From NCBI RefSeq assembly GCF_009883635.2, contig NZ_CP026115.2:4030001-4094000 (forward strand): DNA of 64,000 nucleotides, given 5' to 3'. The position numbers were made by a program, and so were the translations under genes. Below, in pieces: positions 1 through 64,000 of this stretch. Numbering within the stretch: position 1 is the first letter of the stretch; every line of letters begins with the position of its first letter. Below the pieces are notes generated by a model that saw only the letters and a program-made list of their open reading frames with translations, had not been told where the DNA came from and did not search any database. Source of the stretch: Pseudomonas putida (lineage in GTDB: Bacteria; Pseudomonadota; Gammaproteobacteria; Pseudomonadales; Pseudomonadaceae).

Positions 1-1508
1 TGCACGGTGCCTTTGCCGAAGGTCTGGCCACCGATGATCAGCGCACGGTGATAGTCCTGCATGGCACCGGCGAAGATCTCCGAGGCCGAGGCCGAGAGGC
101 GGTTGACCAGCAGCGCCATCGGGCCTTTGTAGAAGGCGCCCGGGTTTTCGTCCTCGAGCACGTCGACACGGCCGTCGCTGTTGCGTACCAGCACGGTCGG
201 GCCTTTCTCGATGAACAGGCTGGTCAGCTCGGTGGCTTCCTGCAGGGAACCGCCGCCGTTGTTGCGCAGGTCGATGACCACGCCGTCGACTTTTTCCTTC
301 TGCAGTTCGGTGAGCAGTTTCTTCACGTCGCGCGTGGTGCTCTTGTAGTCTGGGTCACCGGCACGGTAGGCCTTGAAGTCCAGGTAGAAAGCAGGGATCT
401 CGATGATGCCGAGCTTGTAGTCACGCCCGTCCTGCTTGAGCTTGAGCACCGACTTCTTCGCCGCCTGCTCTTCGAGCTTCACGGCTTCGCGGGTGATCGA
501 GACGATCTTGCTGGTCTGGTCGCTTGGCGCATTGCTGGCCGGGATGACCTCCAGGCGCACCACCGAGCCTTTCGGGCCACGGATCAGCTTGACCACTTCG
601 TCCAGGCGCCAGCCGACCACGTCGACCATTTCCTTGTTGCCCTGGGCGACGCCGATGATCTTGTCCGCCGGTGCCACCTGCTTGGTCTTGGCGGCCGGGC
701 CTGCCGGCACCAGGCGCACGATCTTGACCTGGTCGTTGTCGCTCTGCAGCACCGCGCCAATGCCTTCGAGCGACAGGCTCATGTTGATGTCGAAGTTCTC
801 GGCGTTGTCCGGCGACAGGTAGTTGGTGTGCGGGTCGTAGGACTGGGCGAAGGTATTGATGTAGGCCTGGAAGATGTCCTCGGCACGGGTCTGGTCCAGG
901 CGCGCCAGCTGGTTCTTGTAGCGCTTGGTCAGGGTTTCCTGGATCTGCTTCGGCTCTTTGCCGGCGATCTTCTGGCGCAGCACCTCGTCCTTGACGCGTT
1001 TGCGCCACAGGTCGTCGAGCGCGGCCTGGTCCTTCTCCCACGGGGCATCCTTGCGGTCGATCAGCAAGGTTTCCTTGGTGGTGAAGTCCATCTTGTCGAC
1101 ACCCTTGGCCAGCTCGGCCAGGGCGAAGTCCAGGCGCTGCTTGACGCGGTCGAGGTAGCGCTTGTAGATGGTGAAGCCGGGGTCGAGGTTGCCGCTCTTG
1201 AGGAAGTCGTCGAACTGCGTCTTCCACTTGTCGAATTCAGCGATGTCGGCTGCGGTGAAGTAGCTGCGGGCCGGGTCGAGCAGCTTGATGTAGCTGTCGT
1301 AGATGATCACCGAGCGGGCGTCATCGAGTGGCGGCTTGCTGTAATGGTGACGCTTGAGCAGCTCCACCACGTTGAGGCTGGCGACGATTTCGTCGCGGTC
1401 CGGCTGCAGGCTGTCCCACTTGTTGGCGGCCGCCGCATTGCCGCCGAGCGTGAGGCTACCCAGGCCAACGATGAGGGCCAGGGCGGTGCTAGGGAGGAAA
1501 TGCTTCAT
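1..1508 (-). CDS. prc: Carboxy-terminal (tail-specific) processing protease, C-terminal end cut by window
   Basis: Periplasmic S41 serine protease that degrades or trims proteins from their C-termini; the P. aeruginosa homologue (AlgO) takes part in envelope-stress proteolysis. The visible 502 codons begin with a Sec signal peptide (MKHFLPSTALALIVGLG, Ala-rich cleavage region near residue 27). The conserved N-terminal helical region, a PDZ domain near residues 230-320 and the S41 core follow. The Ser-Lys dyad is visible in RLSASASEIF and FGKGTVQ; by the 25-residue Ser-Lys spacing of Tsp it is about S474 and K499. The protein runs off the left edge just after the Lys. ATG at 1508 is preferred because it begins directly with the signal peptide; an in-frame ATG at 1541 would add 11 residues. 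Neither has a strong Shine-Dalgarno. Divergent from the quinone reductase gene. Confidence 0.93.
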   Translation of the reverse strand, partial: MKHFLPSTALALIVGLGSLTLGGNAAAANKWDSLQPDRDEIVASLNVVELLKRHHYSKPPLDDARSVIIYDSYIKLLDPARSYFTAADIAEFDKWKTQFDDFLKSGNLDPGFTIYKRYLDRVKQRLDFALAELAKGVDKMDFTTKETLLIDRKDAPWEKDQAALDDLWRKRVKDEVLRQKIAGKEPKQIQETLTKRYKNQLARLDQTRAEDIFQAYINTFAQSYDPHTNYLSPDNAENFDINMSLSLEGIGAVLQSDNDQVKIVRLVPAGPAAKTKQVAPADKIIGVAQGNKEMVDVVGWRLDEVVKLIRGPKGSVVRLEVIPASNAPSDQTSKIVSITREAVKLEEQAAKKSVLKLKQDGRDYKLGIIEIPAFYLDFKAYRAGDPDYKSTTRDVKKLLTELQKEKVDGVVIDLRNNGGGSLQEATELTSLFIEKGPTVLVRNSDGRVDVLEDENPGAFYKGPMALLVNRLSASASEIFAGAMQDYHRALIIGGQTFGKGTV

Positions 1509-1593
1509 GCTGATTCGACGTGGAGGCAATTGATCACGCATAGTAGGCCGTCTTTTCCGTTCGCCGGTTCCATCGGAGCCGGACAAATACTGC

Positions 1594-1623
1594 AAAAAGC
1601 CTGGGGAGCGCGCTCCTCAGGCT
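1594..1623 (-). terminator. Terminator-like hairpin in the leader side of prc
   Basis: Positions 1598-1623 form a nearly perfect palindrome (AGCCTGGGGAGCG / CGCTCCTCAGGCT, one G-T wobble). Read on the minus strand it is followed directly by five T residues. It lies between divergent prc and the quinone reductase gene, so on the minus strand no coding region precedes it. A second 8-bp stem lies at 1564-1582. It could be an attenuator in a long prc leader or a block to antisense transcription. Confidence 0.45.
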
Positions 1624-1651
1624 CAGTCTGTGATTCAACTATGGAGGCACT

Positions 1652-2614
1652 GTGAAGGCATTGCAAGGCGTTGACGGACATGTGGCCTGGGTCGAGGCCG
1701 AACGCCCCGCCTGTGACGCGGGCCAAGTGCGCATTCGAGTGGCCGCTGCGGGGCTGAACCGTGCCGATCTGCTGCAGATGAAGGGCCTGTATCCACCGCC
1801 GCCAGGCGCCAGCCCGTACATGGGCCTGGAGTGCGCCGGGGTGATCGAGGAAGTCGGTGCCGGTGCTGATTGGCGTGTCGGTGACCGCGTCTGCGCGCTG
1901 CTGGCCAGCGGTGCCATGGCCGAGGAAGTGGTGGTGGATGCCCGCCATGTATTGCCGGTGCCGGAGGGTCTGAGCCTGCACGAAGCGGCGGCGCTGCCGG
2001 AGGTGTATGCCACGGCTTGGCTGAACATCTTCCAGCTGGGCAAGGTGAAGGCCGGTGAGAAGGTGCTGGTGCATGCTGGCGCCAGTGGCGTGGGCTCGGC
2101 GGCGATCCAGTTGTGCAAGGCGTTTGGCAGCCCGGTATGGGTCAGTGTCGGTTCCCAGGACCGCCTGGACTACTGTGAGGCGCTGGGTGCTGCGGGTGGC
2201 GTGGTGCGTAACCAGAACCTCGACGCGCTGGACGGTTTCGGGCCGTTCGATGTGATTCTGGACCCGGTGGGTGCCAGCTACGGCGAGCTGAACCTCAAGC
2301 TGCTGGCCCGTGACGGGCGTTGGGTAATCATCGGTTTGATGGGCGGGCGCAAGTTCGAACTGGACCTGGCCCAGGTACTGGGCAAGCGCCTGGAGATCAC
2401 CGGGTCGACTCTGCGTAACCGCGACGATGGCTTCAAGGCTGAGCTGCTGCGCGAGCTGCAGCAACAAGTGTGGCCGTTGTTCGCCGAAGGGCGGTTGTCG
2501 CCGCAACTGGTCGATACCTACCCGGTGGAGTTTGCCCAGGCGGCGTATGCCGAACTGGAGACCAACCAGGTGTCGGGCAAGCTGGTGATGGTCATCGACC
2601 CGAGCCTGGCGTAA
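1652..2614 (+). CDS. NAD(P)H-dependent quinone oxidoreductase, zinc-free MDR family (PIG3-like)
   Basis: A 320-residue medium-chain dehydrogenase/reductase of the quinone oxidoreductase branch, which reduces quinones or reactive carbonyls with NADPH in the cytosol. Residues 1-120 form the GroES-like domain (LKALQGVDGHVAW at the start, GLNRADLLQ, GLECAGVIEEVG). The Rossmann fold carries the nucleotide-binding motif AGASGVGSAAIQL near residue 140. The catalytic zinc ligands of alcohol dehydrogenases are absent, as expected for this family. PIG3/TP53I3-type proteins have similar length and the NRADLLQ motif. The gene is monocistronic: prc is divergent and a REP hairpin follows its stop. The physiological substrate cannot be read from sequence. 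Confidence 0.85.
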   Translation: MKALQGVDGHVAWVEAERPACDAGQVRIRVAAAGLNRADLLQMKGLYPPPPGASPYMGLECAGVIEEVGAGADWRVGDRVCALLASGAMAEEVVVDARHVLPVPEGLSLHEAAALPEVYATAWLNIFQLGKVKAGEKVLVHAGASGVGSAAIQLCKAFGSPVWVSVGSQDRLDYCEALGAAGGVVRNQNLDALDGFGPFDVILDPVGASYGELNLKLLARDGRWVIIGLMGGRKFELDLAQVLGKRLEITGSTLRNRDDGFKAELLRELQQQVWPLFAEGRLSPQLVDTYPVEFAQAAYAELETNQVSGKLVMVIDPSLA

Positions 2615-2624
2615 GCAGGCCAGA

Positions 2625-2652
2625 CCCTTTCGCGGGCTTGCCCGCGAAAGGG
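2625..2652. repeat. Single REP element, probable bidirectional terminator
   Basis: Perfect 12-bp arms (CCCTTTCGCGGG / CCCGCGAAAGGG) around a 4-nt loop, the core of the P. putida REP family. It sits between the convergent quinone reductase and HAD-phosphatase genes, where it can end both transcripts. Confidence 0.8.
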
Positions 2653-2674
2653 CCGGCACAGCCCACACATATCT

Positions 2675-3328
2675 TCAGCTCCAGCTCAGGATCGGCCAGC
2701 CATTGACCTCTGCATGCTCGCGCAACACCGCATCCGGATTCACCACATGCGGATGATCCACCTTCAGCAACAGCGGCAGGTCATTGCGCGAGTCGGAATA
2801 GAAACTCGCGCCTTCCAGATTCTCCTGCTCCTGATCCAGCCATTCCAGTAACCGGGTGATCTTGCCCTCGCGGTAGGTCAGCACCCCGTGGGTCTTGCCG
2901 GTATACACCCCGTTCACCGCTTCCAGCTCGATCGCCAGGTACTCATCCACCCCCAGCCGCGCCGCAATCGGCCCGACCAGGTGCGTGCCTGAAGCAGAAA
3001 TGATCAGAATCCGGTCGCCTCGCTGGCGATGCTCGGCAATGCAGCGGCAGGCGTCGCCGTAGATGATCGGCTCGATCACCTCCTCGACCCACGGTCCCAC
3101 CAGGTGCTCGACCTCCTCCAGGGTGCGCCCGGCAATCGGCTCCAGGCTGAAGGCCATGTAATCCTCCATCTGCAGGTGGCCCTTGCCGTAGGCCTCCATC
3201 AGTTCATGGTCACGGCGCAGGAACTCCTTGCCATCGACCCAGCCCAGCCGGGCCATCTGTTCGCTCCACAGCGACGCGCAGTCGCCGTGGATCAGGGTTT
3301 CGTCCAGATCGAAAATTGCCAGTGCCAT
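2675..3328 (-). CDS. HAD-IB family phosphatase (SerB-like)
   Basis: A 217-residue cytosolic haloacid-dehalogenase-type phosphohydrolase. Motif I is FDLDETLIHGD at the N-terminus (nucleophile D7, acid D9). Motif II is in ILIISASGT, motif III includes the Lys of the GKITRLLEWL region, and motif IV is YSDSRNDLPLL. The long helical cap between motifs I and II is typical of HAD-IB enzymes such as phosphoserine phosphatase. It starts 14 bp after the ABC ATPase gene on the same strand with a clear AGGAG, so it is the last gene of the importer/hydrolase operon. In that setting it may dephosphorylate the phosphomonoester released by the upstream hydrolase; this is inference, and the substrate is unknown. 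Confidence 0.85.
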   Translation of the reverse strand: MALAIFDLDETLIHGDCASLWSEQMARLGWVDGKEFLRRDHELMEAYGKGHLQMEDYMAFSLEPIAGRTLEEVEHLVGPWVEEVIEPIIYGDACRCIAEHRQRGDRILIISASGTHLVGPIAARLGVDEYLAIELEAVNGVYTGKTHGVLTYREGKITRLLEWLDQEQENLEGASFYSDSRNDLPLLLKVDHPHVVNPDAVLREHAEVNGWPILSWS

Positions 3329-3342
3329 CTTGCTGATTCTCC

Positions 3343-4332
3343 TTAGGCCACTTCGCGCAGCGCCGTGGGGTCGATCGACAGGGAAACCCGCTGGCCGTCG
3401 GCATGCAGGTCCTCGGGCGAACGGTTGAGCACGTCGACCACCAGTTCCACCTCACGCACTTTTACGCGGTAGCGGATGACGTTGCCAAGCAGGCTGTGAC
3501 TGCGTACCTCGGCGTCCAGTTCACCGTTGACGCCCAGGGTGATCGACTCTGGGCGGATTGCCAGGCGGCCGGTCACCGGCCGTTGCAGCAGGCGGCTGGC
3601 GCTGTCGGCGTCGAGCAGGTTGTAGTTGCCGATGAAACCGGCGGCGAACAGGTCCACCGGCTCTGTGTAGAGGGTTTCGGCATCGCCGCTCTGGACGATG
3701 CGTCCCTGGTTCATCAGGAAGATGCGGTCGGACATCGTCAGCGCCTCCTCCTGATCGTGGGTGACGAAAATGGTGGTCAGCCCCAGCTCGCGCTGGATCG
3801 CGCGTATCTGCTCACGCAGGTGCTTGCGGATGCGCGCATCCAGCGCCGACAGCGGCTCGTCGAGCAGCAGCAGGCGCGGGCGGGTGACCAGCGAGCGGGC
3901 CAGGGCCACGCGCTGGCACTGGCCGCCGGACAACTGGTGCGGGTAGCGCCCGGCGAAGTTGCCCAGCTCCACCAGGTCCAATGCTTCGCGCACGCGCTGC
4001 TGGCTTTCATCGGCCTTGACCTTCTGCATGCGCAGGCCGAAGGCAACGTTCTGCTCCACGGTCATGTTGGGGAACAGCGCATAGCTCTGGAACACCATGC
4101 CGATGCCACGCTTCTGCGGGCTTACCGGCACGATGTCGTGGCCGTCGAGGAGGATCTTGCCACCATCCACCGGGGTCAGGCCGGCGATGCAGCGCAACAG
4201 GGTGGACTTACCGCAGCCGGACGGGCCGAGCAGGGTGACGAACTCGCCGCGTTCGATCTGGCAGTCGATGTGCTCGAACACCGGGTTGCCGGCGTAGCTT
4301 TTTTGCAGGTTCTGTACGCTGACGAAGCTCAT
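3343..4332 (-). CDS. ABC importer ATPase (PotA/FbpC-like)
   Basis: A 329-residue ATP-binding subunit of a type I ABC importer. It has Walker A GPSGCGKST at residues 36-44, the signature LSGGQ, Walker B LLLLDEP, an H-loop VTHDQEEAL, and a C-terminal TOBE-like regulatory region (about 235-329). It energises uptake through the two permeases encoded immediately upstream; its ATG comes 1 nt after the second permease's TGA. ATPases of polyamine, iron and 2-aminoethylphosphonate importers share this architecture, so the ATPase alone does not define the substrate. Confidence 0.88.
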   Translation of the reverse strand: MSFVSVQNLQKSYAGNPVFEHIDCQIERGEFVTLLGPSGCGKSTLLRCIAGLTPVDGGKILLDGHDIVPVSPQKRGIGMVFQSYALFPNMTVEQNVAFGLRMQKVKADESQQRVREALDLVELGNFAGRYPHQLSGGQCQRVALARSLVTRPRLLLLDEPLSALDARIRKHLREQIRAIQRELGLTTIFVTHDQEEALTMSDRIFLMNQGRIVQSGDAETLYTEPVDLFAAGFIGNYNLLDADSASRLLQRPVTGRLAIRPESITLGVNGELDAEVRSHSLLGNVIRYRVKVREVELVVDVLNRSPEDLHADGQRVSLSIDPTALREVA

Positions 4333-4333
4333 G

Positions 4334-5128
4334 TCAGGTTTTGTCCTTGTTCAGGCGGTTGGCGACCCAGGTCAGCACCAGCACGAAGGCGAAATACGAG
4401 ATCACCAGCGCGCTGTTGAAGTGGCCACTGCTGTTGCGCATGTTGTTCAGGTAGACCTGCAGGGTCTCGTAGCGGGTGCCGACCAGCAGGTTGGCGAACA
4501 CGAACTCACCAAACAGGAACGAGAACGACAGCAGCAGCGCCACCATCAGGCCCTTGCGCAGGTTCGGCAGCACCACCAGCAGGGCGGCCTGCCAGGTGCT
4601 GGCGCCGAGCAGCTGGGCAGCGTCCATCAGGTCGCGCAGGTTGATCGCCTGCAGGTTGTTGGTGATGGCCCGGTACATGAACGGCAAGGCGATGGTGAAG
4701 TAGCAGCCGATCAGGATCCACGGCGTGCCGACCATTGCCATCGGGCCGCTGCCATAAAGCTGCAGGAGGCCCACCGACGACACCACCGGCGGTACCGCGA
4801 ACGGTAGCAGGATGAGGATGTTCATCAGGGCGTCGAGTTTCGGGAAGTGGTAGTGCACCACGAACAGCAGCGGCAGGATCAGCACCACCGACAGCAGCAG
4901 CGCGCCCACGCACACCAGCAGCGATTGGCCGAACGCGGCCAGAAAGCGCGGTTCGCTCCACAGCGCGATGTACCACTTCAAGGTCAGGCCGCTGGGCAGC
5001 AGGCTCGCCGACCAACTGGTGGCCAGCGAGTAGAGCAGGGTGCCGGCCAGTGGCAGCAGCAGGATCAGGAACAGCAGGTACACCACCAGCCGATGGTAGA
5101 GCCCGGCGGAGGTTTTTTCAGCGCGCAT
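4334..5128 (-). CDS. ABC importer permease, subunit 2
   Basis: A 264-residue inner-membrane protein of the binding-protein-dependent transport family with about six membrane segments (first VYLLFLILLLPLAGTLLY). The EAA loop that contacts the ATPase lies around LRDLMDAAQLLGASTWQ. It resembles PotC-type permeases. ATG at 5128 has a GAGGAG ribosome site and overlaps the end of the first permease by 11 bp, which implies translational coupling. Confidence 0.88.
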   Translation of the reverse strand: MRAEKTSAGLYHRLVVYLLFLILLLPLAGTLLYSLATSWSASLLPSGLTLKWYIALWSEPRFLAAFGQSLLVCVGALLLSVVLILPLLFVVHYHFPKLDALMNILILLPFAVPPVVSSVGLLQLYGSGPMAMVGTPWILIGCYFTIALPFMYRAITNNLQAINLRDLMDAAQLLGASTWQAALLVVLPNLRKGLMVALLLSFSFLFGEFVFANLLVGTRYETLQVYLNNMRNSSGHFNSALVISYFAFVLVLTWVANRLNKDKT

Positions 5129-5957
5129 GGTAGCTCCTCTTGAGCAGCCATTGATGAACCACCGTCACCAGTGTCATCAGCCCCACCAGCACCATCGCCA
5201 GGGCACTGGCCAGGTTTGGGTCGAGGCTGATGTCGCCGGCCACCAGCCCGGCGATGCGGATCGGCAGCACGTTGAAGTTGCCGGTGGTCAGGGCGTACAC
5301 GGTGGCGTAGGCGCCGAGGGCGTTGGCCAGCAGGATGACGAAGGTGCCGAGCAGGGCCGGGGTCAGCACCGGCAGGCCGATGTGTCGCCAGAACTGCCAG
5401 TGGCTGGCGCCGAGCAGCGCCGCAGACTCGCGCCAGTCTTCGCGCAGGGCGTCGAAGGCGGGGTAGAGCAGCAGCACGCCGAGGGGGATCTGGAAGTAGG
5501 TGTACACCAGGATCAGGCCGCTCTTGGAGTAGATGCTGAAGTCCTCCAGCAGGCCGATCTGTTTCAGCAGCAGGGTCAGCGCGCCGTTGAAACCGAGCAG
5601 GATGATGAAGGCGAAGGCCAGCGGCACCCCGGCGAAGTTGCTGGTCATGTTGGCGAAGGCGCTGACGAAGTCGCGCAGCTTCGAGTCGACCTGGCGCAGC
5701 GAATAGGCGCCAAGGGTGGCGATGACGATGCCGAACAGGCTCGACCAGAAGCTGATCTCCAGGCTGCGTTGCAGCGCCTGCAGGTAGAACTTGGAGGCGA
5801 ACACCTTGCTGAAGTTTTCCACGCCCCAGCCGGCTTCCGATTGCAGGCTGTTGATGGTCACCCATGCCAGCGGGGCGATCTGGAAGATCACGAAGAATAC
5901 GGCGAACGGCAGCAGGCAGAGCAGGGCCAGGTAGCGGCCACGGTTGCCGGCCTTCAC
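5118..5957 (-). CDS. ABC importer permease, subunit 1
   Basis: About 279 residues with six predicted membrane spans (first YLALLCLLPFAVFFVIFQIA) and an EAA-type loop at LREDWRESAALLGASHWQ. It is PotB-like and pairs with the following permease. I choose GTG at 5957: it overlaps the upstream hydrolase stop as GTGA and has GGGAG 8 nt upstream. An ATG at 5975 would add six residues and sits inside the upstream gene without a better ribosome site. Confidence 0.85.
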   Translation of the reverse strand: MKAGNRGRYLALLCLLPFAVFFVIFQIAPLAWVTINSLQSEAGWGVENFSKVFASKFYLQALQRSLEISFWSSLFGIVIATLGAYSLRQVDSKLRDFVSAFANMTSNFAGVPLAFAFIILLGFNGALTLLLKQIGLLEDFSIYSKSGLILVYTYFQIPLGVLLLYPAFDALREDWRESAALLGASHWQFWRHIGLPVLTPALLGTFVILLANALGAYATVYALTTGNFNVLPIRIAGLVAGDISLDPNLASALAMVLVGLMTLVTVVHQWLLKRSYHAR

Positions 5958-6760
5958 TTGAGCAGCTCCCGGCACACGGTCTTGTCATGGGCGGCGCCGA
6001 GCAGCTCGCAGATGGTCCCGCACAGTTCGGTCTGCAGCGGTTTGGCGGCCGGGTCGAGGCTGAAAGCGTCGCCGAATACGAACAGCGGCACCTCACGCTC
6101 CTCGGCCAGCAGGCCGTTGTGCGAGCGGTCGTTGTTCATGCCGTGGTCGGCGGTGACCAGCACCTGGTAACCCTCTTCGAGCCAACCCGGCAGGTAGTCG
6201 GACAACAGGATGTCGGCGCTGCGCGCGGCATTGCGGTACTGGCTGCTGTCGAGGCCATGGCGGTGGCCGACATCGTCGATGCTCATCGGGTGGACCAGGA
6301 GGAAATTCGGCGCATGGCGGCGACGCAGGTATTCGCCGTCGGCCAGCAGGTGTGAATCAGGGTAGCGGTCGTCCCAGTAGAACAGGCCGTGCTGGATCGG
6401 CAGCTTTGGCGCGTGCGTGTGGCGGTCGCGCTGTGGGTCGAAGGGCGAGCGGTTGTACAGCTCGCTCATCCAGTGATAGGCCGCCGCCGCGGTGCCCAGG
6501 TTGGCTTCGCGGGCGTAGTGGAACACGCTGCGCTGATTGGACAGGCGGTTGACGTTGTTGTGCACGATGCCGCTGTCGATTGGCGCCACGCCGGTGAGGA
6601 TGCACTCGTACAGCGGCCGTGACAGCGATGGCAGTTCGCACTCCATGCGGTAGAGCGCGGCGCGGTCGGCCTCGACGTAGGCGTGCAGGTGGCCCATGGC
6701 GTGGTGGGCGACCTGGTAATTGAGGCCGTCGAGCAGGACCAGGATGACGTTGTGGTTCAT
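5954..6760 (-). CDS. Alkaline-phosphatase-superfamily phosphodiesterase/pyrophosphatase-like hydrolase
   Basis: A 268-residue hydrolase of the type I phosphodiesterase / nucleotide pyrophosphatase / phosphonoacetate hydrolase superfamily. Metal-site motifs are visible: VLLDGLN at the N-terminus (D9), a nucleophile region LPSLSRPLYECILTG, HPMSIDDVGHRHG, and VTADHGMNNDRSHNG. No signal peptide is present, so it should act in the cytosol on a substrate brought in by the ABC importer encoded with it. At 268 residues it is shorter than phosphonoacetate hydrolases or NPPs. It is overlapped (GTGA) by permease 1 and preceded by a REP pair. The natural substrate (phosphodiester, phosphonate or nucleotide) is not determined by sequence. 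Confidence 0.82.
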   Translation of the reverse strand: MNHNVILVLLDGLNYQVAHHAMGHLHAYVEADRAALYRMECELPSLSRPLYECILTGVAPIDSGIVHNNVNRLSNQRSVFHYAREANLGTAAAAYHWMSELYNRSPFDPQRDRHTHAPKLPIQHGLFYWDDRYPDSHLLADGEYLRRRHAPNFLLVHPMSIDDVGHRHGLDSSQYRNAARSADILLSDYLPGWLEEGYQVLVTADHGMNNDRSHNGLLAEEREVPLFVFGDAFSLDPAAKPLQTELCGTICELLGAAHDKTVCRELLK

Positions 6761-6798
6761 TTGAAGCTCCGCGGGTTTTCAAGAGCGGCCGCTTTGCG

Positions 6799-6872
6799 GC
6801 CTTTCGCGGGACAAGCCCGCTCCTACAGTCCGGCGCGGGCCTGTAGGAGCGGGCTTGACCCGCGAACGAGGG
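6799..6872. repeat. Inverted REP pair inside the ABC operon
   Basis: Two P. putida-type REP units in opposite orientation (CGCGGGACAAGCCCGCTCC ... GGAGCGGGCTTGACCCGCG), between the hydrolase and binding-protein genes of one operon. Such hairpins can protect the upstream binding-protein mRNA and reduce downstream expression. Confidence 0.85.
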
Positions 6873-6886
6873 CGCAGCCCTCGCTA

Positions 6887-7951
6887 TTACTCCATCTCGA
6901 TGATCACTTGCTCCTGCCACTTCTGCGGCAGTGCCTTGGAGGTCGCTTCCCAGGCCGCGGCATCCTTGATCGGCTGCGCCGCCTTGTACTGCTCGTTCGG
7001 CAGCAGCTTGGCCTGCACATCCTCCGGCAGCTTCAGGTGCTCGGCACGGATCGGCCGCGCATGCCCCTTGGCCAGGTTGATCTGCCCGGCGTCGCTGAAG
7101 ATGTACTCACGCGTCAATTTGGCCGCGTTCGGGTGCTTGGCGTACTTGTTGATGATGGTGGTATAGCCGGAGATCACCGTACCGTCCGACGGGATCAGCA
7201 CTTCGAAGCGCTTGGGGTCGATCTGCTCGCGATAGCTCAGGCCGTTGAAGTCCCACACCACACCCACCTCGACTTCGCCTTTCTCGATGGTCTGGATGGT
7301 CGGGTTGGCCAGCGACAGGCGCTTCTGCTGGGCCAGCTTGGTGAACAGCTGCAGGCCCGGCTCGATGTTCTTCTCGTCACCTTTGTAGGCGATGGCCGCA
7401 GCCAGCACGCCGTTGGCAGCCTGGGCGGCGGTACTGACGTCACCGATGGCGACCTTGTACTTGCCTTTTTCCAGGTCGTGCCAGCTGGTCGGGCGATCGC
7501 CTTCCTTGACCAGGTCCTTGTTGATGATGAAGGCGATGGTGCCGGTATAGGCCAGCGCCCAGTGGCCGTCCTTGTCCTTGGCCCACTCAGGCACCTGGTC
7601 CCAGGTGCTTGGCTTGTACGGCTGGGTCACGCCCTTGCTGGCGGCGATCGGGCCGAAGGCGGCACCGACGTCGCCGATGTCGGCGCTGGCGTTGTCCTTC
7701 TCGGCTTCGAACTTGGCGACTTCCTGGGCCGAACTCATGTCGGTGTCGCTGTGCTTGAGGCCGTATTTGCTGGCCAGGTCTTCCCAGGTGCCTTTCCAGT
7801 TGGCCCAGGCATCGGGCATGCCCACGCTGTTGACGTTGCCTTCCTTGCGGGCGGCGTCTTCCAGGGCCTTGAGGTCGGGGCCGGCGGCCATCGCCGAGGT
7901 GCACAGGGTAATAGCCGAGCCGAGCAGTGACGCCATGAACAACTTTTTCAT
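6887..7951 (-). CDS. Periplasmic substrate-binding protein of the ABC importer
   Basis: A 354-residue extracellular solute-binding protein of the PotD/AfuA-like class. Residues 1-23 are a Sec signal peptide (MKKLFMASLLGSAITLCTSAMA). The mature protein has the usual two-lobe signals (YTGTIAFIINKDLV hinge strand, TIEKGEVEVGVVWDFNG). It is the first gene of the operon, with a good AAGGAG 8 nt before the ATG, and is separated from the hydrolase gene by a REP pair. It does not look like a choline, amino-acid or sugar binder; members of this class bind polyamines, ferric iron, thiamine and aminoethylphosphonate, so the ligand stays open. Confidence 0.87.
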   Translation of the reverse strand: MKKLFMASLLGSAITLCTSAMAAGPDLKALEDAARKEGNVNSVGMPDAWANWKGTWEDLASKYGLKHSDTDMSSAQEVAKFEAEKDNASADIGDVGAAFGPIAASKGVTQPYKPSTWDQVPEWAKDKDGHWALAYTGTIAFIINKDLVKEGDRPTSWHDLEKGKYKVAIGDVSTAAQAANGVLAAAIAYKGDEKNIEPGLQLFTKLAQQKRLSLANPTIQTIEKGEVEVGVVWDFNGLSYREQIDPKRFEVLIPSDGTVISGYTTIINKYAKHPNAAKLTREYIFSDAGQINLAKGHARPIRAEHLKLPEDVQAKLLPNEQYKAAQPIKDAAAWEATSKALPQKWQEQVIIEME

Positions 7952-8017
7952 CCGAAGCTCCTTGGGTGGGTGCCTTTAGCGATCGTTGTTATGAATGAAG
8001 CTGTTTTTGCTGAGCGT

Positions 8018-8029
8018 TGGTCTAGGTCA
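8018..8029. promoter_or_regulatory. Imperfect dyad, candidate regulator half of the ABC operon control region
   Basis: TGGTCTAGGTCA (8 of 12 symmetric positions) lies 67 bp upstream of the binding-protein start. It matches the perfect dyad near the regulator gene (TGGACTAGTCCA) at 9 of 12 positions and resembles operators of UTRA-type GntR proteins. Confidence 0.4.
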
Positions 8030-8239
8030 GCAAAGCTTGAGCCAAGGTAGGCCGCTTGCGTGACAGTTTGATGTAGGGCAGGGCTTGCAAAGGCCTTGAA
8101 GCTACAGCGTAGACCACCCGATCACCCTGGCTCTGCTGGCTTGGCGCGTTTCTGGCAGTGGCTGGCCAAGGCCTTTGTCACAGGATGTTCATCAGCCCTG
8201 CCTAGGCTTGCACTATTCTCCAGAGGCCCCGTCATGGGG

Positions 8240-8253
8240 CTGGACTAGTCCAG
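8240..8253. promoter_or_regulatory. Perfect 14-bp palindrome, likely GntR operator
   Basis: CTGGACTAGTCCAG is fully symmetric and ends 15 bp before the regulator ATG, a position suited to autoregulation. A GCCCC/GGGGC hairpin (8225-8239) touches its left side. The 8 kb around it shows only one similar site, at 8018. Confidence 0.55.
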
Positions 8254-8268
8254 ATAGGTAACCTTTTG

Positions 8269-8982
8269 ATGCAGTCGATGCCACCGCGCGCGGTAACAGC
8301 TATCTGCCATGCCCTGCAGGAGCAGATCGAGCACGGCTTGCTGGCGCCGGGCGGCAAATTGCCGGCCGAGCGCAAGCTCAGCGAGGTGTTCGCCACCACG
8401 CGCATCACCCTGCGCGAAGCACTTGTGCAGCTGGAAGCCCAAGGGCTGATCTACCGAGAAGAACGGCGCGGCTGGTTCGTCGCCCCGCAGCGCCTGACCT
8501 ACGACCTGATCGAGCGTAGCCACTTTCATGCGATGGTGCGGGACCAGGGGCGGGAGGCCAGCACCGAGCTGCTCTCGGCGCGCCTGCAGCCGGCTTCGGC
8601 AGCCATCTGTGCGCGGCTGCAACTGCCGGCGCTGTCCAGCGTGGTGCGGATCTGCCGGTTGCGGCGCATCGATGGGCGGGCGGTGTTGTATGCCGAGCAC
8701 TACCTGAATCCGAAGTACTTTCCCGGGATCCTTGAACAGGACCTGGCGCAGTCGCTGACCGAGATCTACGGGCGGGTGTATGGCATCCAGTACGGGCAGG
8801 TGTGCTTCGAGATCCTGCCGACCGCCTTGCCGGTGGACGCGGCGGGGGCGCTGAAGGTGTCAGCCGGCAGCCCCGGCTTGCATATCACCCGGGTCAACAG
8901 CGACCAGCATGGGCACCTGATTGACTGTGACCTGGAATACTGGCGGCACGATGCCATCCGCATTCGCGCCCAGGCGGGCTAG
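8269..8982 (+). CDS. GntR-family transcriptional regulator, HutC/UTRA type
   Basis: A 237-residue repressor-like protein. The N-terminal winged helix-turn-helix (about residues 1-70) carries the GntR signature LPAERKLSEVFATTRITLREAL. The UTRA ligand domain (about 85-230) follows, with the typical AEHYLNPKYFPG segment. UTRA domains sense the small-molecule substrate or product of the adjacent pathway. The gene is divergent from the ABC operon, so it very probably controls it. ATG at 8269 is used; a TTG directly before it is also in frame. A perfect palindrome just upstream is the probable operator. Confidence 0.85.
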   Translation: MQSMPPRAVTAICHALQEQIEHGLLAPGGKLPAERKLSEVFATTRITLREALVQLEAQGLIYREERRGWFVAPQRLTYDLIERSHFHAMVRDQGREASTELLSARLQPASAAICARLQLPALSSVVRICRLRRIDGRAVLYAEHYLNPKYFPGILEQDLAQSLTEIYGRVYGIQYGQVCFEILPTALPVDAAGALKVSAGSPGLHITRVNSDQHGHLIDCDLEYWRHDAIRIRAQAG

Positions 8983-8986
8983 CGCC

Positions 8987-11140
8987 CTATCTGGATGCGC
9001 CGGTTTCTGTTGCTCCACCGCCGCCGGCAGTCACCACCTGCACCGACAGGCGCGGCGTAGCCAGGTCCAGCCCGGCCTCATCAAGCTGGCGCTTCAATGC
9101 CAGGTTGAACGCCCGCGACACTTCCCACTGCTTGATGGGGGCGGTTTTGAACCGTGCCCGCAGGATCGCCGAGCCGGACTCGAAACTCTCCACCCCCTGC
9201 AATTCCAGCGGCGACCAGATGTTGCGGCGCATCAGCGGGTCATTGCGCAGCTTTTGCCCCACTTCGCGGATCAGCGTGATCGCCTGGTCGATGTTCATGC
9301 TGTGCGGGATGGCCACACGGAAGATCGCGTAGCCGAACTCACGGGAGTAGTTCTTGATGCTCTTGATCTCGCTGAACGGGATGGTGTGCACGATGCCGTC
9401 GATGTCACGCAGGCGCACGGTACGGATGGTCAGGCCTTCGACCGTGCCCAGGTGGCCACCGACATCGACATAGTCGTCGATCGCCAGCGAGTCTTCGATG
9501 ATGATGAACAAGCCGGTGATCAGGTCGGCTACCAGCGACTGTGCGCCAAAACCGATGGCCAGGCCGATGACACCGGCACCGGCCAGCAGCGGCGTGACGT
9601 TCATGCCCATGTTGGCCAGGGCGACGATCACCGCAATGATGAAGATCACCACGAACAGCACGTTGCGGATCAGCGGCATCATGGTCTGCGCGCGGGCGTT
9701 GGCCAGGCCCCGGCGCGACCGCACCAGGGCATGGTGCACCGCCGTGTCGGCGAGGATCCACACCAGCCAGGCGACGATCAGCGTGCCGGCCAGGCCCAGC
9801 AGGCGCACGCTCACTTCATGGCCGTCGCCTTCGGCGAAGCCGATCATCGACAGGCCCCACACGCGCAGCCCCAGTTCGATGAACACCAGCCAGATGAACA
9901 GGTGCACCAGCAGGTAGCCGAAGTTGCGCAAGCGCTCGGCGTACACCGCCTGGCGCTTGCTGGCGCGTTTGGGGTTGGCGGCGTGGCGACGTACCAGGCC
10001 GTTGAGCACCATGCACACCACCACCAGCACGGTGCACATCAGTGACTGGCGCAGGGCGGTGCTGGTGTCACCGGCGGAAATGAAGGTGGCGAACAGCGAG
10101 ACCGCCACCAGGATCAGCGCCGGCACGAACCAGAAGCTGCCGAGGATTTCGATGGTGTCGCTGAGGGTGCGCCGGGTCAGGCGCCTGGCAAGCGGCTGGT
10201 TGCGGATCAGGTGAGCGATCGGCCGGCGGAAGCGCAGGATGAACAGGCCGGACGACAGCGCCGCGATGACATTGGCCAGGGTCGCCAGGGCGTGGGCCAG
10301 GTGGGTACCCAGGGCGACCAGCATGCGCGGGTCGCTCATGGCCTCGCCAAAGGCGGCGAAGCTGCCGATCAGCCACAGCGGGCGGAAGGCCTGGTGGCGC
10401 AGGATGTGCAGGGCACGGTGGCGATGGGGGCCGTCGAGCAGCGAGAAGGCGATCACGCAGATGGCCGAGAAGCAGGTGCCGACCACCAGTGCATAGGCCA
10501 GCACCATGGCCAGTGATTTGCCCAGCGACGGGGGCAGGGCGAAGCTCAGGTACACGGTGAAGATCAGTGCCACCAGCCACGGCCCCAGCTTGCGCAGGGC
10601 AAAGCGCACCAGGTCCCAGGTACGGGGGTGCTGCGGCAGTTCCTCGGTGAGGCCGAAACGCACCCGCACGCGGTGGCCGACCCAGTTGAAGGCATAGGCC
10701 AGCAGGCTCCACACCGCAATGACCGCAGCAAAGCCGAACAGGATGGCCGGCCACTGATGCACCGGCACGATCAACTCGGTGAGTTCGGCCTGGGCCTGTT
10801 CGATTTCTTGTGACCAGCGGTAGAAGGGGTTGGAATCACCGCTGAACTGCTTTTCGAAGTCGTGCAGGGCGCCGCCGATCAGGCCCAGGACCCCTTGTTC
10901 GACGGTGGGTTGCGATTGCTTGGTGGCGTCGCGCAGCTTCTTCAGGTCGGCCAGCAGCTTGGCGCGTTGCTGGTCGTTCTCGAGGTTCTTGATCACCTCG
11001 TCCAGGGATTTGCCCAGTGGTTCGGTGGCTTCGGGCTGGGCGGGGGCGCTGGAGCCCAGCAGGCTGGGCAAGCCCGCCGCCTGGACCGGGGACATGAAGA
11101 TGAACAGCAGCAGGGCTAGGCAACGCAGAAAGGCTGGCAC
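8987..11140 (-). CDS. MscS-family mechanosensitive channel (YbiO-like)
   Basis: A 717-residue inner-membrane channel. A signal peptide (residues 1-21, ending PVQAAG) leads into a periplasmic stretch of about 110 residues with a charged helical part. About ten membrane segments follow and then the MscS pore and beta domain (from about residue 480; LLAGAGVIGLAIGFGAQSLV is the pore helix). Length and plan match E. coli YbiO, a moderate-conductance channel, rather than the 280-residue MscS. It protects against hypo-osmotic shock. The stop lies 4 bp from the convergent GntR gene, with no terminator seen between them. Confidence 0.85.
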   Translation of the reverse strand: MPAFLRCLALLLFIFMSPVQAAGLPSLLGSSAPAQPEATEPLGKSLDEVIKNLENDQQRAKLLADLKKLRDATKQSQPTVEQGVLGLIGGALHDFEKQFSGDSNPFYRWSQEIEQAQAELTELIVPVHQWPAILFGFAAVIAVWSLLAYAFNWVGHRVRVRFGLTEELPQHPRTWDLVRFALRKLGPWLVALIFTVYLSFALPPSLGKSLAMVLAYALVVGTCFSAICVIAFSLLDGPHRHRALHILRHQAFRPLWLIGSFAAFGEAMSDPRMLVALGTHLAHALATLANVIAALSSGLFILRFRRPIAHLIRNQPLARRLTRRTLSDTIEILGSFWFVPALILVAVSLFATFISAGDTSTALRQSLMCTVLVVVCMVLNGLVRRHAANPKRASKRQAVYAERLRNFGYLLVHLFIWLVFIELGLRVWGLSMIGFAEGDGHEVSVRLLGLAGTLIVAWLVWILADTAVHHALVRSRRGLANARAQTMMPLIRNVLFVVIFIIAVIVALANMGMNVTPLLAGAGVIGLAIGFGAQSLVADLITGLFIIIEDSLAIDDYVDVGGHLGTVEGLTIRTVRLRDIDGIVHTIPFSEIKSIKNYSREFGYAIFRVAIPHSMNIDQAITLIREVGQKLRNDPLMRRNIWSPLELQGVESFESGSAILRARFKTAPIKQWEVSRAFNLALKRQLDEAGLDLATPRLSVQVVTAGGGGATETGASR

Positions 11141-11184
11141 CGGAAAATCTACCTCAGGTCAAACGATTGACCGAGTGTAGAGGT

Positions 11185-11352
11185 TTATGTCGGCAGTTTC
11201 TCCAGGATCGTCCAGCAGGTGAGGCCAAAGATGCCCAGCGTGCCGATCCACATCATCAACACGCCGATATTGCGCTCGCGCATGCTGAAACCGATGGTCA
11301 GCAGCATCAGGAACAGGAATACCGGCACGAACAGCGAGAGAAAGGGGGACAT
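11185..11352 (-). CDS. Small two-helix membrane protein of unknown function
   Basis: A 55-residue protein that I do not recognise. It has two hydrophobic segments (LSLFVPVFLFLMLLTIGF and IGVLMMWIGTLGIFGLTCW) joined by a short charged loop MRERN. ATG at 11352 is chosen because AGAAGGA lies 9 nt upstream; an ATG at 11382 without a ribosome site would add ten residues. It sits directly upstream of the MscS-type channel gene on the same strand (44 bp gap) and may be co-transcribed with it. Confidence 0.6.
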   Translation of the reverse strand: MSPFLSLFVPVFLFLMLLTIGFSMRERNIGVLMMWIGTLGIFGLTCWTILEKLPT

Positions 11353-11443
11353 GGGCAGCGGTCCTTCTGCATTGGGGGCCATACAACAAGCATAGCGGGT
11401 TGGGCAGAAGGGGGATTGATCCTGGGCATCTGTTTGCAGGTCT

Positions 11444-11536
11444 GGCCTCTTCGCGGGACAAGCCCGCTCCTACAAGGAAACGCGATCACCTGTAGGAGCG
11501 GCGGTGCGGCGATCCGACTTGTCCCGCGAAGAGGCC
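11444..11536. repeat. Inverted REP pair with altered inner unit
   Basis: Outer arms GGCCTCTTCGCGGGACAAG / CTTGTCCCGCGAAGAGGCC are perfect. The right unit has an extra GGCGGTGCGGCGATCCGA block between the GTAGGAGC head and the CCCGCG tail. Lies between the aminopeptidase and the small membrane protein genes. Confidence 0.85.
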
Positions 11537-11555
11537 GAACCTGCCTAGATCAATC

Positions 11556-12845
11556 TCAAGGCAATTCGCGGCTACGGTAGAACGCCGACAGTACCTTCAC
11601 CAGGTGCGCCAGGTCATGGCTGCCACACAGCTCGCGGATCGAGTGCATGGCAAAGGTCGGCAAGCCGATATCCACCGTGCGCACCCCCAGGTGGCTGGCC
11701 GCAATCGGCCCGATGGTCGACCCGCAGCCCATGTCGCTGCGCACCACGAAGCTCTGCACCGGCACTTCCTCGGCCATGCACAGGTGGCGGAAGAACCCGG
11801 CGGTTTCGCTGTTGGTGGCGTAGCGCTGGTTGTTGTTGACCTTGATCACCGGCCCGGCGTTGAGCTTGGGCCCGTGGTTGCCGTCGTGCTTGTCGGCGTA
11901 GTTGGGGTGTACGCCGTGGGCGTTGTCGGCCGAGACCATCAGCGAGCGCTGGATGGTGCGCACGTAGGCGTCGCCGTCCGGCAGCAGGCGTTGCAGGGTC
12001 TGTTCGAGCATCGGGCCGTCGGCGCCGCAGGCCGAGCAGCTGCCGACTTCTTCATGGTCGTTGCACACCAGCACGCAGGTCTCGTCGCTGTCCGCGCTCA
12101 GCAGCGCCTGCAGGCCGGCGTAGCACGACAGCAGGTTGTCCAGGCGGGCGCCGGCGATGAAGTCGCCGTTCAGGCCGATCAGCGCGGCGTCCTGGGTGTC
12201 GTAGAAACTCAGCTCGTAATCCAGCACCACGTCGGCGTTGAGGTCGTGCTCGCGGGCCAGCTGCTCGGTGAGCACGGCACGGAAGTCGATGCGCTCGTCA
12301 CCGGCCACCTGGGCCAGCACCGGCGGCAGTTCGGTCTGCGGGTTGATCTGCCAGCCTTCGTTGGCGGTGCGGTTCAGGTGGATCGCCAGGTTGGGGATGA
12401 TCGCGATCGACAGCTTGAAGTCGATCAGCTGGCTTTCTACCTTACCGTCACGGCGGAAGGTGACGCGCCCGGCCAGCGACAGGTCGCGGTCGAACCACGG
12501 CGCCAACAGCGCGCCGCCGTAGACTTCCACGCCCAGTTGCAGGAAGCCCTGGCGCTGCAGCTCGGGCTGCGGCTTGACCCGCAGGCACGGGCTGTCGGTG
12601 TGGGCGCCGACCATGCGGATGCCGTTCAGCAGCGGCGGCTGCTTGCCCAGTTTGATGGCGATGATCGAGGAGTCGTTGCGGGTAACGTAGTAGCGCCCAC
12701 CCGGTACCGTAGCCCAGCTGTCACGCTCGTCCAGGCGCTGGTAGCCGGCCGCCTCCAGGCGCTGGGCCAGGCTGGCGGTTGCATGGAAGGGCGTCGGGGA
12801 GGCCTTGAGGAATTCGATCAGGCCGGTATTCAGTGCTTCGCGCAT
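11556..12845 (-). CDS. pepC: M18 family aminopeptidase
   Basis: A 429-residue cytosolic dinuclear-zinc aminopeptidase (aspartyl aminopeptidase / ApeB family) that removes N-terminal residues from peptides. Metal and catalytic motifs are all visible: [13 protein letters not shown], the bridging Asp in [11 protein letters not shown], the catalytic Glu pair in [21 protein letters not shown] and the C-terminal [12 protein letters not shown]. The length is normal for the family (about 430). ATG at 12845 has GGAG 5 nt upstream. Monocistronic, downstream of the pseudouridine synthase on the same strand; a REP pair follows. Confidence 0.92.
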
Positions 12846-12889
12846 AACTCACTCCAAACAGCAGTGGCGCGAGTTTAGCGCAGTTACCT

Positions 12890-13525
12890 TCAGAAGGGGG
12901 CAGGGCACTCGAACTTCAGGCGCTCTCCGGAAACCGGGTGGGTGAAGCTCAGCATCGAGGCATGCAGGCACAGCCGATCATGGGCCGCCAGCGCCTCCGG
13001 GTTGGCATACAGGCGGTCGCCCAACAACGGATGGCCGATCGACAGCATGTGCACGCGCAGCTGGTGCGAACGCCCGGTGATCGGCGTCAGCTCGACCCGG
13101 CAGTGGTCCCCGCAACGCTCGACGATGCGCCAGAAGGTCAGCGCATGCTTGCCCTGTTCATGGTCCACCACATGCCGAGGTTTGGTCGGTGGATCGTAGC
13201 GCAGGGGCAGGTCGATGCTGCCGCTGTCCAGCGCCGGCTGGCCCCAGCACAACGCGGTGTAGGCCTTTTCGGTCTCGCGGTCGTGGAACTGGCGCGACAG
13301 CTCGCGGTGGCTGTCGGCATCGCGGGCCAGCAGGATGATGCCGGAGGTTTCCCAGTCCAGGCGGTGCACGATCAGCGCGTCCGGATAGCCGTTTTCCTGC
13401 AGGCGGGTGATCAGGCAGTCCTTGTTGTCCTCGGCACGGCCGGGTACCGACAGCAGCAGGGTCGGTTTGTTGATCACCAGGATGGCGGCGTCTTCATGGA
13501 GGATCTGGATGTTCGACAGCGGCAT
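12890..13525 (-). CDS. rluA: RluA-family pseudouridine synthase
   Basis: A 211-residue synthase that isomerises uridine in 23S rRNA and/or tRNA. The catalytic motif HRLDWETSGI places the active Asp at residue 57; the C-terminal motif LTPITGRSHQLRVHM is typical of the RluA subfamily. There is no N-terminal S4 domain, as in E. coli RluA (219 residues), so dual 23S U746/tRNA U32 specificity is likely but is inferred from length and family only. It is separated from minE by a strong terminator. Confidence 0.82.
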   Translation of the reverse strand: MPLSNIQILHEDAAILVINKPTLLLSVPGRAEDNKDCLITRLQENGYPDALIVHRLDWETSGIILLARDADSHRELSRQFHDRETEKAYTALCWGQPALDSGSIDLPLRYDPPTKPRHVVDHEQGKHALTFWRIVERCGDHCRVELTPITGRSHQLRVHMLSIGHPLLGDRLYANPEALAAHDRLCLHASMLSFTHPVSGERLKFECPAPF

Positions 13526-13545
13526 TGCGTGTTCTCTGTGAAAAT

Positions 13546-13585
13546 GACAAAAACCACTGGGGCTGCAATGCAGCCCCAGTGGTTT
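13546..13585 (-). terminator. Rho-independent terminator of the min operon
   Basis: A perfect 16-bp stem (AAACCACTGGGGCTGC / GCAGCCCCAGTGGTTT) with a 3-nt loop; read on the minus strand it is followed by a T-rich run (TTTTTGTCATTTT). It lies 25 bp after minE. Confidence 0.88.
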
Positions 13586-13609
13586 TCGCCTGTGCCTGAA
13601 ACGCCTGAA

Positions 13610-13864
13610 TCAGCGATCCGGCAAGGTGATGTTCAGCTCCAGAATCGAGCAGCTGCCCTGGTTTTCCAGCTCGATATGCACATCATCGTTGCCGATGTTC
13701 ACATACTTGCGGATCACTTCCAGCAGTTCTTTCTGCAGCGCCGGCAGGTAGTCCGGTTCGCTGCGCTGGCCGCGCTCATGCGCCACGATGATCTGTAGAC
13801 GCTCTTTCGCTACCGACGCGCTGGTCTGTTTCTGTCTGCCACGAAAGAAGTCAAAAAGGTTCAT
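13610..13864 (-). CDS. minE: Cell division topological specificity factor MinE
   Basis: 84 residues. It has the N-terminal membrane-targeting and MinD-binding helix ([24 protein letters not shown] region) and the C-terminal dimerisation domain. MinE stimulates MinD ATPase and drives the pole-to-pole oscillation that keeps the division inhibitor away from midcell. Last gene of minCDE, 3 bp after minD, with its ribosome site (GGAGG) inside the minD end. Confidence 0.95.
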
Positions 13865-13867
13865 GGT

Positions 13868-14680
13868 TTACTTGCCTCCAAACAGGCGCGCGAAGAATCC
13901 TTGCTTCGGCACTTCGATGAAACGCAGGGGTTTCTCTTTGCCCAGGAGGCGGTCGACCGTGTCGCTGTACGCCTGGCCGGCATCGCTCTGGTCGTCGAGG
14001 ATGACCGGGATACCCTGGTTGGAGGCCTTGAGTACGGCCTGCGATTCGGGGATCACACCCTTGAGCTTGATCGCCAGGATCTCTTCGACGTCGGCGATGC
14101 TGAGCATTTCGCCCTTTTCGACACGCTCTGGGTGGTAACGGGTGATCAGCAGGTGTTCCTTGATCGGCTCTTCGCCGTTCTCGGAGCGGCGCGACTTGCT
14201 CGACAGGATACCCAGCATGCGGTCCGAGTCACGTACCGAGGACACTTCAGGGTTGGTCACGACAATGGCTTCGTCGGCGAAGTACATCGCCAGGTGCGCG
14301 CCTTTCTCGATACCGGCCGGGGAGTCGCAGATGACGTAATCGAACTGTTCTTTCAGCTCCATCAGCACCTTTTCGACGCCTTCCTGGGTCAGCGCGTCCT
14401 TGTCACGGGTCTGGCTGGCGGCCAGCACGAACAGGTTCTCGAGGCGCTTGTCCTTGATCAGGGCCTGCTGCAGGTTGGCTTCGCCGTTGACCACGTTGAC
14501 GAAGTCGTACACCACGCGGCGTTCGCAGCCCATGATCAGGTCGAGGTTACGCAGGCCCACGTCGAAGTCGACGATGACAGTCTTGTGGCCGCGCAGTGCG
14601 AGGCCGGTGCCGATGGCGGCGCTGGTGGTGGTCTTGCCCACACCCCCCTTGCCGGAAGTAACGACGAGAATCTTGGCCAA
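13868..14680 (-). CDS. minD: Septum-site-determining ATPase MinD
   Basis: 270 residues. Deviant Walker A GKGGVGKTT at residues 10-18, Walker B-type DFDVGLRNLD, and a C-terminal amphipathic membrane-targeting helix (KQGFFARLFGG). On the membrane MinD binds MinC to block FtsZ assembly, and MinE. The start is TTG at 14680 (no in-frame ATG gives MAKILVV), with GGGGTG 7 nt upstream. This unusual start may lower MinD synthesis relative to MinC and MinE. Confidence 0.95.
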   Translation of the reverse strand: MAKILVVTSGKGGVGKTTTSAAIGTGLALRGHKTVIVDFDVGLRNLDLIMGCERRVVYDFVNVVNGEANLQQALIKDKRLENLFVLAASQTRDKDALTQEGVEKVLMELKEQFDYVICDSPAGIEKGAHLAMYFADEAIVVTNPEVSSVRDSDRMLGILSSKSRRSENGEEPIKEHLLITRYHPERVEKGEMLSIADVEEILAIKLKGVIPESQAVLKASNQGIPVILDDQSDAGQAYSDTVDRLLGKEKPLRFIEVPKQGFFARLFGGK

Positions 14681-14780
14681 GGTGTTTCACCCCTAAAATA
14701 AGTCGGGACACGTGTCCCTGCAAAATGCAAAAAACGGCAACAGATAAAAAAGTTGCTCTAAAAATGACGGCAAGTATCCG

Positions 14781-15548
14781 TTAAAGACGGGTGATGTTCA
14801 ACACGTCACCGGACAGGCTGACTTGCACGCCGGCCCCCCATAGCGGGTCGCGGCGCAGGTCTTCGCACACCTTGTACTGGCCGGCGATCGAGACCATTTC
14901 GGCGGTCATCTGCTGGCAGAAGATACGTGCCTTGGTGTTGCCTTTGATTCCGGCCAGGGCGCGGCCGCGCATGGCGCCGTACACATGGATGTTGCCGTCG
15001 GCGAGAAGTTCCGCACCCGGGCTGACCGAAGCGGTGACGATCAGGTCGCCACCCTGGGCGTAGATCTGTTGGCCGCCGCGCACGGGGGAGGTGATGATGC
15101 GGGTAGGGCGCACTTCTAGCTCGGCTGGCGCCGGAGTCGGAGCCGGCTCAGGGACGGTCTCGACCTTTTTCACCTCTGGCTCAGGCTCCAGCGGCCGCTC
15201 ACGGGCGCCGGACGGTGGCAGCACGGGCAGGTCGATGGCGATCGCCGCGGCGATGTCCTCGATGCGGTTGGCACGGATCGCCAAGGTTCGCAGGCCATGA
15301 TGGCGGCAAATACGCATCAGCCCGGGCAGGTCGATTGCCCCTTCGTCGGCCGGCAGCTTGTCCAGCGCCAGCACCAGCGGCGTATTGCTGAAGAAATTCG
15401 GGGCCTGGGCCACTTTCGCCGCCAACTGGCGGTCGAGGGCTTCCAGGTCGTTACGCCCTAGTTCCAGCACAGTGATGGCGAGCATGCTGCCCTTGAGCTG
15501 GAACACGGAGGCGGTGTCGGGTGTGTGGTTTGGGCTCATGGTCTGCAT
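14781..15548 (-). CDS. minC: Septum-site-determining protein MinC
   Basis: 255 residues. It has an N-terminal FtsZ-antagonising domain (1-110), a Pro/Glu-rich linker (about 125-150, [18 protein letters not shown] region) and the C-terminal beta-helix that dimerises and binds MinD ([28 protein letters not shown]). First gene of minCDE. The linker is longer than in E. coli MinC (231 residues). Divergent from the acyltransferase gene across 111 bp. Confidence 0.95.
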
Positions 15549-15592
15549 AGACGGCTTGTTGCGAAAAAAGTGCCCTGACTTATAGCGATAAG

Positions 15593-15612
15593 ACCGGTTG
15601 GCCGCAACCGGT
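15593..15612. other. Perfect 8-bp inverted repeat in the minC/lpxL control region
   Basis: ACCGGTTG-GCCG-CAACCGGT lies midway between divergent minC and the acyltransferase gene, just upstream of a TAGAAT that could be the -10 of the acyltransferase promoter. It may be an operator or a leader hairpin; no known consensus is matched. Confidence 0.3.
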
Positions 15613-15659
15613 GCCGATCCGTTGTAGAATGCTCGGCCTTTGTCTTGCCGGAAGCTTCA

Positions 15660-16595
15660 ATGGAACGCCCGCGTTTTCGACCCTATTTCCTCCACCCGCG
15701 ATTCTGGGGCCTGTGGCTGGGCCTGGGCCTGCTGTGGCTGGTGGTGCAGTTGCCCTACCGTGCCCTGCTGTGGCTCGGCGGTGCCCTGGGCGCGCTGATG
15801 TACCGCGTGGCCGGCGAGCGCCGGCGCATTGCCGCGCGCAATCTTGAGCTGTGCTTCCCGGAACTGTCCGACGACGAACGGCGGCGTCTGCTCAAGGCCA
15901 ACTTCGCCTCCACCGGCATCGCCTTCTTCGAAATGGCCATGAGCTGGTGGTGGCCCAAGGCCCGCCTGGCGCGCCTGGCCCACATCGAAGGCCTCGAGCA
16001 CCTGCAGGCGGCGCAGCAGGCCGGGCAGGGCGCGATCCTGATGGCGGTGCACTTCACCACCCTGGAAATCGGCGCCGCGCTGCTCGGCCAAGCCCATACC
16101 ATCGACGGCATGTACCGCGAGCACGGCAATCCGTTGTTCGACTTCATTCAGCGCAGTGGCCGTGAGCGGCACAACCTCGATTCGCTGGCCGTGGAGCGTG
16201 ATGACGTGCGTGGCATGCTCAAGCTGCTGCGCTCGGGCCGCGCGATCTGGTACGCACCGGACCAGGACTACGGCGCCAAGCAGAGCATCTTCGTGCCGTT
16301 GTTCGGTATACCGGCAGCCACGGTTACCGCGACCACCAAATTTGCCCGCCTGGGCAAGGCGCAGGTGATACCGTTCACCCAGAAGCGGCTGGAGGACGGT
16401 AGCGGCTATCGTCTGGTGATTCACCCGCCGTTGGAGAACTTCCCAGGTGAGAGCGAAGAAGCGGATTGCCTGCGTATCAACCAGTGGGTCGAGGGTGTAC
16501 TGCGCGAGTGCCCGGAGCAGTACCTGTGGGCGCATCGGCGCTTCAAGTCGCGACCTGAGGGTGCGCCACGGCTGTACGATAAGAAAAAACGCTGA
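15660..16595 (+). CDS. lpxL: Lipid A biosynthesis late acyltransferase (LpxL/HtrB family)
   Basis: A 311-residue inner-membrane acyltransferase that adds a secondary acyl chain (laurate or its hydroxy form in pseudomonads) to Kdo2-lipid IVA. There is one N-terminal membrane anchor (LWLGLGLLWLVVQLPYRALLWL). The catalytic HX4E motif is HFTTLE near residue 130, with the PDQDYG substrate motif and the QQLENG-like LEDGSGYRL region. ATG at 15660; a TTG 15 bp upstream is in frame. Divergent from minC, followed 15 bp later by the patatin gene, probably one transcript. Pseudomonas carries more than one paralogue, so acyl specificity is not assigned. Confidence 0.87.
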   Translation: MERPRFRPYFLHPRFWGLWLGLGLLWLVVQLPYRALLWLGGALGALMYRVAGERRRIAARNLELCFPELSDDERRRLLKANFASTGIAFFEMAMSWWWPKARLARLAHIEGLEHLQAAQQAGQGAILMAVHFTTLEIGAALLGQAHTIDGMYREHGNPLFDFIQRSGRERHNLDSLAVERDDVRGMLKLLRSGRAIWYAPDQDYGAKQSIFVPLFGIPAATVTATTKFARLGKAQVIPFTQKRLEDGSGYRLVIHPPLENFPGESEEADCLRINQWVEGVLRECPEQYLWAHRRFKSRPEGAPRLYDKKKR

Positions 16596-16610
16596 TCCAG
16601 GAAGGATTTC

Positions 16611-17759
16611 ATGGCGCCACCCCCGGTAACTGGTCTGATCCTCTCTGGCGGCGGTGCCCGCGCCGCCTATCAGGTCGGCGTCCTCGCCGGCATCGCCGAA
16701 CTGCTGCCGCCCGGCGCGCACAACCCGTTCCCGGTCATCGTCGGCACCTCGGCCGGGGCCATCAACGCCGTGACCCTGGCCAGTGGCGCCACTCGCTTCA
16801 ACGACGCCGTGCAGCGCCTCACCACATTCTGGCAGAACTTCCGCAGCCGCCTGGTCATCCGCAGCGACTGGCCCGGCGTGGTGCGCCAGGCCAGCCGCTT
16901 CGTTGGCCACAGCTTGCTGGGCCTGGGCGGCCAGGTGCCGGTGGCCTTGCTCGATAGCAGCCCCTTGCGTGGCTTGCTGCAGTCGCACTTGGACCTGGAT
17001 GGCATCGGCCATTCCATCGCTGCCGAGCAACTGCGGGCAGTTGCCGTGACCGCATTCGGCTACGAAAGCGGTCAGGCAGTAACCTTCTACCAAGGCCGCG
17101 GCACCATCGACGCCTGGCTGCGCCACCGCCGCATCGGTGTGCCGACGCCGTTGACCATCGATCACCTGCTGGCCAGTGCCGCCATTCCGCTGTTATTCGC
17201 CCCGGTGCGCCTGGGCGACGAGTACTACGGTGACGGTGCAGTGCGCCAGTCGGCACCGATCAGCCCGGCCCTGCACCTGGGGGCCAGCCGCGTGCTGGTG
17301 GTCGGGGTCAGCGGTAACCCGCAGCGCCCGGCGGCGCCGTTGCCGACCCAGCGTGTGTTCAGCGGCCAGCAGCCGAGCCTGGCGCAGATCGGCGCGCACA
17401 TGCTCAACAGCACCTTCATCGACAGCCTTGAAGACGATATCGAGCTGCTGCAGCGGCTTAACCACCTCAGCCGGCTACTGCCAGCGCACCTGGATGCACG
17501 GCGCCTGGGGCTGGCGCCGATCGAGGTGCTGGTGGTAGCGCCCAGCCAACCGCTGGACGAGATCGCGGCGCGGCACCGGCGCGAGTTGCCGGCGGCATTG
17601 CGCCTGTTCCTGCGCGGGCCGGGGGCGACCCGGACCAGCGGGGCAGGGGTGTTGAGCTATCTGTTGTTCGAGGCCAGCTATTGCAGTGAGCTGATCGAAC
17701 TGGGGCGCCGCGATGCCCTGGCCAAGAAGCGCGAGCTGTGCCAGTTCCTGGGGATTTGA
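16611..17759 (+). CDS. Patatin-like phospholipase
   Basis: A 382-residue Ser-Asp dyad acyl hydrolase. The oxyanion motif SGGGARAAYQVGVL and the nucleophile elbow GTSAG (S47) are followed by the Asp motif YYGDGAVRQSAPISP. No signal peptide is seen, so it is cytosolic or membrane-associated. Directly downstream of the lpxL-type gene with a strong AGGAAGG ribosome site, which suggests a role in phospholipid or acyl-chain turnover linked to envelope synthesis. The substrate is unknown. Confidence 0.85.
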   Translation: MAPPPVTGLILSGGGARAAYQVGVLAGIAELLPPGAHNPFPVIVGTSAGAINAVTLASGATRFNDAVQRLTTFWQNFRSRLVIRSDWPGVVRQASRFVGHSLLGLGGQVPVALLDSSPLRGLLQSHLDLDGIGHSIAAEQLRAVAVTAFGYESGQAVTFYQGRGTIDAWLRHRRIGVPTPLTIDHLLASAAIPLLFAPVRLGDEYYGDGAVRQSAPISPALHLGASRVLVVGVSGNPQRPAAPLPTQRVFSGQQPSLAQIGAHMLNSTFIDSLEDDIELLQRLNHLSRLLPAHLDARRLGLAPIEVLVVAPSQPLDEIAARHRRELPAALRLFLRGPGATRTSGAGVLSYLLFEASYCSELIELGRRDALAKKRELCQFLGI

Positions 17760-17774
17760 TGTTGCCTTTGCCGA

Positions 17775-17852
17775 CCTCTTCGCGGGGCAAGCCCGCACAA
17801 TGACCGCGTAGACACAGATCCTGTAGGAGCGGGCTTGTCCCGCGAAGAGGCC
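17775..17852. repeat. Inverted REP pair between convergent genes
   Basis: CCTCTTCGCGGGGCAAGCC ... GGAGCGGGCTTGTCCCGCG plus GAAGAGG, a P. putida REP doublet between the patatin and MlaA-family genes. Its left unit lacks the usual TCCTACAGG end (reads GCACAATGA). Confidence 0.85.
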
Positions 17853-17860
17853 GGGCCTGC

Positions 17861-18688
17861 TTACTCGGCTATTTGCAGCTTGCGCGCCTGGGTATACACA
17901 TATCGCACCTTCTCATATTCGAACGGCGAATTGAGCTGCCCATAGCGGAAATTGGTGGTGTAGCGCTTGTCCACCACGCGCAAGGCGAAGATCTCCGGGT
18001 GATTTTCGCTGGCCTCGGCCACGTTCAGGTAATTGACTGCCTGCTCGCCGGCATAGTCCACCACCAGCCCGGTGGTGTCGCGCAGGTTCGACGGGCCGAG
18101 CACCGGCAGCATCAGGTAGGGCCCCTCCGGCACGCCATAGAAGCCCAGGGTCTGGCCAAAGTCCTCGCTCTGGCGCGGCAGGCCCATGCTGGTGGCCGGG
18201 TCCCACAAGCCCCCCACGCCGATGATGGTGTTGAACATCAGCCGCGCGGTGATCTGTGCCGAGCGCTTGGCCTTGAACTGCAGCACGCTGTTGAACAGGT
18301 TCGGCACGTCACCCAGGTTGTTGAAGAAGTTACTCACCCCGGTGCGCACGAAGCTGGGCGTGACGTACTGGTAGCCGCTGACCAGTGGCAGCAGCACCCA
18401 TTGGTCCAGGCGGTAGTTGAAGTGGTAGATGCGCCGGTTCATCGACTCCAGCGGGTCGTACACGTTCAGCGCTTCCAGGGTCGAGCGTTCGAACTCGCGC
18501 TGGTCGAGCCCGGGGTTGAATTTCAGTTCGCGCAGCGGGTCGACGAAGCCGTCGGCCTCCGGTGTCAGCGGCGCCTGGGTAACTTGCGGGTCGGCTTCGA
18601 CCACGCTGGCCCGTGGCGCGGTTTCCGCAGCCAGGGCATTGCCAGCGACGACGAGCAGCGCGGTGGCGAGGAGAAATTGGTTAGCCAC
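17861..18688 (-). CDS. MlaA (VacJ)-family outer-membrane lipid asymmetry protein without lipobox
   Basis: 275 residues. The MlaA core is clear: DPLESMNRRIYHFNYRLD, the pore/helix segment VRTGVSNFFNNLGDVPNLFN, GGLWDPATSMGL, YGVPEGPYLMLPVLGPSNLRD. MlaA removes mislocalised phospholipids from the outer leaflet. Here the N-terminus is a plain Sec signal (NQFLLATALLVVAGNALA, then AETAP) with no Cys for lipidation, unlike the classical lipoprotein. GTG at 18688 is used: it overlaps the upstream hydrolase stop by 8 bp and has GGAG 8 nt before it. Tightly coupled to the secreted alpha/beta hydrolase. Confidence 0.85.
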   Translation of the reverse strand: MANQFLLATALLVVAGNALAAETAPRASVVEADPQVTQAPLTPEADGFVDPLRELKFNPGLDQREFERSTLEALNVYDPLESMNRRIYHFNYRLDQWVLLPLVSGYQYVTPSFVRTGVSNFFNNLGDVPNLFNSVLQFKAKRSAQITARLMFNTIIGVGGLWDPATSMGLPRQSEDFGQTLGFYGVPEGPYLMLPVLGPSNLRDTTGLVVDYAGEQAVNYLNVAEASENHPEIFALRVVDKRYTTNFRYGQLNSPFEYEKVRYVYTQARKLQIAE

Positions 18689-19979
18689 GGAAGAACTCCA
18701 GCATGGCGTCGCTGTTGACGCGGTAATTGAGGTTGCCGCAATGGCCGCCATGGGGGTAAAGGGTCAGCCGGTCGCCGAACACCTTGCGCAGGAAACCGAT
18801 ATCGCCGGGGCCGAGGATGACGTCGTCGGCATTGTGCATCACGGCGATCTTGTTGCTCTTGTGCAGGTAGTCTTCCAGGGCATACAGGCTGACCTGGTTG
18901 ACCAGCTGCAGGATGCTGTTGCCATCGGTGCGGGCACGCCACATCGGGATCACCTGCTCGGTCATGTAGCAGTCGAAGTCGCATTGCAGGGCCCGCTTGA
19001 AGAACGGCGTCAGGCTGCTGCCCTCGGTGATCGGGAACTTCGGCGGAATGATCAGGCCGCGGCGGTTGATCAGGTCGGAGGTGAAGGCGATGTCGGCCGC
19101 CGAGAAGCGGAACGAGGTGCCGATGAGCATGGCCATCTGTTCGTTGGACAGGTGCTGTTTCGACTGCTGGAAGTCATACAGCAGGGCGTCGTTGAGGTCG
19201 ATGTAGCCCTTGTCCTGGAAGTAGCGGGTGAGCTTCTCGAGCATCAGCTCATAGAAGGTGGTGCTGCGGTCGATGCCCTTGACCTGGGTCTGCACCAGCT
19301 TGTCGAGGTTGTTGATCGAGGTGTACAGGTTGACCGGCGGATTGAGCAGCAGCACGCGCTTGAAGTTGAAGCTGCGACGGGTTTCGTCGAGGTGGCTGAC
19401 GAAGGCGGCATCCAGCGCGCCCAGGCTGTAGCCGGTAAGGTAGTACTCGCTGACCGGCAGGCGTGGGTGCTGGGCACGCACGGCCTGCATCACCCGGTAC
19501 ATGTCTTCGGCGTCTTCCTGGCTGACCCCGGGGGTGGCGAAGCGTGAGGCGGCGCTCATGAAGTCGTAGCTGGTTGGCGACGACAGCTGCACCACATGGA
19601 AACCGGCTTGGTAGAACAGCTTCTTGAGGTATTCGTTGATGCTGCTGGAGTAGGGCGCACCGGTACCGGCGATGAGGAAGATCAGCGGCGCCTCGTGGTC
19701 CTGGCGTGCCAGGCGGTACTTGAGCTTCTTCACTGCCCAGAAGTTGTCGGGCAGGGTGAACTCGCGCTCGGGGCGCAGGTTCAGGCTGTAGTCGGACTGG
19801 TTGATCTCGTCGTCGCTGGGCAGGGTCGGGCGCTGCTCTGGCGGTGTGGTGGCGATGGTCGCCTCGAACGGGTTGGTCAAGGGGTAGCCGTAGCTTGCGG
19901 CGTCGATATCCCGCGCCGAAGCGGCCGCAGCCATGAGCAGGCCGCCAAGAAGGGCGGCGAGGCGCCAAGATCGAAGCAT
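18681..19979 (-). CDS. Secreted alpha/beta-hydrolase of unknown substrate
   Basis: A 432-residue protein with a signal peptide (MLRSWRLAALLGGLLMAAAASA) and an alpha/beta-hydrolase fold: FLIAGTGAPY oxyanion strand, nucleophile elbow GYSLG, an Asp in MHNADDVILG and a terminal His in YPHGGHCGN. It overlaps the MlaA-family gene by 8 bp, so the two products probably act together in the periplasm, for example on outer-membrane lipids; this is inferred from context. ATG at 19979 has GGGGGA 4-5 nt upstream; a TTG at 20000 is also in frame. Homologues are sometimes labelled serine/threonine kinase, which the sequence does not support. Confidence 0.75.
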   Translation of the reverse strand: MLRSWRLAALLGGLLMAAAASARDIDAASYGYPLTNPFEATIATTPPEQRPTLPSDDEINQSDYSLNLRPEREFTLPDNFWAVKKLKYRLARQDHEAPLIFLIAGTGAPYSSSINEYLKKLFYQAGFHVVQLSSPTSYDFMSAASRFATPGVSQEDAEDMYRVMQAVRAQHPRLPVSEYYLTGYSLGALDAAFVSHLDETRRSFNFKRVLLLNPPVNLYTSINNLDKLVQTQVKGIDRSTTFYELMLEKLTRYFQDKGYIDLNDALLYDFQQSKQHLSNEQMAMLIGTSFRFSAADIAFTSDLINRRGLIIPPKFPITEGSSLTPFFKRALQCDFDCYMTEQVIPMWRARTDGNSILQLVNQVSLYALEDYLHKSNKIAVMHNADDVILGPGDIGFLRKVFGDRLTLYPHGGHCGNLNYRVNSDAMLEFFRG

Positions 19980-20168
19980 GTATTCCCCCAGAAGGATCAA
20001 GGTCGTGCAGTATGCAGGCTAGGACCACGGTTGCCGGGGCAAAGTTGCCGAGTGCGCTGGCCTTTGGTGTGCTTGTTATCTGCAACATAGCTGCAGGGTT
20101 GTGATTTTGCCTTACAACAGGGCTTGGGCGATCATGGATGATTTCGATTACCGCTATTGGAGAATGGG

Positions 20169-20537
20169 ATGTCTCGATCGCTGCCGGCCGCTCTATTACT
20201 GATGTTTCTGGCGCTCTGGCTCGCGGCCAGTTATGGCGTGCGCTATCGGTTGATGGAGGATGCACAGTGGGTTGGCCTGTGCGCGGTGCCAGGCGACTAC
20301 TGGCAGTGCCAGGTGCGTTCCTGGTTGGGGCTGGGCATTCACTTTCAGGTGATGGCCTGGGCCGGGTTGGGGTTTGCCTTGCTTGCCCAGGTCATTGCCG
20401 GTCGCGGCGGCTGGTGGCTGGCGGTGCTGGCGCTGGTGTTCGGCGTTCCTGCCCTGGTTTTGTATACCGCCAGCATTGCGGTGTTTGTGGTGGTGCTGGC
20501 GGGGTTGCGCCTGGTTCGGCAACCGCGCCGGGGGTGA
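20169..20537 (+). CDS. Small integral membrane protein of unknown function
   Basis: A 122-residue protein that I cannot assign to a named family. Three hydrophobic segments are visible (LPAALLLMFLALWLAA, FQVMAWAGLGFALLAQVI, WWLAVLALVFGVPALVLYTASI). A soluble loop between the first two has two Cys (VGLCAVPGDYWQCQV) that could form a disulfide. ATG at 20169 has GGAG 6 nt upstream. Alone on its strand, convergent with the GH17 gene. Confidence 0.65.
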   Translation: MSRSLPAALLLMFLALWLAASYGVRYRLMEDAQWVGLCAVPGDYWQCQVRSWLGLGIHFQVMAWAGLGFALLAQVIAGRGGWWLAVLALVFGVPALVLYTASIAVFVVVLAGLRLVRQPRRG

Positions 20538-20540
20538 CAG

Positions 20541-20559
20541 GGGCTGCTTTGCAGCCCCA
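20541..20559. terminator. Hairpin between convergent genes
   Basis: GGGGCTGC-TTT-GCAGCCCC immediately after the small membrane protein and before the GH17 gene end. A strong stem but no T-run on either strand, so it may only stabilise 3' ends. Confidence 0.4.
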
Positions 20560-20564
20560 GAATC

Positions 20565-22130
20565 TCAAGCCCTGCGCAGCCGCAAGCTCCGCCACAAGGC
20601 TGCGGTCATCAACACACTGACCACCGCCCACCCCCAAGCCTGCTGGTTCTCCAAACCTTCCCGATACAACTGCGGCAACACCCCTGCCCCGACGATAAAG
20701 GCCAGCAACGCCACCTCCGCTCGCCGAGCCGCCACCGGCCTCAGCAGGTACACCACCGCTGGCAATGCCAGCGCCACGCTTGGGAAGCTGCGGTAGCGCG
20801 GGTCGAACACCATCGCCAGCATGCTCACCGCCGCGGCAAAACCGGCAGCCAGCAACAGCCAGCCCGCCCAAGCCTGCAAGCCACCGAACAGCCGCCGACG
20901 CCAACCGTCACGACGGACCAAGGCAAGGGCTGCATGCATCAGCACCAGCAGATTCAACCCGGTCAGCACCACCGCCCACACCCATTCCCCGGCGAACCGC
21001 GCATGGGTGCGCATCAGCTCGCCCCACAATCCCAGGCAGCCTGCGCCAAATGCGGCCAGCAGCGGTAGCAGTAGGGCCGCCAGCGGTGTAGCGGGGCGCC
21101 CGGCCATCAGCAGCGTCACCGCCATCAACAGGGCGCTCGCCAGCAACCACTGCGGCCAGTACTGCAGGTTGCTGACCGGTCCTTCGAGTACGCCCTTGTC
21201 CTGCCGGTCGGCATCGTACAGCCCCCAATAGCCCCCCACGGCGCCCTCGCTGGCACGCTTCCATGGCTGGTCGAACGCTTCGATCAGGTTGTAGTGCCAG
21301 CCATTGGCCTCGGCCATGCTGACGAAGCCTCGAATGAAACGCGCTTCGTTGGCCCGGCTGGGCACGGCGGTCTCGCGCTGGCGGCCTTCACTGGGCCAAC
21401 CGGTTTCGCCAATGAAGATGTCCTTGGGCGCGAAACGGTTGCCGAACACCTGGCGCACATCGGCGACATGGGCCAGGGCATCGTCGATACTGCGCGGCTC
21501 ATCTTCCCAGTAAGGCAGCAAGTGGATGGTCAGGAACTCTACTGCTGGCGCCACCTGCGGATGTTGCAACCAGAACTCCCAGACGTCGGCATAGGTCACC
21601 GGCACCTTGACCTGGCTTTTCACTTTATTGATCAGCGTGGCCAGCTGCTCGCCGGTAACCTCCTTGCGCAACAGCGCCTCGTTGCCGACGATCACCGCGC
21701 TGACCACGTCCGGGTTGGCATTGGCGGCGGCGATCAGCGCGTCCACCTCCTTCCCGGTGTCGACCGGGTTGGCGTTGACCCAGGCCCCGAGCATCACTTT
21801 CAGCCCATGCTTGCGCGCCAGCGCCGGGATTGCCTCAAGGCCGGTCATCGAATAGGTGCGGATGCACTGGAATCGCTCGGCCAGCAACGCCAGGTCGGCG
21901 TCCATGCGCGCCGGGCGCAGGCGGAAAGGCTGGTCGAAGGGCGACTGGTCCTTGTCGAACGGGGTGTACGACGCACACTGCAGTTTATGCGTGGGGCTGG
22001 CAGCGTCGGGCAGCAGGACCGGCTTGCCCAGCCCGTACCAGAGCGCCCCCAGCCCGAGCAGGGCCAGCAGGCAGGCGAGCAGGTACAACGGCAGCAGCAG
22101 GCGGGAAGCATCAGGCATCGGGCGGTCCAT
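20565..22130 (-). CDS. Membrane-bound glycoside hydrolase family 17 protein (beta-glucan synthesis/modification)
   Basis: 521 residues. An N-terminal membrane anchor (LLLPLYLLACLLALLGLGALW) leads to a periplasmic GH17 (beta/alpha)8 domain (about 45-310). The general acid is in VIVGNEALL and the nucleophile in FIGETGWPSEG. The C-terminal half has about six membrane helices (from WLLASALLMAVTLLMA). GH17 proteins of this type occur in bacteria making cyclic or branched beta-1,3/1,6-glucans, where they act as transglycosylases. No glucan synthase (NdvB type) is next to it. ATG at 22130 is used; no start in the region has a good ribosome site. Confidence 0.8.
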   Translation of the reverse strand: MDRPMPDASRLLLPLYLLACLLALLGLGALWYGLGKPVLLPDAASPTHKLQCASYTPFDKDQSPFDQPFRLRPARMDADLALLAERFQCIRTYSMTGLEAIPALARKHGLKVMLGAWVNANPVDTGKEVDALIAAANANPDVVSAVIVGNEALLRKEVTGEQLATLINKVKSQVKVPVTYADVWEFWLQHPQVAPAVEFLTIHLLPYWEDEPRSIDDALAHVADVRQVFGNRFAPKDIFIGETGWPSEGRQRETAVPSRANEARFIRGFVSMAEANGWHYNLIEAFDQPWKRASEGAVGGYWGLYDADRQDKGVLEGPVSNLQYWPQWLLASALLMAVTLLMAGRPATPLAALLLPLLAAFGAGCLGLWGELMRTHARFAGEWVWAVVLTGLNLLVLMHAALALVRRDGWRRRLFGGLQAWAGWLLLAAGFAAAVSMLAMVFDPRYRSFPSVALALPAVVYLLRPVAARRAEVALLAFIVGAGVLPQLYREGLENQQAWGWAVVSVLMTAALWRSLRLRRA

Positions 22131-22327
22131 CGTCAGGCGCAAAATGTTAGATAGTAGCCCGGCGCCAAACCTTTGGCATGCAAGGATCGCGCAGGGCTGC
22201 GTAAGTCGATGCCGCTAATGGCACAGTGCTGTCGCATATGGGGCGGGTACAGGTCGCAGTGGGAGCAGGTCGACCTTTGTTGCAGGAAGATGATGCAATC
22301 TCCAAGACCTGACGAGGGGATGCTTTG

Positions 22328-23188
22328 ATGGCAACTTTTACAAGAATGCGCCGTTTCCTGGGTGTGGGCACCGCCCTGGTATTGGCCATGGGCGCTGCAC
22401 AGGCCATGGCCAAAGAAGTCAGCATTGGTTACGTGGATGGTTGGGCCGACAGTGTGGCGACCACCAACGTCGCCGCAGAAGTGATCAAGCAGAAGCTTGG
22501 CTACGACGTGAAACTGCAAGCCGTGGCTACCGGCATCATGTGGCAGGGTGTGGCCACCGGCAAGCTCGACGCCATGCTCTCGGCCTGGCTGCCGGTCACC
22601 CACGGTGAATACTGGGCCAAGAACAAGGACAACGTGGTCGACTACGGCCCGAACTTCAAGGATGCCAAGATCGGCCTGATCGTCCCCGAGTACGTCAAGG
22701 CCGTGAGCATTGCCGACCTCAAGACCGACAGCAGCTTCAAGCAGAAGATCGTCGGTATCGATGCCGGCTCCGGGGTGATGCTCAAGACCGACCAGGCGAT
22801 CAAGGACTATGACCTGACCGGCTACAAGCTGCAGGCCAGTTCCGGTGCGGCGATGACCGCCGAGTTGGGCCGCGCGTACGCCAAGCAGCAGTCGATTGCC
22901 GTGACCGGCTGGGTGCCGCACTGGATGTTCGCCAAGTGGAAGCTGAAGTTCCTCGAAGACCCGAAAGGCGTGTATGGCGCGGCCGAGACCGTGAACAGCA
23001 TCGGCAGCAAGGAGCTGGCGACCAAGGCTCCGGAAGTCGCGGACTTCCTGAAGAAATTCAGCTGGCAGTCCAAGGACGAGATTGGTGAGGTGATGCTGGC
23101 CATCCAGGAAGGTGCCAAGCCTGAAGCGGCGGCCAAGGATTGGGTGGCCAAGCACCCGGACCGGGTGAAGGAGTGGACGGGTAAGTAA
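22328..23188 (+). CDS. betX: Orphan glycine-betaine-binding protein (BetX-like)
   Basis: A 286-residue periplasmic binding protein of the OpuAC/ProX family. It has a signal peptide (RRFLGVGTALVLAMGAAQAMA) and Trp-rich motifs expected to form the cation-pi box (GYVDGWADS, AWLPVTHGEYW, VTGWVPHWMFAKW). No permease or ATPase gene is adjacent. In P. aeruginosa, BetX (PA3236) lies next to yjcH/actP as here and docks with the distant Cbc transporter; assignment rests on this synteny plus family. ATG at 22328 has GAGGGG 8 nt upstream. A REP pair follows. Confidence 0.8.
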   Translation: MATFTRMRRFLGVGTALVLAMGAAQAMAKEVSIGYVDGWADSVATTNVAAEVIKQKLGYDVKLQAVATGIMWQGVATGKLDAMLSAWLPVTHGEYWAKNKDNVVDYGPNFKDAKIGLIVPEYVKAVSIADLKTDSSFKQKIVGIDAGSGVMLKTDQAIKDYDLTGYKLQASSGAAMTAELGRAYAKQQSIAVTGWVPHWMFAKWKLKFLEDPKGVYGAAETVNSIGSKELATKAPEVADFLKKFSWQSKDEIGEVMLAIQEGAKPEAAAKDWVAKHPDRVKEWTGK

Positions 23189-23208
23189 AAACCTGCAGGG
23201 CCAGTTTT

Positions 23209-23264
23209 GGGCCATCGCGGATAAATCCGCTCCTACAGGGAGTGGGTTTACCCGCGAAAGGGCC
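23209..23264. repeat. Inverted REP pair (diverged)
   Basis: GGGCCATCGCGGATAAATCC ... GTGGGTTTACCCGCGAAAGG: two P. putida-type REP units with substitutions in both heads, between betX and yjcH. Confidence 0.75.
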
Positions 23265-23392
23265 ATCACTTTGTTACGCAATCGGTAAAACACCGTTGCA
23301 TCTAAGACTAAGGTCGTCTGGTTGGCGTCCAACAGCTGCATAAAGTAAGGGTGTGGGTTCCATCCCCTACCTGTGCTGCTAGGACAAAAACA

Positions 23393-23704
23393 ATGAACGA
23401 CAGCATTTACCTCTCGATACAAAACAGCCCCCGTTTCAAGGAGCTGGTCAGCAAACGTGAACGGTTCGCCTGGATTCTCTCGGCGATCATGCTCGGCCTC
23501 TATTGCGCCTTCATCCTCCTGATCGCCTACGGTCCTCAGATTCTGGGCACCAAGCTCAGCCCTGACTCGTCGATTACCTGGGGCATTCCCCTGGGCGTCG
23601 GCCTGATCGTTTCGGCATTCGTCCTGACTGCCATCTACGTGCGCCGCGCCAACGGCGAGTTCGATGAGCTGAACAAGGCCATCCTGAAGGAGGCGCAACA
23701 ATGA
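23393..23704 (+). CDS. yjcH: DUF485 inner-membrane protein YjcH
   Basis: A 103-residue protein with two membrane helices ([21 protein letters not shown] and [19 protein letters not shown]) and a charged C-terminus, the usual companion of the acetate permease. ATG at 23393 has AGGA 8 nt upstream. Its stop overlaps the actP start (ATGA), so the two are translationally coupled. Function is linked to acetate uptake by conserved pairing only. Confidence 0.9.
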
Positions 23705-25365
23705 TTCGCCACGCCAAAGCCCTGGCCGTACTGGCCTGCGGAGCCTTTGCACCCGCCGTGTGGGCCGCCGATGCCCTGACCGGCGAGGTGCAGAAACAAC
23801 CGCTGAACGTTCCGGCGATCGCCATGTTCGTGGCGTTCGTCGCCTTCACCCTCGGCATCACCTACTGGGCCTCCAAGCGCAACAAGTCGGCGGCGGACTA
23901 CTACGCTGCCGGTGGCAAGATCACCGGCTTCCAGAACGGTTTGGCGATTGCCGGCGACTACATGTCGGCGGCCTCGTTCCTGGGTATCTCCGCCCTGGTG
24001 TTCACCTCGGGCTACGATGGCCTGATCTACTCGATCGGCTTCCTGGTCGGCTGGCCGATCATCCTCTTCCTGATTGCCGAACGCCTGCGCAACCTCGGCA
24101 AGTACACCTTCGCCGACGTCGCCTCGTACCGCCTCGGGCAGAAGGAAATCCGCACCCTGTCGGCCTCCGGTTCGCTGGTGGTGGTGGCTTTCTACCTGAT
24201 CGCGCAGATGGTCGGCGCGGGCAAGCTGATCGAGCTGCTGTTCGGCCTCGACTACCATGTCGCGGTGATCCTGGTGGGCATCCTGATGTGCCTGTACGTG
24301 CTGTTCGGCGGCATGCTGGCCACCACCTGGGTACAGATCATCAAGGCCGTGCTGTTACTGTCGGGTGCCAGCTTCATGGCGCTGATGGTGATGAAGCATG
24401 TCGGCTTCGACTTCAACACGCTGTTCTCCGAAGCGATCAAGGTGCACGCAAAGGGTGAGGCGATCATGAGCCCGGGCGGCCTGGTCAAGGACCCGATCTC
24501 GGCATTCTCGCTGGGCCTGGCGCTGATGTTCGGCACCGCTGGCCTGCCGCACATCCTGATGCGCTTCTTCACCGTCAGTGACGCCAAGGAAGCGCGCAAG
24601 AGCGTGCTGTACGCCACCGGCTTCATCGGCTACTTCTACATCCTGACGTTCATCATCGGCTTCGGTGCGATCCTGCTGGTCAGCACCAACCCGGACTTCA
24701 AGGACGCCGCCGGCGCCCTGATCGGCGGCAACAACATGGCGGCGGTGCACCTGGCCGATGCCGTGGGTGGCAGCGTGTTCCTCGGCTTCATCTCGGCGGT
24801 TGCCTTCGCCACCATCCTGGCGGTGGTCGCCGGCCTGACCCTGGCCGGTGCCTCGGCGGTCTCCCACGACCTTTATGCCAGCGTCTGGCGCAAGGGCAAG
24901 GCCAACGACAAGGATGAAATCCGTGTGTCGAAGATCACCACCGTCGCCCTCGGCGTGCTGGCGATCGGCCTGGGCATCCTGTTCGAGAAGCAGAACATCG
25001 CCTTCATGGTCGGCCTGGCGTTCTCCATCGCCGCCAGCTGCAACTTCCCGGTACTGCTGCTCTCGATGTACTGGAAGAAGCTGACCACCCGCGGTGCCAT
25101 GATCGGCGGCTGGCTGGGCTTGGTGAGTGCGGTGACGCTTATGATCCTCGGCCCGACCATCTGGGTGCAGATCCTCGGTCACGAAAAAGCCATCTACCCG
25201 TACGAATACCCGGCGCTGTTCTCGATGGCCATTGCCTTCGTCAGCATCTGGTTCTTCTCGGTCACCGACAAGTCCAAGGCGGCTGACGACGAGCGTGCGC
25301 TGTTCTACCCGCAGTTTGTCCGTTCGCAGACTGGCCTGGGGGCTTCTGGCGCGGTTTCTCACTGA
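23701..25365 (+). CDS. actP: Cation/acetate symporter ActP (sodium:solute symporter family)
   Basis: A 554-residue permease with a signal-like N-terminus ([22 protein letters not shown]) and about 13 membrane helices. SSS-family motifs: [48 protein letters not shown]. It takes up acetate and other short monocarboxylates with Na+ or H+. Overlaps yjcH by 4 bp; a strong terminator follows. Expression is expected to respond to acetate, but no operator could be recognised. Confidence 0.93.
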
Positions 25366-25381
25366 TACCCCTCGGCAATTG

Positions 25382-25407
25382 AAAAACCGCGCCTTGGCGC
25401 GGTTTTT
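25382..25407. terminator. Bidirectional rho-independent terminator
   Basis: AAAAACCGCGCC-TT-GGCGCGGTTTTT, a perfect 12-bp stem with T-runs on both strands. Serves actP (plus) and the DUF3309 gene (minus). Confidence 0.92.
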
Positions 25408-25419
25408 CATTTTCTGCGG

Positions 25420-25572
25420 CTAGATCATGCCTAGCAGCAATAGCACCAGCAGAATCACCAGTACCACGCCGACGATGCCGGACGGGCCATAGCCCCAGCT
25501 GCGCGAGTGCGGGAAGACCGGTAAGCCACCAATCAGCAGAAGGATCAGGATGATGATGAGAATCGTGGTCAT
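25420..25572 (-). CDS. DUF3309 small hydrophobic protein
   Basis: A 50-residue protein (starts MTTILIIILILLLIGGLP). It has two very hydrophobic segments separated by a polar turn with HSRSWGYGPSGIVG, the hallmark of the DUF3309 family, common in pseudomonads and often stress-associated. Ends LLLLGMI. A GGACTC stretch precedes the ATG. Convergent with actP; function unknown. Confidence 0.8.
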   Translation of the reverse strand: MTTILIIILILLLIGGLPVFPHSRSWGYGPSGIVGVVLVILLVLLLLGMI

Positions 25573-25775
25573 GACGGAGTCCTTGCGTGGTTGAGGGTCA
25601 AGGGCCTCGGACTGCTGGCCTCTTGTAACTTCGGACCGGTGCCGCTTGCGAAAGATTCCATTTGTGTACCGACCACCCGGTCATGCCCGCCCATTCACTA
25701 CCCTGATGAACCCTGCCTCTGGCCAAGGCCTTGATTAGACTCGTTGCACAACCTGTCAGAACAAGGCGTGCCACC

Positions 25776-26585
25776 ATGCAAAACCGCATCATGATCACTG
25801 GCGCCGGCTCCGGCCTCGGCCGCGAGATCGCCCTGCGCTGGGCGCGCGAGGGCTGGCGCCTGGCGCTGGCCGATGTCAACGAAGCGGGCCTGCGCGAAAC
25901 CCTGGAGTTGGTGCGGGCCACAGGCGGCGAGGGCTTCGTCCAGCGCTGCGATGTGCGCGACTACAGCCAGCTCACCGCTCTGGCCCAGGCCTGCGAAGAA
26001 AGGTTCGGCGGCATCGACGTGATCGTCAACAACGCCGGTGTCGCCTCGGGCGGCTTCTTCGCCGAGTTGTCGCTGGAAGACTGGGACTGGCAGATCGCGG
26101 TCAACCTGATGGGCGTGGTCAAGGGCTGCAAGTCGTTCCTGCCACAGCTTGAGCGCAGCAAGGGGCGCATCATCAACGTCGCTTCCATGGCGGCACTGAT
26201 GCAGGGCCCGGGGATGAGCAACTACAACGTGGCCAAGGCCGGTGTGCTGGCGCTGTCGGAAAGCCTGCTGGTGGAGTTGCGCCAGCTTGAAGTGGCGGTG
26301 CACTGCGTGTGCCCATCGTTCTTCCAGACCAACCTGCTCGATTCCTTCCGCGGGCCGAACCCGGCGATGAAGGCCCAGGTCGGCAAGCTGCTGGAAGGCT
26401 CGCCGATCAGCGCGGCGGATATCGCCGACTACATCCACCAGCAAGTGGCGGCGGGTGAGTTCCTGATTCTGCCCCATGAGGCCGGGCGCCAGGCCTGGCA
26501 ACTCAAACGCCAGGCGCCGGAGCGGCTGTACGATGAGATGGCGGACATGGCAGTCAAGATGCGGGCCAAGGCTCAGTCACGCTGA
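25776..26585 (+). CDS. Short-chain dehydrogenase/reductase
   Basis: 269 residues of the classical SDR fold: cofactor motif TGAGSGLG at the N-terminus, NNAG, and the catalytic SNYNVAKAG (Tyr-x3-Lys) with the upstream Ser in INVASMAA. NADP preference is suggested by a basic residue after strand 2 (ARTGWRLALADVNE region), but this is weak. ATG at 25776 has AAGG upstream. Monocistronic; substrate unknown. Confidence 0.83.
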   Translation: MQNRIMITGAGSGLGREIALRWAREGWRLALADVNEAGLRETLELVRATGGEGFVQRCDVRDYSQLTALAQACEERFGGIDVIVNNAGVASGGFFAELSLEDWDWQIAVNLMGVVKGCKSFLPQLERSKGRIINVASMAALMQGPGMSNYNVAKAGVLALSESLLVELRQLEVAVHCVCPSFFQTNLLDSFRGPNPAMKAQVGKLLEGSPISAADIADYIHQQVAAGEFLILPHEAGRQAWQLKRQAPERLYDEMADMAVKMRAKAQSR

Positions 26586-26712
26586 TTGTAGGAGTTGTCT
26601 GTAGGAGAAATTACTAGCCGTTGTAGGCTCGCTCTGAATTGCTGGCGAAGCATTGTCCAGACGAATATCCCCAAGCATTCTGCGGTTTTTCCTGTTGCGA
26701 GAGGACCGGAGC

Positions 26713-26901
26713 ATGTTGGTGATCGGGCGTGAAGTCGGTGAAGTCATCACTATTGGTGACGATATTCGGATCAAGGTGGTGGAGTCGCGCAATGGCATGG
26801 TGCGCTTTGGCGTGGAGGCACCGCGCAAGGTACCGGTGCATCGGGCCGAAGTGTATCGGCGGATCAAGGCAGCGCAGGTGCGCAAGGCTAATCAGCCCTG
26901 A
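26713..26901 (+). CDS. rsmI: CsrA/RsmA-family post-transcriptional regulator, RsmI type
   Basis: A 62-residue RNA-binding dimer subunit that binds GGA motifs in leaders and small RNAs of the Gac/Rsm system. RNA-contact residues R6 and R44 are present (MLVIGREVGE; VHRAEVYRRI), while L4 is Ile. Residues 1-50 align with CsrA; the tail (KAAQVRKANQP) is longer and basic. P. putida has three paralogues (RsmA, RsmE, RsmI). Sequence divergence and the position between the SDR gene and the NAGGN operon fit RsmI. ATG at 26713 has AGAGGA 7 nt upstream. Confidence 0.87.
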   Translation: MLVIGREVGEVITIGDDIRIKVVESRNGMVRFGVEAPRKVPVHRAEVYRRIKAAQVRKANQP

Positions 26902-26911
26902 TCAGCCTGTG

Positions 26912-26947
26912 CCGGCCTCTACGCGGGCAAGCCCGCGAAGAGGCCGG
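26912..26947. repeat. Single REP hairpin between convergent genes
   Basis: CCGGCCTCTACGCGGG-CAAG-CCCGCGAAGAGGCCGG with one mismatch, between rsmI and yheU; can end both transcripts. Confidence 0.85.
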
Positions 26948-26952
26948 GCCTG

Positions 26953-27180
26953 TCAGTCGAGCAGCTCGCGGGGCACATCATGCTTGGCCAGCAACTGGCA
27001 CTGTTGGCTCTCCAGGTCGAACAGGATGAACGCCTGGCCCTTGGCCAATGCCTGGCGCACCCGCAGCACACGGGTTTCCAGCGGCGTGTCGTCGCCGTTG
27101 TCGGTGCCGTCGCGGGTGACGAAGTCCTCGATCAGGCGGGTCAGGGTTTCGGCTTGCAGTTGGTCGTAGGGGATCAGCAT
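26953..27180 (-). CDS. yheU: UPF0270 (YheU) family protein
   Basis: 75 residues. The family opening MLIPYDQLQAETLTRLIEDFVTRDGTD is nearly diagnostic of YheU. Function is unknown. It follows the M42 peptidase on the same strand (55 bp gap) and is probably the last gene of the osmolyte operon transcript, ended by the REP hairpin at 26912. Confidence 0.88.
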   Translation of the reverse strand: MLIPYDQLQAETLTRLIEDFVTRDGTDNGDDTPLETRVLRVRQALAKGQAFILFDLESQQCQLLAKHDVPRELLD

Positions 27181-27235
27181 GGGCAGCGCACGGTCTTGTT
27201 CAGGAATCCCTGCATGCTACGCGATTCCATGGCCA

Positions 27236-28420
27236 TCAGCTTTTGTTTCCTACCAGGCTGTCCACCGCCGGCACCCGGGTGTCGCTCTCCATCTGCGCAT
27301 CGTGCTCCAGCTGGTGGCTGAAGCGCTCGAGCGAGGCATTGGCCGGTTGCGAGTCGCTGGCGAACACCGGTGGGCTGAGCAGGTAGGCCGAGAGCAGGCG
27401 GCTGAGCGCGGCCAGGCTGTCGATATGGGTCCGTTCGTAGCCATGGGTGGCATCGCAGCCGAACGCCACCAGTGCGGTGCGGATGTCATGCCCGGCCGTC
27501 ACGGCCGAGTGCGCATCGCTGAAGTAGTAACGGAACAGGTCGCGGCGCACCGGCACATCCTGGTCGCCGGCCAGCTTCAGCAGGTGGCGTGACAGGTGGT
27601 AATCGTACGGCCCGGAAGAATCCTGCATGGCCACGCTCACCGCGTGCTCGCTGGAGGCCTGGCCGGGGGCGACCGGGGCGATGTCGATGCCGACGAACTC
27701 ACTGACGTCCCAGGGCAGGGCGGCGGCGGCGCCAGAGCCGGTTTCTTCGGTGATGGTGAACAGCGGGTGGCAGTCGATCAACGGCTGGCGGCCGCTTTCC
27801 ACCACCGCCTTGAGTGCCGCCAGCAGGGCTGCCACGCCGGCCTTGTCATCCAGGTGGCGGGCGCTGATGTGGCCGCTTTCGGTGAACTCCGGCAGCGGGT
27901 CGAAGGCGACGAAGTCACCGATGGCAATGCCCAGCGCTTCACTATCGGCGCGGGTGGTGCAATAGGCATCCAGGCGCACTTCGACGTGTTCCCAGCTGAT
28001 CGGCATCTGGTCGATCGCGGTGTTGAACGCGTGCCCGCTGGCCATCAACGGCAGCACGCTGCCGCGGAACACACCAGTGTCGGTGAATACGCTGACCCGG
28101 CTGCCCTCGGCAAAGCGGCTCGACCAGCAACCCACCGGGGCCAGGGCCAGGCGGCCATTGTCCTGCAACTGGCGCACGCTGGCGCCGATGGTGTCGAGGT
28201 GGGCCGAGACGGCGCGGTCGGGCGAACTCTGCCTGCCTTTGAGGGTGGCGCGGATGGTGCCGCGGCGGGTCAGTTCGAAGGGGATGCCCAGTTCGTCCAG
28301 GCGTTCGGCCACGTAGCGCACGATGGTGTCAGTGAAACCGGTCGGGCTGGGGATGGCGAGCATCTCCAGCAGGACGCGCTTCATGTAGTCGAGGTCGGGT
28401 TCGGGGAGTCGTTCGGTCAT
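27236..28420 (-). CDS. M42-family peptidase of the NAGGN osmolyte system
   Basis: A 394-residue cytosolic dinuclear-metal aminopeptidase-like enzyme. Metal and catalytic motifs: SAHLDTIGASV, ARHLDDKAGVAALL, TITEETGSGAA, a SDAHSAVTAGHD segment and the terminal GCDATHGYERTHIDSL. It always travels with asnO and ngg in NAGGN loci, so it probably hydrolyses the dipeptide osmolyte or a by-product when osmolarity falls; this is inference. The ATG at 28420 has GAGGAA before it. A perfect REP pair separates it from ngg. Confidence 0.85.
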   Translation of the reverse strand: MTERLPEPDLDYMKRVLLEMLAIPSPTGFTDTIVRYVAERLDELGIPFELTRRGTIRATLKGRQSSPDRAVSAHLDTIGASVRQLQDNGRLALAPVGCWSSRFAEGSRVSVFTDTGVFRGSVLPLMASGHAFNTAIDQMPISWEHVEVRLDAYCTTRADSEALGIAIGDFVAFDPLPEFTESGHISARHLDDKAGVAALLAALKAVVESGRQPLIDCHPLFTITEETGSGAAAALPWDVSEFVGIDIAPVAPGQASSEHAVSVAMQDSSGPYDYHLSRHLLKLAGDQDVPVRRDLFRYYFSDAHSAVTAGHDIRTALVAFGCDATHGYERTHIDSLAALSRLLSAYLLSPPVFASDSQPANASLERFSHQLEHDAQMESDTRVPAVDSLVGNKS

Positions 28421-28443
28421 GGAAGTTCCTCGTTTCCTGTGCT

Positions 28444-28521
28444 GGCCCTTTCGCGGGGCAAGCCCGCTCCTACAGGAGATCGCATACCCCTGTAGGAGCG
28501 GGCTTGCCCCGCGAAAGGGCC
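28444..28521. repeat. Perfect inverted REP pair inside the NAGGN operon
   Basis: 33-bp arms (28444-28476 and 28489-28521) are exact reverse complements around a 12-nt spacer. Lies between ngg and the M42 peptidase gene, so it may lower peptidase expression relative to the synthesis genes. Confidence 0.92.
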
Positions 28522-28530
28522 GGCACTGCG

Positions 28531-30276
28531 TTACGCCAAAGCCCGGCTATGCGGGAACAGCAGGTCGATAAACCGCTCAGCCGTCGGCTGCGGTTCATGG
28601 TTGGCCAAGCCGGCCCGCTCGTTGGCTTCGATGATCACGTAATCCGGGTGCTCGGCATCGCGGACCATGAAATCCAGGCCCACCACCGGGATCTCCAGCG
28701 CCCGCGCCGCACGCACCGCGGCATCGGCCAGCACCGGGTGCAGGCGCTCGGTGACGTCTTCCAGGGTGCCACCGGTGTGCAGGTTGGCCGTGCGCCGCAC
28801 CGCAAGGCGCTGCCCGGCTGGCAGCACATCGTCGTAGCCCAGGCCCACGCCGCGCAGGGTGCGCTCGGTCTCGTCGTCCAACGGGATGCGGCTTTCGCCA
28901 CCGGTCGCCGCCTGGCGCCGACGGCTCTGCGCCTCGATCAGCTGACGGATGTTGTGCTTGCCATCGCCGATCACCTGGGCCGGGTGGCGAATCGCCGCTG
29001 CCACAACCTCATAGCCGATCACCAGGATGCGCAGGTCGCTGCCGGCATGGAAGCTCTCCAGCAGCACGCGGCTGTCGAAGCGGCGGGCGTTTTCCACGGC
29101 CTGGGTCACTTCCTCGATGCAGGTGAGGTTGACCGCCACCCCCTGGCCCTGTTCGCCATCCACCGGCTTGACCACCACCGCGCCATGCTCGTCGAGAAAC
29201 GCCAGGTTGTCGTCGGCATTGCCGGCCAGCTGCTGCGCCGGCACCTGCAGCCCGGCGTTGTGCAGGGCATGCTGGGTCAGGCGCTTGTCCTGGCACAGGG
29301 TCATGGTCACCGCGCTGGTCAGGTCGCTCAGCGATTCGCGGCAGCGAATCCGGCGGCCGCCGAGGCTGAGCGTGAACAGGCCGCCTGCTGCATCGTCGAC
29401 TTGCACCTCGATACCCCGGCGCAAGGCTTCATCGACAATGATGCGGGCGTAGGGGTTCAGGCCGGCTTCCGGGCCGGGGCCGAGGAACAGCTGCTGGTTG
29501 ATGCCATTCCTGCGCTTGACCGCAAAGGTCGGCAGGTTGCGGAAACCGAGCTTTTCGTACAGGCGCTTGGCCTGGCGGTTGTCGTGCAGCACCGACAGGT
29601 CGAGGTAGGCCAGGCCACGGCTCATGAAGTGTTCGATCAGATGACGCACCAACACCTCACCGACGCCAGGGCGCGTGCATTGCGGGTCTACTGCCAGGCA
29701 CCACAGGCTGCTGCCGTGTTCGGGGTCGTCGAATGCCTTGCTGTGGTTCAGGCCCATGACACTGCCGATCACCGCGCCGCTGTCTTCATCCTCGGCCAGC
29801 CAGTACACCGGGCCACCAAGGTGGCGCGGGGTGAGCAGGTCGGGGTCGACCGGCAGCATGCCGCGGGCCTGGTACAGGGTGTTGATCGCCTGCCAGTCGG
29901 CGGGGTTCTGCGCCCGGCGCACGCGGAAGCCGCGGAACACCCGCTGCGCCGGGCGGTAGTCGGTGAACCACAGGCGCAAGGTGTCGGAGGGGTCGAGGAA
30001 CAGCTGCTGCGGTGCCTGGGCCAGCAGCTGCTGAGGGGCGGCCACGTACAAAGCGATGTCGCGCTCGCCGGGGCGTTCGTCCTGCAGCGCGGCGGCCAGG
30101 CTGGCGGGGTCCGGGTAGGTGTGGCCGATCAGCAGCCGCCCCCAGCCACAGTGCAAGGCGCGTGGCTGGTCGTGGGGCTCGCTGCCGTCGCCGGCCAGGC
30201 GTGCCTGCAGGCGCTCGTAGGACGGCGCCTGGCCGCGCAGCAGGCGCTGACCGTAAGCGATCTCGTGGGCTTTCAT
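28531..30276 (-). CDS. ngg: N-acetylglutaminylglutamine synthetase
   Basis: A 581-residue two-domain enzyme that makes the precursor of the osmoprotectant N-acetylglutaminylglutamine amide from two glutamines. A GNAT acetyltransferase domain lies at about 115-270 (WCLAVDPQCTRPGVGEVLVRHL, LYEKLGFRNL). An ATP-grasp ligase follows at about 290-575 (VVVKPVDGEQGQGVAVNL, VGLDFMVRDAEHPDYVIIEANERAGLANHEPQP). Starts 3 bp after asnO. Family and order are those described for NAGGN synthesis in Sinorhizobium and P. aeruginosa. Confidence 0.92.
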   Translation of the reverse strand: MKAHEIAYGQRLLRGQAPSYERLQARLAGDGSEPHDQPRALHCGWGRLLIGHTYPDPASLAAALQDERPGERDIALYVAAPQQLLAQAPQQLFLDPSDTLRLWFTDYRPAQRVFRGFRVRRAQNPADWQAINTLYQARGMLPVDPDLLTPRHLGGPVYWLAEDEDSGAVIGSVMGLNHSKAFDDPEHGSSLWCLAVDPQCTRPGVGEVLVRHLIEHFMSRGLAYLDLSVLHDNRQAKRLYEKLGFRNLPTFAVKRRNGINQQLFLGPGPEAGLNPYARIIVDEALRRGIEVQVDDAAGGLFTLSLGGRRIRCRESLSDLTSAVTMTLCQDKRLTQHALHNAGLQVPAQQLAGNADDNLAFLDEHGAVVVKPVDGEQGQGVAVNLTCIEEVTQAVENARRFDSRVLLESFHAGSDLRILVIGYEVVAAAIRHPAQVIGDGKHNIRQLIEAQSRRRQAATGGESRIPLDDETERTLRGVGLGYDDVLPAGQRLAVRRTANLHTGGTLEDVTERLHPVLADAAVRAARALEIPVVGLDFMVRDAEHPDYVIIEANERAGLANHEPQPTAERFIDLLFPHSRALA

Positions 30277-30279
30277 CGG

Positions 30280-32067
30280 TCAGATTCCTTGTTCGCTGAG
30301 CCACAGGTTCAGGGCCGCCAGCTGCCACAGCTTGGAGCCGCGCAGCGGGGTGAGCTGGCCGTGCGGGTTGCTCAGCAGGCGGTCGAGCATCGCCGGGTTG
30401 AACAGGCCGCGGTCCTGGCTCGGGTCGGTCAGCAAGTCGCGCACCCAGCCCAGGGTCGCGCCCTCCAGGTGTTTGAGGCCGGGCACCGGGAAGTAGCCCT
30501 TCTTGCGGTCGATCACCTCGTGAGGGATCACCCGCCGTGCGGCCTGCTTGAGCACCTGCTTGCCACCGTCGGGCAGCTTGAAGCGGGCTGGAATGCGCGC
30601 CGACAGCTCGACCAGGCGGTAGTCGAGAAACGGCGTGCGCGCCTCCAGGCCCCAGGCCATGGTCATGTTGTCGACCCGTTTGACCGGGTCGTCGACCAGC
30701 ATCACCGTGCTGTCCAGGCGCAAGGCCTTGTCCACGGCATCGGCGGCGCCGGGGCGGGCGAAGTGTTCGCGGACGAAATCGCCGGCGGCATCGGTTTCCA
30801 GCAGCCAAGGGGCCTGGACCGTGTCGCGGTACTCGTCATGGCTGCGGTCGAAGAAGGCGTCACGGTAGGCGGCGAAGGCATCGTCGGCACCGTCCACTTT
30901 CGGGTACCAGTGGTAGCCGGCGAACAGCTCGTCGGCGCCTTGGCCGCTCTGCACGCCCTTGCAATGCTTGGCCACCTCCCGCGACAGCAGGTAGAAGGCG
31001 ATGCAGTCGTGGCTGACCATTGGTTCGCTCATGGCGCGGAAGGCGGCCGGCAACTGCTCGATAATCTCGTGTTCAGCGATGCGCAGCTGGTGGTGGTGGG
31101 TGCCGTAATGTTTGGCGATCAGGTCGGAATACTGGAATTCGTCACCGCGTTCGCCGCCGGCATCCTCGAAACCGATGGAGAAGGTCGACAGGTCGTCCAC
31201 GCCGACCTCGCGCAAAAGGCCGACCAGCAGGCTGGAGTCGACACCGCCAGACAGCAGCACACCCACGTCCACGGCGGCGCGCTGGCGGATCGCCACGGCG
31301 TCGCGGGTGGCGTCGAGTACGCGGGTGGTCCAGTCTTCCAGGTCGAGATCGCGCTCGTCCAGGTTGGGACCGTACTTCAGCTGCCACCAGGTCTGGCGCT
31401 CGACTTCACCGTGGCGGTCGACGCGCATCCAGGTGCCGGGCTCGAGCTTCTGCACATTGGCCAGCAACGTGCGCGGTGCAGGCACCACGGCATGGAAGTT
31501 GAGGTAGTGGTTGAGTGCCACCGGGTCGATCATCGGGTCGATGTCGCCACCCTTGAGCAGCGCCGGCAGGGTCGAGGCGAAGCGCAGGCGCTCGCCGTTG
31601 CGCGACAGGTACAGCGGCTTGACGCCGAGGCGGTCGCGGGCCAGGAACAGGCGCTGGTTGTCGCGCTCCCAGATAGCCAGGGCGAACATGCCGTTGAGCT
31701 TGGGCAGCAGGGCGGCTCCCCAGGCGTGGTAGCCCTTGAGCAACACTTCGGTGTCGCCTTCGGACCAGAAGCTGTAGCCCAGGTCCTGCAGCTCCTGGCG
31801 CAGTTCCGGGAAGTTGTAGATGGCGCCGTTGAAGGCCAGCGACAGGCCCAGGGTATTGTCGACCATCGGCTGTGCCGAACCGTCGGACAGGTCCATGATC
31901 TTCAGCCGGCGGTGGCCGAGGGCGATCGGGCCCTGGCTATGGAAGCCCCACGCGTCTGGGCCGCGAGGCGCCAGGTGATGGGTGATGCGCTCTACCGCAG
32001 CCAGGTCGGCTGGGCGAGGGGCTTGGTCGATGGGGGTGAAACGCAACTCTCCTGCTAATCCGCACAT
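30280..32067 (-). CDS. asnO: N-acetylglutaminylglutamine amidotransferase (asparagine synthetase-like)
   Basis: 595 residues. The class II glutamine amidotransferase domain starts with the processed Cys2 nucleophile (MCGLAGELRF) and the synthetase domain has the PPi loop LLSGGVDSSLLVGLL. It amidates N-acetylglutaminylglutamine to the final osmolyte NAGGN. First gene of asnO-ngg-M42-yheU. ATG at 32067 has AAGGACCT directly before it. Expression is presumably induced by high osmolarity; no specific operator is recognised upstream, where a palindromic repeat begins 150 bp away. Confidence 0.92.
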   Translation of the reverse strand: MCGLAGELRFTPIDQAPRPADLAAVERITHHLAPRGPDAWGFHSQGPIALGHRRLKIMDLSDGSAQPMVDNTLGLSLAFNGAIYNFPELRQELQDLGYSFWSEGDTEVLLKGYHAWGAALLPKLNGMFALAIWERDNQRLFLARDRLGVKPLYLSRNGERLRFASTLPALLKGGDIDPMIDPVALNHYLNFHAVVPAPRTLLANVQKLEPGTWMRVDRHGEVERQTWWQLKYGPNLDERDLDLEDWTTRVLDATRDAVAIRQRAAVDVGVLLSGGVDSSLLVGLLREVGVDDLSTFSIGFEDAGGERGDEFQYSDLIAKHYGTHHHQLRIAEHEIIEQLPAAFRAMSEPMVSHDCIAFYLLSREVAKHCKGVQSGQGADELFAGYHWYPKVDGADDAFAAYRDAFFDRSHDEYRDTVQAPWLLETDAAGDFVREHFARPGAADAVDKALRLDSTVMLVDDPVKRVDNMTMAWGLEARTPFLDYRLVELSARIPARFKLPDGGKQVLKQAARRVIPHEVIDRKKGYFPVPGLKHLEGATLGWVRDLLTDPSQDRGLFNPAMLDRLLSNPHGQLTPLRGSKLWQLAALNLWLSEQGI

Positions 32068-32216
32068 AGGTCCTTACCGGTTTTTCCGTTGGGGAATGAG
32101 TGCCCCGGATTAGGGCACCCTGTAAGGAACTGACCCGTGTGGTTTGCGGGAGTTTTAGATCAATATGTTATATGGGGCGTGAGGGCGGGGGTGTTTGGCG
32201 ATGGTTTTTTGTGGGC

Positions 32217-32449
32217 GTTGAGATCGAGCGCCGCCCGCGCGGCGCATCGCGAGCTGCGCTCGCTCCTACGTTTGTTTCGGGCCAATGTTTCCTGTGGCAT
32301 TTGCGCGCGCACGCCTTCGCGCATGGCTCGATGTCGCGCCGTACCACCTAGGCGGTCGCGCGCGCCTGTCACAGGCATTAATGGCCCGAAACAAACGTAG
32401 GAGCGAGCGCAGCTCGCGATGCGCCGCGCGGGCGGCGCTCGATCTCAAC
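32217..32449. repeat. REPIN-like palindromic element, copy A (perfect 68-bp inverted arms)
   Basis: Arms 32217-32284 and 32382-32449 are exact 68-bp reverse complements around a 97-bp centre. The arms contain TAGGAGCGAGCGCAGCTCGC and the GC-rich GCGCCGCCCGCGCGGCGC motif. The centre has a further CCTGTG/CACAGG stem. It fills most of the 420-bp gap between asnO and mnmC; the rest (32068-32216) shows no gene. A second copy lies at 60708-60934. Confidence 0.93.
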
Positions 32450-32487
32450 GGCGCTGCAAATCCACTGTCCTGCACCTGCAACCACAC

Positions 32488-34455
32488 TCACTTCCCACGA
32501 ATAATCTTGCGTAACATGAACCGGTTAGGATGGCAGGCTTCAGCCACTGCCCGTGGCAACGGCAATGGCTCACCACTGGCCCATGCTGCAATCAGCTCGC
32601 CACTCAACGGCGCTGTAATCAATCCCCGCGAGCCATGCCCACTGTTGACATACAGCCCGTCCAGCCACGGGCACGCCACCTCCGGCACCTGCCGCGCATC
32701 CTTGCCGAGCACGGCATAAGCCTCGGCAAACAACGCAGGGTCGGCCACCGGCCCGACTATCGGCAGGTAGTCGGGGCTGGTGCAACGAAACGCAGCACGG
32801 CCCTGCAACTGCTCGACGTCGAGTGCCTCTACCCCCAGGCGCGAGGCCAGGTCGGTGGAAATCTCGTCCAGCAATGCCAGGTTGCCCTGATGCTCGGCGA
32901 CCGTTGGCGTCAGGTCGTCGTTATGGAAATCGAAACTGGCGCCCAAGGTGTGCTCATCACGCCGGGGCGGTGCGACGTAGCCATCGGCACAGACCACAGT
33001 ACTCAATGCTCGGCTGGCCGCGGTGGCCGGCAGGCGGGTGATCTGCCCGCGAATGCGCTTGAGCGGCAACTGCGCGCAAGGCTCGAAACGGCGCACATCG
33101 GCGGCCCCGGCCAGCACCACCAGGGGCGCGCTGGCCAGTAAACGCTCGCCATCCCACGCCTGCCAGAGGCCGTCGGCCTTGCGCAGTTCGACCACGTTCT
33201 GGTGCAGCTGAACGCGAATACCCGGATGCTGCAGCTGCGCCTCGCACAGCGCGGGAGGGTGCACCCAGCCACCTTCCGGGTAGAACAGGCCGCCTGCCGG
33301 CAGCGCCACCCCGGCAATCGCCTCGGCTTCGGCCTGCTCAAGTGCCCGTAGCAGGCTACTGTCGAAGGCCTCGGCAAGCTTGGCCTGGCGCTCGCCTTCC
33401 TTGCTGTCGAAGGCCAGCTGCAGCACGCCGCAAGCATCCCAGTCGCGGCCACGCTGCAAGCGTTCGAGCTGGCGCCGGGTGAAGCCGAAACCGGACAGGA
33501 TCATCTGCGACAGGGCGGTGCCATGGGCGGACAGCTTCAGGTACAGCACGCCCTGCGGATTGCCCGAGGCTTCCCGGGCAGGCGCATCGTGGCGCTCCAG
33601 TACCGTCACCTGCCAGCCGCGTGCGGCCAGGCTGGCGGCACTCGCGCTGCCCGCCAGGCCGGCACCGATCACCAGTGCCTGGCGCGGGCCGGCCACAGGG
33701 GCAGGGCGTGCGTACCAGGGCGCTGCGCCGACTGCGGATGGATGCCCGGTGTATTCTCCACTCATCACCTCCCACTTCTTGCCGATGCCAGGGATCTTCT
33801 TCATGGTGAAGCCGGCATCGATCAGCCCGCGTCGTACCCAGCCGGTGGTGGTGAAGGTAGCCAACGCGGTACCGGCATGCGCCAGCCTGGCCAGTTGCGC
33901 GAACAGCTCGGGGGTCCACATGTCAGGGTTTTTCGCGGGAGCGAAGCCGTCGAGGAACCACACGTCGATCTGCGCGTCGAGCTGCGGCAGTTGTTCCAGT
34001 ACGTCACCGATCAGCAGGGTCAGAGTGACCCGGCCATTGTCGAAGCTGAATTGCTGGAAACCCGGATGTATCGCCACGTACTGCGCCAGGAACGGTTCGG
34101 TGAAAGCCGCCATCTCGGGCCACAGGCGCACGGCACGGGCCATGTCGTCATGGCCGAGCGGGTACTTCTCGACACTGATGAAGTGCAGGCGCGCATCGGC
34201 GTGGGCCTGTTCGGCGAACAGCTGCCAGGCGCAGAAGAAGTTCATGCCGGTGCCGAAACCGGTCTCGCCGATCACCAGGCAGCCGTGTGGCGCCAGGTCG
34301 GCGAAGCGCTGCGCCAGGCGGGTCTGCTCGAGGAACACGTAGCGGGTTTCGTCGGTGCCTTCATTCTTGGAGAAATAGACGTCGTCGTACTGCCGCGAGT
34401 GAGGGCGGCCCTGGTCGTCCCAGTCGATCTGGGCATGCTGGAGAAGGGTGGACAT
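32488..34455 (-). CDS. mnmC: Bifunctional tRNA mnm5s2U34 modification protein MnmC
   Basis: 655 residues. The N-terminal SAM methyltransferase domain (MnmD, about 1-240; GETGFGTGMNFF, DVWFLDGFAPAKNPDMW) is fused to a C-terminal FAD oxidase (MnmC1, from about 265; VIGAGLAGSASAASLAARGW dinucleotide fold). It completes 5-methylaminomethyl-2-thiouridine at the tRNA wobble base. ATG at 34455 (MSTLLQHAQIDWDDQG) gives the family's usual start; an upstream in-frame ATG at 34560 overlaps the divergent phosphotransferase gene. Length matches E. coli MnmC (668). Confidence 0.92.
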   Translation of the reverse strand: MSTLLQHAQIDWDDQGRPHSRQYDDVYFSKNEGTDETRYVFLEQTRLAQRFADLAPHGCLVIGETGFGTGMNFFCAWQLFAEQAHADARLHFISVEKYPLGHDDMARAVRLWPEMAAFTEPFLAQYVAIHPGFQQFSFDNGRVTLTLLIGDVLEQLPQLDAQIDVWFLDGFAPAKNPDMWTPELFAQLARLAHAGTALATFTTTGWVRRGLIDAGFTMKKIPGIGKKWEVMSGEYTGHPSAVGAAPWYARPAPVAGPRQALVIGAGLAGSASAASLAARGWQVTVLERHDAPAREASGNPQGVLYLKLSAHGTALSQMILSGFGFTRRQLERLQRGRDWDACGVLQLAFDSKEGERQAKLAEAFDSSLLRALEQAEAEAIAGVALPAGGLFYPEGGWVHPPALCEAQLQHPGIRVQLHQNVVELRKADGLWQAWDGERLLASAPLVVLAGAADVRRFEPCAQLPLKRIRGQITRLPATAASRALSTVVCADGYVAPPRRDEHTLGASFDFHNDDLTPTVAEHQGNLALLDEISTDLASRLGVEALDVEQLQGRAAFRCTSPDYLPIVGPVADPALFAEAYAVLGKDARQVPEVACPWLDGLYVNSGHGSRGLITAPLSGELIAAWASGEPLPLPRAVAEACHPNRFMLRKIIRGK

Positions 34456-34558
34456 GATTGGCTCGGTTGCAGCGGATGTACGGATTTTATGCCATCTGGG
34501 TTTGCACAGGCACTCTGCAAATCCGCTAGTCTTGCTTATCCAATGAAGGAGCCAGTGC

Positions 34559-36052
34559 ATGTTCGAATCTGCGGAAATCGGTCACAGCATCGACAAGGAA
34601 ACCTACGACGCAGAAGTCCCCGCCCTGCGCGAGGCGCTGCTGGAGGCCCAGTACGAACTCAAGCAGCAGGCGCGTTTCCCGGTGATCGTGCTGATCAATG
34701 GCGTCGAAGGCGCCGGCAAGGGCGAAACGGTCAAGCTGCTCAACGAGTGGATGGACCCGCGCATGATCGACGTGCTCACCTTCGACCAGCAGACCGACGA
34801 AGAACTGGCCCGGCCCCCGGCCTGGCGCTACTGGCGAGCGCTCCCGCCGAAAGGGCGGATGGGCGTGTTCTTCGGCAACTGGTACAGCCAGATGCTCCAG
34901 GGCCGGGTGCATGGCGTGTTCAAGGATGCCGTGCTCGACCAGGCCATTGCCGGGGCCGAGCGCCTGGAGCAGATGCTCTGCGACGAAGGCGCGCTGATCA
35001 TCAAGTTCTGGTTCCACCTGTCCAAGAAGCAGATGAAGGCGCGCCTGAAATCGCTCAAGGACGACCCGTTGCACAGCTGGAAGATCAGCCCGCTGGACTG
35101 GCAGCAATCGGAAACCTACGACCGTTTCGTGCGCTTCGGCGAGCGTGTGCTGCGCCGCACCAGCCGCGACTACGCACCCTGGCATGTGGTCGAGGGTGTC
35201 GACCCGCACTACCGTAGCCTGGCCGTGGGCCGCATCCTGCTCGATAGCCTGCAGGCCGCACTCGCCGTCAACCCCAAGGGCAAGCACCAGGGCAATATCG
35301 CGCCGCTGGGTCGCAGCATCGACCAGCGCAACTTGCTGGGTGCGCTGGACATGACCCTGCGCCTGGACAAGCACGACTACCAGGAACAGCTGGTCACCGA
35401 GCAGGCCCGGCTGGCTGGCCTGCTGCGCCACAAGCATATGCGCCGGCATGCCTTGGTGGCCGCCTTCGAGGGCAATGATGCGGCTGGCAAGGGCGGGGCC
35501 ATCCGCCGCGTCGCCGCCGCACTCGACCCGCGACAGTACCGGATCGTGCCGATTGCCGCGCCCACCGAGGAAGAGCGGGCGCAGCCGTACCTGTGGCGCT
35601 TCTGGCGGCACATTCCGGCGCGCGGCAAGTTCACCATCTTCGACCGCTCCTGGTACGGCCGGGTGCTGGTTGAGCGCATCGAGGGGTTCTGCACGCCAGC
35701 CGACTGGATGCGCGCCTATGGCGAAATCAACGATTTCGAGGAGCAGTTGGTCAATGCGGGCGTGGTGCTGGTCAAGTTCTGGCTGGCGATCGACCAGCAG
35801 ACCCAGCTGGAGCGCTTTGAAGAGCGTGAGCAGATCCCGTTCAAGCGCTACAAGATCACCGAAGACGACTGGCGCAACCGCGACAAGTGGGACGACTACA
35901 CCCAGGCCGTGGGCGACATGGTCGACCGCACCAGCAGCGAGATCGCGCCCTGGACGCTGGTCGAAGCCAACGACAAGCGCTGGGCACGGGTGAAGGTGCT
36001 GCGCACGATCAACGAGGCGCTGGAGGCGGCCTTCGCCAAGGACAAGAAATAG
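34559..36052 (+). CDS. pap: Polyphosphate:AMP phosphotransferase (tandem PPK2, class II)
   Basis: 497 residues with two PPK2 domains. The C-terminal domain is complete: Walker A EGNDAAGKGGAIRR near residue 305 and Walker B IFDRSWYGRVLVERIEGF. The N-terminal copy keeps Walker A (NGVEGAGKGETVK) but its Walker B reads VFFGNWYSQ, lacking the Asp-Arg. The family transfers phosphate from polyphosphate to AMP to make ADP. ATG at 34559 has GAAGGAG 8 nt upstream. Divergent from mnmC, monocistronic. Confidence 0.88.
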   Translation: MFESAEIGHSIDKETYDAEVPALREALLEAQYELKQQARFPVIVLINGVEGAGKGETVKLLNEWMDPRMIDVLTFDQQTDEELARPPAWRYWRALPPKGRMGVFFGNWYSQMLQGRVHGVFKDAVLDQAIAGAERLEQMLCDEGALIIKFWFHLSKKQMKARLKSLKDDPLHSWKISPLDWQQSETYDRFVRFGERVLRRTSRDYAPWHVVEGVDPHYRSLAVGRILLDSLQAALAVNPKGKHQGNIAPLGRSIDQRNLLGALDMTLRLDKHDYQEQLVTEQARLAGLLRHKHMRRHALVAAFEGNDAAGKGGAIRRVAAALDPRQYRIVPIAAPTEEERAQPYLWRFWRHIPARGKFTIFDRSWYGRVLVERIEGFCTPADWMRAYGEINDFEEQLVNAGVVLVKFWLAIDQQTQLERFEEREQIPFKRYKITEDDWRNRDKWDDYTQAVGDMVDRTSSEIAPWTLVEANDKRWARVKVLRTINEALEAAFAKDKK

Positions 36053-36169
36053 CCAGGCATGCCGTGAGGGAATGACCCGATGAATTTATTTCCCGGCATT
36101 TTCCTCCGGCTCGGTGCGCCAAGCCCTTAGAATTCGGTTACCCCCACCAAGGGCTAATTCGAGGACTGT

Positions 36170-37123
36170 ATGCACACAACTTCCGGCCGTTGGGGCTACG
36201 GCCTGTTCCTGGCACTGCTGACCGCGCTGCTCTGGGGCGTCCTGCCGATCAAACTCAAGCAGGTACTGCAGGTGGTCGACCCGATGACCGTCACCTGGTA
36301 CCGCCTGCTGGTCTCCGGCGGTGTGCTGTTCGCCTGGCTGGCGGCCCAGCGGCGCCTGCCTTCGCTGCGCAAGCTGGCACCCAAGGGCAGGGCCCTGATC
36401 GTGGTGGCCGTGTTCGGGCTGATGGGCAACTACGTGTTGTACCTGATCGGCCTGAACCTGCTGAGCCCTGGCACCGCCCAGCTGGTGGTGCAGATGGGGC
36501 CAGTGCTGTTGCTGGTGGCTAGCGTTCTGGTATTCAAGGAGCGCTTCAGCCTGGGGCAGGGCATCGGCCTGCTGGTGCTGCTGGGCGGTTTTGGCCTGTT
36601 CTTCAACCAGCGCCTGGAAGAGTTGCTGACTTCGCTGGGCGCATACACCACGGGGGTCCTGACCGTCCTGCTGGCCACCAGCATCTGGGTGTTCTATGCC
36701 CTGAGCCAGAAGCAGCTGCTGACGGTATGGCATTCGCAGCAGGTGATGATGGTCATCTACCTGAGCTGTGCGGCGCTGCTGACGCCTTGGGTGCATCCGC
36801 TGGAGGCGCTGCAATTGACGCCGGTGCAGGGGTGGCTGCTGCTGGCCTGTTGCCTGAACACCCTGGTGGCGTATGGCGCGTTTGCCGAGGCGCTGGCGCA
36901 CTGGGAGGCATCGCGGGTGAGTGCCACGCTGGCGCTGACACCGCTGGTGACCTTTGTCGCGGTGGCGCTGGCGGCTGTGGTGTGGCCGGAATATGTGCAG
37001 GCCGAGGATATCAATACCCTGGGCTATGTGGGGGCGGTGACGGTGGTGGCGGGCTCTAGCCTGGTGGCTCTGGGGCCTTCGCTGGTGGCCGGGTGGAAGG
37101 CCAGAAGAGCGCGCCTGGCATAG
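36170..37123 (+). CDS. EamA/DMT-family transporter
   Basis: A 317-residue inner-membrane protein with ten predicted helices in two EamA repeats (GLFLALLTALLWGVLPIKLKQ opens the first, GVLTVLLATSIWVFYALSQK the second). Family members export amino acids, metabolites or purines; the substrate here is unknown. Its ATG follows TCGAGGACTGT. It lies alone, with a REP-like pair downstream. Confidence 0.82.
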   Translation: MHTTSGRWGYGLFLALLTALLWGVLPIKLKQVLQVVDPMTVTWYRLLVSGGVLFAWLAAQRRLPSLRKLAPKGRALIVVAVFGLMGNYVLYLIGLNLLSPGTAQLVVQMGPVLLLVASVLVFKERFSLGQGIGLLVLLGGFGLFFNQRLEELLTSLGAYTTGVLTVLLATSIWVFYALSQKQLLTVWHSQQVMMVIYLSCAALLTPWVHPLEALQLTPVQGWLLLACCLNTLVAYGAFAEALAHWEASRVSATLALTPLVTFVAVALAAVVWPEYVQAEDINTLGYVGAVTVVAGSSLVALGPSLVAGWKARRARLA

Positions 37124-37172
37124 GATTGCGCGTTTCAACAGGACTGTCACCGGCTTCCAGGTGTGCGCTGTA

Positions 37173-37291
37173 CTTGTGGGAGCCGCGCTTGCCGGCGATG
37201 GGGCGCGAAGCGGCCCCACGATTTCAAGGTTGCTGCCTAAATTGCCGGGGCCGCTTTGCGGCCCATCGCCGGCAAGCGCGGCTCCCACAAG
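37173..37291. repeat. Inverted pair of a second REP family
   Basis: 45-bp arms (37173-37217 and 37247-37291) match at 43 of 45 positions; core CTTGTGGGAGCCGCGCTTGC. This head (GTGGGAGCCGCGC) differs from the GTAGGAGCGGGC family elsewhere in the window. Between the DMT transporter and fumC, which are convergent. Confidence 0.85.
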
Positions 37292-37316
37292 GATCGCGCC
37301 AGCTTTAAAAGCCGAC

Positions 37317-38711
37317 TCAGCCCTTGCCGCCGGGCGCCAGCATGTTCTCCGGCCTTACCCACTGGTCGAACTGCTCATTGGTCAGGTAATTCAACTCCAG
37401 CGCCGCTTCGCGCAAGGTCTTGCCCTCGCTGTAGGCCTTCTTGGCAATCTCCGCCGCCTTGTCATAGCCAATGTGCGGGTTCAGCGCCGTCACCAGCATC
37501 AGGCCGCGCTCCAGATGCGCCGCCATCTGCTCCGCATCCGGCTCGATGCCGGCCACGCAGTGCTGCTGGAAGTTGCTGCAGCCATCGGCCAGCAGCTCGA
37601 TCGACTGCAGCAAGTTGTGGATGATCACCGGCTTGAACACGTTCAGTTGCAGGTGCCCCTGGCTGGCGGCAAAGCCGATTGCCGCGTCGTTGCCCAATAC
37701 CTGGCAGGCCAGCATCGACAGCGCTTCGCACTGGGTCGGGTTGACCTTGCCCGGCATGATCGAGCTGCCCGGCTCGTTGGCCGGCAGGCGTACTTCTGCC
37801 AGCCCCGCGCGCGGGCCGGAGCCGAGCAGGCGCAGGTCGTTGGCGATCTTCATCAGCGCCACTGCCAGGGTCTTAAGGGCGCCGGCCAGGCTGGTCAGCG
37901 GCTCATGGCCGGCGAGGGCGGCGAACTTGTTGGGGGCAGTGATGAAGGGCAGGCCGGAGAGGGCGGCCAGCTCGGCGGCCACGGCTTCGGCAAAGCCATG
38001 TGGGGCGTTCAGCCCGGTGCCCACGGCGGTACCGCCCTGGGCCAGCTCGCACACCGCCGGCAAGGTGGCGCGGATGGCGCGCTGGGCGTAGTCGAGCTGG
38101 GCGACGAAGGCCGACACTTCCTGGCCGAAGGTGATCGGCGTGGCGTCCATCATGTGCGTGCGGCCGGTCTTGACCAGCTTGCTGTGGCGCGCCGACAACT
38201 CGGCCAGCCCCGCCGACAGCTCGGCAATCGCCGGCAGCAGTTTGTCATGCACCGCCTGGGCGGCGGCGATGTGCATGGCGGTGGGGAAGCAGTCGTTGGA
38301 GCTCTGCGAGCGGTTGACGTGATCGTTGGGGTGCACCGGCGCCTTGCCGCCGCGGCCCTTGCCGGCCAGCTCGTTGGCGCGCCCGGCGATCACCTCGTTG
38401 ACGTTCATGTTGCTTTGGGTGCCGCTGCCGGTCTGCCACACCACCAGTGGGAACTGGTCGTCGTGCTCGCCATCGAGCACTTCGTCGGCAGCCTGTTCGA
38501 TCAGCCGGGCGATGTCGGCTGGCAGGTCGCCGTTGCGGTCGTTGACCCTCGCGGCGGCTTTCTTGATGAGTGCCAGGGCGTGCAGCACCGCGAGCGGCAT
38601 GCGTTCCTTGCCGATGGCAAAGTTGATCAGCGAGCGCTGGGTCTGGGCGCCCCAGTAGGCGTCCTCAGGAACTTCGACCGGGCCCAGGCTGTCTGTCTCG
38701 ATACGGCTCAT
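37317..38711 (-). CDS. fumC: Class II (iron-independent) fumarate hydratase
   Basis: 464 residues catalysing fumarate to L-malate in the TCA cycle. The fumarase/aspartase signature [15 protein letters not shown] and the catalytic-site motifs [13 protein letters not shown] and [17 protein letters not shown] are present. Normal length for FumC (467 in E. coli). FumC replaces Fe-S fumarases under iron limitation or oxidative stress; in P. aeruginosa fumC1 lies with sodA, which is not seen here. Divergent from the DUF2059 gene. Confidence 0.93.
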
Positions 38712-38865
38712 GCTGCGTTCACTCCTTTGTCAGTCAGAATCAGCAGTTTAGGCCCTCATGCGATCGAGCGGTTCATTCGCTCGTCGTGCCACTTGAGCGC
38801 TGCGCCCCGACGGGAGCAGAATGCTCTACTCTGAGGTACCGCCTCCCCCTCCTGAAGGAAATGCA

Positions 38866-39390
38866 ATGACCCGTCTCCGTGTCCTCTGTGCTGCCGTCGC
38901 CCTGGCCTGTGCCAGCGGCCAGGTGCTCGCTGCCACCGCCAGCCACAACGCTGCCGCCGAGAAATTCCTGACCCTGGCCCATGCCGACAAGCTGGGCACC
39001 CCGGTGTACATGCAGGTCCAGCAGATGTTCGCCCAGCGCTTCGCCCAGACCAAGGCCCCGGCCAGCAAGCAGGCAGTACTGGAGAGCTACCAGGCCAAGG
39101 CCAACGCTGCGCTGGACGGTGCCATCGGCTGGAACAAGCTGAAGCCGAAGATGGTCGACCTCTACACCCAGACCTTCACCGAGCAGGAGCTCAAGGACCT
39201 GGTCAAGTTCTACGAGTCGCCGCTGGGCAAGAAAGTCCTGACCCAGATGCCGAAAGTCACCCAGCAGTCCGCCCAGCTGACCCAGCAGAGCCTGGAGCCG
39301 GCCGTGCCGGTGGTCAACAAGCTGCTCGACGACATGACCAAGGAGCTGGACCCGAACGCTGGCAAGGCCGCCGCCCCGGCCAAGAAGTGA
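38866..39390 (+). CDS. Secreted DUF2059 protein
   Basis: 174 residues with a signal peptide (MTRLRVLCAAVALACASGQVLA) and a helical DUF2059 domain (YTQTFTEQELKDLVKFYESPLGKKVL is the family core). It ends in an Ala/Lys-rich tail (GKAAAPAKK). Function unknown; predicted periplasmic. ATG at 38866 has GAAGGAA upstream. The bolA-like gene follows after 10 bp and is probably co-transcribed. Confidence 0.82.
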   Translation: MTRLRVLCAAVALACASGQVLAATASHNAAAEKFLTLAHADKLGTPVYMQVQQMFAQRFAQTKAPASKQAVLESYQAKANAALDGAIGWNKLKPKMVDLYTQTFTEQELKDLVKFYESPLGKKVLTQMPKVTQQSAQLTQQSLEPAVPVVNKLLDDMTKELDPNAGKAAAPAKK

Positions 39391-39400
39391 GTAACACCCG

Positions 39401-39697
39401 ATGAGCATGCAGCAACGCATCGAGCAGCAACTGGCCGCGCTGGCCCCGCAACACCTTGAAGTGCTCAACGAAAGCCACATGCACAGCCGTGGCCAGGAAA
39501 CCCACTACAAGGCGGTGATCGTCAGCGAGCAGTTTGCCGGGCTGAACAGCGTCAAGCGCCACCAGAAGGTCTACGCCACCATGGGTGAGCTGATGGGCGA
39601 GATCCACGCCCTGGCGATCCACACCTACACGGCCGAGGAGTGGGCCAAGGTGGGCGTGGCGCCGGCTTCGCCGGTGTGTGCTGGCGGCGGCCACTGA
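39401..39697 (+). CDS. bolA: BolA-family protein
   Basis: 98 residues. The BolA fold is recognised by HLEVLNESHMHSRGQETHYKAVIV and the helix-turn region RHQKVYATMGELMG with a conserved His (IHALAIHTYT). BolA proteins bind [2Fe-2S] clusters with monothiol glutaredoxins and affect morphology and stress regulation. The start overlaps a GATGAGCATG stretch with two possible ATGs, 39401 or 39407. A rho-independent terminator follows. Confidence 0.9.
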   Translation: MSMQQRIEQQLAALAPQHLEVLNESHMHSRGQETHYKAVIVSEQFAGLNSVKRHQKVYATMGELMGEIHALAIHTYTAEEWAKVGVAPASPVCAGGGH

Positions 39698-39726
39698 ATC
39701 CTTTCCGGCAATCTGGTAGACTGCCC

Positions 39727-39752
39727 AACGCGCCGCTTGTCGGCGCGTTTTT
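39727..39752 (+). terminator. Rho-independent terminator after bolA
   Basis: AACGCGCCG-CTTGT-CGGCGCGTT followed by TTTA: a 9-bp stem and a T-run. Confidence 0.88.
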
Positions 39753-39806
39753 ATTTGTCATTCCGGTCCGCCCCTTACGAGGGTGACCACCTGGAGAACC
39801 GATTTC

Positions 39807-40739
39807 ATGTCCCAAGCTATCGTCGTGGCGGCGCTGTACAAGTTCGTCACCCTGGAAGACTACGTCGAACTGCGTGAGCCACTGCTCAAGGCCATGCTCG
39901 ACAACGGCGTCAAAGGCACCTTGCTGCTGGCCCATGAAGGCATCAACGGCACCGTTTCGGCCACCCGCGAAGGCATCGACGGCCTGCTCGCCTGGCTACG
40001 CAACGACCCGCGCCTGGTCGATGTCGACCACAAGGAATCCTACTGCGACGAGCAGCCCTTCTACCGCACCAAGGTCAAGCTCAAGAAAGAGATCGTCACC
40101 CTTGGCGTGCCGGGTGTCGACCCGAACCAGGCCGTCGGCACCTATGTCGAGCCCAAGGACTGGAACGCCCTGATCAGTGACCCGGAAGTGCTGCTGATCG
40201 ACACCCGCAACGACTACGAAGTGGCCATCGGCACCTTCAAGGGCGCCATCGACCCGAAGACCGAGACCTTCCGCGAGTTCCCCGAGTACATCAAGGCCAA
40301 CTTCGACCCGAGCAAGCACAAGAAGGTCGCGATGTTCTGCACCGGTGGCATCCGTTGCGAAAAAGCTTCCAGCTACATGCTCGGTGAAGGCTTCGAGGAG
40401 GTCTATCATCTTAAGGGTGGCGTCCTGAAATACTTCGAGGAAGTGCCTCAGGAAGAAAGCCTCTGGGACGGCGACTGTTTCGTCTTCGACAACCGCGTCA
40501 CGGTGCGCCATGACCTGAGCGAAGGCGAGTACGACCAGTGCCATGCCTGCCGCCACCCGGTCGATGCCAAGGACCGCGAGTCCGAGCACTATTCGCCAGG
40601 CGTGAGCTGCCCGCATTGCTGGGACACCCTGAGCGAAAAGACCCGGCGCAGCGCCATCGACCGACAGAAGCAGATCGAGCTGGCCAAGGCCCGCAACCAG
40701 CCACACCCGATTGGTTACAACTACAAAGCTGAGGCTTGA
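39807..40739 (+). CDS. trhO: tRNA uridine(34) hydroxylase TrhO (rhodanese-like, YceA family)
   Basis: 310 residues. It has an N-terminal YceA domain ([18 protein letters not shown]) and a central rhodanese domain with its catalytic Cys in [11 protein letters not shown] (C178). The C-terminal Cys-rich region ([17 protein letters not shown]) has two CxxC pairs that could bind zinc. The family performs O2-dependent 5-hydroxylation of wobble uridine, leading to cmo5U/mcmo5U. ATG at 39807 has GGAG upstream. Followed 3 bp later by the DsbA-like gene. Confidence 0.92.
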
Positions 40740-40742
40740 GCC

Positions 40743-41375
40743 ATGACCGCCCGCCTGATCTATGTGATGGATCCGATGTGCTCCTGGTGCTGGGGGTTCG
40801 CGCCAGTGGCCGCGGCGCTGATCGCACAGGCCGCCGAGGCGGGCGTCAGCACGCGGCTGGTGCCGGGCGGCCTGCGCAGCGGCGGCAGCGCGCTGGACGG
40901 CTCGACCCGCAAGTACATCCTCGAGCACTGGCAGGCGGTGGCCGAAGCCACCGGGCAGCCGTTCCGTTTCGAAGGCGCCATGCCTGATGGCTTCGTCTAC
41001 GACACCGAACCGGCCTGTCGCGCCCTGGTCACTGCCCGCGAGCTGGACGCCGAGCGTGTCTGGCCGCTGCTGGCGCTGATCCAGCGTTCGTTCTACGAGC
41101 AGGGCGTGGATGTCACCCGCGCCCCGCAACTGGTCGAGCTGGCCGAACAGGCCGGCTTCGACCGCGAGCGCTTCGCCCAGCAGTTCGCCAGCCATGACAT
41201 CCGCGCTGCCACCAGCGCGGACTTCAGCTGGGTGCAGGACCTCGGCATCGCCGGCTTCCCGACCCTGCTGGCCGAGCGCAACGGCCAACTGGCGTTGCTG
41301 ACCAACGGCTATCAGCCGCTGGACAGCCTGCAACCCCTGCTTGGCCGCTGGCTGCAGCAGGCCGTCTGTGCTTGA
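40743..41375 (+). CDS. Cytosolic DsbA-family thiol oxidoreductase
   Basis: 210 residues with a thioredoxin fold and helical insert. Active site CSWC at residues 13-16; cis-Pro in IAGFPTLLAE. No signal peptide, so unlike periplasmic DsbA it acts in the cytosol (FrnE/HCCA-like group). It starts 3 bp after trhO and its end overlaps the ABC exporter gene, suggesting one operon. Redox partner or substrate unknown. Confidence 0.85.
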   Translation: MTARLIYVMDPMCSWCWGFAPVAAALIAQAAEAGVSTRLVPGGLRSGGSALDGSTRKYILEHWQAVAEATGQPFRFEGAMPDGFVYDTEPACRALVTARELDAERVWPLLALIQRSFYEQGVDVTRAPQLVELAEQAGFDRERFAQQFASHDIRAATSADFSWVQDLGIAGFPTLLAERNGQLALLTNGYQPLDSLQPLLGRWLQQAVCA

Positions 41376-43200
41376 TCTGCCAGGGTCGCCAGACCCTGTG
41401 CCAGGGAAGCCCGCCGCTGTGTCCGATCGCCTGAGCTGGGCGGAAATCCGCCGCCTGGCCCTGCATCACAAGAAAAACCTCTGGACCGCCAACCTGGTCG
41501 CCGTACTGGCGGCCTGTTGCAGCGTGCCGATTCCGCTGCTGCTGCCGTTGCTGGTCGACGAAGTGCTGTTGGGCCACGGCGACGCCGCGCTGAAATGGAT
41601 GAACCACTTGCTGCCGAGCAGCTGGCAAGTGGCGGCCGGCTACATCGGCCTGATGCTGGCGGCCACGCTGTGCCTGCGCCTGGCGGCACTGGCCTTCAAC
41701 GTGGTGCAGGCCAAGCTGTTCGCCGGGTTGGCCAAGGACATCGTCTACCGCCTGCGCATTCGCCTGATCGAGCGCCTCAAGCGCATCTCGCTCAAGGAAT
41801 ACGAAAGCCTCGGCAGCGGCACCGTGACCACGCACCTGGTCACCGACCTGGACACCCTCGACAAGTTCGTCGGCGAGACCCTCAGCCGCTTCCTGGTGGC
41901 CATGCTGACCCTCACCGGCACGGCGGCGATCCTGATCTGGATGCACTGGCAGCTGGCATTGCTGATCCTGTTGTTCAACCCGCTGGTGATCTACTTCACC
42001 GTGCAGTTGGGCAAGCGCGTCAAGCACCTGAAGAAACTCGAGAACGACAGCACTTCGCGCTTTACCCAGGCGCTGTCGGAAACCCTGGATGCCATCCAGG
42101 AAATCCGTGCCGGCAACCGCCAGGGCTACTTCCTCGGCCGCCTCGGCCTGCGGGCCCGTGAAGTGCGCGACTATGCCGTGGAATCGCAATGGAAGAGCGA
42201 TGCCAGTGGCCGTGCCAGTGGCCTGCTGTTCCAGTTCGGTATCGATATTTTCCGTGCGGCAGCGATGCTGACCGTCCTGTTCTCCGACCTGTCGATCGGC
42301 CAGATGCTGGCAGTGTTCAGTTACCTGTGGTTCATGATCGGCCCGGTAGAGCAACTGCTGAACCTGCAATATGCCTACTACGCCGCCGGCGGCGCGCTGA
42401 GCCGGCTCAACGAGCTGCTGTCGCGGGCCGACGAACCGCAGTACCCGGCCGCCAGCGACCCGTTCGCCGGCCGCGAGACGGTGGGTATCGAGGTGCGCGA
42501 CCTGCGCTTCGCCTATGCCGATGAGCCGGTGCTGGACCAGTTGAACCTGGTCATTGCCCCCGGTGAGAAAGTAGCCATTGTCGGTGCCAGCGGTGGCGGC
42601 AAGAGCACCCTGGTGCAGCTGCTGCTGGGCTTGTACAGCGCGCAGGCCGGGACCATCCGCTTTGGCGGTGCCAGCCTGCAGGAAATCGGCCTTGAGACCT
42701 TGCGCGAGAACGTCGCAGTGGTGCTGCAGCACCCCTCGCTGTTCAACGACAGCGTGCGCGCCAACCTGACCATGGGGCGCGAATGCACCGACGAGGCCTG
42801 CTGGCAGGCACTGCGTATTGCCCAGTTGGACGCCACCATCGCCGCCTTGCCGCAAGGGCTGGACAGCGTGGTCGGCCGCTCGGGGGTGCGCCTGTCCGGT
42901 GGGCAGCGTCAGCGCCTGGCAATTGCCCGTATGGTGCTGGCCGAACCCAAGGTGGTCATTCTCGATGAGGCCACCTCGGCGCTGGATGCCGCCACCGAGT
43001 ACAACCTGCACCAGGCACTGGCGCGCTTCCTCAGTGGCCGGACCACGCTGATCATTGCCCACCGCTTGTCGGCGGTGAAGCAGGCCGACCGCGTGCTGGT
43101 ATTCGACGGCGGCCATGTGGCCGAGGATGGCGACCATCAGCAGCTGATCGCCGAGGGTGGGTTATATGCCAAGTTGTACGGGCATTTGCAGCAGACCTGA
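41368..43200 (+). CDS. ABC exporter with fused membrane and ATPase domains
   Basis: About 610 residues. Six membrane helices in the first 330 residues (WTANLVAVLAACCSVPIPLLLPLL opens the set) and a C-terminal ATPase: Walker A GASGGGKST, signature LSGGQRQRLAIARMVL, Walker B VVILDEATSALD, H-loop IAHRLSAV. A homodimeric exporter of the MsbA/LmrA type; substrate unknown. I use GTG at 41368, which overlaps the DsbA-like stop by 8 bp; GTG at 41419 with GGGAAG upstream is a credible alternative. Confidence 0.87.
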   Translation: MLDLPGSPDPVPGKPAAVSDRLSWAEIRRLALHHKKNLWTANLVAVLAACCSVPIPLLLPLLVDEVLLGHGDAALKWMNHLLPSSWQVAAGYIGLMLAATLCLRLAALAFNVVQAKLFAGLAKDIVYRLRIRLIERLKRISLKEYESLGSGTVTTHLVTDLDTLDKFVGETLSRFLVAMLTLTGTAAILIWMHWQLALLILLFNPLVIYFTVQLGKRVKHLKKLENDSTSRFTQALSETLDAIQEIRAGNRQGYFLGRLGLRAREVRDYAVESQWKSDASGRASGLLFQFGIDIFRAAAMLTVLFSDLSIGQMLAVFSYLWFMIGPVEQLLNLQYAYYAAGGALSRLNELLSRADEPQYPAASDPFAGRETVGIEVRDLRFAYADEPVLDQLNLVIAPGEKVAIVGASGGGKSTLVQLLLGLYSAQAGTIRFGGASLQEIGLETLRENVAVVLQHPSLFNDSVRANLTMGRECTDEACWQALRIAQLDATIAALPQGLDSVVGRSGVRLSGGQRQRLAIARMVLAEPKVVILDEATSALDAATEYNLHQALARFLSGRTTLIIAHRLSAVKQADRVLVFDGGHVAEDGDHQQLIAEGGLYAKLYGHLQQT

Positions 43201-43356
43201 CGGCTTGGGTTTTGTAGTGGGGCGCTGGATCTCCCAGGCGCCGACCATTCTGCGGCGAACGCCCCTCAAAATTCCCCTCCATGTAGATGGCAAATGGCCT
43301 ACGCTGTGCTTGTCTGGGTTGATTCGAAGTCTTATCTGCTCTGCGACAGGGACTAA

Positions 43357-45813
43357 ATGAAGGGAAATCGCACTCAAGAAGCGCCAAGGTTGGTAGGTAT
43401 CATCTGGCCCTTCATCGCCGTTGTTGTATTCCAGGTATTGCTGGGCAGCCTCAGCCTTTATGCATTGTCGGCGGTCCGTGCCTACGTGGCCGGTGAAAGC
43501 CTGTGGTCCAAGGCGCAGAAAGACGCCATCTATTACCTCAACCTGTATGCCGATGACCGCGACGAGCGCACCTATCAGCGCTATCGCCAGGCCATTACCG
43601 TGCCCGAGGGCGACCACGAGCTGCGTGAATTGCTGGACCAGGCCAGCCCGGACCTGGAAGGCGCCCGCCGGGCCGTGCTGCAGGGTGGCAACCACCCGGA
43701 CGATGTTGACCGGATCATCTGGTTCTACCGCAATTTCCGCCAGGTCAGCTACATGCAGACGGCGATCGACTACTGGAACATCGGCGATGACTACCTGATC
43801 AAGCTCGATGTGCTGGCCAGCGAAATGCACGCGAGTATCGCCGCAGGCCAGGTCGACGCCACCCAGCTCAAGGATTGGAAGAGCCGCATCGTTGCCATCA
43901 ACGAAGGCGTCACGCCCGCAGCCAAGGCCTTCAGCGATGCCTTGGGTGAGGGCTCGCGAATGCTCCTGCGGGTGCTGCTGGTCACCAACCTGCTGACCGC
44001 ACTGTTCCTCATTACCATTGCCTGGCGTCGCTCGAGCAAGCTGCTGGCCCAGCGCCAGGCCTTCGCCAGTGCCCTGCGGGAGGAGAAAGAGCGGGCGCAG
44101 ATCACCCTCGAGTCGATTGGCGACGCGGTGATCACCGCCGATGTCGAGGGCAATATCGTCTACATGAACCCCGCTGCCGAGCAGCTGACCCACTGGCAGT
44201 CCGGCCAGGCGCAGGGCCTGCCGCTGGGGGCGCTGTTCAGCCTGCTCGACGAGGAGGAGCAGGGCGAAGGCTGCACCTTGGTCGAGCAGGTACTCAATGG
44301 CAGCCTCAAGGGCGGCGCCGAGCACTCCCGGCTGATCCAGCGCCTGGATGGCAGTACGGTGTCGGTCAACCTGGTCGGCTCGCCGATCGTCAATAACGAC
44401 CAGCTGGCCGGTATCGTGCTGGTGCTGCACGACATGACCCAGGAGCGGCAGTACATCGCCAACCTGTCCTGGCAGGCCACCCATGATGCCCTGACCGGCC
44501 TGGCTAACCGCCGTGAATTCGAGTATCGCCTGGAGCAGGCACTCAATGGCCTGGTGCGCCAAGCCGGGCGGCATTCGTTGATGTTCCTCGACCTCGACCA
44601 GTTCAAGCTGGTCAACGACACCTGCGGCCATGCTGCCGGTGACGAGCTGCTCAGGCACATCTGTGCGGTGTTGCAGTCGGGGCTGCGTGAAGGCGATACA
44701 CTCGCGCGCCTGGGTGGCGATGAATTTGGTGTGCTGCTGGAAAACTGCCCGGCCGACCAGGCCGAGCGCATCGGCGAGAACCTGCGCCAGGCCGTGCAGA
44801 GCCTGCACTTCGTGTGGAAGGGCAGGCCGTTCGTGACCACCGTCAGTATCGGCCTGGTGCATATGGCGCAGGCGCCGGGTACGCTGGAGGCTTCGTTGCG
44901 GGCTGCCGACATGGCCTGCTACATGGCCAAGGAAAAGGGCCGTAACCGGGTCCAGGTGTACCATGCCGACGACAGCGAGCTGTCCATGCGCTTTGGTGAA
45001 ATGGCCTGGATCCAGCGCCTGCATGTGGCCCTGGAGGAAAACCGCTTCTGCCTCTATTGCCAGGAAATCGCCGCGTTGAAGGCCATCGAGGGCCCAGGCC
45101 ATATCGAGATCTTGCTGCGCCTGCACGACGAAAGCGGTCGCACCATCCTGCCGGACAGCTTCATTCCGGCCGCCGAGCGCTATGGCCTGATGACGGCGCT
45201 GGACCGCTGGGTGGTGCGCAGCGTATTCGAGGTCATCCGCCAATGCCTGGACGAGGGGCGGGACGGGCCACTGGCGATGTGCGCGATCAACCTTTCGGGC
45301 ACCAGCATCGGCGACGATAAGTTCCTCGAGTACCTGCAGCGGTTGTTCGTCGAATACGCCATTCCACCGCGCATGATCTGTTTCGAGATCACTGAGACCA
45401 GTGCCATTGCCAACCTCGGCAGTGCCATCCGCTTCATCAATGAATTGAAGGGGCTGGGTTGCAAGTTCTCCCTGGACGACTTCTGTGCCGGGATGTCGTC
45501 ATTCGCCTATTTGAAACATTTACCCGTCGACTTCTTGAAGATCGACGGAAGTTTTGTCAAAGATATGCTCGACGACCCGGTTAACCGTGCCATGGTCGAG
45601 GTGATCAATCACATCGGCCACGTCATGGGCAAGCGGACCATCGCCGAGTTCGTCGAAACACCGTTGATAGAGCAGGCCTTGCAGGAGATCGGCGTGGATT
45701 ACGCCCAGGGCTATCTGATTGAACGGCCACAGGTGTTCACCTGTGACAGTCTGCAGCGCCAACGGATTGCTGCGCGGCCCTTGTTGCATCGGGCGCCAGG
45801 TACATTTCGCTGA
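43357..45813 (+). CDS. Membrane-anchored PAS-GGDEF-EAL cyclic-di-GMP protein
   Basis: 818 residues. Two membrane helices (about 13-38 and 203-225) bracket a ~165-residue periplasmic sensor region. A PAS domain follows (from about 250, SIGDAVITADVEGNIVYMNP). The GGDEF domain has an intact active motif near residue 452 and an upstream RxxD inhibitory site (REGD). The EAL domain has the motif as EILLR near 584, plus NLSG, FEITET, DDFCAG and LKIDG, so metal and catalytic residues look present. Both synthesis and hydrolysis are possible. ATG at 43357 has ACAGGG upstream. The undA gene follows after 39 bp. Confidence 0.9.
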   Translation: MKGNRTQEAPRLVGIIWPFIAVVVFQVLLGSLSLYALSAVRAYVAGESLWSKAQKDAIYYLNLYADDRDERTYQRYRQAITVPEGDHELRELLDQASPDLEGARRAVLQGGNHPDDVDRIIWFYRNFRQVSYMQTAIDYWNIGDDYLIKLDVLASEMHASIAAGQVDATQLKDWKSRIVAINEGVTPAAKAFSDALGEGSRMLLRVLLVTNLLTALFLITIAWRRSSKLLAQRQAFASALREEKERAQITLESIGDAVITADVEGNIVYMNPAAEQLTHWQSGQAQGLPLGALFSLLDEEEQGEGCTLVEQVLNGSLKGGAEHSRLIQRLDGSTVSVNLVGSPIVNNDQLAGIVLVLHDMTQERQYIANLSWQATHDALTGLANRREFEYRLEQALNGLVRQAGRHSLMFLDLDQFKLVNDTCGHAAGDELLRHICAVLQSGLREGDTLARLGGDEFGVLLENCPADQAERIGENLRQAVQSLHFVWKGRPFVTTVSIGLVHMAQAPGTLEASLRAADMACYMAKEKGRNRVQVYHADDSELSMRFGEMAWIQRLHVALEENRFCLYCQEIAALKAIEGPGHIEILLRLHDESGRTILPDSFIPAAERYGLMTALDRWVVRSVFEVIRQCLDEGRDGPLAMCAINLSGTSIGDDKFLEYLQRLFVEYAIPPRMICFEITETSAIANLGSAIRFINELKGLGCKFSLDDFCAGMSSFAYLKHLPVDFLKIDGSFVKDMLDDPVNRAMVEVINHIGHVMGKRTIAEFVETPLIEQALQEIGVDYAQGYLIERPQVFTCDSLQRQRIAARPLLHRAPGTFR

Positions 45814-45852
45814 AAACACGTCCGCAAAATCACAAGGATCAAGGAGCTGAAA

Positions 45853-46638
45853 GTGATTGATGCATTCGTACGTATCGGGCCCTTGATGGACCCGGCCAGT
45901 TACCCCCAGTGGGCCCAGCAACTCATCGAGGATTGCCGTGAGAGCAAGCGCCGGGTGGTCGAACACGAGTTCTATCAGCGCCTGCGTGATGGCGAGCTGC
46001 GCCAGTCGACCATTCGCCAGTACCTGATCGGTGGCTGGCCGGTGGTCGAGCAGTTTTCCCTGTACATGGCCCACAACCTGACCAAGACCCGCTATGCCCG
46101 CCATCCTGGTGAGGACATGGCGCGGCGCTGGCTGATGCGCAACATCCGCGTCGAGCTCAACCATGCCGACTACTGGGTGAACTGGTGCCATGCCCATGGC
46201 GTGCACCTGCACGACCTGCAGGCGCAGGATGTGCCGCCAGAACTGAATGGGCTGAACGACTGGTGCTGGCGGGTCTGCACCACCGAGTCGCTGGCGATTG
46301 CCATGGCGGCGACCAACTATGCGATCGAGGGGGCGACCGGTGAGTGGTCAGCGGTGGTGTGCGCCGAGGACACCTATGCCATGGGTTTCCCGGAGGATGT
46401 ACGCAAGCGTGCGATGAAGTGGCTGAAGATGCATGCCCAGTACGATGATGCGCACCCGTGGGAGGCGCTGGAGATCATCTGCACGCTGGCGGGCGAGAAC
46501 CCGACCCTGGGGCTGCGCAACGAGCTGCGCAAGGCGATCTGCAAGAGTTATGACTGCATGTACCTGTTCCTGGAGCGGTGCATGCAACTGGAAGGGCGCC
46601 AGCAAGGGCGCATGCGCCCGGCCTTGGCCGCCGGCTGA
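45853..46638 (+). CDS. undA: UndA-type diiron fatty-acid decarboxylase (1-alkene synthase)
   Basis: 261 residues of the haem-oxygenase-like diiron fold, often mislabelled TenA/PqqC-like. The full set of likely metal ligands is visible: E66 (PVVEQF), E101 and H104 (VELNH), E159 (YAIEG), H194, D198 and H201 (HAQYDDAH). Length and spacing agree with P. protegens UndA, which converts medium-chain acids such as laurate to terminal alkenes (1-undecene) and CO2 with O2. Thiaminase catalytic features are not evident. The start is GTG at 45853 with AAGGAG 7 nt upstream. It follows the GGDEF-EAL gene on the same strand; a REP pair follows. Confidence 0.85.
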   Translation: MIDAFVRIGPLMDPASYPQWAQQLIEDCRESKRRVVEHEFYQRLRDGELRQSTIRQYLIGGWPVVEQFSLYMAHNLTKTRYARHPGEDMARRWLMRNIRVELNHADYWVNWCHAHGVHLHDLQAQDVPPELNGLNDWCWRVCTTESLAIAMAATNYAIEGATGEWSAVVCAEDTYAMGFPEDVRKRAMKWLKMHAQYDDAHPWEALEIICTLAGENPTLGLRNELRKAICKSYDCMYLFLERCMQLEGRQQGRMRPALAAG

Positions 46639-46640
46639 AA

Positions 46641-46706
46641 CCTGTTCCGGCCCCTTCGCGGGCAAGCTGTAGGAGCGGGCTTGCCCCGCGAAGAGGCCGG
46701 AACAGG
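46641..46706. repeat. Inverted REP pair between undA and yciK
   Basis: Outer arms CCTGTTCCGG / CCGGAACAGG enclose two partial REP units (CTTCGCGGGCAAGC, TAGGAGCGGGCTTGCCCCGC). The left unit is shortened. Lies between convergent genes. Confidence 0.82.
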
Positions 46707-46717
46707 CAATGGAAGGC

Positions 46718-47458
46718 TTATTGGGCGTTGAGCGCCTGCCCATTCACGTCTTTGCTATCCGGCCCCATCAGGTACAGATAGACCGGCATGATCTCTTCCG
46801 GCAGCGGATTGTTCTGCGGGTTTTCGCTCGGGTACGCCTGGGCACGCATCGCCGTGCGCGTGGCGCCCGGGTTGATGCTGTTGGAGCGCACCGGCGCCAC
46901 GCCCTCCAGCTCGTCGGCGAGGGTCTGCATCAGCCCTTCGGTGGCGAACTTCGACACCCCGTAGGCCCCCCAGTACGCCCGGCCCTTGCGCCCGACGCTG
47001 CTGGAGGTGAACACCACCGAGGCGTCCTCCGACAACTTGAGCAGCGGCAGGAGGGTGCTGGTGAGCATGAAGGTGGCGTCGACGTTGATGTGCATCACCC
47101 GCATGAAATTGTCGCCCGACAGCTGCTCCAGGGGCGTGCGCGGGCCGATGATCGAGGCGTTGTTGAGCAAGCCGTCGAGGCGTCCGAACTGTTCCTCGAT
47201 CATCACTGCCAGCTCGTCGTACTGATGGGGCAGGGCGGTTTCCAGGTTGAACGGGATCACCACTGGCTGCGGGTGGCCGGCGGCCTCGATCTGGTCGTAG
47301 ACCTCGTTGAGGTTGGCTTCGGTCTTGCCCAGCAGCAGCACGGTGGCGCCCAGGGCGGCATAGGCCTTGGCGGCAGCGGCGCCGATGCCGCGGCCGGCAC
47401 CGGTGACCAGGATGACGCGGCCAGCGAGCAGGCCGGGGCGGGCGGTGTAGTCGAACAT
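46718..47458 (-). CDS. yciK: YciK-family short-chain oxidoreductase
   Basis: 246 residues, classical SDR: TGAGRGIGAAAAKAYAALG cofactor motif, NNASIIGPRTPLEQ, catalytic Ser in TSSSVG and YGVSK. The opening FDYTARPGLLAGRVILVTG is typical of YciK. Third gene of the ubiG-mupP-yciK series on the minus strand (30 bp from mupP). Physiological substrate unknown. Confidence 0.85.
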   Translation of the reverse strand: MFDYTARPGLLAGRVILVTGAGRGIGAAAAKAYAALGATVLLLGKTEANLNEVYDQIEAAGHPQPVVIPFNLETALPHQYDELAVMIEEQFGRLDGLLNNASIIGPRTPLEQLSGDNFMRVMHINVDATFMLTSTLLPLLKLSEDASVVFTSSSVGRKGRAYWGAYGVSKFATEGLMQTLADELEGVAPVRSNSINPGATRTAMRAQAYPSENPQNNPLPEEIMPVYLYLMGPDSKDVNGQALNAQ

Positions 47459-47488
47459 GTCAGGTGTCCTTGTAGGGCCTGGGGGAGA

Positions 47489-48160
47489 TCAGCAGCCGCA
47501 CAGGGCGCTGTCGATCACCTTGCGCAGTTCCAGCGGGTGGTCCACCACCACATCTGCGCCCCAGTTGTTCGGGTTGTCCTCTGGATGAATATAGCCGTAG
47601 CGCACCGCGGCCGTGCGGGTGCCGGCATCGCGGCCAGACTCGATGTCGCGCAGGTCGTCGCCGACGAACAGCACGCTGGCCGGGTCCAGGTCCAGGGTCT
47701 TGCAGGCGAGGATCAGCGGCTCAGGGTCGGGCTTGCTGTTCTTCACGTGGTCCGGGCAGATCAGCAGTGCCGAACGCTTGGCTAGGCCCAGCTGCTGCAT
47801 GATCGGTTCAGCGAAGCGCACTGGCTTGTTGGTCACCACGCCCCACAGCAGGTTGCCCTTTTCGATGTCGGCCAGCAGCTCGCCCATGCCGTCGAACAGC
47901 TTGCTGTGCACGGCACAGTCGCGCTGGTAGCGCTCGAGGAATTCCAGGCGCAGGGCCTCGAAGCCTTCGGCCTCGGGGTCCATGGCGAAGGTTGCGGCAA
48001 CCATGGCGCGGGCGCCGCCGGAGATCACGTCGCGGATCAGCTGGTCATCGATGGCCGGCAGGCCGCGCTCGGCGAGCATGGCCTGGCAGATGGCGATGAA
48101 GTCCGGCGCCGTGTCGAGCAGGGTGCCGTCCATGTCGAAGAGTACTGCTCGCAAACGCAT
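47489..48160 (-). CDS. mupP: N-acetylmuramic acid 6-phosphate phosphatase
   Basis: 223 residues, HAD superfamily subclass with an alpha-helical cap: motif [14 protein letters not shown], motif II VVTNKP, motif III KPDPEPL, motif [10 protein letters not shown]. In P. putida this locus (between ubiG and yciK) was shown to encode MupP of the cell-wall recycling route that bypasses de novo UDP-MurNAc synthesis and confers intrinsic fosfomycin tolerance. ATG at 48160 has GAGGA 6 nt upstream; an ATG at 48166 overlaps the ubiG stop (ATGA). Confidence 0.88.
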
Positions 48161-48162
48161 GC

Positions 48163-48861
48163 TCATTCCTCGCGCAGGGTCTGGATCATGTAGTTGACGT
48201 CAACGTCGCTGCTCAGCTTGTAGTGCTTGGTCAGCGGGTTGTAGGTCAAGCCGATGATGTCCTTGACGGCAAGGCCGGCGACACGGCTCCAGGCGCCCAG
48301 CTCGGACGGGCGGATGAACTTCTTGAAGTCGTGGGTGCCGCGCGGCAGCATCTTCAGGATGTATTCAGCGCCGACGATGGCCAGCAGGTAGGCCTTGGGG
48401 TTGCGGTTGATGGTCGAGAAGAACACCTGGCCACCAGGCTTGACCATGCGGTAGCAGGCGCGGATCACCGAGGACGGGTCGGGCACGTGCTCGAGCATCT
48501 CCAGGCAGGTGACCACGTCGAACTGCTCGGGCATCTCTTCAGCCAGGGCTTCGGCGGTGATCTGCCGGTATTCGACCTCGACGCCCGACTCCAGCTGGTG
48601 CAACTGGGCAACGGCCAGTGGCGCCTCGCCCATGTCGATGCCGGTGACGGTGGCGCCGCGCAAGGCCATGGCCTCGCTGAGGATGCCGCCGCCGCAGCCG
48701 ACGTCAAGCACCTTCTTGCCCGCCAGGCCGACGCGCTCATCGATCCAGTTGACGCGCAGCGGGTTGATGTCGTGCAGCGGCTTGAACTCGCTTTCACGGT
48801 CCCACCAGCGGTGGGCCAAGGCTTCGAACTTGGCGATTTCGGCGTGGTCGACGTTGCTCAT
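48163..48861 (-). CDS. ubiG: Ubiquinone biosynthesis O-methyltransferase UbiG
   Basis: 232 residues; SAM-dependent methyltransferase with motif [17 protein letters not shown] and post motifs [13 protein letters not shown]. It performs both O-methylations of ubiquinone synthesis. ATG at 48861 ([20 protein letters not shown]) has AGAGGA 7 nt upstream. First gene of ubiG-mupP-yciK; divergent from the mtnA homologue across 112 bp. Confidence 0.93.
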
Positions 48862-48973
48862 TGAACAATCCTCTGGAACTTGCACTTCAAATGGGGCGCA
48901 GTATACCCGAGCGTCTGCGGCCGAGGGTCGCTATAATCGTCGGCTTTTGATATCCGAACGACGGGGAGAGGCG

Positions 48974-50050
48974 ATGCGCGAGCGACTTTTGGCGGCGGAG
49001 AAGGTGACCGGGATGCGCTGGCAAGGCGGCGTCCTGCACTTGCTCGATCAGCGCCTGCTGCCGTCGGAAGAACGCTGGCTGACCTGCGACAATGTCGCGC
49101 AGGTGGCGGCGGCGATTCGCGACATGGCCGTGCGTGGCGCCGCTGCCATTGGCATTGCTGCAGCCTATGGGCTGGTGCTGGCCCTGGAAGAGCGCCTGGC
49201 CCAGGGCGGCGACTGGGAAATGGACCTGGAGGAGGACTTCCTCAGCCTGGCCGAAGCCCGGCCCACTGCAGCCAACCTGTTCTGGGCGCTGAACCGCATG
49301 CGCGAGCGCCTGTTGCGTGTGCGAGGCGAAGAAGACGTGCTGGCCGTGCTGGAAGCCGAAGCGATTGCCATCCATGAAAGTGACCGCGAAGCCAACCTGA
49401 CCATGGCCCAGCATGGCATCGAGCTGATCCGTCGCCATCAGGGCAACGAGCAGACCTTGCTGACCTACGGCAACGCCGGCGCCCTGGCCAGCGGTGGTAT
49501 CGGTACGGCCCTGGGGGTGATTCGCGCCGGTTATCTGGAGGGAATGGTCGAGCGTGTGTATGCCGGTGAGACCCGCCCTTGGCTGCAGGGTTCGCGCCTG
49601 ACGGCCTGGGAGCTGGCCAACGAGGGCATCCCGGTGACCCTGTGCGCTGACTCGGCGCTGGCCCACCTGATGAAGACCAAGGGGATCACCTGGGTGGTGG
49701 TCGGCGCCGACTGCATCGCCGCCAATGGTGATGTGGCGAGCAAGATCGGCACCTATCAGCTGGCCGTCAGTGCCATGCACCATGGCGTGCGCTTCATGGT
49801 GGTGGCGTCGAGCACCAGCATCGACCTCAACCTGGCTACTGGCGAGGACATTCCGCTGGAAGAGCGTGAGGCCGATGAGCTGCTGGACTACGCCGGCACC
49901 CGCGTGGCGCCGCAGGTCGAGGCATTCAACCCGGTGTTCGACGTGACCCCGGCCGACCTGGTCGACGTGATCGTCACCGAGCGCGGCATCGTCGAGCGAC
50001 CGGATACCGCCAAGCTGGCCCAGCTGATGTGTCGCAAGCGGTTGCATTGA
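48974..50050 (+). CDS. mtnA: MtnA/eIF2B-like sugar-phosphate isomerase homologue with altered active site
   Basis: 358 residues, the length and overall sequence of methylthioribose-1-phosphate isomerase (methionine salvage): [62 protein letters not shown]. Core residues differ. The catalytic Cys of the family HCN-GALAT motif is Gly ([15 protein letters not shown]166), while the partner Asp in GAD (D246) is kept at the 80-residue spacing of B. subtilis MtnA (C160/D240). RGAPAIG reads RGAAAIG, GADR reads GADC and NADSAAAH reads CADSALAH. The frame is intact with a strong GGGGAGAGG ribosome site. It may have a changed or lost activity. Confidence 0.8.
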
Positions 50051-50329
50051 TCAAAGCGTAGGGCGGGGGATTTTCAGCGCCGGTGAGATCGAGGCGCCAC
50101 TAAACACAAGGCGAGCACCCCAGTGCCGTATCTCCCCACCGCCCCGCCTTTGTGATAACATCCGGCAGTTTCCAAGACCGCCCACGAAGGCGGCCTTCAT
50201 TGCGCAGATCCATGCAACAACTCATTGATTTGTCGTAAGTCGTCGCACCCCTATGCGCTGCGGCGGCGAGCTTCGTTCGGCCCTTGATGGAGCTGCGAAG
50301 TTTCACCAGAAAAAGGAATCAGGCTTCTC

Positions 50330-53092
<2,763 letters not shown>

Positions 53093-53110
53093 GCAAGCGT
53101 AAACCCGAGC

Positions 53111-53133
53111 GGGGCGACCAAGGTCGCCCCGTT
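53111..53133 (+). terminator. Hairpin after gyrA
   Basis: GGGGCGACC-AA-GGTCGCCCC followed by GTTT. Strong 9-bp stem, short T-run; may allow read-through to serC. Confidence 0.65.
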
Positions 53134-53140
53134 TGACTGT

Positions 53141-53166
53141 GTAGGAGCGAGCGTAGCTCGCGATGC
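53141..53166. repeat. Solitary arm fragment of the palindromic-element family
   Basis: GTAGGAGCGAGCGTAGCTCG followed by CGATGC matches the inner arm of the ~230-bp palindromes at 32217 and 60708 with one change; a lone REP of that family in the gyrA-serC gap. Confidence 0.7.
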
Positions 53167-53240
53167 AGGCACCATGGTTCCTGCAGGGTATGTAGCAAGC
53201 GAATTAAGTTTTTGTTCTATTTGGCAGAGCGAGAGTGGAT

Positions 53241-54326
53241 GTGAGCAAACGAGCCTTTAACTTCTGCGCAGGCCCTGCCGCGCTTCCTGACGCTGTGTTG
53301 CAGCGCGCCCAGGCCGAGATGCTGGACTGGAACGGCAAGGGCTTGTCGGTGATGGAGATGAGCCATCGCAGCGACGATTACGTGGCTATCGCCGAAAAGG
53401 CCGAGCAGGACCTGCGTGACCTGCTGTCCGTCCCCTCCAACTACAAGGTCCTGTTCCTGCAGGGCGGTGCCAGCCAGCAGTTCGCCGAAATTCCGCTGAA
53501 CCTGCTGCCGGAAAACGGCACTGCCGACTATGTCGAAACCGGCATCTGGTCGAAAAAGGCCATCGAGGAAGCGCGCCGCTTCGGCACTGTCAACGTCGCC
53601 GCCAGCGCCAAGCCCTACGATTACCTGGCTATCCCTGGCCAGAACGAGTGGAAGCTGACCAAGAACGCCGCCTACGTCCACTATGCGTCCAACGAGACCA
53701 TCGGTGGCCTGCAGTTCGACTGGGTTCCAGAAACCGGCGACGTCCCGCTGGTGGTCGATATGTCCTCCGACATCCTCTCGCGCCCGATCGACGTCTCGCA
53801 GTACGGCATGATCTACGCCGGCGCGCAGAAGAACATCGGCCCGAGTGGCCTGGTGGTGGTGATCGTCCGTGAAGACCTGATCGGCCGCGCCCGCAGCAGC
53901 TGCCCGACCATGCTCGACTACAAGGTCGCGGCCGACAACGGCTCGATGTACAACACCCCGGCCACCTATTCCTGGTACCTCTCGGGCCTGGTGTTCGAGT
54001 GGCTCAAGGAGCAGGGTGGCGTCGAGGCCATGGAGCAGCGCAACCGCGCCAAGAAGGACCGTCTATACGGTTTCATCGACGCCAGCGAGTTCTACACCAA
54101 CCCGATCGCCCACAACGCCCGTTCGTGGATGAACGTGCCGTTCCGCCTGGCTGACGAACGCCTGGACAAGGCCTTCCTGGCCGGCGCCGACGCCCGTGGC
54201 CTGCTCAACCTCAAGGGCCACCGTTCGGTCGGTGGCATGCGCGCCTCGATCTACAACGCCCTGGGCCTGGAAGCGGTAGAAGGCCTGGTGGCCTACATGG
54301 CCGAATTCGAGAAGGAGCACGGCTGA
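53241..54326 (+). CDS. serC: Phosphoserine aminotransferase
   Basis: 361 residues, PLP-dependent class V aminotransferase making phosphoserine and 4-phosphohydroxythreonine (serine and pyridoxal phosphate synthesis). The PLP Lys is in YAGAQKNIGPSG; N-terminal RAFNFCAGPAALP and C-terminal HRSVGGMRASIYNA are family marks. GTG at 53241 gives the usual MSKRAFNF start; a GTG 6 bp upstream is also in frame. Overlaps pheA by 1 bp (TGATG). Confidence 0.95.
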   Translation: MSKRAFNFCAGPAALPDAVLQRAQAEMLDWNGKGLSVMEMSHRSDDYVAIAEKAEQDLRDLLSVPSNYKVLFLQGGASQQFAEIPLNLLPENGTADYVETGIWSKKAIEEARRFGTVNVAASAKPYDYLAIPGQNEWKLTKNAAYVHYASNETIGGLQFDWVPETGDVPLVVDMSSDILSRPIDVSQYGMIYAGAQKNIGPSGLVVVIVREDLIGRARSSCPTMLDYKVAADNGSMYNTPATYSWYLSGLVFEWLKEQGGVEAMEQRNRAKKDRLYGFIDASEFYTNPIAHNARSWMNVPFRLADERLDKAFLAGADARGLLNLKGHRSVGGMRASIYNALGLEAVEGLVAYMAEFEKEHG

Positions 54327-55420
54327 TGTCCGAACAGGAACTCAAAGCCCTGCGCGTTCGCATCGACAGCCTCGACGAGAAGATCCTCGAGCTGATCAGC
54401 GATCGCGCCCGCTGCGCCGAAGAAGTGGCGCGGGTCAAGACTGCCTCTCTGGCCGAAGGCGAAAAGCCGGTGTTCTACCGCCCCGAACGGGAAGCCGCCG
54501 TGCTCAAGCGCGTGATGGAGCGCAACAAGGGCCCGCTGGGCAACGAAGAGATGGCGCGCTTGTTCCGCGAAATCATGTCGTCCTGCCTGGCCCTGGAAGA
54601 GCCGCTCAAGGTCGCCTACCTCGGCCCTGAAGGCACCTTCACCCAGGCTGCGGCCATGAAGCACTTCGGCCACGCAGTGGTCAGCCGCCCGATGGCGGCC
54701 ATCGACGAAGTGTTCCGCGAAGTGGCGGCCGGTGCCGTCAACTTCGGCGTGGTGCCGGTGGAAAACTCCACCGAGGGTGCGGTCAGCCACACCCTGGACA
54801 GCTTCCTCGAGCACGACATGGTGATCTGCGGTGAAGTCGAGCTGCGCATTCACCATCACCTGCTGGTGGGCGAGAACACCAAGACCAACAGCATCACCCG
54901 CATCTACTCCCACGCCCAGTCGCTGGCCCAGTGCCGCAAGTGGCTGGACGCGCACTACCCGAACGTCGAGCGGGTTGCCGTTTCGAGCAACGCCGAGGCG
55001 GCCAAGCGGGTCAAGGGCGAGTGGAACTCGGCGGCGATTGCCGGCGACATGGCGGCCAACCTGTATGGCCTGACTCGCCTGGCTGAAAAGATCGAAGATC
55101 GCCCGGACAACTCCACGCGCTTCCTGATGATCGGTCAGCAGGAAGTGCCGCCGACCGGCGACGACAAGACCTCGATCATCGTCTCGATGAGCAACAAGCC
55201 CGGTGCGCTGCACGAGCTGCTGGTACCGTTCCACGAGAACGGCATCGACCTGACCCGTATCGAAACCCGTCCGTCGCGCAGCGGCAAGTGGACCTACGTG
55301 TTCTTCATCGACTTCGTCGGCCACCACCGCGACCCGCTGATCAAGGCGGTGCTGGAGAAGATCAGCCAGGAAGCTGTAGCGCTCAAGGTGCTGGGCTCCT
55401 ATCCAAAGGCGGTGCTTTAA
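54326..55420 (+). CDS. pheA: Bifunctional chorismate mutase / prephenate dehydratase
   Basis: 364 residues: an AroQ chorismate mutase domain (about 1-90, LRVRIDSLDEKILELISDRA), prephenate dehydratase (about 95-275, YLGPEGTFTQAAAMKHFG, catalytic NSTEGAV, the TRFLMIG motif) and a C-terminal ACT domain (about 285-360, PGALHELLVPFHENGIDLTRIETRPS) for phenylalanine feedback. It converts chorismate to phenylpyruvate. Overlaps serC. A REP pair, not another aminotransferase gene, separates it from the tyrA-aroA fusion. Confidence 0.96.
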   Translation: MSEQELKALRVRIDSLDEKILELISDRARCAEEVARVKTASLAEGEKPVFYRPEREAAVLKRVMERNKGPLGNEEMARLFREIMSSCLALEEPLKVAYLGPEGTFTQAAAMKHFGHAVVSRPMAAIDEVFREVAAGAVNFGVVPVENSTEGAVSHTLDSFLEHDMVICGEVELRIHHHLLVGENTKTNSITRIYSHAQSLAQCRKWLDAHYPNVERVAVSSNAEAAKRVKGEWNSAAIAGDMAANLYGLTRLAEKIEDRPDNSTRFLMIGQQEVPPTGDDKTSIIVSMSNKPGALHELLVPFHENGIDLTRIETRPSRSGKWTYVFFIDFVGHHRDPLIKAVLEKISQEAVALKVLGSYPKAVL

Positions 55421-55449
55421 GATTTGAGCTCGTTGGGGCGGCTGCGCCA

Positions 55450-55520
55450 CCCTTCGCGGGGCAAGCCCGCTCCTACAGGAGGGTGCTGTACCTGTAGGAG
55501 CGGGCTTGCCCCGCGAAGGG
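55450..55520. repeat. Perfect inverted REP pair between pheA and the tyrA-aroA fusion
   Basis: 30-bp arms (55450-55479 and 55491-55520) are exact reverse complements: CCCTTCGCGGGGCAAGCCCG... The pair occupies the 161-bp gap where other pseudomonads carry an aminotransferase gene. Confidence 0.9.
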
Positions 55521-55581
55521 GCGCGAAGCGGCCCCAGTCGGTCTCACAGACTGCCTAGATTTCTGAACAGGGTTCGCACCA

Positions 55582-57822
55582 GTGGTAAATGCAGCAAAAA
55601 CCAAACCCGCGCCAATCATCAATCGCCTGGTCGTGGTCGGCCTCGGCCTGATCGGTGGCTCCTTCGCCAAGGGCTTGCGTGAAAGCGGCCTGTGCCGCGA
55701 AGTGGTCGGCGTCGATCTGGATGCGCCGTCGCGCAAGCTGGCTGTCGAGCTGGGCGTGGTCGACCGTTGCGAAGAAGACCTCGCTGCCGCCTGCATCGGC
55801 GCCGACGTCATCCAGCTCGCCGTGCCGATCCTGGCCATGGAAAAGGTCCTGGCTCGCCTGGCCCAGCTTGATCTCGGCAGTGCGATCATCACCGACGTCG
55901 GCAGTGCCAAGGGCAATGTCGTGCGTGAGGCGCGTGCCGTCTTTGGTGAACGCCTGCCGCGCTTCGTGCCCGGTCACCCGATCGCCGGTTCCGAGCAGAG
56001 CGGGGTGGAGGCCTCCAACGCCACTCTGTTCCGTCGGCACAAAGTCATCCTCACGCCACTGGAAGAAACCGACCCGGCCGCCCTGGCCTTGGTCGATCGC
56101 CTGTGGCGCGCGCTGGATGCCGATGTCGAGCACATGCCGGTGGAGCGCCACGACGAAGTGCTGGCCGCCACGAGTCACCTGCCGCACCTGCTGGCCTTTG
56201 GCTTGGTCGATTCGCTTGCCAAGCGCAATGAAAACCTCGATATCTTCCGGTACGCTGCGGGAGGTTTCCGCGATTTCACGCGAATCGCCGGTAGCGACCC
56301 GACCATGTGGCACGACATCTTCCTCGCCAATCGCGAGGCTGTCCTGCGCACCCTGGATACATTTCGCAGCGACCTCGACGCCTTGCGCGACGCGGTTGAT
56401 GCTGGGGACGGGCATCAGTTGCTGGGTGTTTTCACCCGTGCACGCGTTGCCCGCGAGCATTTCAGTAAAATCCTGGCCCGCCGGGCCTATGTGGACGCTA
56501 TGAACGCCAACGATCTGATTTTCCTGGCCCAACCGGGTGGCCGCCTGACCGGGCGAATCCGCGTACCGGGCGACAAGTCGATTTCCCACCGTTCGATCAT
56601 GCTCGGCTCGCTGGCCGAAGGCACGACCGAAGTCGAAGGTTTCCTCGAAGGCGAGGACGCCCTGGCGACCCTGCAGGCATTCCGTGACATGGGTGTGGTC
56701 ATCGAAGGCCCGAACCATGGCCGCGTGACCATTCATGGCGTCGGCCTGCATGGCCTCAAGCCGCCACCGGGTCCGCTGTATGTCGGTAACTCCGGCACCT
56801 CGATGCGCCTGCTTTCCGGCCTGCTGGCCGGCCAGCCGTTCGATGTCACCATGACCGGTGACGCCTCGCTGTCCAAGCGCCCGATGAACCGCGTGGCCAA
56901 CCCGCTGCGTGAAATGGGCGCCGTGGTCGAGACTGGCCCGGACGGCCGTCCGCCGCTGACCATTCGTGGCGGTAGCAAGCTGAAAGGGCTGACCTACACG
57001 CTGCCGATGGCCAGTGCCCAGGTCAAATCGTGCCTGCTGCTGGCGGGCCTGTATGCCGAAGGCAAGACTACCGTCACCGAGCCGGCACCGACCCGTGACC
57101 ACACCGAGCGCATGCTGCGCGGCTTCGGCTACTCGGTCGAAAGCAACGGCCCGGTCGCCTCGCTGCAGTCCGGCGGCAAGCTCACCGCCACCCGTATCGA
57201 AGTGCCGGCAGACATCTCCTCGGCAGCGTTCTTCCTGGTCGCTGCATCGATCGCCGAAGGTTCCGAGTTGGTGCTCGAGCACGTCGGCATCAACCCGACC
57301 CGTACCGGCGTGATCGACATCCTGCGCCTGATGGGCGGCGACATCACCCTGGAGAACCAGCGTGAAGTCGGCGGCGAGCCTGTAGCCGACCTGCGCGTAC
57401 GGGGTGCCAAGCTCAAGGGTATCGATATCCCTGAAGAGCTGGTACCGCTGGCCATCGACGAATTCCCGGTGCTGTTCGTTGCCGCTGCCTGCGCCGAAGG
57501 GCGTACCGTGCTGCGTGGCGCCGAAGAGCTGCGGGTGAAAGAATCCGACCGCATCCAGGTCATGGCCGACGGCCTGATCACCTTGGGTATCAAATGCGAG
57601 CCGACCCCGGATGGCATCATCATCGATGGCGGCCTGCTCGGCGGTGGCGAAGTGCACGGTCACGGTGACCACCGTATCGCCATGGCCTTCAGCGTTGCCT
57701 CGCTGCGTGCCAGTGCGCCGATCCGCATCCATGACTGCGCCAACGTCGCCACCTCGTTCCCGAACTTCCTCAAGCTGTGCGCCGATGTGGGTATCCGCGT
57801 CGCCGAAGAGGGCAAGTCGTGA
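55582..57822 (+). CDS. Fused prephenate/arogenate dehydrogenase and EPSP synthase
   Basis: 746 residues. Residues about 12-290 are TyrA ([17 protein letters not shown], catalytic His in [11 protein letters not shown]), giving tyrosine precursors. Residues about 300-746 are AroA, 5-enolpyruvylshikimate-3-phosphate synthase ([67 protein letters not shown]). The AroA motifs resemble class II, glyphosate-insensitive enzymes. The start is GTG at 55582 with AGGG 10 nt upstream. The stop overlaps cmk (GTGA). The fusion is characteristic of pseudomonads. Confidence 0.93.
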
Positions 57823-58505
57823 ACTCGCAAGCACCGGTCATCACCATCGACGGTCCAAGCGGCTCGGGCAAGGGCACGGTTGCCGGTATCCTCGCTCGCG
57901 AGCTGGGCTGGAAGCTGCTGGATTCCGGCGCGCTGTACCGCTTGCTGGCGTTCAATGCCAGCAATCACGGCGTCGACCTGACCAACGAAGAGCTGCTCAA
58001 GGCCCTGGCCGCCCATCTGGATGTGCAGTTCATCGCCGCCGAGCCGGGTAAGCTTCAGCAAATTGTCCTCGAAGGCGAAGACGTCAGTAACGTCATCCGT
58101 ACTGAAACAGTCGGCGCCGGCGCCTCGATGGTCGCCTCGCTGCCTGCGGTGCGTGAAGCGCTGCTGCAGCGTCAGCGCGCTTTTCGCGAAGCGCCAGGGC
58201 TGATTGCCGACGGCCGCGACATGGGCACCGTGGTGTTCCCGGATGCGCCGTTGAAGGTCTTCCTCACCGCCAGCGCCGAGGAGCGTGCCCGTCGCCGCTA
58301 CCTGCAGTTGAAGGGCAAGGGTGAAGATGTTAGTCTGTCGAGTCTGCTAGATGAGATTCGTGCGCGTGATGAACGTGACACCCAGCGTGCAGTGGCCCCG
58401 CTTAAACCAGCGGCCGATGCCATTCAGCTGGACTCTACCGAGTTGTCCATCGAGCAGGTGCTGCAACGTATCAGGAGCGAGCTCGCCCAGCGCGACTTGG
58501 TCTGA
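57819..58505 (+). CDS. cmk: Cytidylate kinase
   Basis: 228 residues; P-loop [12 protein letters not shown] near the N-terminus, the CMP-binding insert and the [14 protein letters not shown] region. Phosphorylates CMP and dCMP. The start is GTG at 57819, overlapping the upstream stop as GTGA, which implies coupling. Followed by rpsA after 124 bp, the conserved cmk-rpsA pair. Confidence 0.95.
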
Positions 58506-58570
58506 TAGCCAGGAGAGCAGGCAGGGGCACCAGTCAACGTCCTGCCGGCTTTCCTTTACTTAAAACAAAC

Positions 58571-58611
58571 CCACATTGTCTGGAATGTGGCGAGGGGCGT
58601 CTGTTTCGCCC
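58571..58611 (+). promoter_or_regulatory. Structured rpsA leader, possible S1 autoregulation site
   Basis: Two hairpins just upstream of rpsA: CCACATT-GTCTGG-AATGTGG (58571-58590) and GGGCG...CGCCC (58595-58611), ending 18 nt before the ATG. Leader hairpins mediate S1 self-repression in enterobacteria; the same role here is inferred. Confidence 0.4.
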
Positions 58612-58629
58612 GAATCTACAGGAATTAAA

Positions 58630-60306
58630 ATGAGCGAAAGCTTTGCAGAACTCTTTGAAGAAAGCCTGAAAACCCTCAATCTTCAGCCGGGTGCCATCAT
58701 TTCCGGTATCGTTGTCGACATCGACGGCGACTGGGTTACCGTACACGCTGGCCTGAAGTCCGAGGGCGTCATCCCGCTCGAGCAGTTCTACAACGAAGCT
58801 GGCGAGCTGACCATCAAGGTCGGTGACGAAGTTCACGTTGCGCTGGACGCGGTCGAAGACGGCTTTGGCGAAACCAAACTGTCCCGTGAAAAAGCCAAGC
58901 GCGCCGAGTGCTGGATTGTTCTGGAAGCAGCTTTCGCCGCCGAAGAAGTGGTCAAGGGCGTTATCAACGGTAAGGTTAAGGGCGGCTTCACTGTCGACGT
59001 TAACGGCATCCGTGCGTTCCTGCCGGGCTCCCTGGTTGATGTCCGCCCAGTGCGCGACACCACCCACCTGGAAGGCAAAGAGCTGGAATTCAAGGTCATC
59101 AAGCTGGACCAGAAGCGCAACAACGTTGTCGTTTCCCGTCGCAGCGTGCTGGAAGCCGAGAACTCCGCCGAGCGCGAAGCCCTGCTGGAAACCCTGCAGG
59201 AAGGCCAGCAAGTCAAAGGTATCGTCAAGAACCTCACCGACTACGGCGCATTCGTGGACCTGGGCGGTATCGACGGCCTGCTGCACATCACCGACATGGC
59301 TTGGAAGCGCATCAAGCACCCATCGGAAATCGTTAACGTTGGCGACGAAGTCGACGTACGCGTTCTGAAGTTCGACCGTGAGCGCAACCGCGTTTCCCTG
59401 GGTCTGAAGCAGATGGGCGAAGATCCGTGGGTAGCTATCACTGCACGTTACCCAGAAGGTACCCGTGTACAGGCTCGCGTTACCAACCTGACCGACTACG
59501 GCTGCTTCGCTGAGCTGGAAGAAGGCGTTGAAGGTCTGGTACACGTTTCCGAAATGGACTGGACCAACAAGAACATCCACCCGTCGAAAGTCGTTCAGGT
59601 TGGCGACGAAGTGGAAGTCATGGTTCTGGACATCGACGAAGAGCGTCGTCGTATCTCCCTGGGCATCAAGCAGTGCAAGTCCAACCCATGGGAAGACTTC
59701 TCCGGCCAGTTCAACAAGGGTGACAAGATCACCGGTACCATCAAGTCGATCACCGACTTCGGTATCTTCATCGGTCTGGACGGCGGCATCGACGGCCTGG
59801 TTCACCTGTCCGACATCTCCTGGAACGAAACCGGCGAAGAAGCCGTACGTCGTTTCAAGAAGGGCGACGAGCTGGAAACCGTCATCCTGTCGGTTGATCC
59901 AGAGCGCGAGCGCATCTCCCTGGGCATCAAGCAGCTGGAAGACGATCCGTTCTCCAACTTCGTTGCTGTCAACGACAAGGGCGCTATCGTCAAGGGCATC
60001 GTGAAAGAAGTTGACGCCAAAGGCGCCATCATCACCCTGGCCGACGACATCGAAGCCACTCTGAAAGCTTCCGAAATCAGCCGTGACCGCGTTGAAGACG
60101 CGCGTAACGTCCTGAAGGAAGGCGAAGAGATCGAAGCCAAGATCATCAGCGTTGACCGCAAATCGCGCGTCATCAGCCTGTCGATCAAGTCGAAAGACGA
60201 CGCTGAAGAGCGTGAAGCCATCCAGAGCCTGAAAAACGCTCCGGAAGCGGCTGCCGACACCACCATGGCCGCGCTGCTGCGCGAAGCTATGGCCAAACAG
60301 AACTGA
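58630..60306 (+). CDS. rpsA: 30S ribosomal protein S1
   Basis: 558 residues with six S1 (OB-fold) repeats; repeated motifs such as [46 protein letters not shown] and [22 protein letters not shown] are visible. Binds mRNA leaders for translation initiation. ATG at 58630 ([14 protein letters not shown]) has AGGAA 6 nt upstream. Codon use is visibly less GC3-biased toward C (more GTT, GCT) than neighbours, as in highly expressed genes. Confidence 0.97.
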
Positions 60307-60322
60307 GTTCTGTTTGATCGGT

Positions 60323-60356
60323 AAAAAGGGGTGGCCTTCGGGCCACCCTTTTTTTA
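60323..60356 (+). terminator. Rho-independent terminator of rpsA
   Basis: AAAAAGGGGTGGCC-TTCG-GGCCACCCTTTTTTT: long stem with a stable TTCG tetraloop and seven T residues. Confidence 0.95.
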
Positions 60357-60421
60357 TGGGTGTTGGAAATGTGTTTGTTGTGCGGGTTTTCGCCGTGAGA
60401 GCATCTGCGCTTCCGAGATGG

Positions 60422-60610
60422 GGCCAGCGAGTTGCAGTATTGCTGCTGTTCTGCGAGGCGAAGGTTATGGATGACTGGTCGTGCATGGCGGAAGTCGAGA
60501 AACAACGAGCGACGCTGATGGGTAACAGTCGTCAACATATAAAGCCTGCCCGGCACCGAGCATCGGGCATGGCGAAGCCTGCAGCCGTGGGGTTTGGTCA
60601 TTGCATTCAT
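60422..60610 (-). pseudogene. Truncated REP-associated tyrosine transposase (RAYT) remnant
   Basis: About 63 codons read on the minus strand resemble the N-terminus of IS200-like RAYT transposases: basic leader, SVPGRLYMLTTVTHQRRSLF, LDFRHARPVIHNLRLAEQQ, then YCNSLA. In full RAYTs this is followed by WVVMPDHxHW, which carries the metal-binding His pair. Here the similarity stops after SLA and runs into unrelated sequence and the rpsA terminator. The HUH motif and catalytic Tyr are therefore missing. It lies about 100 bp from palindromic element B. Confidence 0.68.
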
Positions 60611-60707
60611 CCTTGAGTGCTTCCTGGCACAGCGTAGTCATGGTGTCTGGTTGCAGCGGAAATCAGGTTTTTCAGGATGTGAATGGCGGGAGAGGTGTGG
60701 CGCCCAA

Positions 60708-60934
60708 GAGATTGAGCGCCGCCCGCGCGGCGCATCGCGAGCTGCGCTCGCTCCTACGTTTGTTTCGGGCCAATTATTCCTGTGGGATTTGCGCGCGAAC
60801 GCCTTGGTGCATGGCACGATATCGTGTCGTACCAACAAAGCGGTCGCGCGCGCCTGTCATAGGCATTAATGGCCCGAAATAAACGTAGGAGCGAGCGCAG
60901 CTCGCGATGCGTCGCGCGGGCGGCGCTCGATCTC
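60708..60934. repeat. REPIN-like palindromic element, copy B
   Basis: Arms 60708-60772 and 60870-60934 (65 bp each, about 3 mismatches) flank a 97-bp centre, the same centre length as copy A at 32217. Arms are nearly identical between copies while the centres differ at about 14 of 97 positions by eye. Located between the RAYT remnant and ihfB. The 97 bp from 60611 to 60707 show no gene. Confidence 0.92.
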
Positions 60935-61107
60935 ATAATCACCACACCCCTCAAGCCATGCGCTTCCCAGCCCCGCTGCGACATATTTCTTTTCTTTTCA
61001 ATCTTGAATTTTTTTATTAAGTCAAGAACCGCCCTGTTCAAATCCCTCCGAGCGTGCTACAAACTGATTAAGCAATGATCTAGCTGCTTGATAACGAAGG
61101 GAAAAAT
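60935..61107 (+). other. AT-rich region upstream of ihfB
   Basis: This 173-bp stretch holds no ORF of note. It contains TTTCTTTTCTTTTCAATC and TTTTTTTATTAAG tracts, far richer in A/T than the surroundings, and probably holds the ihfB promoter. IHF-type autoregulation would fit, but no site can be assigned by eye. Confidence 0.4.
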
Positions 61108-61404
61108 ATGACGAAGTCGGAGCTGATCGAACGTATTGTCACCCATCAGGGGCTGCTCTCGTCCAAGGACGTGGAGTTGGCCATCAAGACCATGCTTGAA
61201 CAGATGTCCCAATGCCTGGCCACTGGCGATCGCATCGAGATCCGCGGTTTTGGCAGTTTTTCCTTGCACTATCGCGCACCGCGGGTTGGCCGCAACCCTA
61301 AGACGGGCCAGTCGGTGGAGCTCGAAGGCAAGTTCGTGCCGCATTTCAAGCCCGGTAAAGAGCTGCGTGACCGGGTCAATGAAGAAGAGCACGAGCATCC
61401 TTGA
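61108..61404 (+). CDS. ihfB: Integration host factor, beta subunit
   Basis: 98 residues of the HU/IHF family. The DNA-binding beta-arm with the intercalating Pro is in [17 protein letters not shown]; the family signature [20 protein letters not shown] is complete. Forms the IhfAB heterodimer that bends DNA at sigma-54 promoters and elsewhere. ATG at 61108 has GAAGGGAAA upstream. The lapA-like gene follows after 21 bp, probably in the same transcript. Confidence 0.95.
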
Positions 61405-61425
61405 GTTATAGAAAGGAGAAATCTG

Positions 61426-61689
61426 ATGCGTAACCTCAAGCGCGCCCTGGCGGCGTTGTTTGTGCTGCTGTTGGCGGCTGTGGTGCTGTTCTTCGTGCTG
61501 GAGAACCAGCAGCCGGTGGCGCTTATGCTGTTTGGATGGGCGGCCCCGGCGATGCCGGTGGCAGTACCTGTGCTGGCTGCTTTGGTCGTCGGCTTGGCGG
61601 TTGGCCCGCTGCTCGGCGCCTACGGCGTACAGCGCAGCAAGCGCAAGATTCGCGCATCCGCGCGTCAGGCTGTCCTCAGCGGCAATTGA
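61426..61689 (+). CDS. LapA-domain (DUF1049) membrane protein
   Basis: 87 residues with two membrane helices (AALFVLLLAAVVLFFVLENQQPV and VPVLAALVVGLAVGPLLGA) and a basic cytosolic tail (QRSKRKIRASAR). The NQQPVALMLFGW segment marks the lipopolysaccharide assembly protein A domain, implicated in LPS assembly with LapB in enterobacteria. AAAGGAG lies 8 nt before the ATG. Position after ihfB, at the edge of a nucleotide-sugar cluster, fits an envelope role. Confidence 0.87.
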   Translation: MRNLKRALAALFVLLLAAVVLFFVLENQQPVALMLFGWAAPAMPVAVPVLAALVVGLAVGPLLGAYGVQRSKRKIRASARQAVLSGN

Positions 61690-61791
61690 CGAAAATTCCT
61701 ACGGCTTCTTAGGAAAGTCTCACCTGTGCAGCTCTCGGTCGAAGTGGAGTAATAGCCGCTTCATTTTCGGCCCAGGCGAGCGTGCACCCAT

Positions 61792-63237
61792 ATGACATTC
61801 CCCAGTGTTTCCCATCAGGGCGGCACCCGCGGCGTAACCGGCTCGTGCCACCAGCTGCACCTCGACGCGAGCACCAGCCTGCTGGTCGATTGCGGTCTTG
61901 AGCAAGGTCTTGATGCTGCGCCAGGTGCTGAGCTTGCGCCCATAGGCTTCGATATCGCCGGCATCAAGGCGCTGGTCGTTACCCATGTCCATCTTGATCA
62001 TGTCGGTCGCATTCCCGCCTTGCTCGCCGCAGGTTTTCGCGGCCCTATCCTGTGCAGTGAGCCGTCCGCCAGGCTACTGCCGCTGGTGCTGGAAGATGCC
62101 TACAAGCTGGGCATCAGCGCTGACCCCGTTCAGGTCGACCGCTACCTGGCGCTGTTGCAGCGGTTGATCGTGGCGGTTCCTTTCGGTGAATGGCACCCTG
62201 TCATCGAAGGCGGGGAAGTCAGCTGCTCCGTGCGTCTGCAGCGTGCAGGCCATCTGCTCGGCTCGGCCTATGTCGAGTGCGATGTACGTTACCCGGGGCG
62301 CGAGCCCAGTACTCGGGTGGTGTTCTCTGGAGACCTGGGTGCCCCATGCAACCCGCTTCTGCAGGCGGTGAAGTCGCCGGAGCGCGCTGATACCCTGGTG
62401 CTCGAGAGCACTTACGGTGACCGGCTGCACAGCGGTCGTTCTGACCGACAGATGCAGCTGGAGGCTGCGATCGACAGGGCTTTGGCCGACAGCGGCACCA
62501 TCCTCATTCCTGCGTTCAGCCTGGGGCGCACCCAGGAGCTGCTGTATGAGATCGAGGACATTCTGCACCGTAAGCAATTGGCACCGGAGCAGGGTAGGGT
62601 AGCCGAGGCTGACCCGCTGGCGTTGGACTGGTCCCGATTGCCGATTATCCTCGACTCTCCGTTGGCGCAGCGGATTACCCAGATATACGGCGAGCTCCAT
62701 GCCTACTGGAATGCCGAGGCCCGCCAACGGTTGGGCGAGGGCAGGGCGCCGCTCGGCTTTGGCCAGCTGGTGTGTATCGATACCCATGCCAGGCACCAGC
62801 AGGTGGTCAATTATCTCAAGAGCACCGGGCGCCCGGCGATTGTAATTGCCGGCAATGGCATGTGCTCCGGTGGGCGCATCGTCAATTACCTCAAGGCCAT
62901 GCTTGGCGATCCTCGGCATGAAGTGATGTTCGTCGGCTATCAGGCCAAGGGCACGCCCGGTGCGGTGATCCAGGCCAGCGAAGGTGCGGAAGGCTTCGTA
63001 CAGATCGACCTGGATGGGCGGATGTATGAGGTCCGTGCAAAAGTGATTACGTTGGCTGGCTATTCAGGGCATGCGGATCAAGATGGGTTGGTAAAGTTTG
63101 TCGAAGGTATACCGTATGCGCCAAGTAAGGTTGTTTTGGTGCATGGCGAGCAGCGCGCTAAACAGGCTCTGAAGCGGCAGTTGGAACAGCGTCTTGCGCA
63201 ACTGAGCCGACCGATGGGCATTTTTATTGCGCAATAA
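61792..63237 (+). CDS. Metallo-beta-lactamase/beta-CASP family protein (RNA-specificity type)
   Basis: 481 residues. The MBL metal motif THVHLDHVGRIP, Asp in VFSGDLG, the beta-CASP insert (about 200-380; ILIPAFSLGRTQELLY, GNGMCSGGRIVNYL) and C-terminal GYSGHADQ and VLVHGEQ motifs are all present, so it should be an active zinc nuclease-type hydrolase of the Ysh1/CPSF73-like bacterial group. In vivo substrate unknown. It precedes the manC-type gene by 321 bp and follows the LapA-domain gene by 102 bp. Confidence 0.87.
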   Translation: MTFPSVSHQGGTRGVTGSCHQLHLDASTSLLVDCGLEQGLDAAPGAELAPIGFDIAGIKALVVTHVHLDHVGRIPALLAAGFRGPILCSEPSARLLPLVLEDAYKLGISADPVQVDRYLALLQRLIVAVPFGEWHPVIEGGEVSCSVRLQRAGHLLGSAYVECDVRYPGREPSTRVVFSGDLGAPCNPLLQAVKSPERADTLVLESTYGDRLHSGRSDRQMQLEAAIDRALADSGTILIPAFSLGRTQELLYEIEDILHRKQLAPEQGRVAEADPLALDWSRLPIILDSPLAQRITQIYGELHAYWNAEARQRLGEGRAPLGFGQLVCIDTHARHQQVVNYLKSTGRPAIVIAGNGMCSGGRIVNYLKAMLGDPRHEVMFVGYQAKGTPGAVIQASEGAEGFVQIDLDGRMYEVRAKVITLAGYSGHADQDGLVKFVEGIPYAPSKVVLVHGEQRAKQALKRQLEQRLAQLSRPMGIFIAQ

Positions 63238-63558
63238 GCCTGGCTTTCACTGAACGTTGACGAGTGATGCTGTCTGATGCGCGCACAGTTTGTCTCATGG
63301 CGTTAACAGGTGGTGGCGGTTTGCCGCTAAGTCCCCGCTGCAGGCCGCATTTCTTGCGCTGGGGGAGGCAAGCTACAGGTAAAAATCTCTGGTATTCTAC
63401 AGGCCGAAGCTTGCGTCTTGAGCCTATGGATGGCCAGGGAATAAATACGCTGGGCGCGTACATTTAAGCGCTGTCGCGGTCGTCGCGGCGGCGGTCAGAT
63501 AAGACACATGCAGGTTCCCTGAGGTTGATTACTTCAAGTGGCCGTTAAGGACTCGATT
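63238..63558 (+). other. Intergenic region upstream of the manC-type gene
   Basis: A 321-bp gap with no convincing ORF. A TATTCT at 63393-63398 could be a -10 element, but no matching -35 lies 17 bp upstream. A GC-rich CGCGGTCGTCGCGGCGGCGG stretch follows at about 63475-63494. No JUMPstart/ops element (GGCGGTAGC) is seen. Confidence 0.35.
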
Positions 63559-64000
63559 ATGGAATTGATCCCGGTAATTCTATCCGGTGGCGTTGGCAGC
63601 CGTTTGTGGCCAGTTTCCCGTGAGGCTCACCCCAAGCCGTTCATGACCCTGCCTGACGGGCAGAATCTGATCCAGAAGACGTTCCAGCGCGCCGCCCGCC
63701 TGGATGGTGTGGTCGAGGTGCTGACCGTCACCAACCGTGAGCTTCTGTTCAAGACCGAAGACGAATACCGCTCCATCAATACCCAAGGCCATGCCCAGGG
63801 TTACATCCTCGAGCCGTTTGGCCGCAACACTGCCGCCGCAGTGGCTGCCGCCGCGCTGCAACTGCACCAGACTCACGGCCCACAGGCCTACATGCTGGTA
63901 CTGGCTGCGGACCACCTGATCCAGAACGAAGCCGCGTTTGCCGAAGCTGTGGGCAAAGCCGTGCACCTTGCCGAAAAAGGCTGGCTGGTAACCTTCGGCA
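63559..64000 (+). CDS. Mannose-1-phosphate guanylyltransferase (/mannose-6-phosphate isomerase), 3' end cut by window
   Basis: The first 147 residues of a nucleotidyltransferase: pyrophosphorylase signature LSGGVGSRLWPVSREAHPKPF near residue 9, EPFGRNTAAAVAAAALQL and VLAADHLI. It makes GDP-mannose from mannose-1-phosphate and GTP; full-length homologues (ManC/AlgA/WbpW) add a C-terminal phosphomannose isomerase domain, which lies beyond the window. ATG at 63559 has TTAAGGA upstream. Its place after ihfB suggests the start of the O-antigen or another GDP-mannose-dependent polysaccharide cluster. Confidence 0.88.
   Translation, partial: MELIPVILSGGVGSRLWPVSREAHPKPFMTLPDGQNLIQKTFQRAARLDGVVEVLTVTNRELLFKTEDEYRSINTQGHAQGYILEPFGRNTAAAVAAAALQLHQTHGPQAYMLVLAADHLIQNEAAFAEAVGKAVHLAEKGWLVTFG

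Follow-up and report, generated by a model that had tools for sequence, protein, structure and literature searches.

The mtnA locus and its product

The window analyzed in this work is a stretch of 64,000 nucleotides of the Pseudomonas putida genome (NZ_CP026115.2, positions 4,030,001 to 4,094,000), in which an mtnA-family gene lies between ubiG and gyrA (Table 1). By family scores and fold its product is an MtnA: the match to TIGR00512 is full length (415 bits against a cut-off of 279), PF01008 scores 241 bits, and the nearest folds to its MtnA fold include 4LDQ/4LDR, structures entitled Mediator of Rho Dependent Invasion. The pocket loops of the AlphaFold model are of low confidence, and no pocket geometry was derived from it. 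The motif HCN(T/A)GALAT, whose catalytic Cys characterizes MtnA (EC 5.3.1.23), reads [13 protein letters not shown] here, with Gly at residue 166 and with the further changes H165 to Y and T173 to S. Translation of the ORF thus bears out the original prediction that Gly166 replaces the catalytic Cys while Asp246, the catalytic Asp of GADR, is retained, though its neighboring Arg is Cys247. The 80-residue spacing claimed to equal that of the Bacillus subtilis enzyme is correct: the Cys and Asp of 2YRF pair with Gly166 and Asp246, respectively, and the alignment is ungapped from one to the other.

In P. aeruginosa, according to passages of PMC6302742, MTA is deaminated to MTI, which is then cleaved to methylthioribose-1-phosphate (MTR-1-P), the substrate of MtnA; genomes with the MTR-1-P-forming enzyme methylthioinosine phosphorylase (MTIP) over cut-off are called MTIP+ below. 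Two further changes said to affect invariant spots, RGAPAIG to RGAAAIG (P57A) and GADR to GADC (R247C), do affect positions that are invariant in all 41 MTIP+ genomes of the genus and in all 19 translated outgroup sequences. The same had been said of NADS, where it does not apply, since N occupies position 224 in just four of the 19 outgroups. A change that had been overlooked is N256 to S, which by motif and spacing would affect the sugar-contacting Asn of R15P isomerase. The suggested check of the genome for a second, canonical mtnA found none, with a single PF01008 match genome-wide. A promoter and terminator scan gave no match.

Table 1. Features of the mtnA locus (positions in the window)
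Feature	Position	Strand	Remarks
ubiG	48163..48885	-	divergent neighbor; control gene for dN/dS
ubiG-mtnA gap	48886..48973		88 bp
Shine-Dalgarno-like GGGGAG	48963..48968	+	ends five bases 5' of ATG 48974; read from sequence
mtnA-family ORF	48974..50050	+	358 aa, ATG start, PF01008, Gly166 for catalytic Cys
Codons 54-57, RGAA	49133..49144	+	Arg54 (phosphate contact by homology) retained, Pro57 to Ala
Codon 166	49469..49471	+	GGC (Gly); Cys in 19/19 translated outgroup MtnA and in 41/41 MTIP+ genomes (of 71)
Codon 224	49643..49645	+	TGC (Cys, 'CADS'); position not invariant in family
Codons 246-247	49709..49714	+	catalytic Asp246 retained (49709-49711), adjacent Arg to Cys
Codons 256-257	49739..49744	+	Asn to Ser, Lys retained; putatively Asn214-Lys215 of R15P isomerase (motif and spacing)
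gyrA	50330..53092	+	downstream neighbor; tree marker

The short gap between ubiG and mtnA is where other genomes carry the MTA deaminase gene: among 119 fetched loci whose flank was long enough, 92 have a gap of 1,400-1,800 bp here, and the deaminase gene is absent from it in the host. Genome-wide, four of 71 genomes had no MTA deaminase match at E 1e-60 or better, and the gene was matched in 26 of the 30 genomes without MTIP; it is split over two pieces in G052 and contains a TGA in G003. Outside the window the host genome encodes a divergent 209-aa MTA/SAH-nucleosidase-like protein (L220:5072-5701, + strand) which matches PF01048 and reaches none of the NCBIfam cut-offs. Similar short and divergent matches to PF01048 were found in four of 40 genomes, exactly the four without MTA deaminase, and perhaps represent a replacement route for MTA. 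On the other side of mtnA, the host GyrA (920 aa) has acidic stretches in its C-terminal part which are missing from the 884-aa GyrA of L097.

Residue 166 across the genus

Residue 166 was read in 239 of 398 sampled Pseudomonas genomes, the readings comprising 119 translated loci (71 + 25 + 23) and 120 loci among the pattern matches listed. Cys was found in 133, Gly in 101, Ser in four and Ala in one, so that 106 genomes are Cys-less; the host had been taken for an outlier among pseudomonads with canonical MtnA, which it is not. Among the 71 genus genomes with translated MtnA there were 49 with Cys, 21 with Gly and one with Ala, while HCN is present in all 19 translated outgroup sequences (of 23 matched outside the genus). 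The best 80 named GTDB loci comprised 57 with Gly and 23 with Cys. Gly166 is present on the P. putida side of the genus in P. fulva, P. parafulva, P. plecoglossicida, P. monteilii, P. capeferrum, and P. entomophila, and in part of the P. fluorescens side in P. simiae, P. extremorientalis, P. marginalis, P. canadensis, and P. cedrina, the two side labels being taken from record names. A single-strain oddity was rejected, the Cys-less state being found in many independent assemblies. It should be noted that the pattern TYGNAGA gave matches in 34 of the 398 genomes, two of which (G029 and G164) were in other genes and remained unused.

A match to mtnA was obtained in every one of the 71 genus genomes, as compared to 23 of 44 genomes from elsewhere in the order, some of the latter incomplete, and in the wider sample in 23 of 25 further pattern-negative genomes, the two genomes lacking a match (G328 and G410) being drafts that are 86% and 77% complete.

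The catalytic Cys has apparently been lost about six to eight times within the genus. On a gyrA tree of 68 genomes (G012, G016, and G023 were left off because gyrA was missing from the fetched stretch) a losses-only count gave seven losses and parsimony six changes, and among 400 bootstrap trees 357 gave 6-8 losses and 43 gave 9-12; the losses-only count assumes that neither regain nor interspecies recombination of mtnA occurred, either of which could lower it. All seven losses fall in lineages without MTIP, which make up 35% of the tree length, giving a chance of 0.35^7, or about 0.0007. The nesting of Cys loss within MTIP absence is implied by the states at the tips and adds no evidence of its own, and an independent-pairs test was not significant, with too few pairs to reach significance.

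Pathway genes around MtnA

Loss of the Cys goes together with absence of the enzyme that makes the substrate. MTIP was absent in 105 of the 106 non-Cys genomes and in 22 of the 133 Cys genomes, in a table for which at most six candidates were scored per genome, so that a few MTIP may have been missed; for the first 71 genomes these calls agree with the scoring of all candidates. In that set of 71, scored gene by gene, MTIP was over cut-off in 41 and absent in 22 of 22 Cys-less as against eight of 49 Cys genomes. The sole exception is G177 (L262), a draft that is 88% complete, where Gly166 occurs with an MTIP over cut-off. Later steps of the pathway are distributed in a similar way, with mtnC over the curated cut-off in 33 and mtnB in 32 of the 71 genomes (in G034 mtnB is in two pieces) and neither of them in any of the 22 Cys-less genomes. 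Judged by MTIP, mtnB and mtnC alone, none of which is over cut-off, the host has neither a source of MTR-1-P nor a use for the product.

PF03079, the family of the pathway dioxygenase, is less informative. The host has a partial match of 40 bits, still above the Pfam cut-off of 27, and 70 of the 71 genomes pass this cut-off, Cys-less ones included; the dioxygenase step can therefore not be called absent. Scores of at least 114 bits occurred in 35 genomes, none of them Cys-less, and the Gly166 genomes G048 and G059 scored about 97 bits (up to 97.7). PF01048, which includes MTIP, MTA phosphorylase and MTA nucleosidase, was searched in 40 genomes, including all 22 Cys-less ones. Each of the latter has a PF01048 protein of about 500 aa, which we take to be AMP nucleosidase, and other matches in Cys-less genomes were weak and confined to five: four have the short and divergent protein resembling a nucleosidase, and G004 has a weak match.

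Eight of the 71 genomes carry MTIP and lack mtnC over cut-off (G008, G014, G054, G058, G063, G064, G068, and G069), and since all eight have Cys166, this residue follows the supply of the substrate and not the later steps. For the same reason we set aside the possibility that a toxic product, MTRu-1-P, drives loss of the Cys after loss of mtnBDC. Within the P. putida-side clade, genome G009 (L240) has Cys166 without MTIP and encodes a DeoD-like phosphorylase, beside which lie genes that are presumably deoA, deoB, and deoC; this phosphorylase might supply substrate to MtnA.

Residues retained and lost

Comparison of MTIP+ genomes with the outgroups defined 72 positions that are invariant in the former and in at least 18 of the 19 latter sequences, and 20 of these positions vary among 20 Cys-less proteins (the more variable G001 and G043 were left out of these counts). 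Ligand contacts were mapped from R15P isomerase by motif and spacing, following passages of PMC5789824. The ten ligand-contact positions were changed in 56 of 200 cells and the other 62 invariant positions in 59 of 1240, a comparison which treats related sequences and cells as independent. Erosion is thus preferential for the pocket, and within the pocket it is uneven: Arg54 and Arg96 are retained in all 20 proteins, Lys257 in 18, Gln205 and Asp246 in 17 each, Asn256 in one and Cys166 in none, i.e., the catalytic Cys and the sugar-contacting Asn are lost and the phosphate contacts mostly stay. Asp246 is replaced by Glu in three of the 20, and also in G001 and G043, and Lys257 by Thr in two. 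R247C and N256S recur on both P. putida-side and P. fluorescens-side lineages. Among the eight Cys166 genomes without MTIP, Asn256 had varied in three and Arg247 in two (G039 and G051), as if the pocket were to loosen before the Cys goes.

A divergent clade of six MtnA proteins (G001, locus L194, with G191, G402, G208, G438, and G426, loci L263-L267) has about 56% identity, is intact and carries Gly166. Here Arg54, Arg96, Lys257, and Asp246 are changed in all six, with Glu at 246, and four of the six have Cys167. The clade keeps 38 of 79 family-wide invariants as against 41 of 59 Pseudomonas-specific positions, whereas the 20 other Cys-less proteins show the ordinary order, with 56 of 79 family-wide positions conserved in every one of them and 35 of 59 of the lineage-specific ones; conservation of the Pseudomonas-specific kind partly reflects shared ancestry. 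Positions conserved throughout the genus, the divergent clade included, but not in the outgroups lie at the N-terminus, at the C-terminal end and within residues 137-160, among other places.

Selection on the Cys-less genes

All 147 Cys-less loci (several loci from one genome included) are full length and free of stops. Their codon 166 is GGC or GGT in 141, AGC or TCC in four and GCC in two, and none encodes Arg, Tyr, Phe, Trp or a stop, each of which is one base from TGC. Codon-model omega of mtnA was 0.037 in Gly loci of the P. putida core (14 loci) and 0.047 in those of the P. fluorescens side (12 loci), as compared to 0.036 in a set of 14 Cys loci; neighboring genes gave 0.008-0.014 (ubiG), 0.030-0.038 (mupP) and 0.042-0.053 (deaminase). 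When the two genes were compared within the same genomes, the omega of mtnA was 3-6 times higher than that of ubiG in the Gly sets and 2.6 times higher in the Cys set. By NG86, dN/dS of close pairs was 0.081 and 0.062 in Gly groups versus 0.033 in the Cys group, and wider pairs gave 0.080 and 0.172 (Gly) and 0.063 (Cys) for mtnA and 0.052, 0.079, and 0.038 for ubiG, the control being raised as well in such pairs. The higher NG86 values in the Gly groups indicate that constraint is somewhat relaxed and not gone. Even in the divergent clade omega was 0.106, so that over the range 0.037-0.106 and with 147 of 147 loci intact, the stops, frameshifts and dN/dS near 1 of a decaying pseudogene are not seen. 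The earlier argument against simple decay is upheld by the low dN/dS and the unbroken ORFs.

Discussion

We consider it probable that the Gly166 protein is a pseudoenzyme derived from an MTR-1-P isomerase, whose activity would have been lost together with the pathway and which would be kept for a non-catalytic role. Three options had been put forward, i.e., another substrate, another catalytic residue, or loss of catalysis with the protein kept, and the last of these is the best fit; the use of another residue is disfavored because no replacement Cys is common to all Cys-less proteins. In the proposed course of events the ancestral MtnA would have acted on MTR-1-P made by MTIP, loss of MTIP would have removed the substrate and ended selection on the catalytic residues, and the Cys would then have given way to a small residue, usually Gly and rarely Ser or Ala, with Asn256 and Arg247 replaced as well. 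Purifying selection may have retained the folded protein for a second role, independent of isomerization and maybe already present beside catalysis. Our confidence is good that the isomerase activity would be gone, and fair that upkeep serves a second role, while sugar-phosphate sensing would be a guess from analogy.

The analogy comes from two relatives. In passages of PMC5789824 the C135S mutant of R15P isomerase is inactive and C135A fails to bind substrate and binds the product weakly, and the position of the catalytic Cys is occupied by Ala in human eIF2B-alpha and by Gly in that of Schizosaccharomyces pombe; in passages of PMC8187479, eIF2B-alpha binds sugar phosphates in its old catalytic pocket as a regulatory signal. 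On these grounds we propose a protein without catalysis that possibly senses a ligand or serves as a scaffold. The residue changes, the missing pathway genes, the unbroken ORFs, the low dN/dS and the preferential erosion of the pocket are observed, whereas loss of activity, ligand binding and a regulatory role are inferred. Because Arg54, Arg96, and Lys257 remain in most Cys-less proteins, the likeliest form would be a regulator or scaffold which may still bind a phosphorylated ligand but would not turn it over, in the manner of eIF2B-alpha. A more far-reaching version, tentative and in our view rather doubtful, would have an ancient second, non-catalytic function of MtnA in Pseudomonas, perhaps an eIF2B-alpha-like sensing of sugar phosphates, hold the protein in place while the isomerase was lost several times.

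The protein might instead be a repurposed enzyme, acting on another sugar phosphate or catalyzing without the Cys by means of Asp246 and Lys257, to which a Cys at a new position (247 or 224, or 167 in the divergent clade) might be added. The retention of Asp246, Arg54, Arg96, Gln205, and Lys257 in 17-20 of 20 proteins is more than a dead pocket needs and leaves room for another reaction; the recurrence of R247C and N256S on both sides of the genus, the Cys adjoining Gly166 in four of the six divergent proteins and the Methanocaldococcus jannaschii enzyme, described as promiscuous toward a 5'-deoxyadenosine route (passages of PMC6302742), point the same way. We have shifted slightly from the pseudoenzyme toward repurposing because of the ordinary order of conservation in the 20 proteins, the non-discriminating PF03079 and Cys167. 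Repurposing nevertheless appears unlikely: no new residue is common to all, with Cys247 in 16 and Cys224 in four of the 20, so that a relocated catalytic Cys was rejected as a general answer, and the retained Asp246 and Lys257 are themselves replaced in some of the proteins, including Asp246 in G001 and G043. In addition, R247 has already changed in two MTIP-less genomes which still have Cys166, and the R15P isomerase mutants speak against catalysis or substrate binding once the Cys is gone.

Slow decay would make mtnA an orphan gene that is being lost and is still unbroken only because the time elapsed is too short or because it sits between ubiG and gyrA. The roughly two-fold rise of NG86 dN/dS in Gly groups, the omega of the divergent clade and the loss of the adjacent MTA deaminase from the P. 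putida core fit such a course. We regard it as quite improbable, given that every Cys-less locus is intact, that omega is close to that of the Cys set, mupP and the deaminase, that only Gly, Ser or Ala occupies position 166 in the loci read and never Arg, Tyr, Phe or Trp, and that the divergent clade retains Pseudomonas-specific positions better than family-wide ones; moreover, proximity to gyrA would put no constraint on the sequence of the protein. An error of sequencing or assembly at codon 166, which resequencing was to have revealed, has practically no probability left and is refuted, as the same change recurs with its linked changes in many independent assemblies.

The genus offers a natural experiment with some six or more apparent losses of the Cys, tied to absence of the substrate-making enzyme and with the protein kept each time. 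Such recurrent retention predicts a further role of MtnA, which is testable by gene deletion. For annotation the consequence is practical, in that the automatic name denotes an enzyme that very likely fails to work in 106 of the 239 genomes read and would mislead metabolic models of P. putida. Among the titles and abstract openings listed for MtnA in an open-access library, none described a Cys-less MtnA, and open-access literature under the P. putida locus tag consisted of unrelated papers only. The type of event is known from eIF2B, and the case of the Cys-less MtnA of Pseudomonas appears to be new.

Comparison with known systems

Measured against MtnA proper (S-methyl-5-thioribose-1-phosphate isomerase; TIGR00512; B. 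subtilis 2YRF/2YVK), the protein described here has lost the Cys, has Asn256 to Ser, Arg247 to Cys and Pro57 to Ala, and occurs without MTIP, mtnB or mtnC over cut-off. It does not belong to the archaeal ribose-1,5-bisphosphate isomerases (TIGR00511), scoring 175 bits against a cut-off of 314, and these have their Cys intact. Human MRI1 is orthologous to MtnA and has a function beyond methionine salvage; as cited in PMC6302742, it was reportedly described by Kabuyama in 2009 as a cancer-related protein. This role is said to be independent of catalysis, although human MRI1 keeps its catalytic residues.

A parallel is eIF2B-alpha, which shares the PF01008 superfamily, the replacement of the Cys by Ala or Gly and the retained fold; the likeness would be one of analogous working and not of membership. 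To our knowledge bacteria have no eIF2B, and the Pseudomonas proteins have a separate origin, inside MtnA. The pattern of contacts also differs. In eIF2B-alpha the 1-phosphate contacts are lost and the sugar and 5-phosphate contacts retained, whereas here, by motif and spacing, the 1-phosphate arginines stay (Arg54 and Arg96 in 20 of 20 Cys-less proteins) and Asn256 goes (present in one of 20). The Gly166 proteins may mirror in bacteria how eIF2B-alpha arose from an isomerase of sugar phosphates and, should the ancient second function be true, would provide a bacterial and repeated version of the change from enzyme to regulator that lies behind eIF2B.
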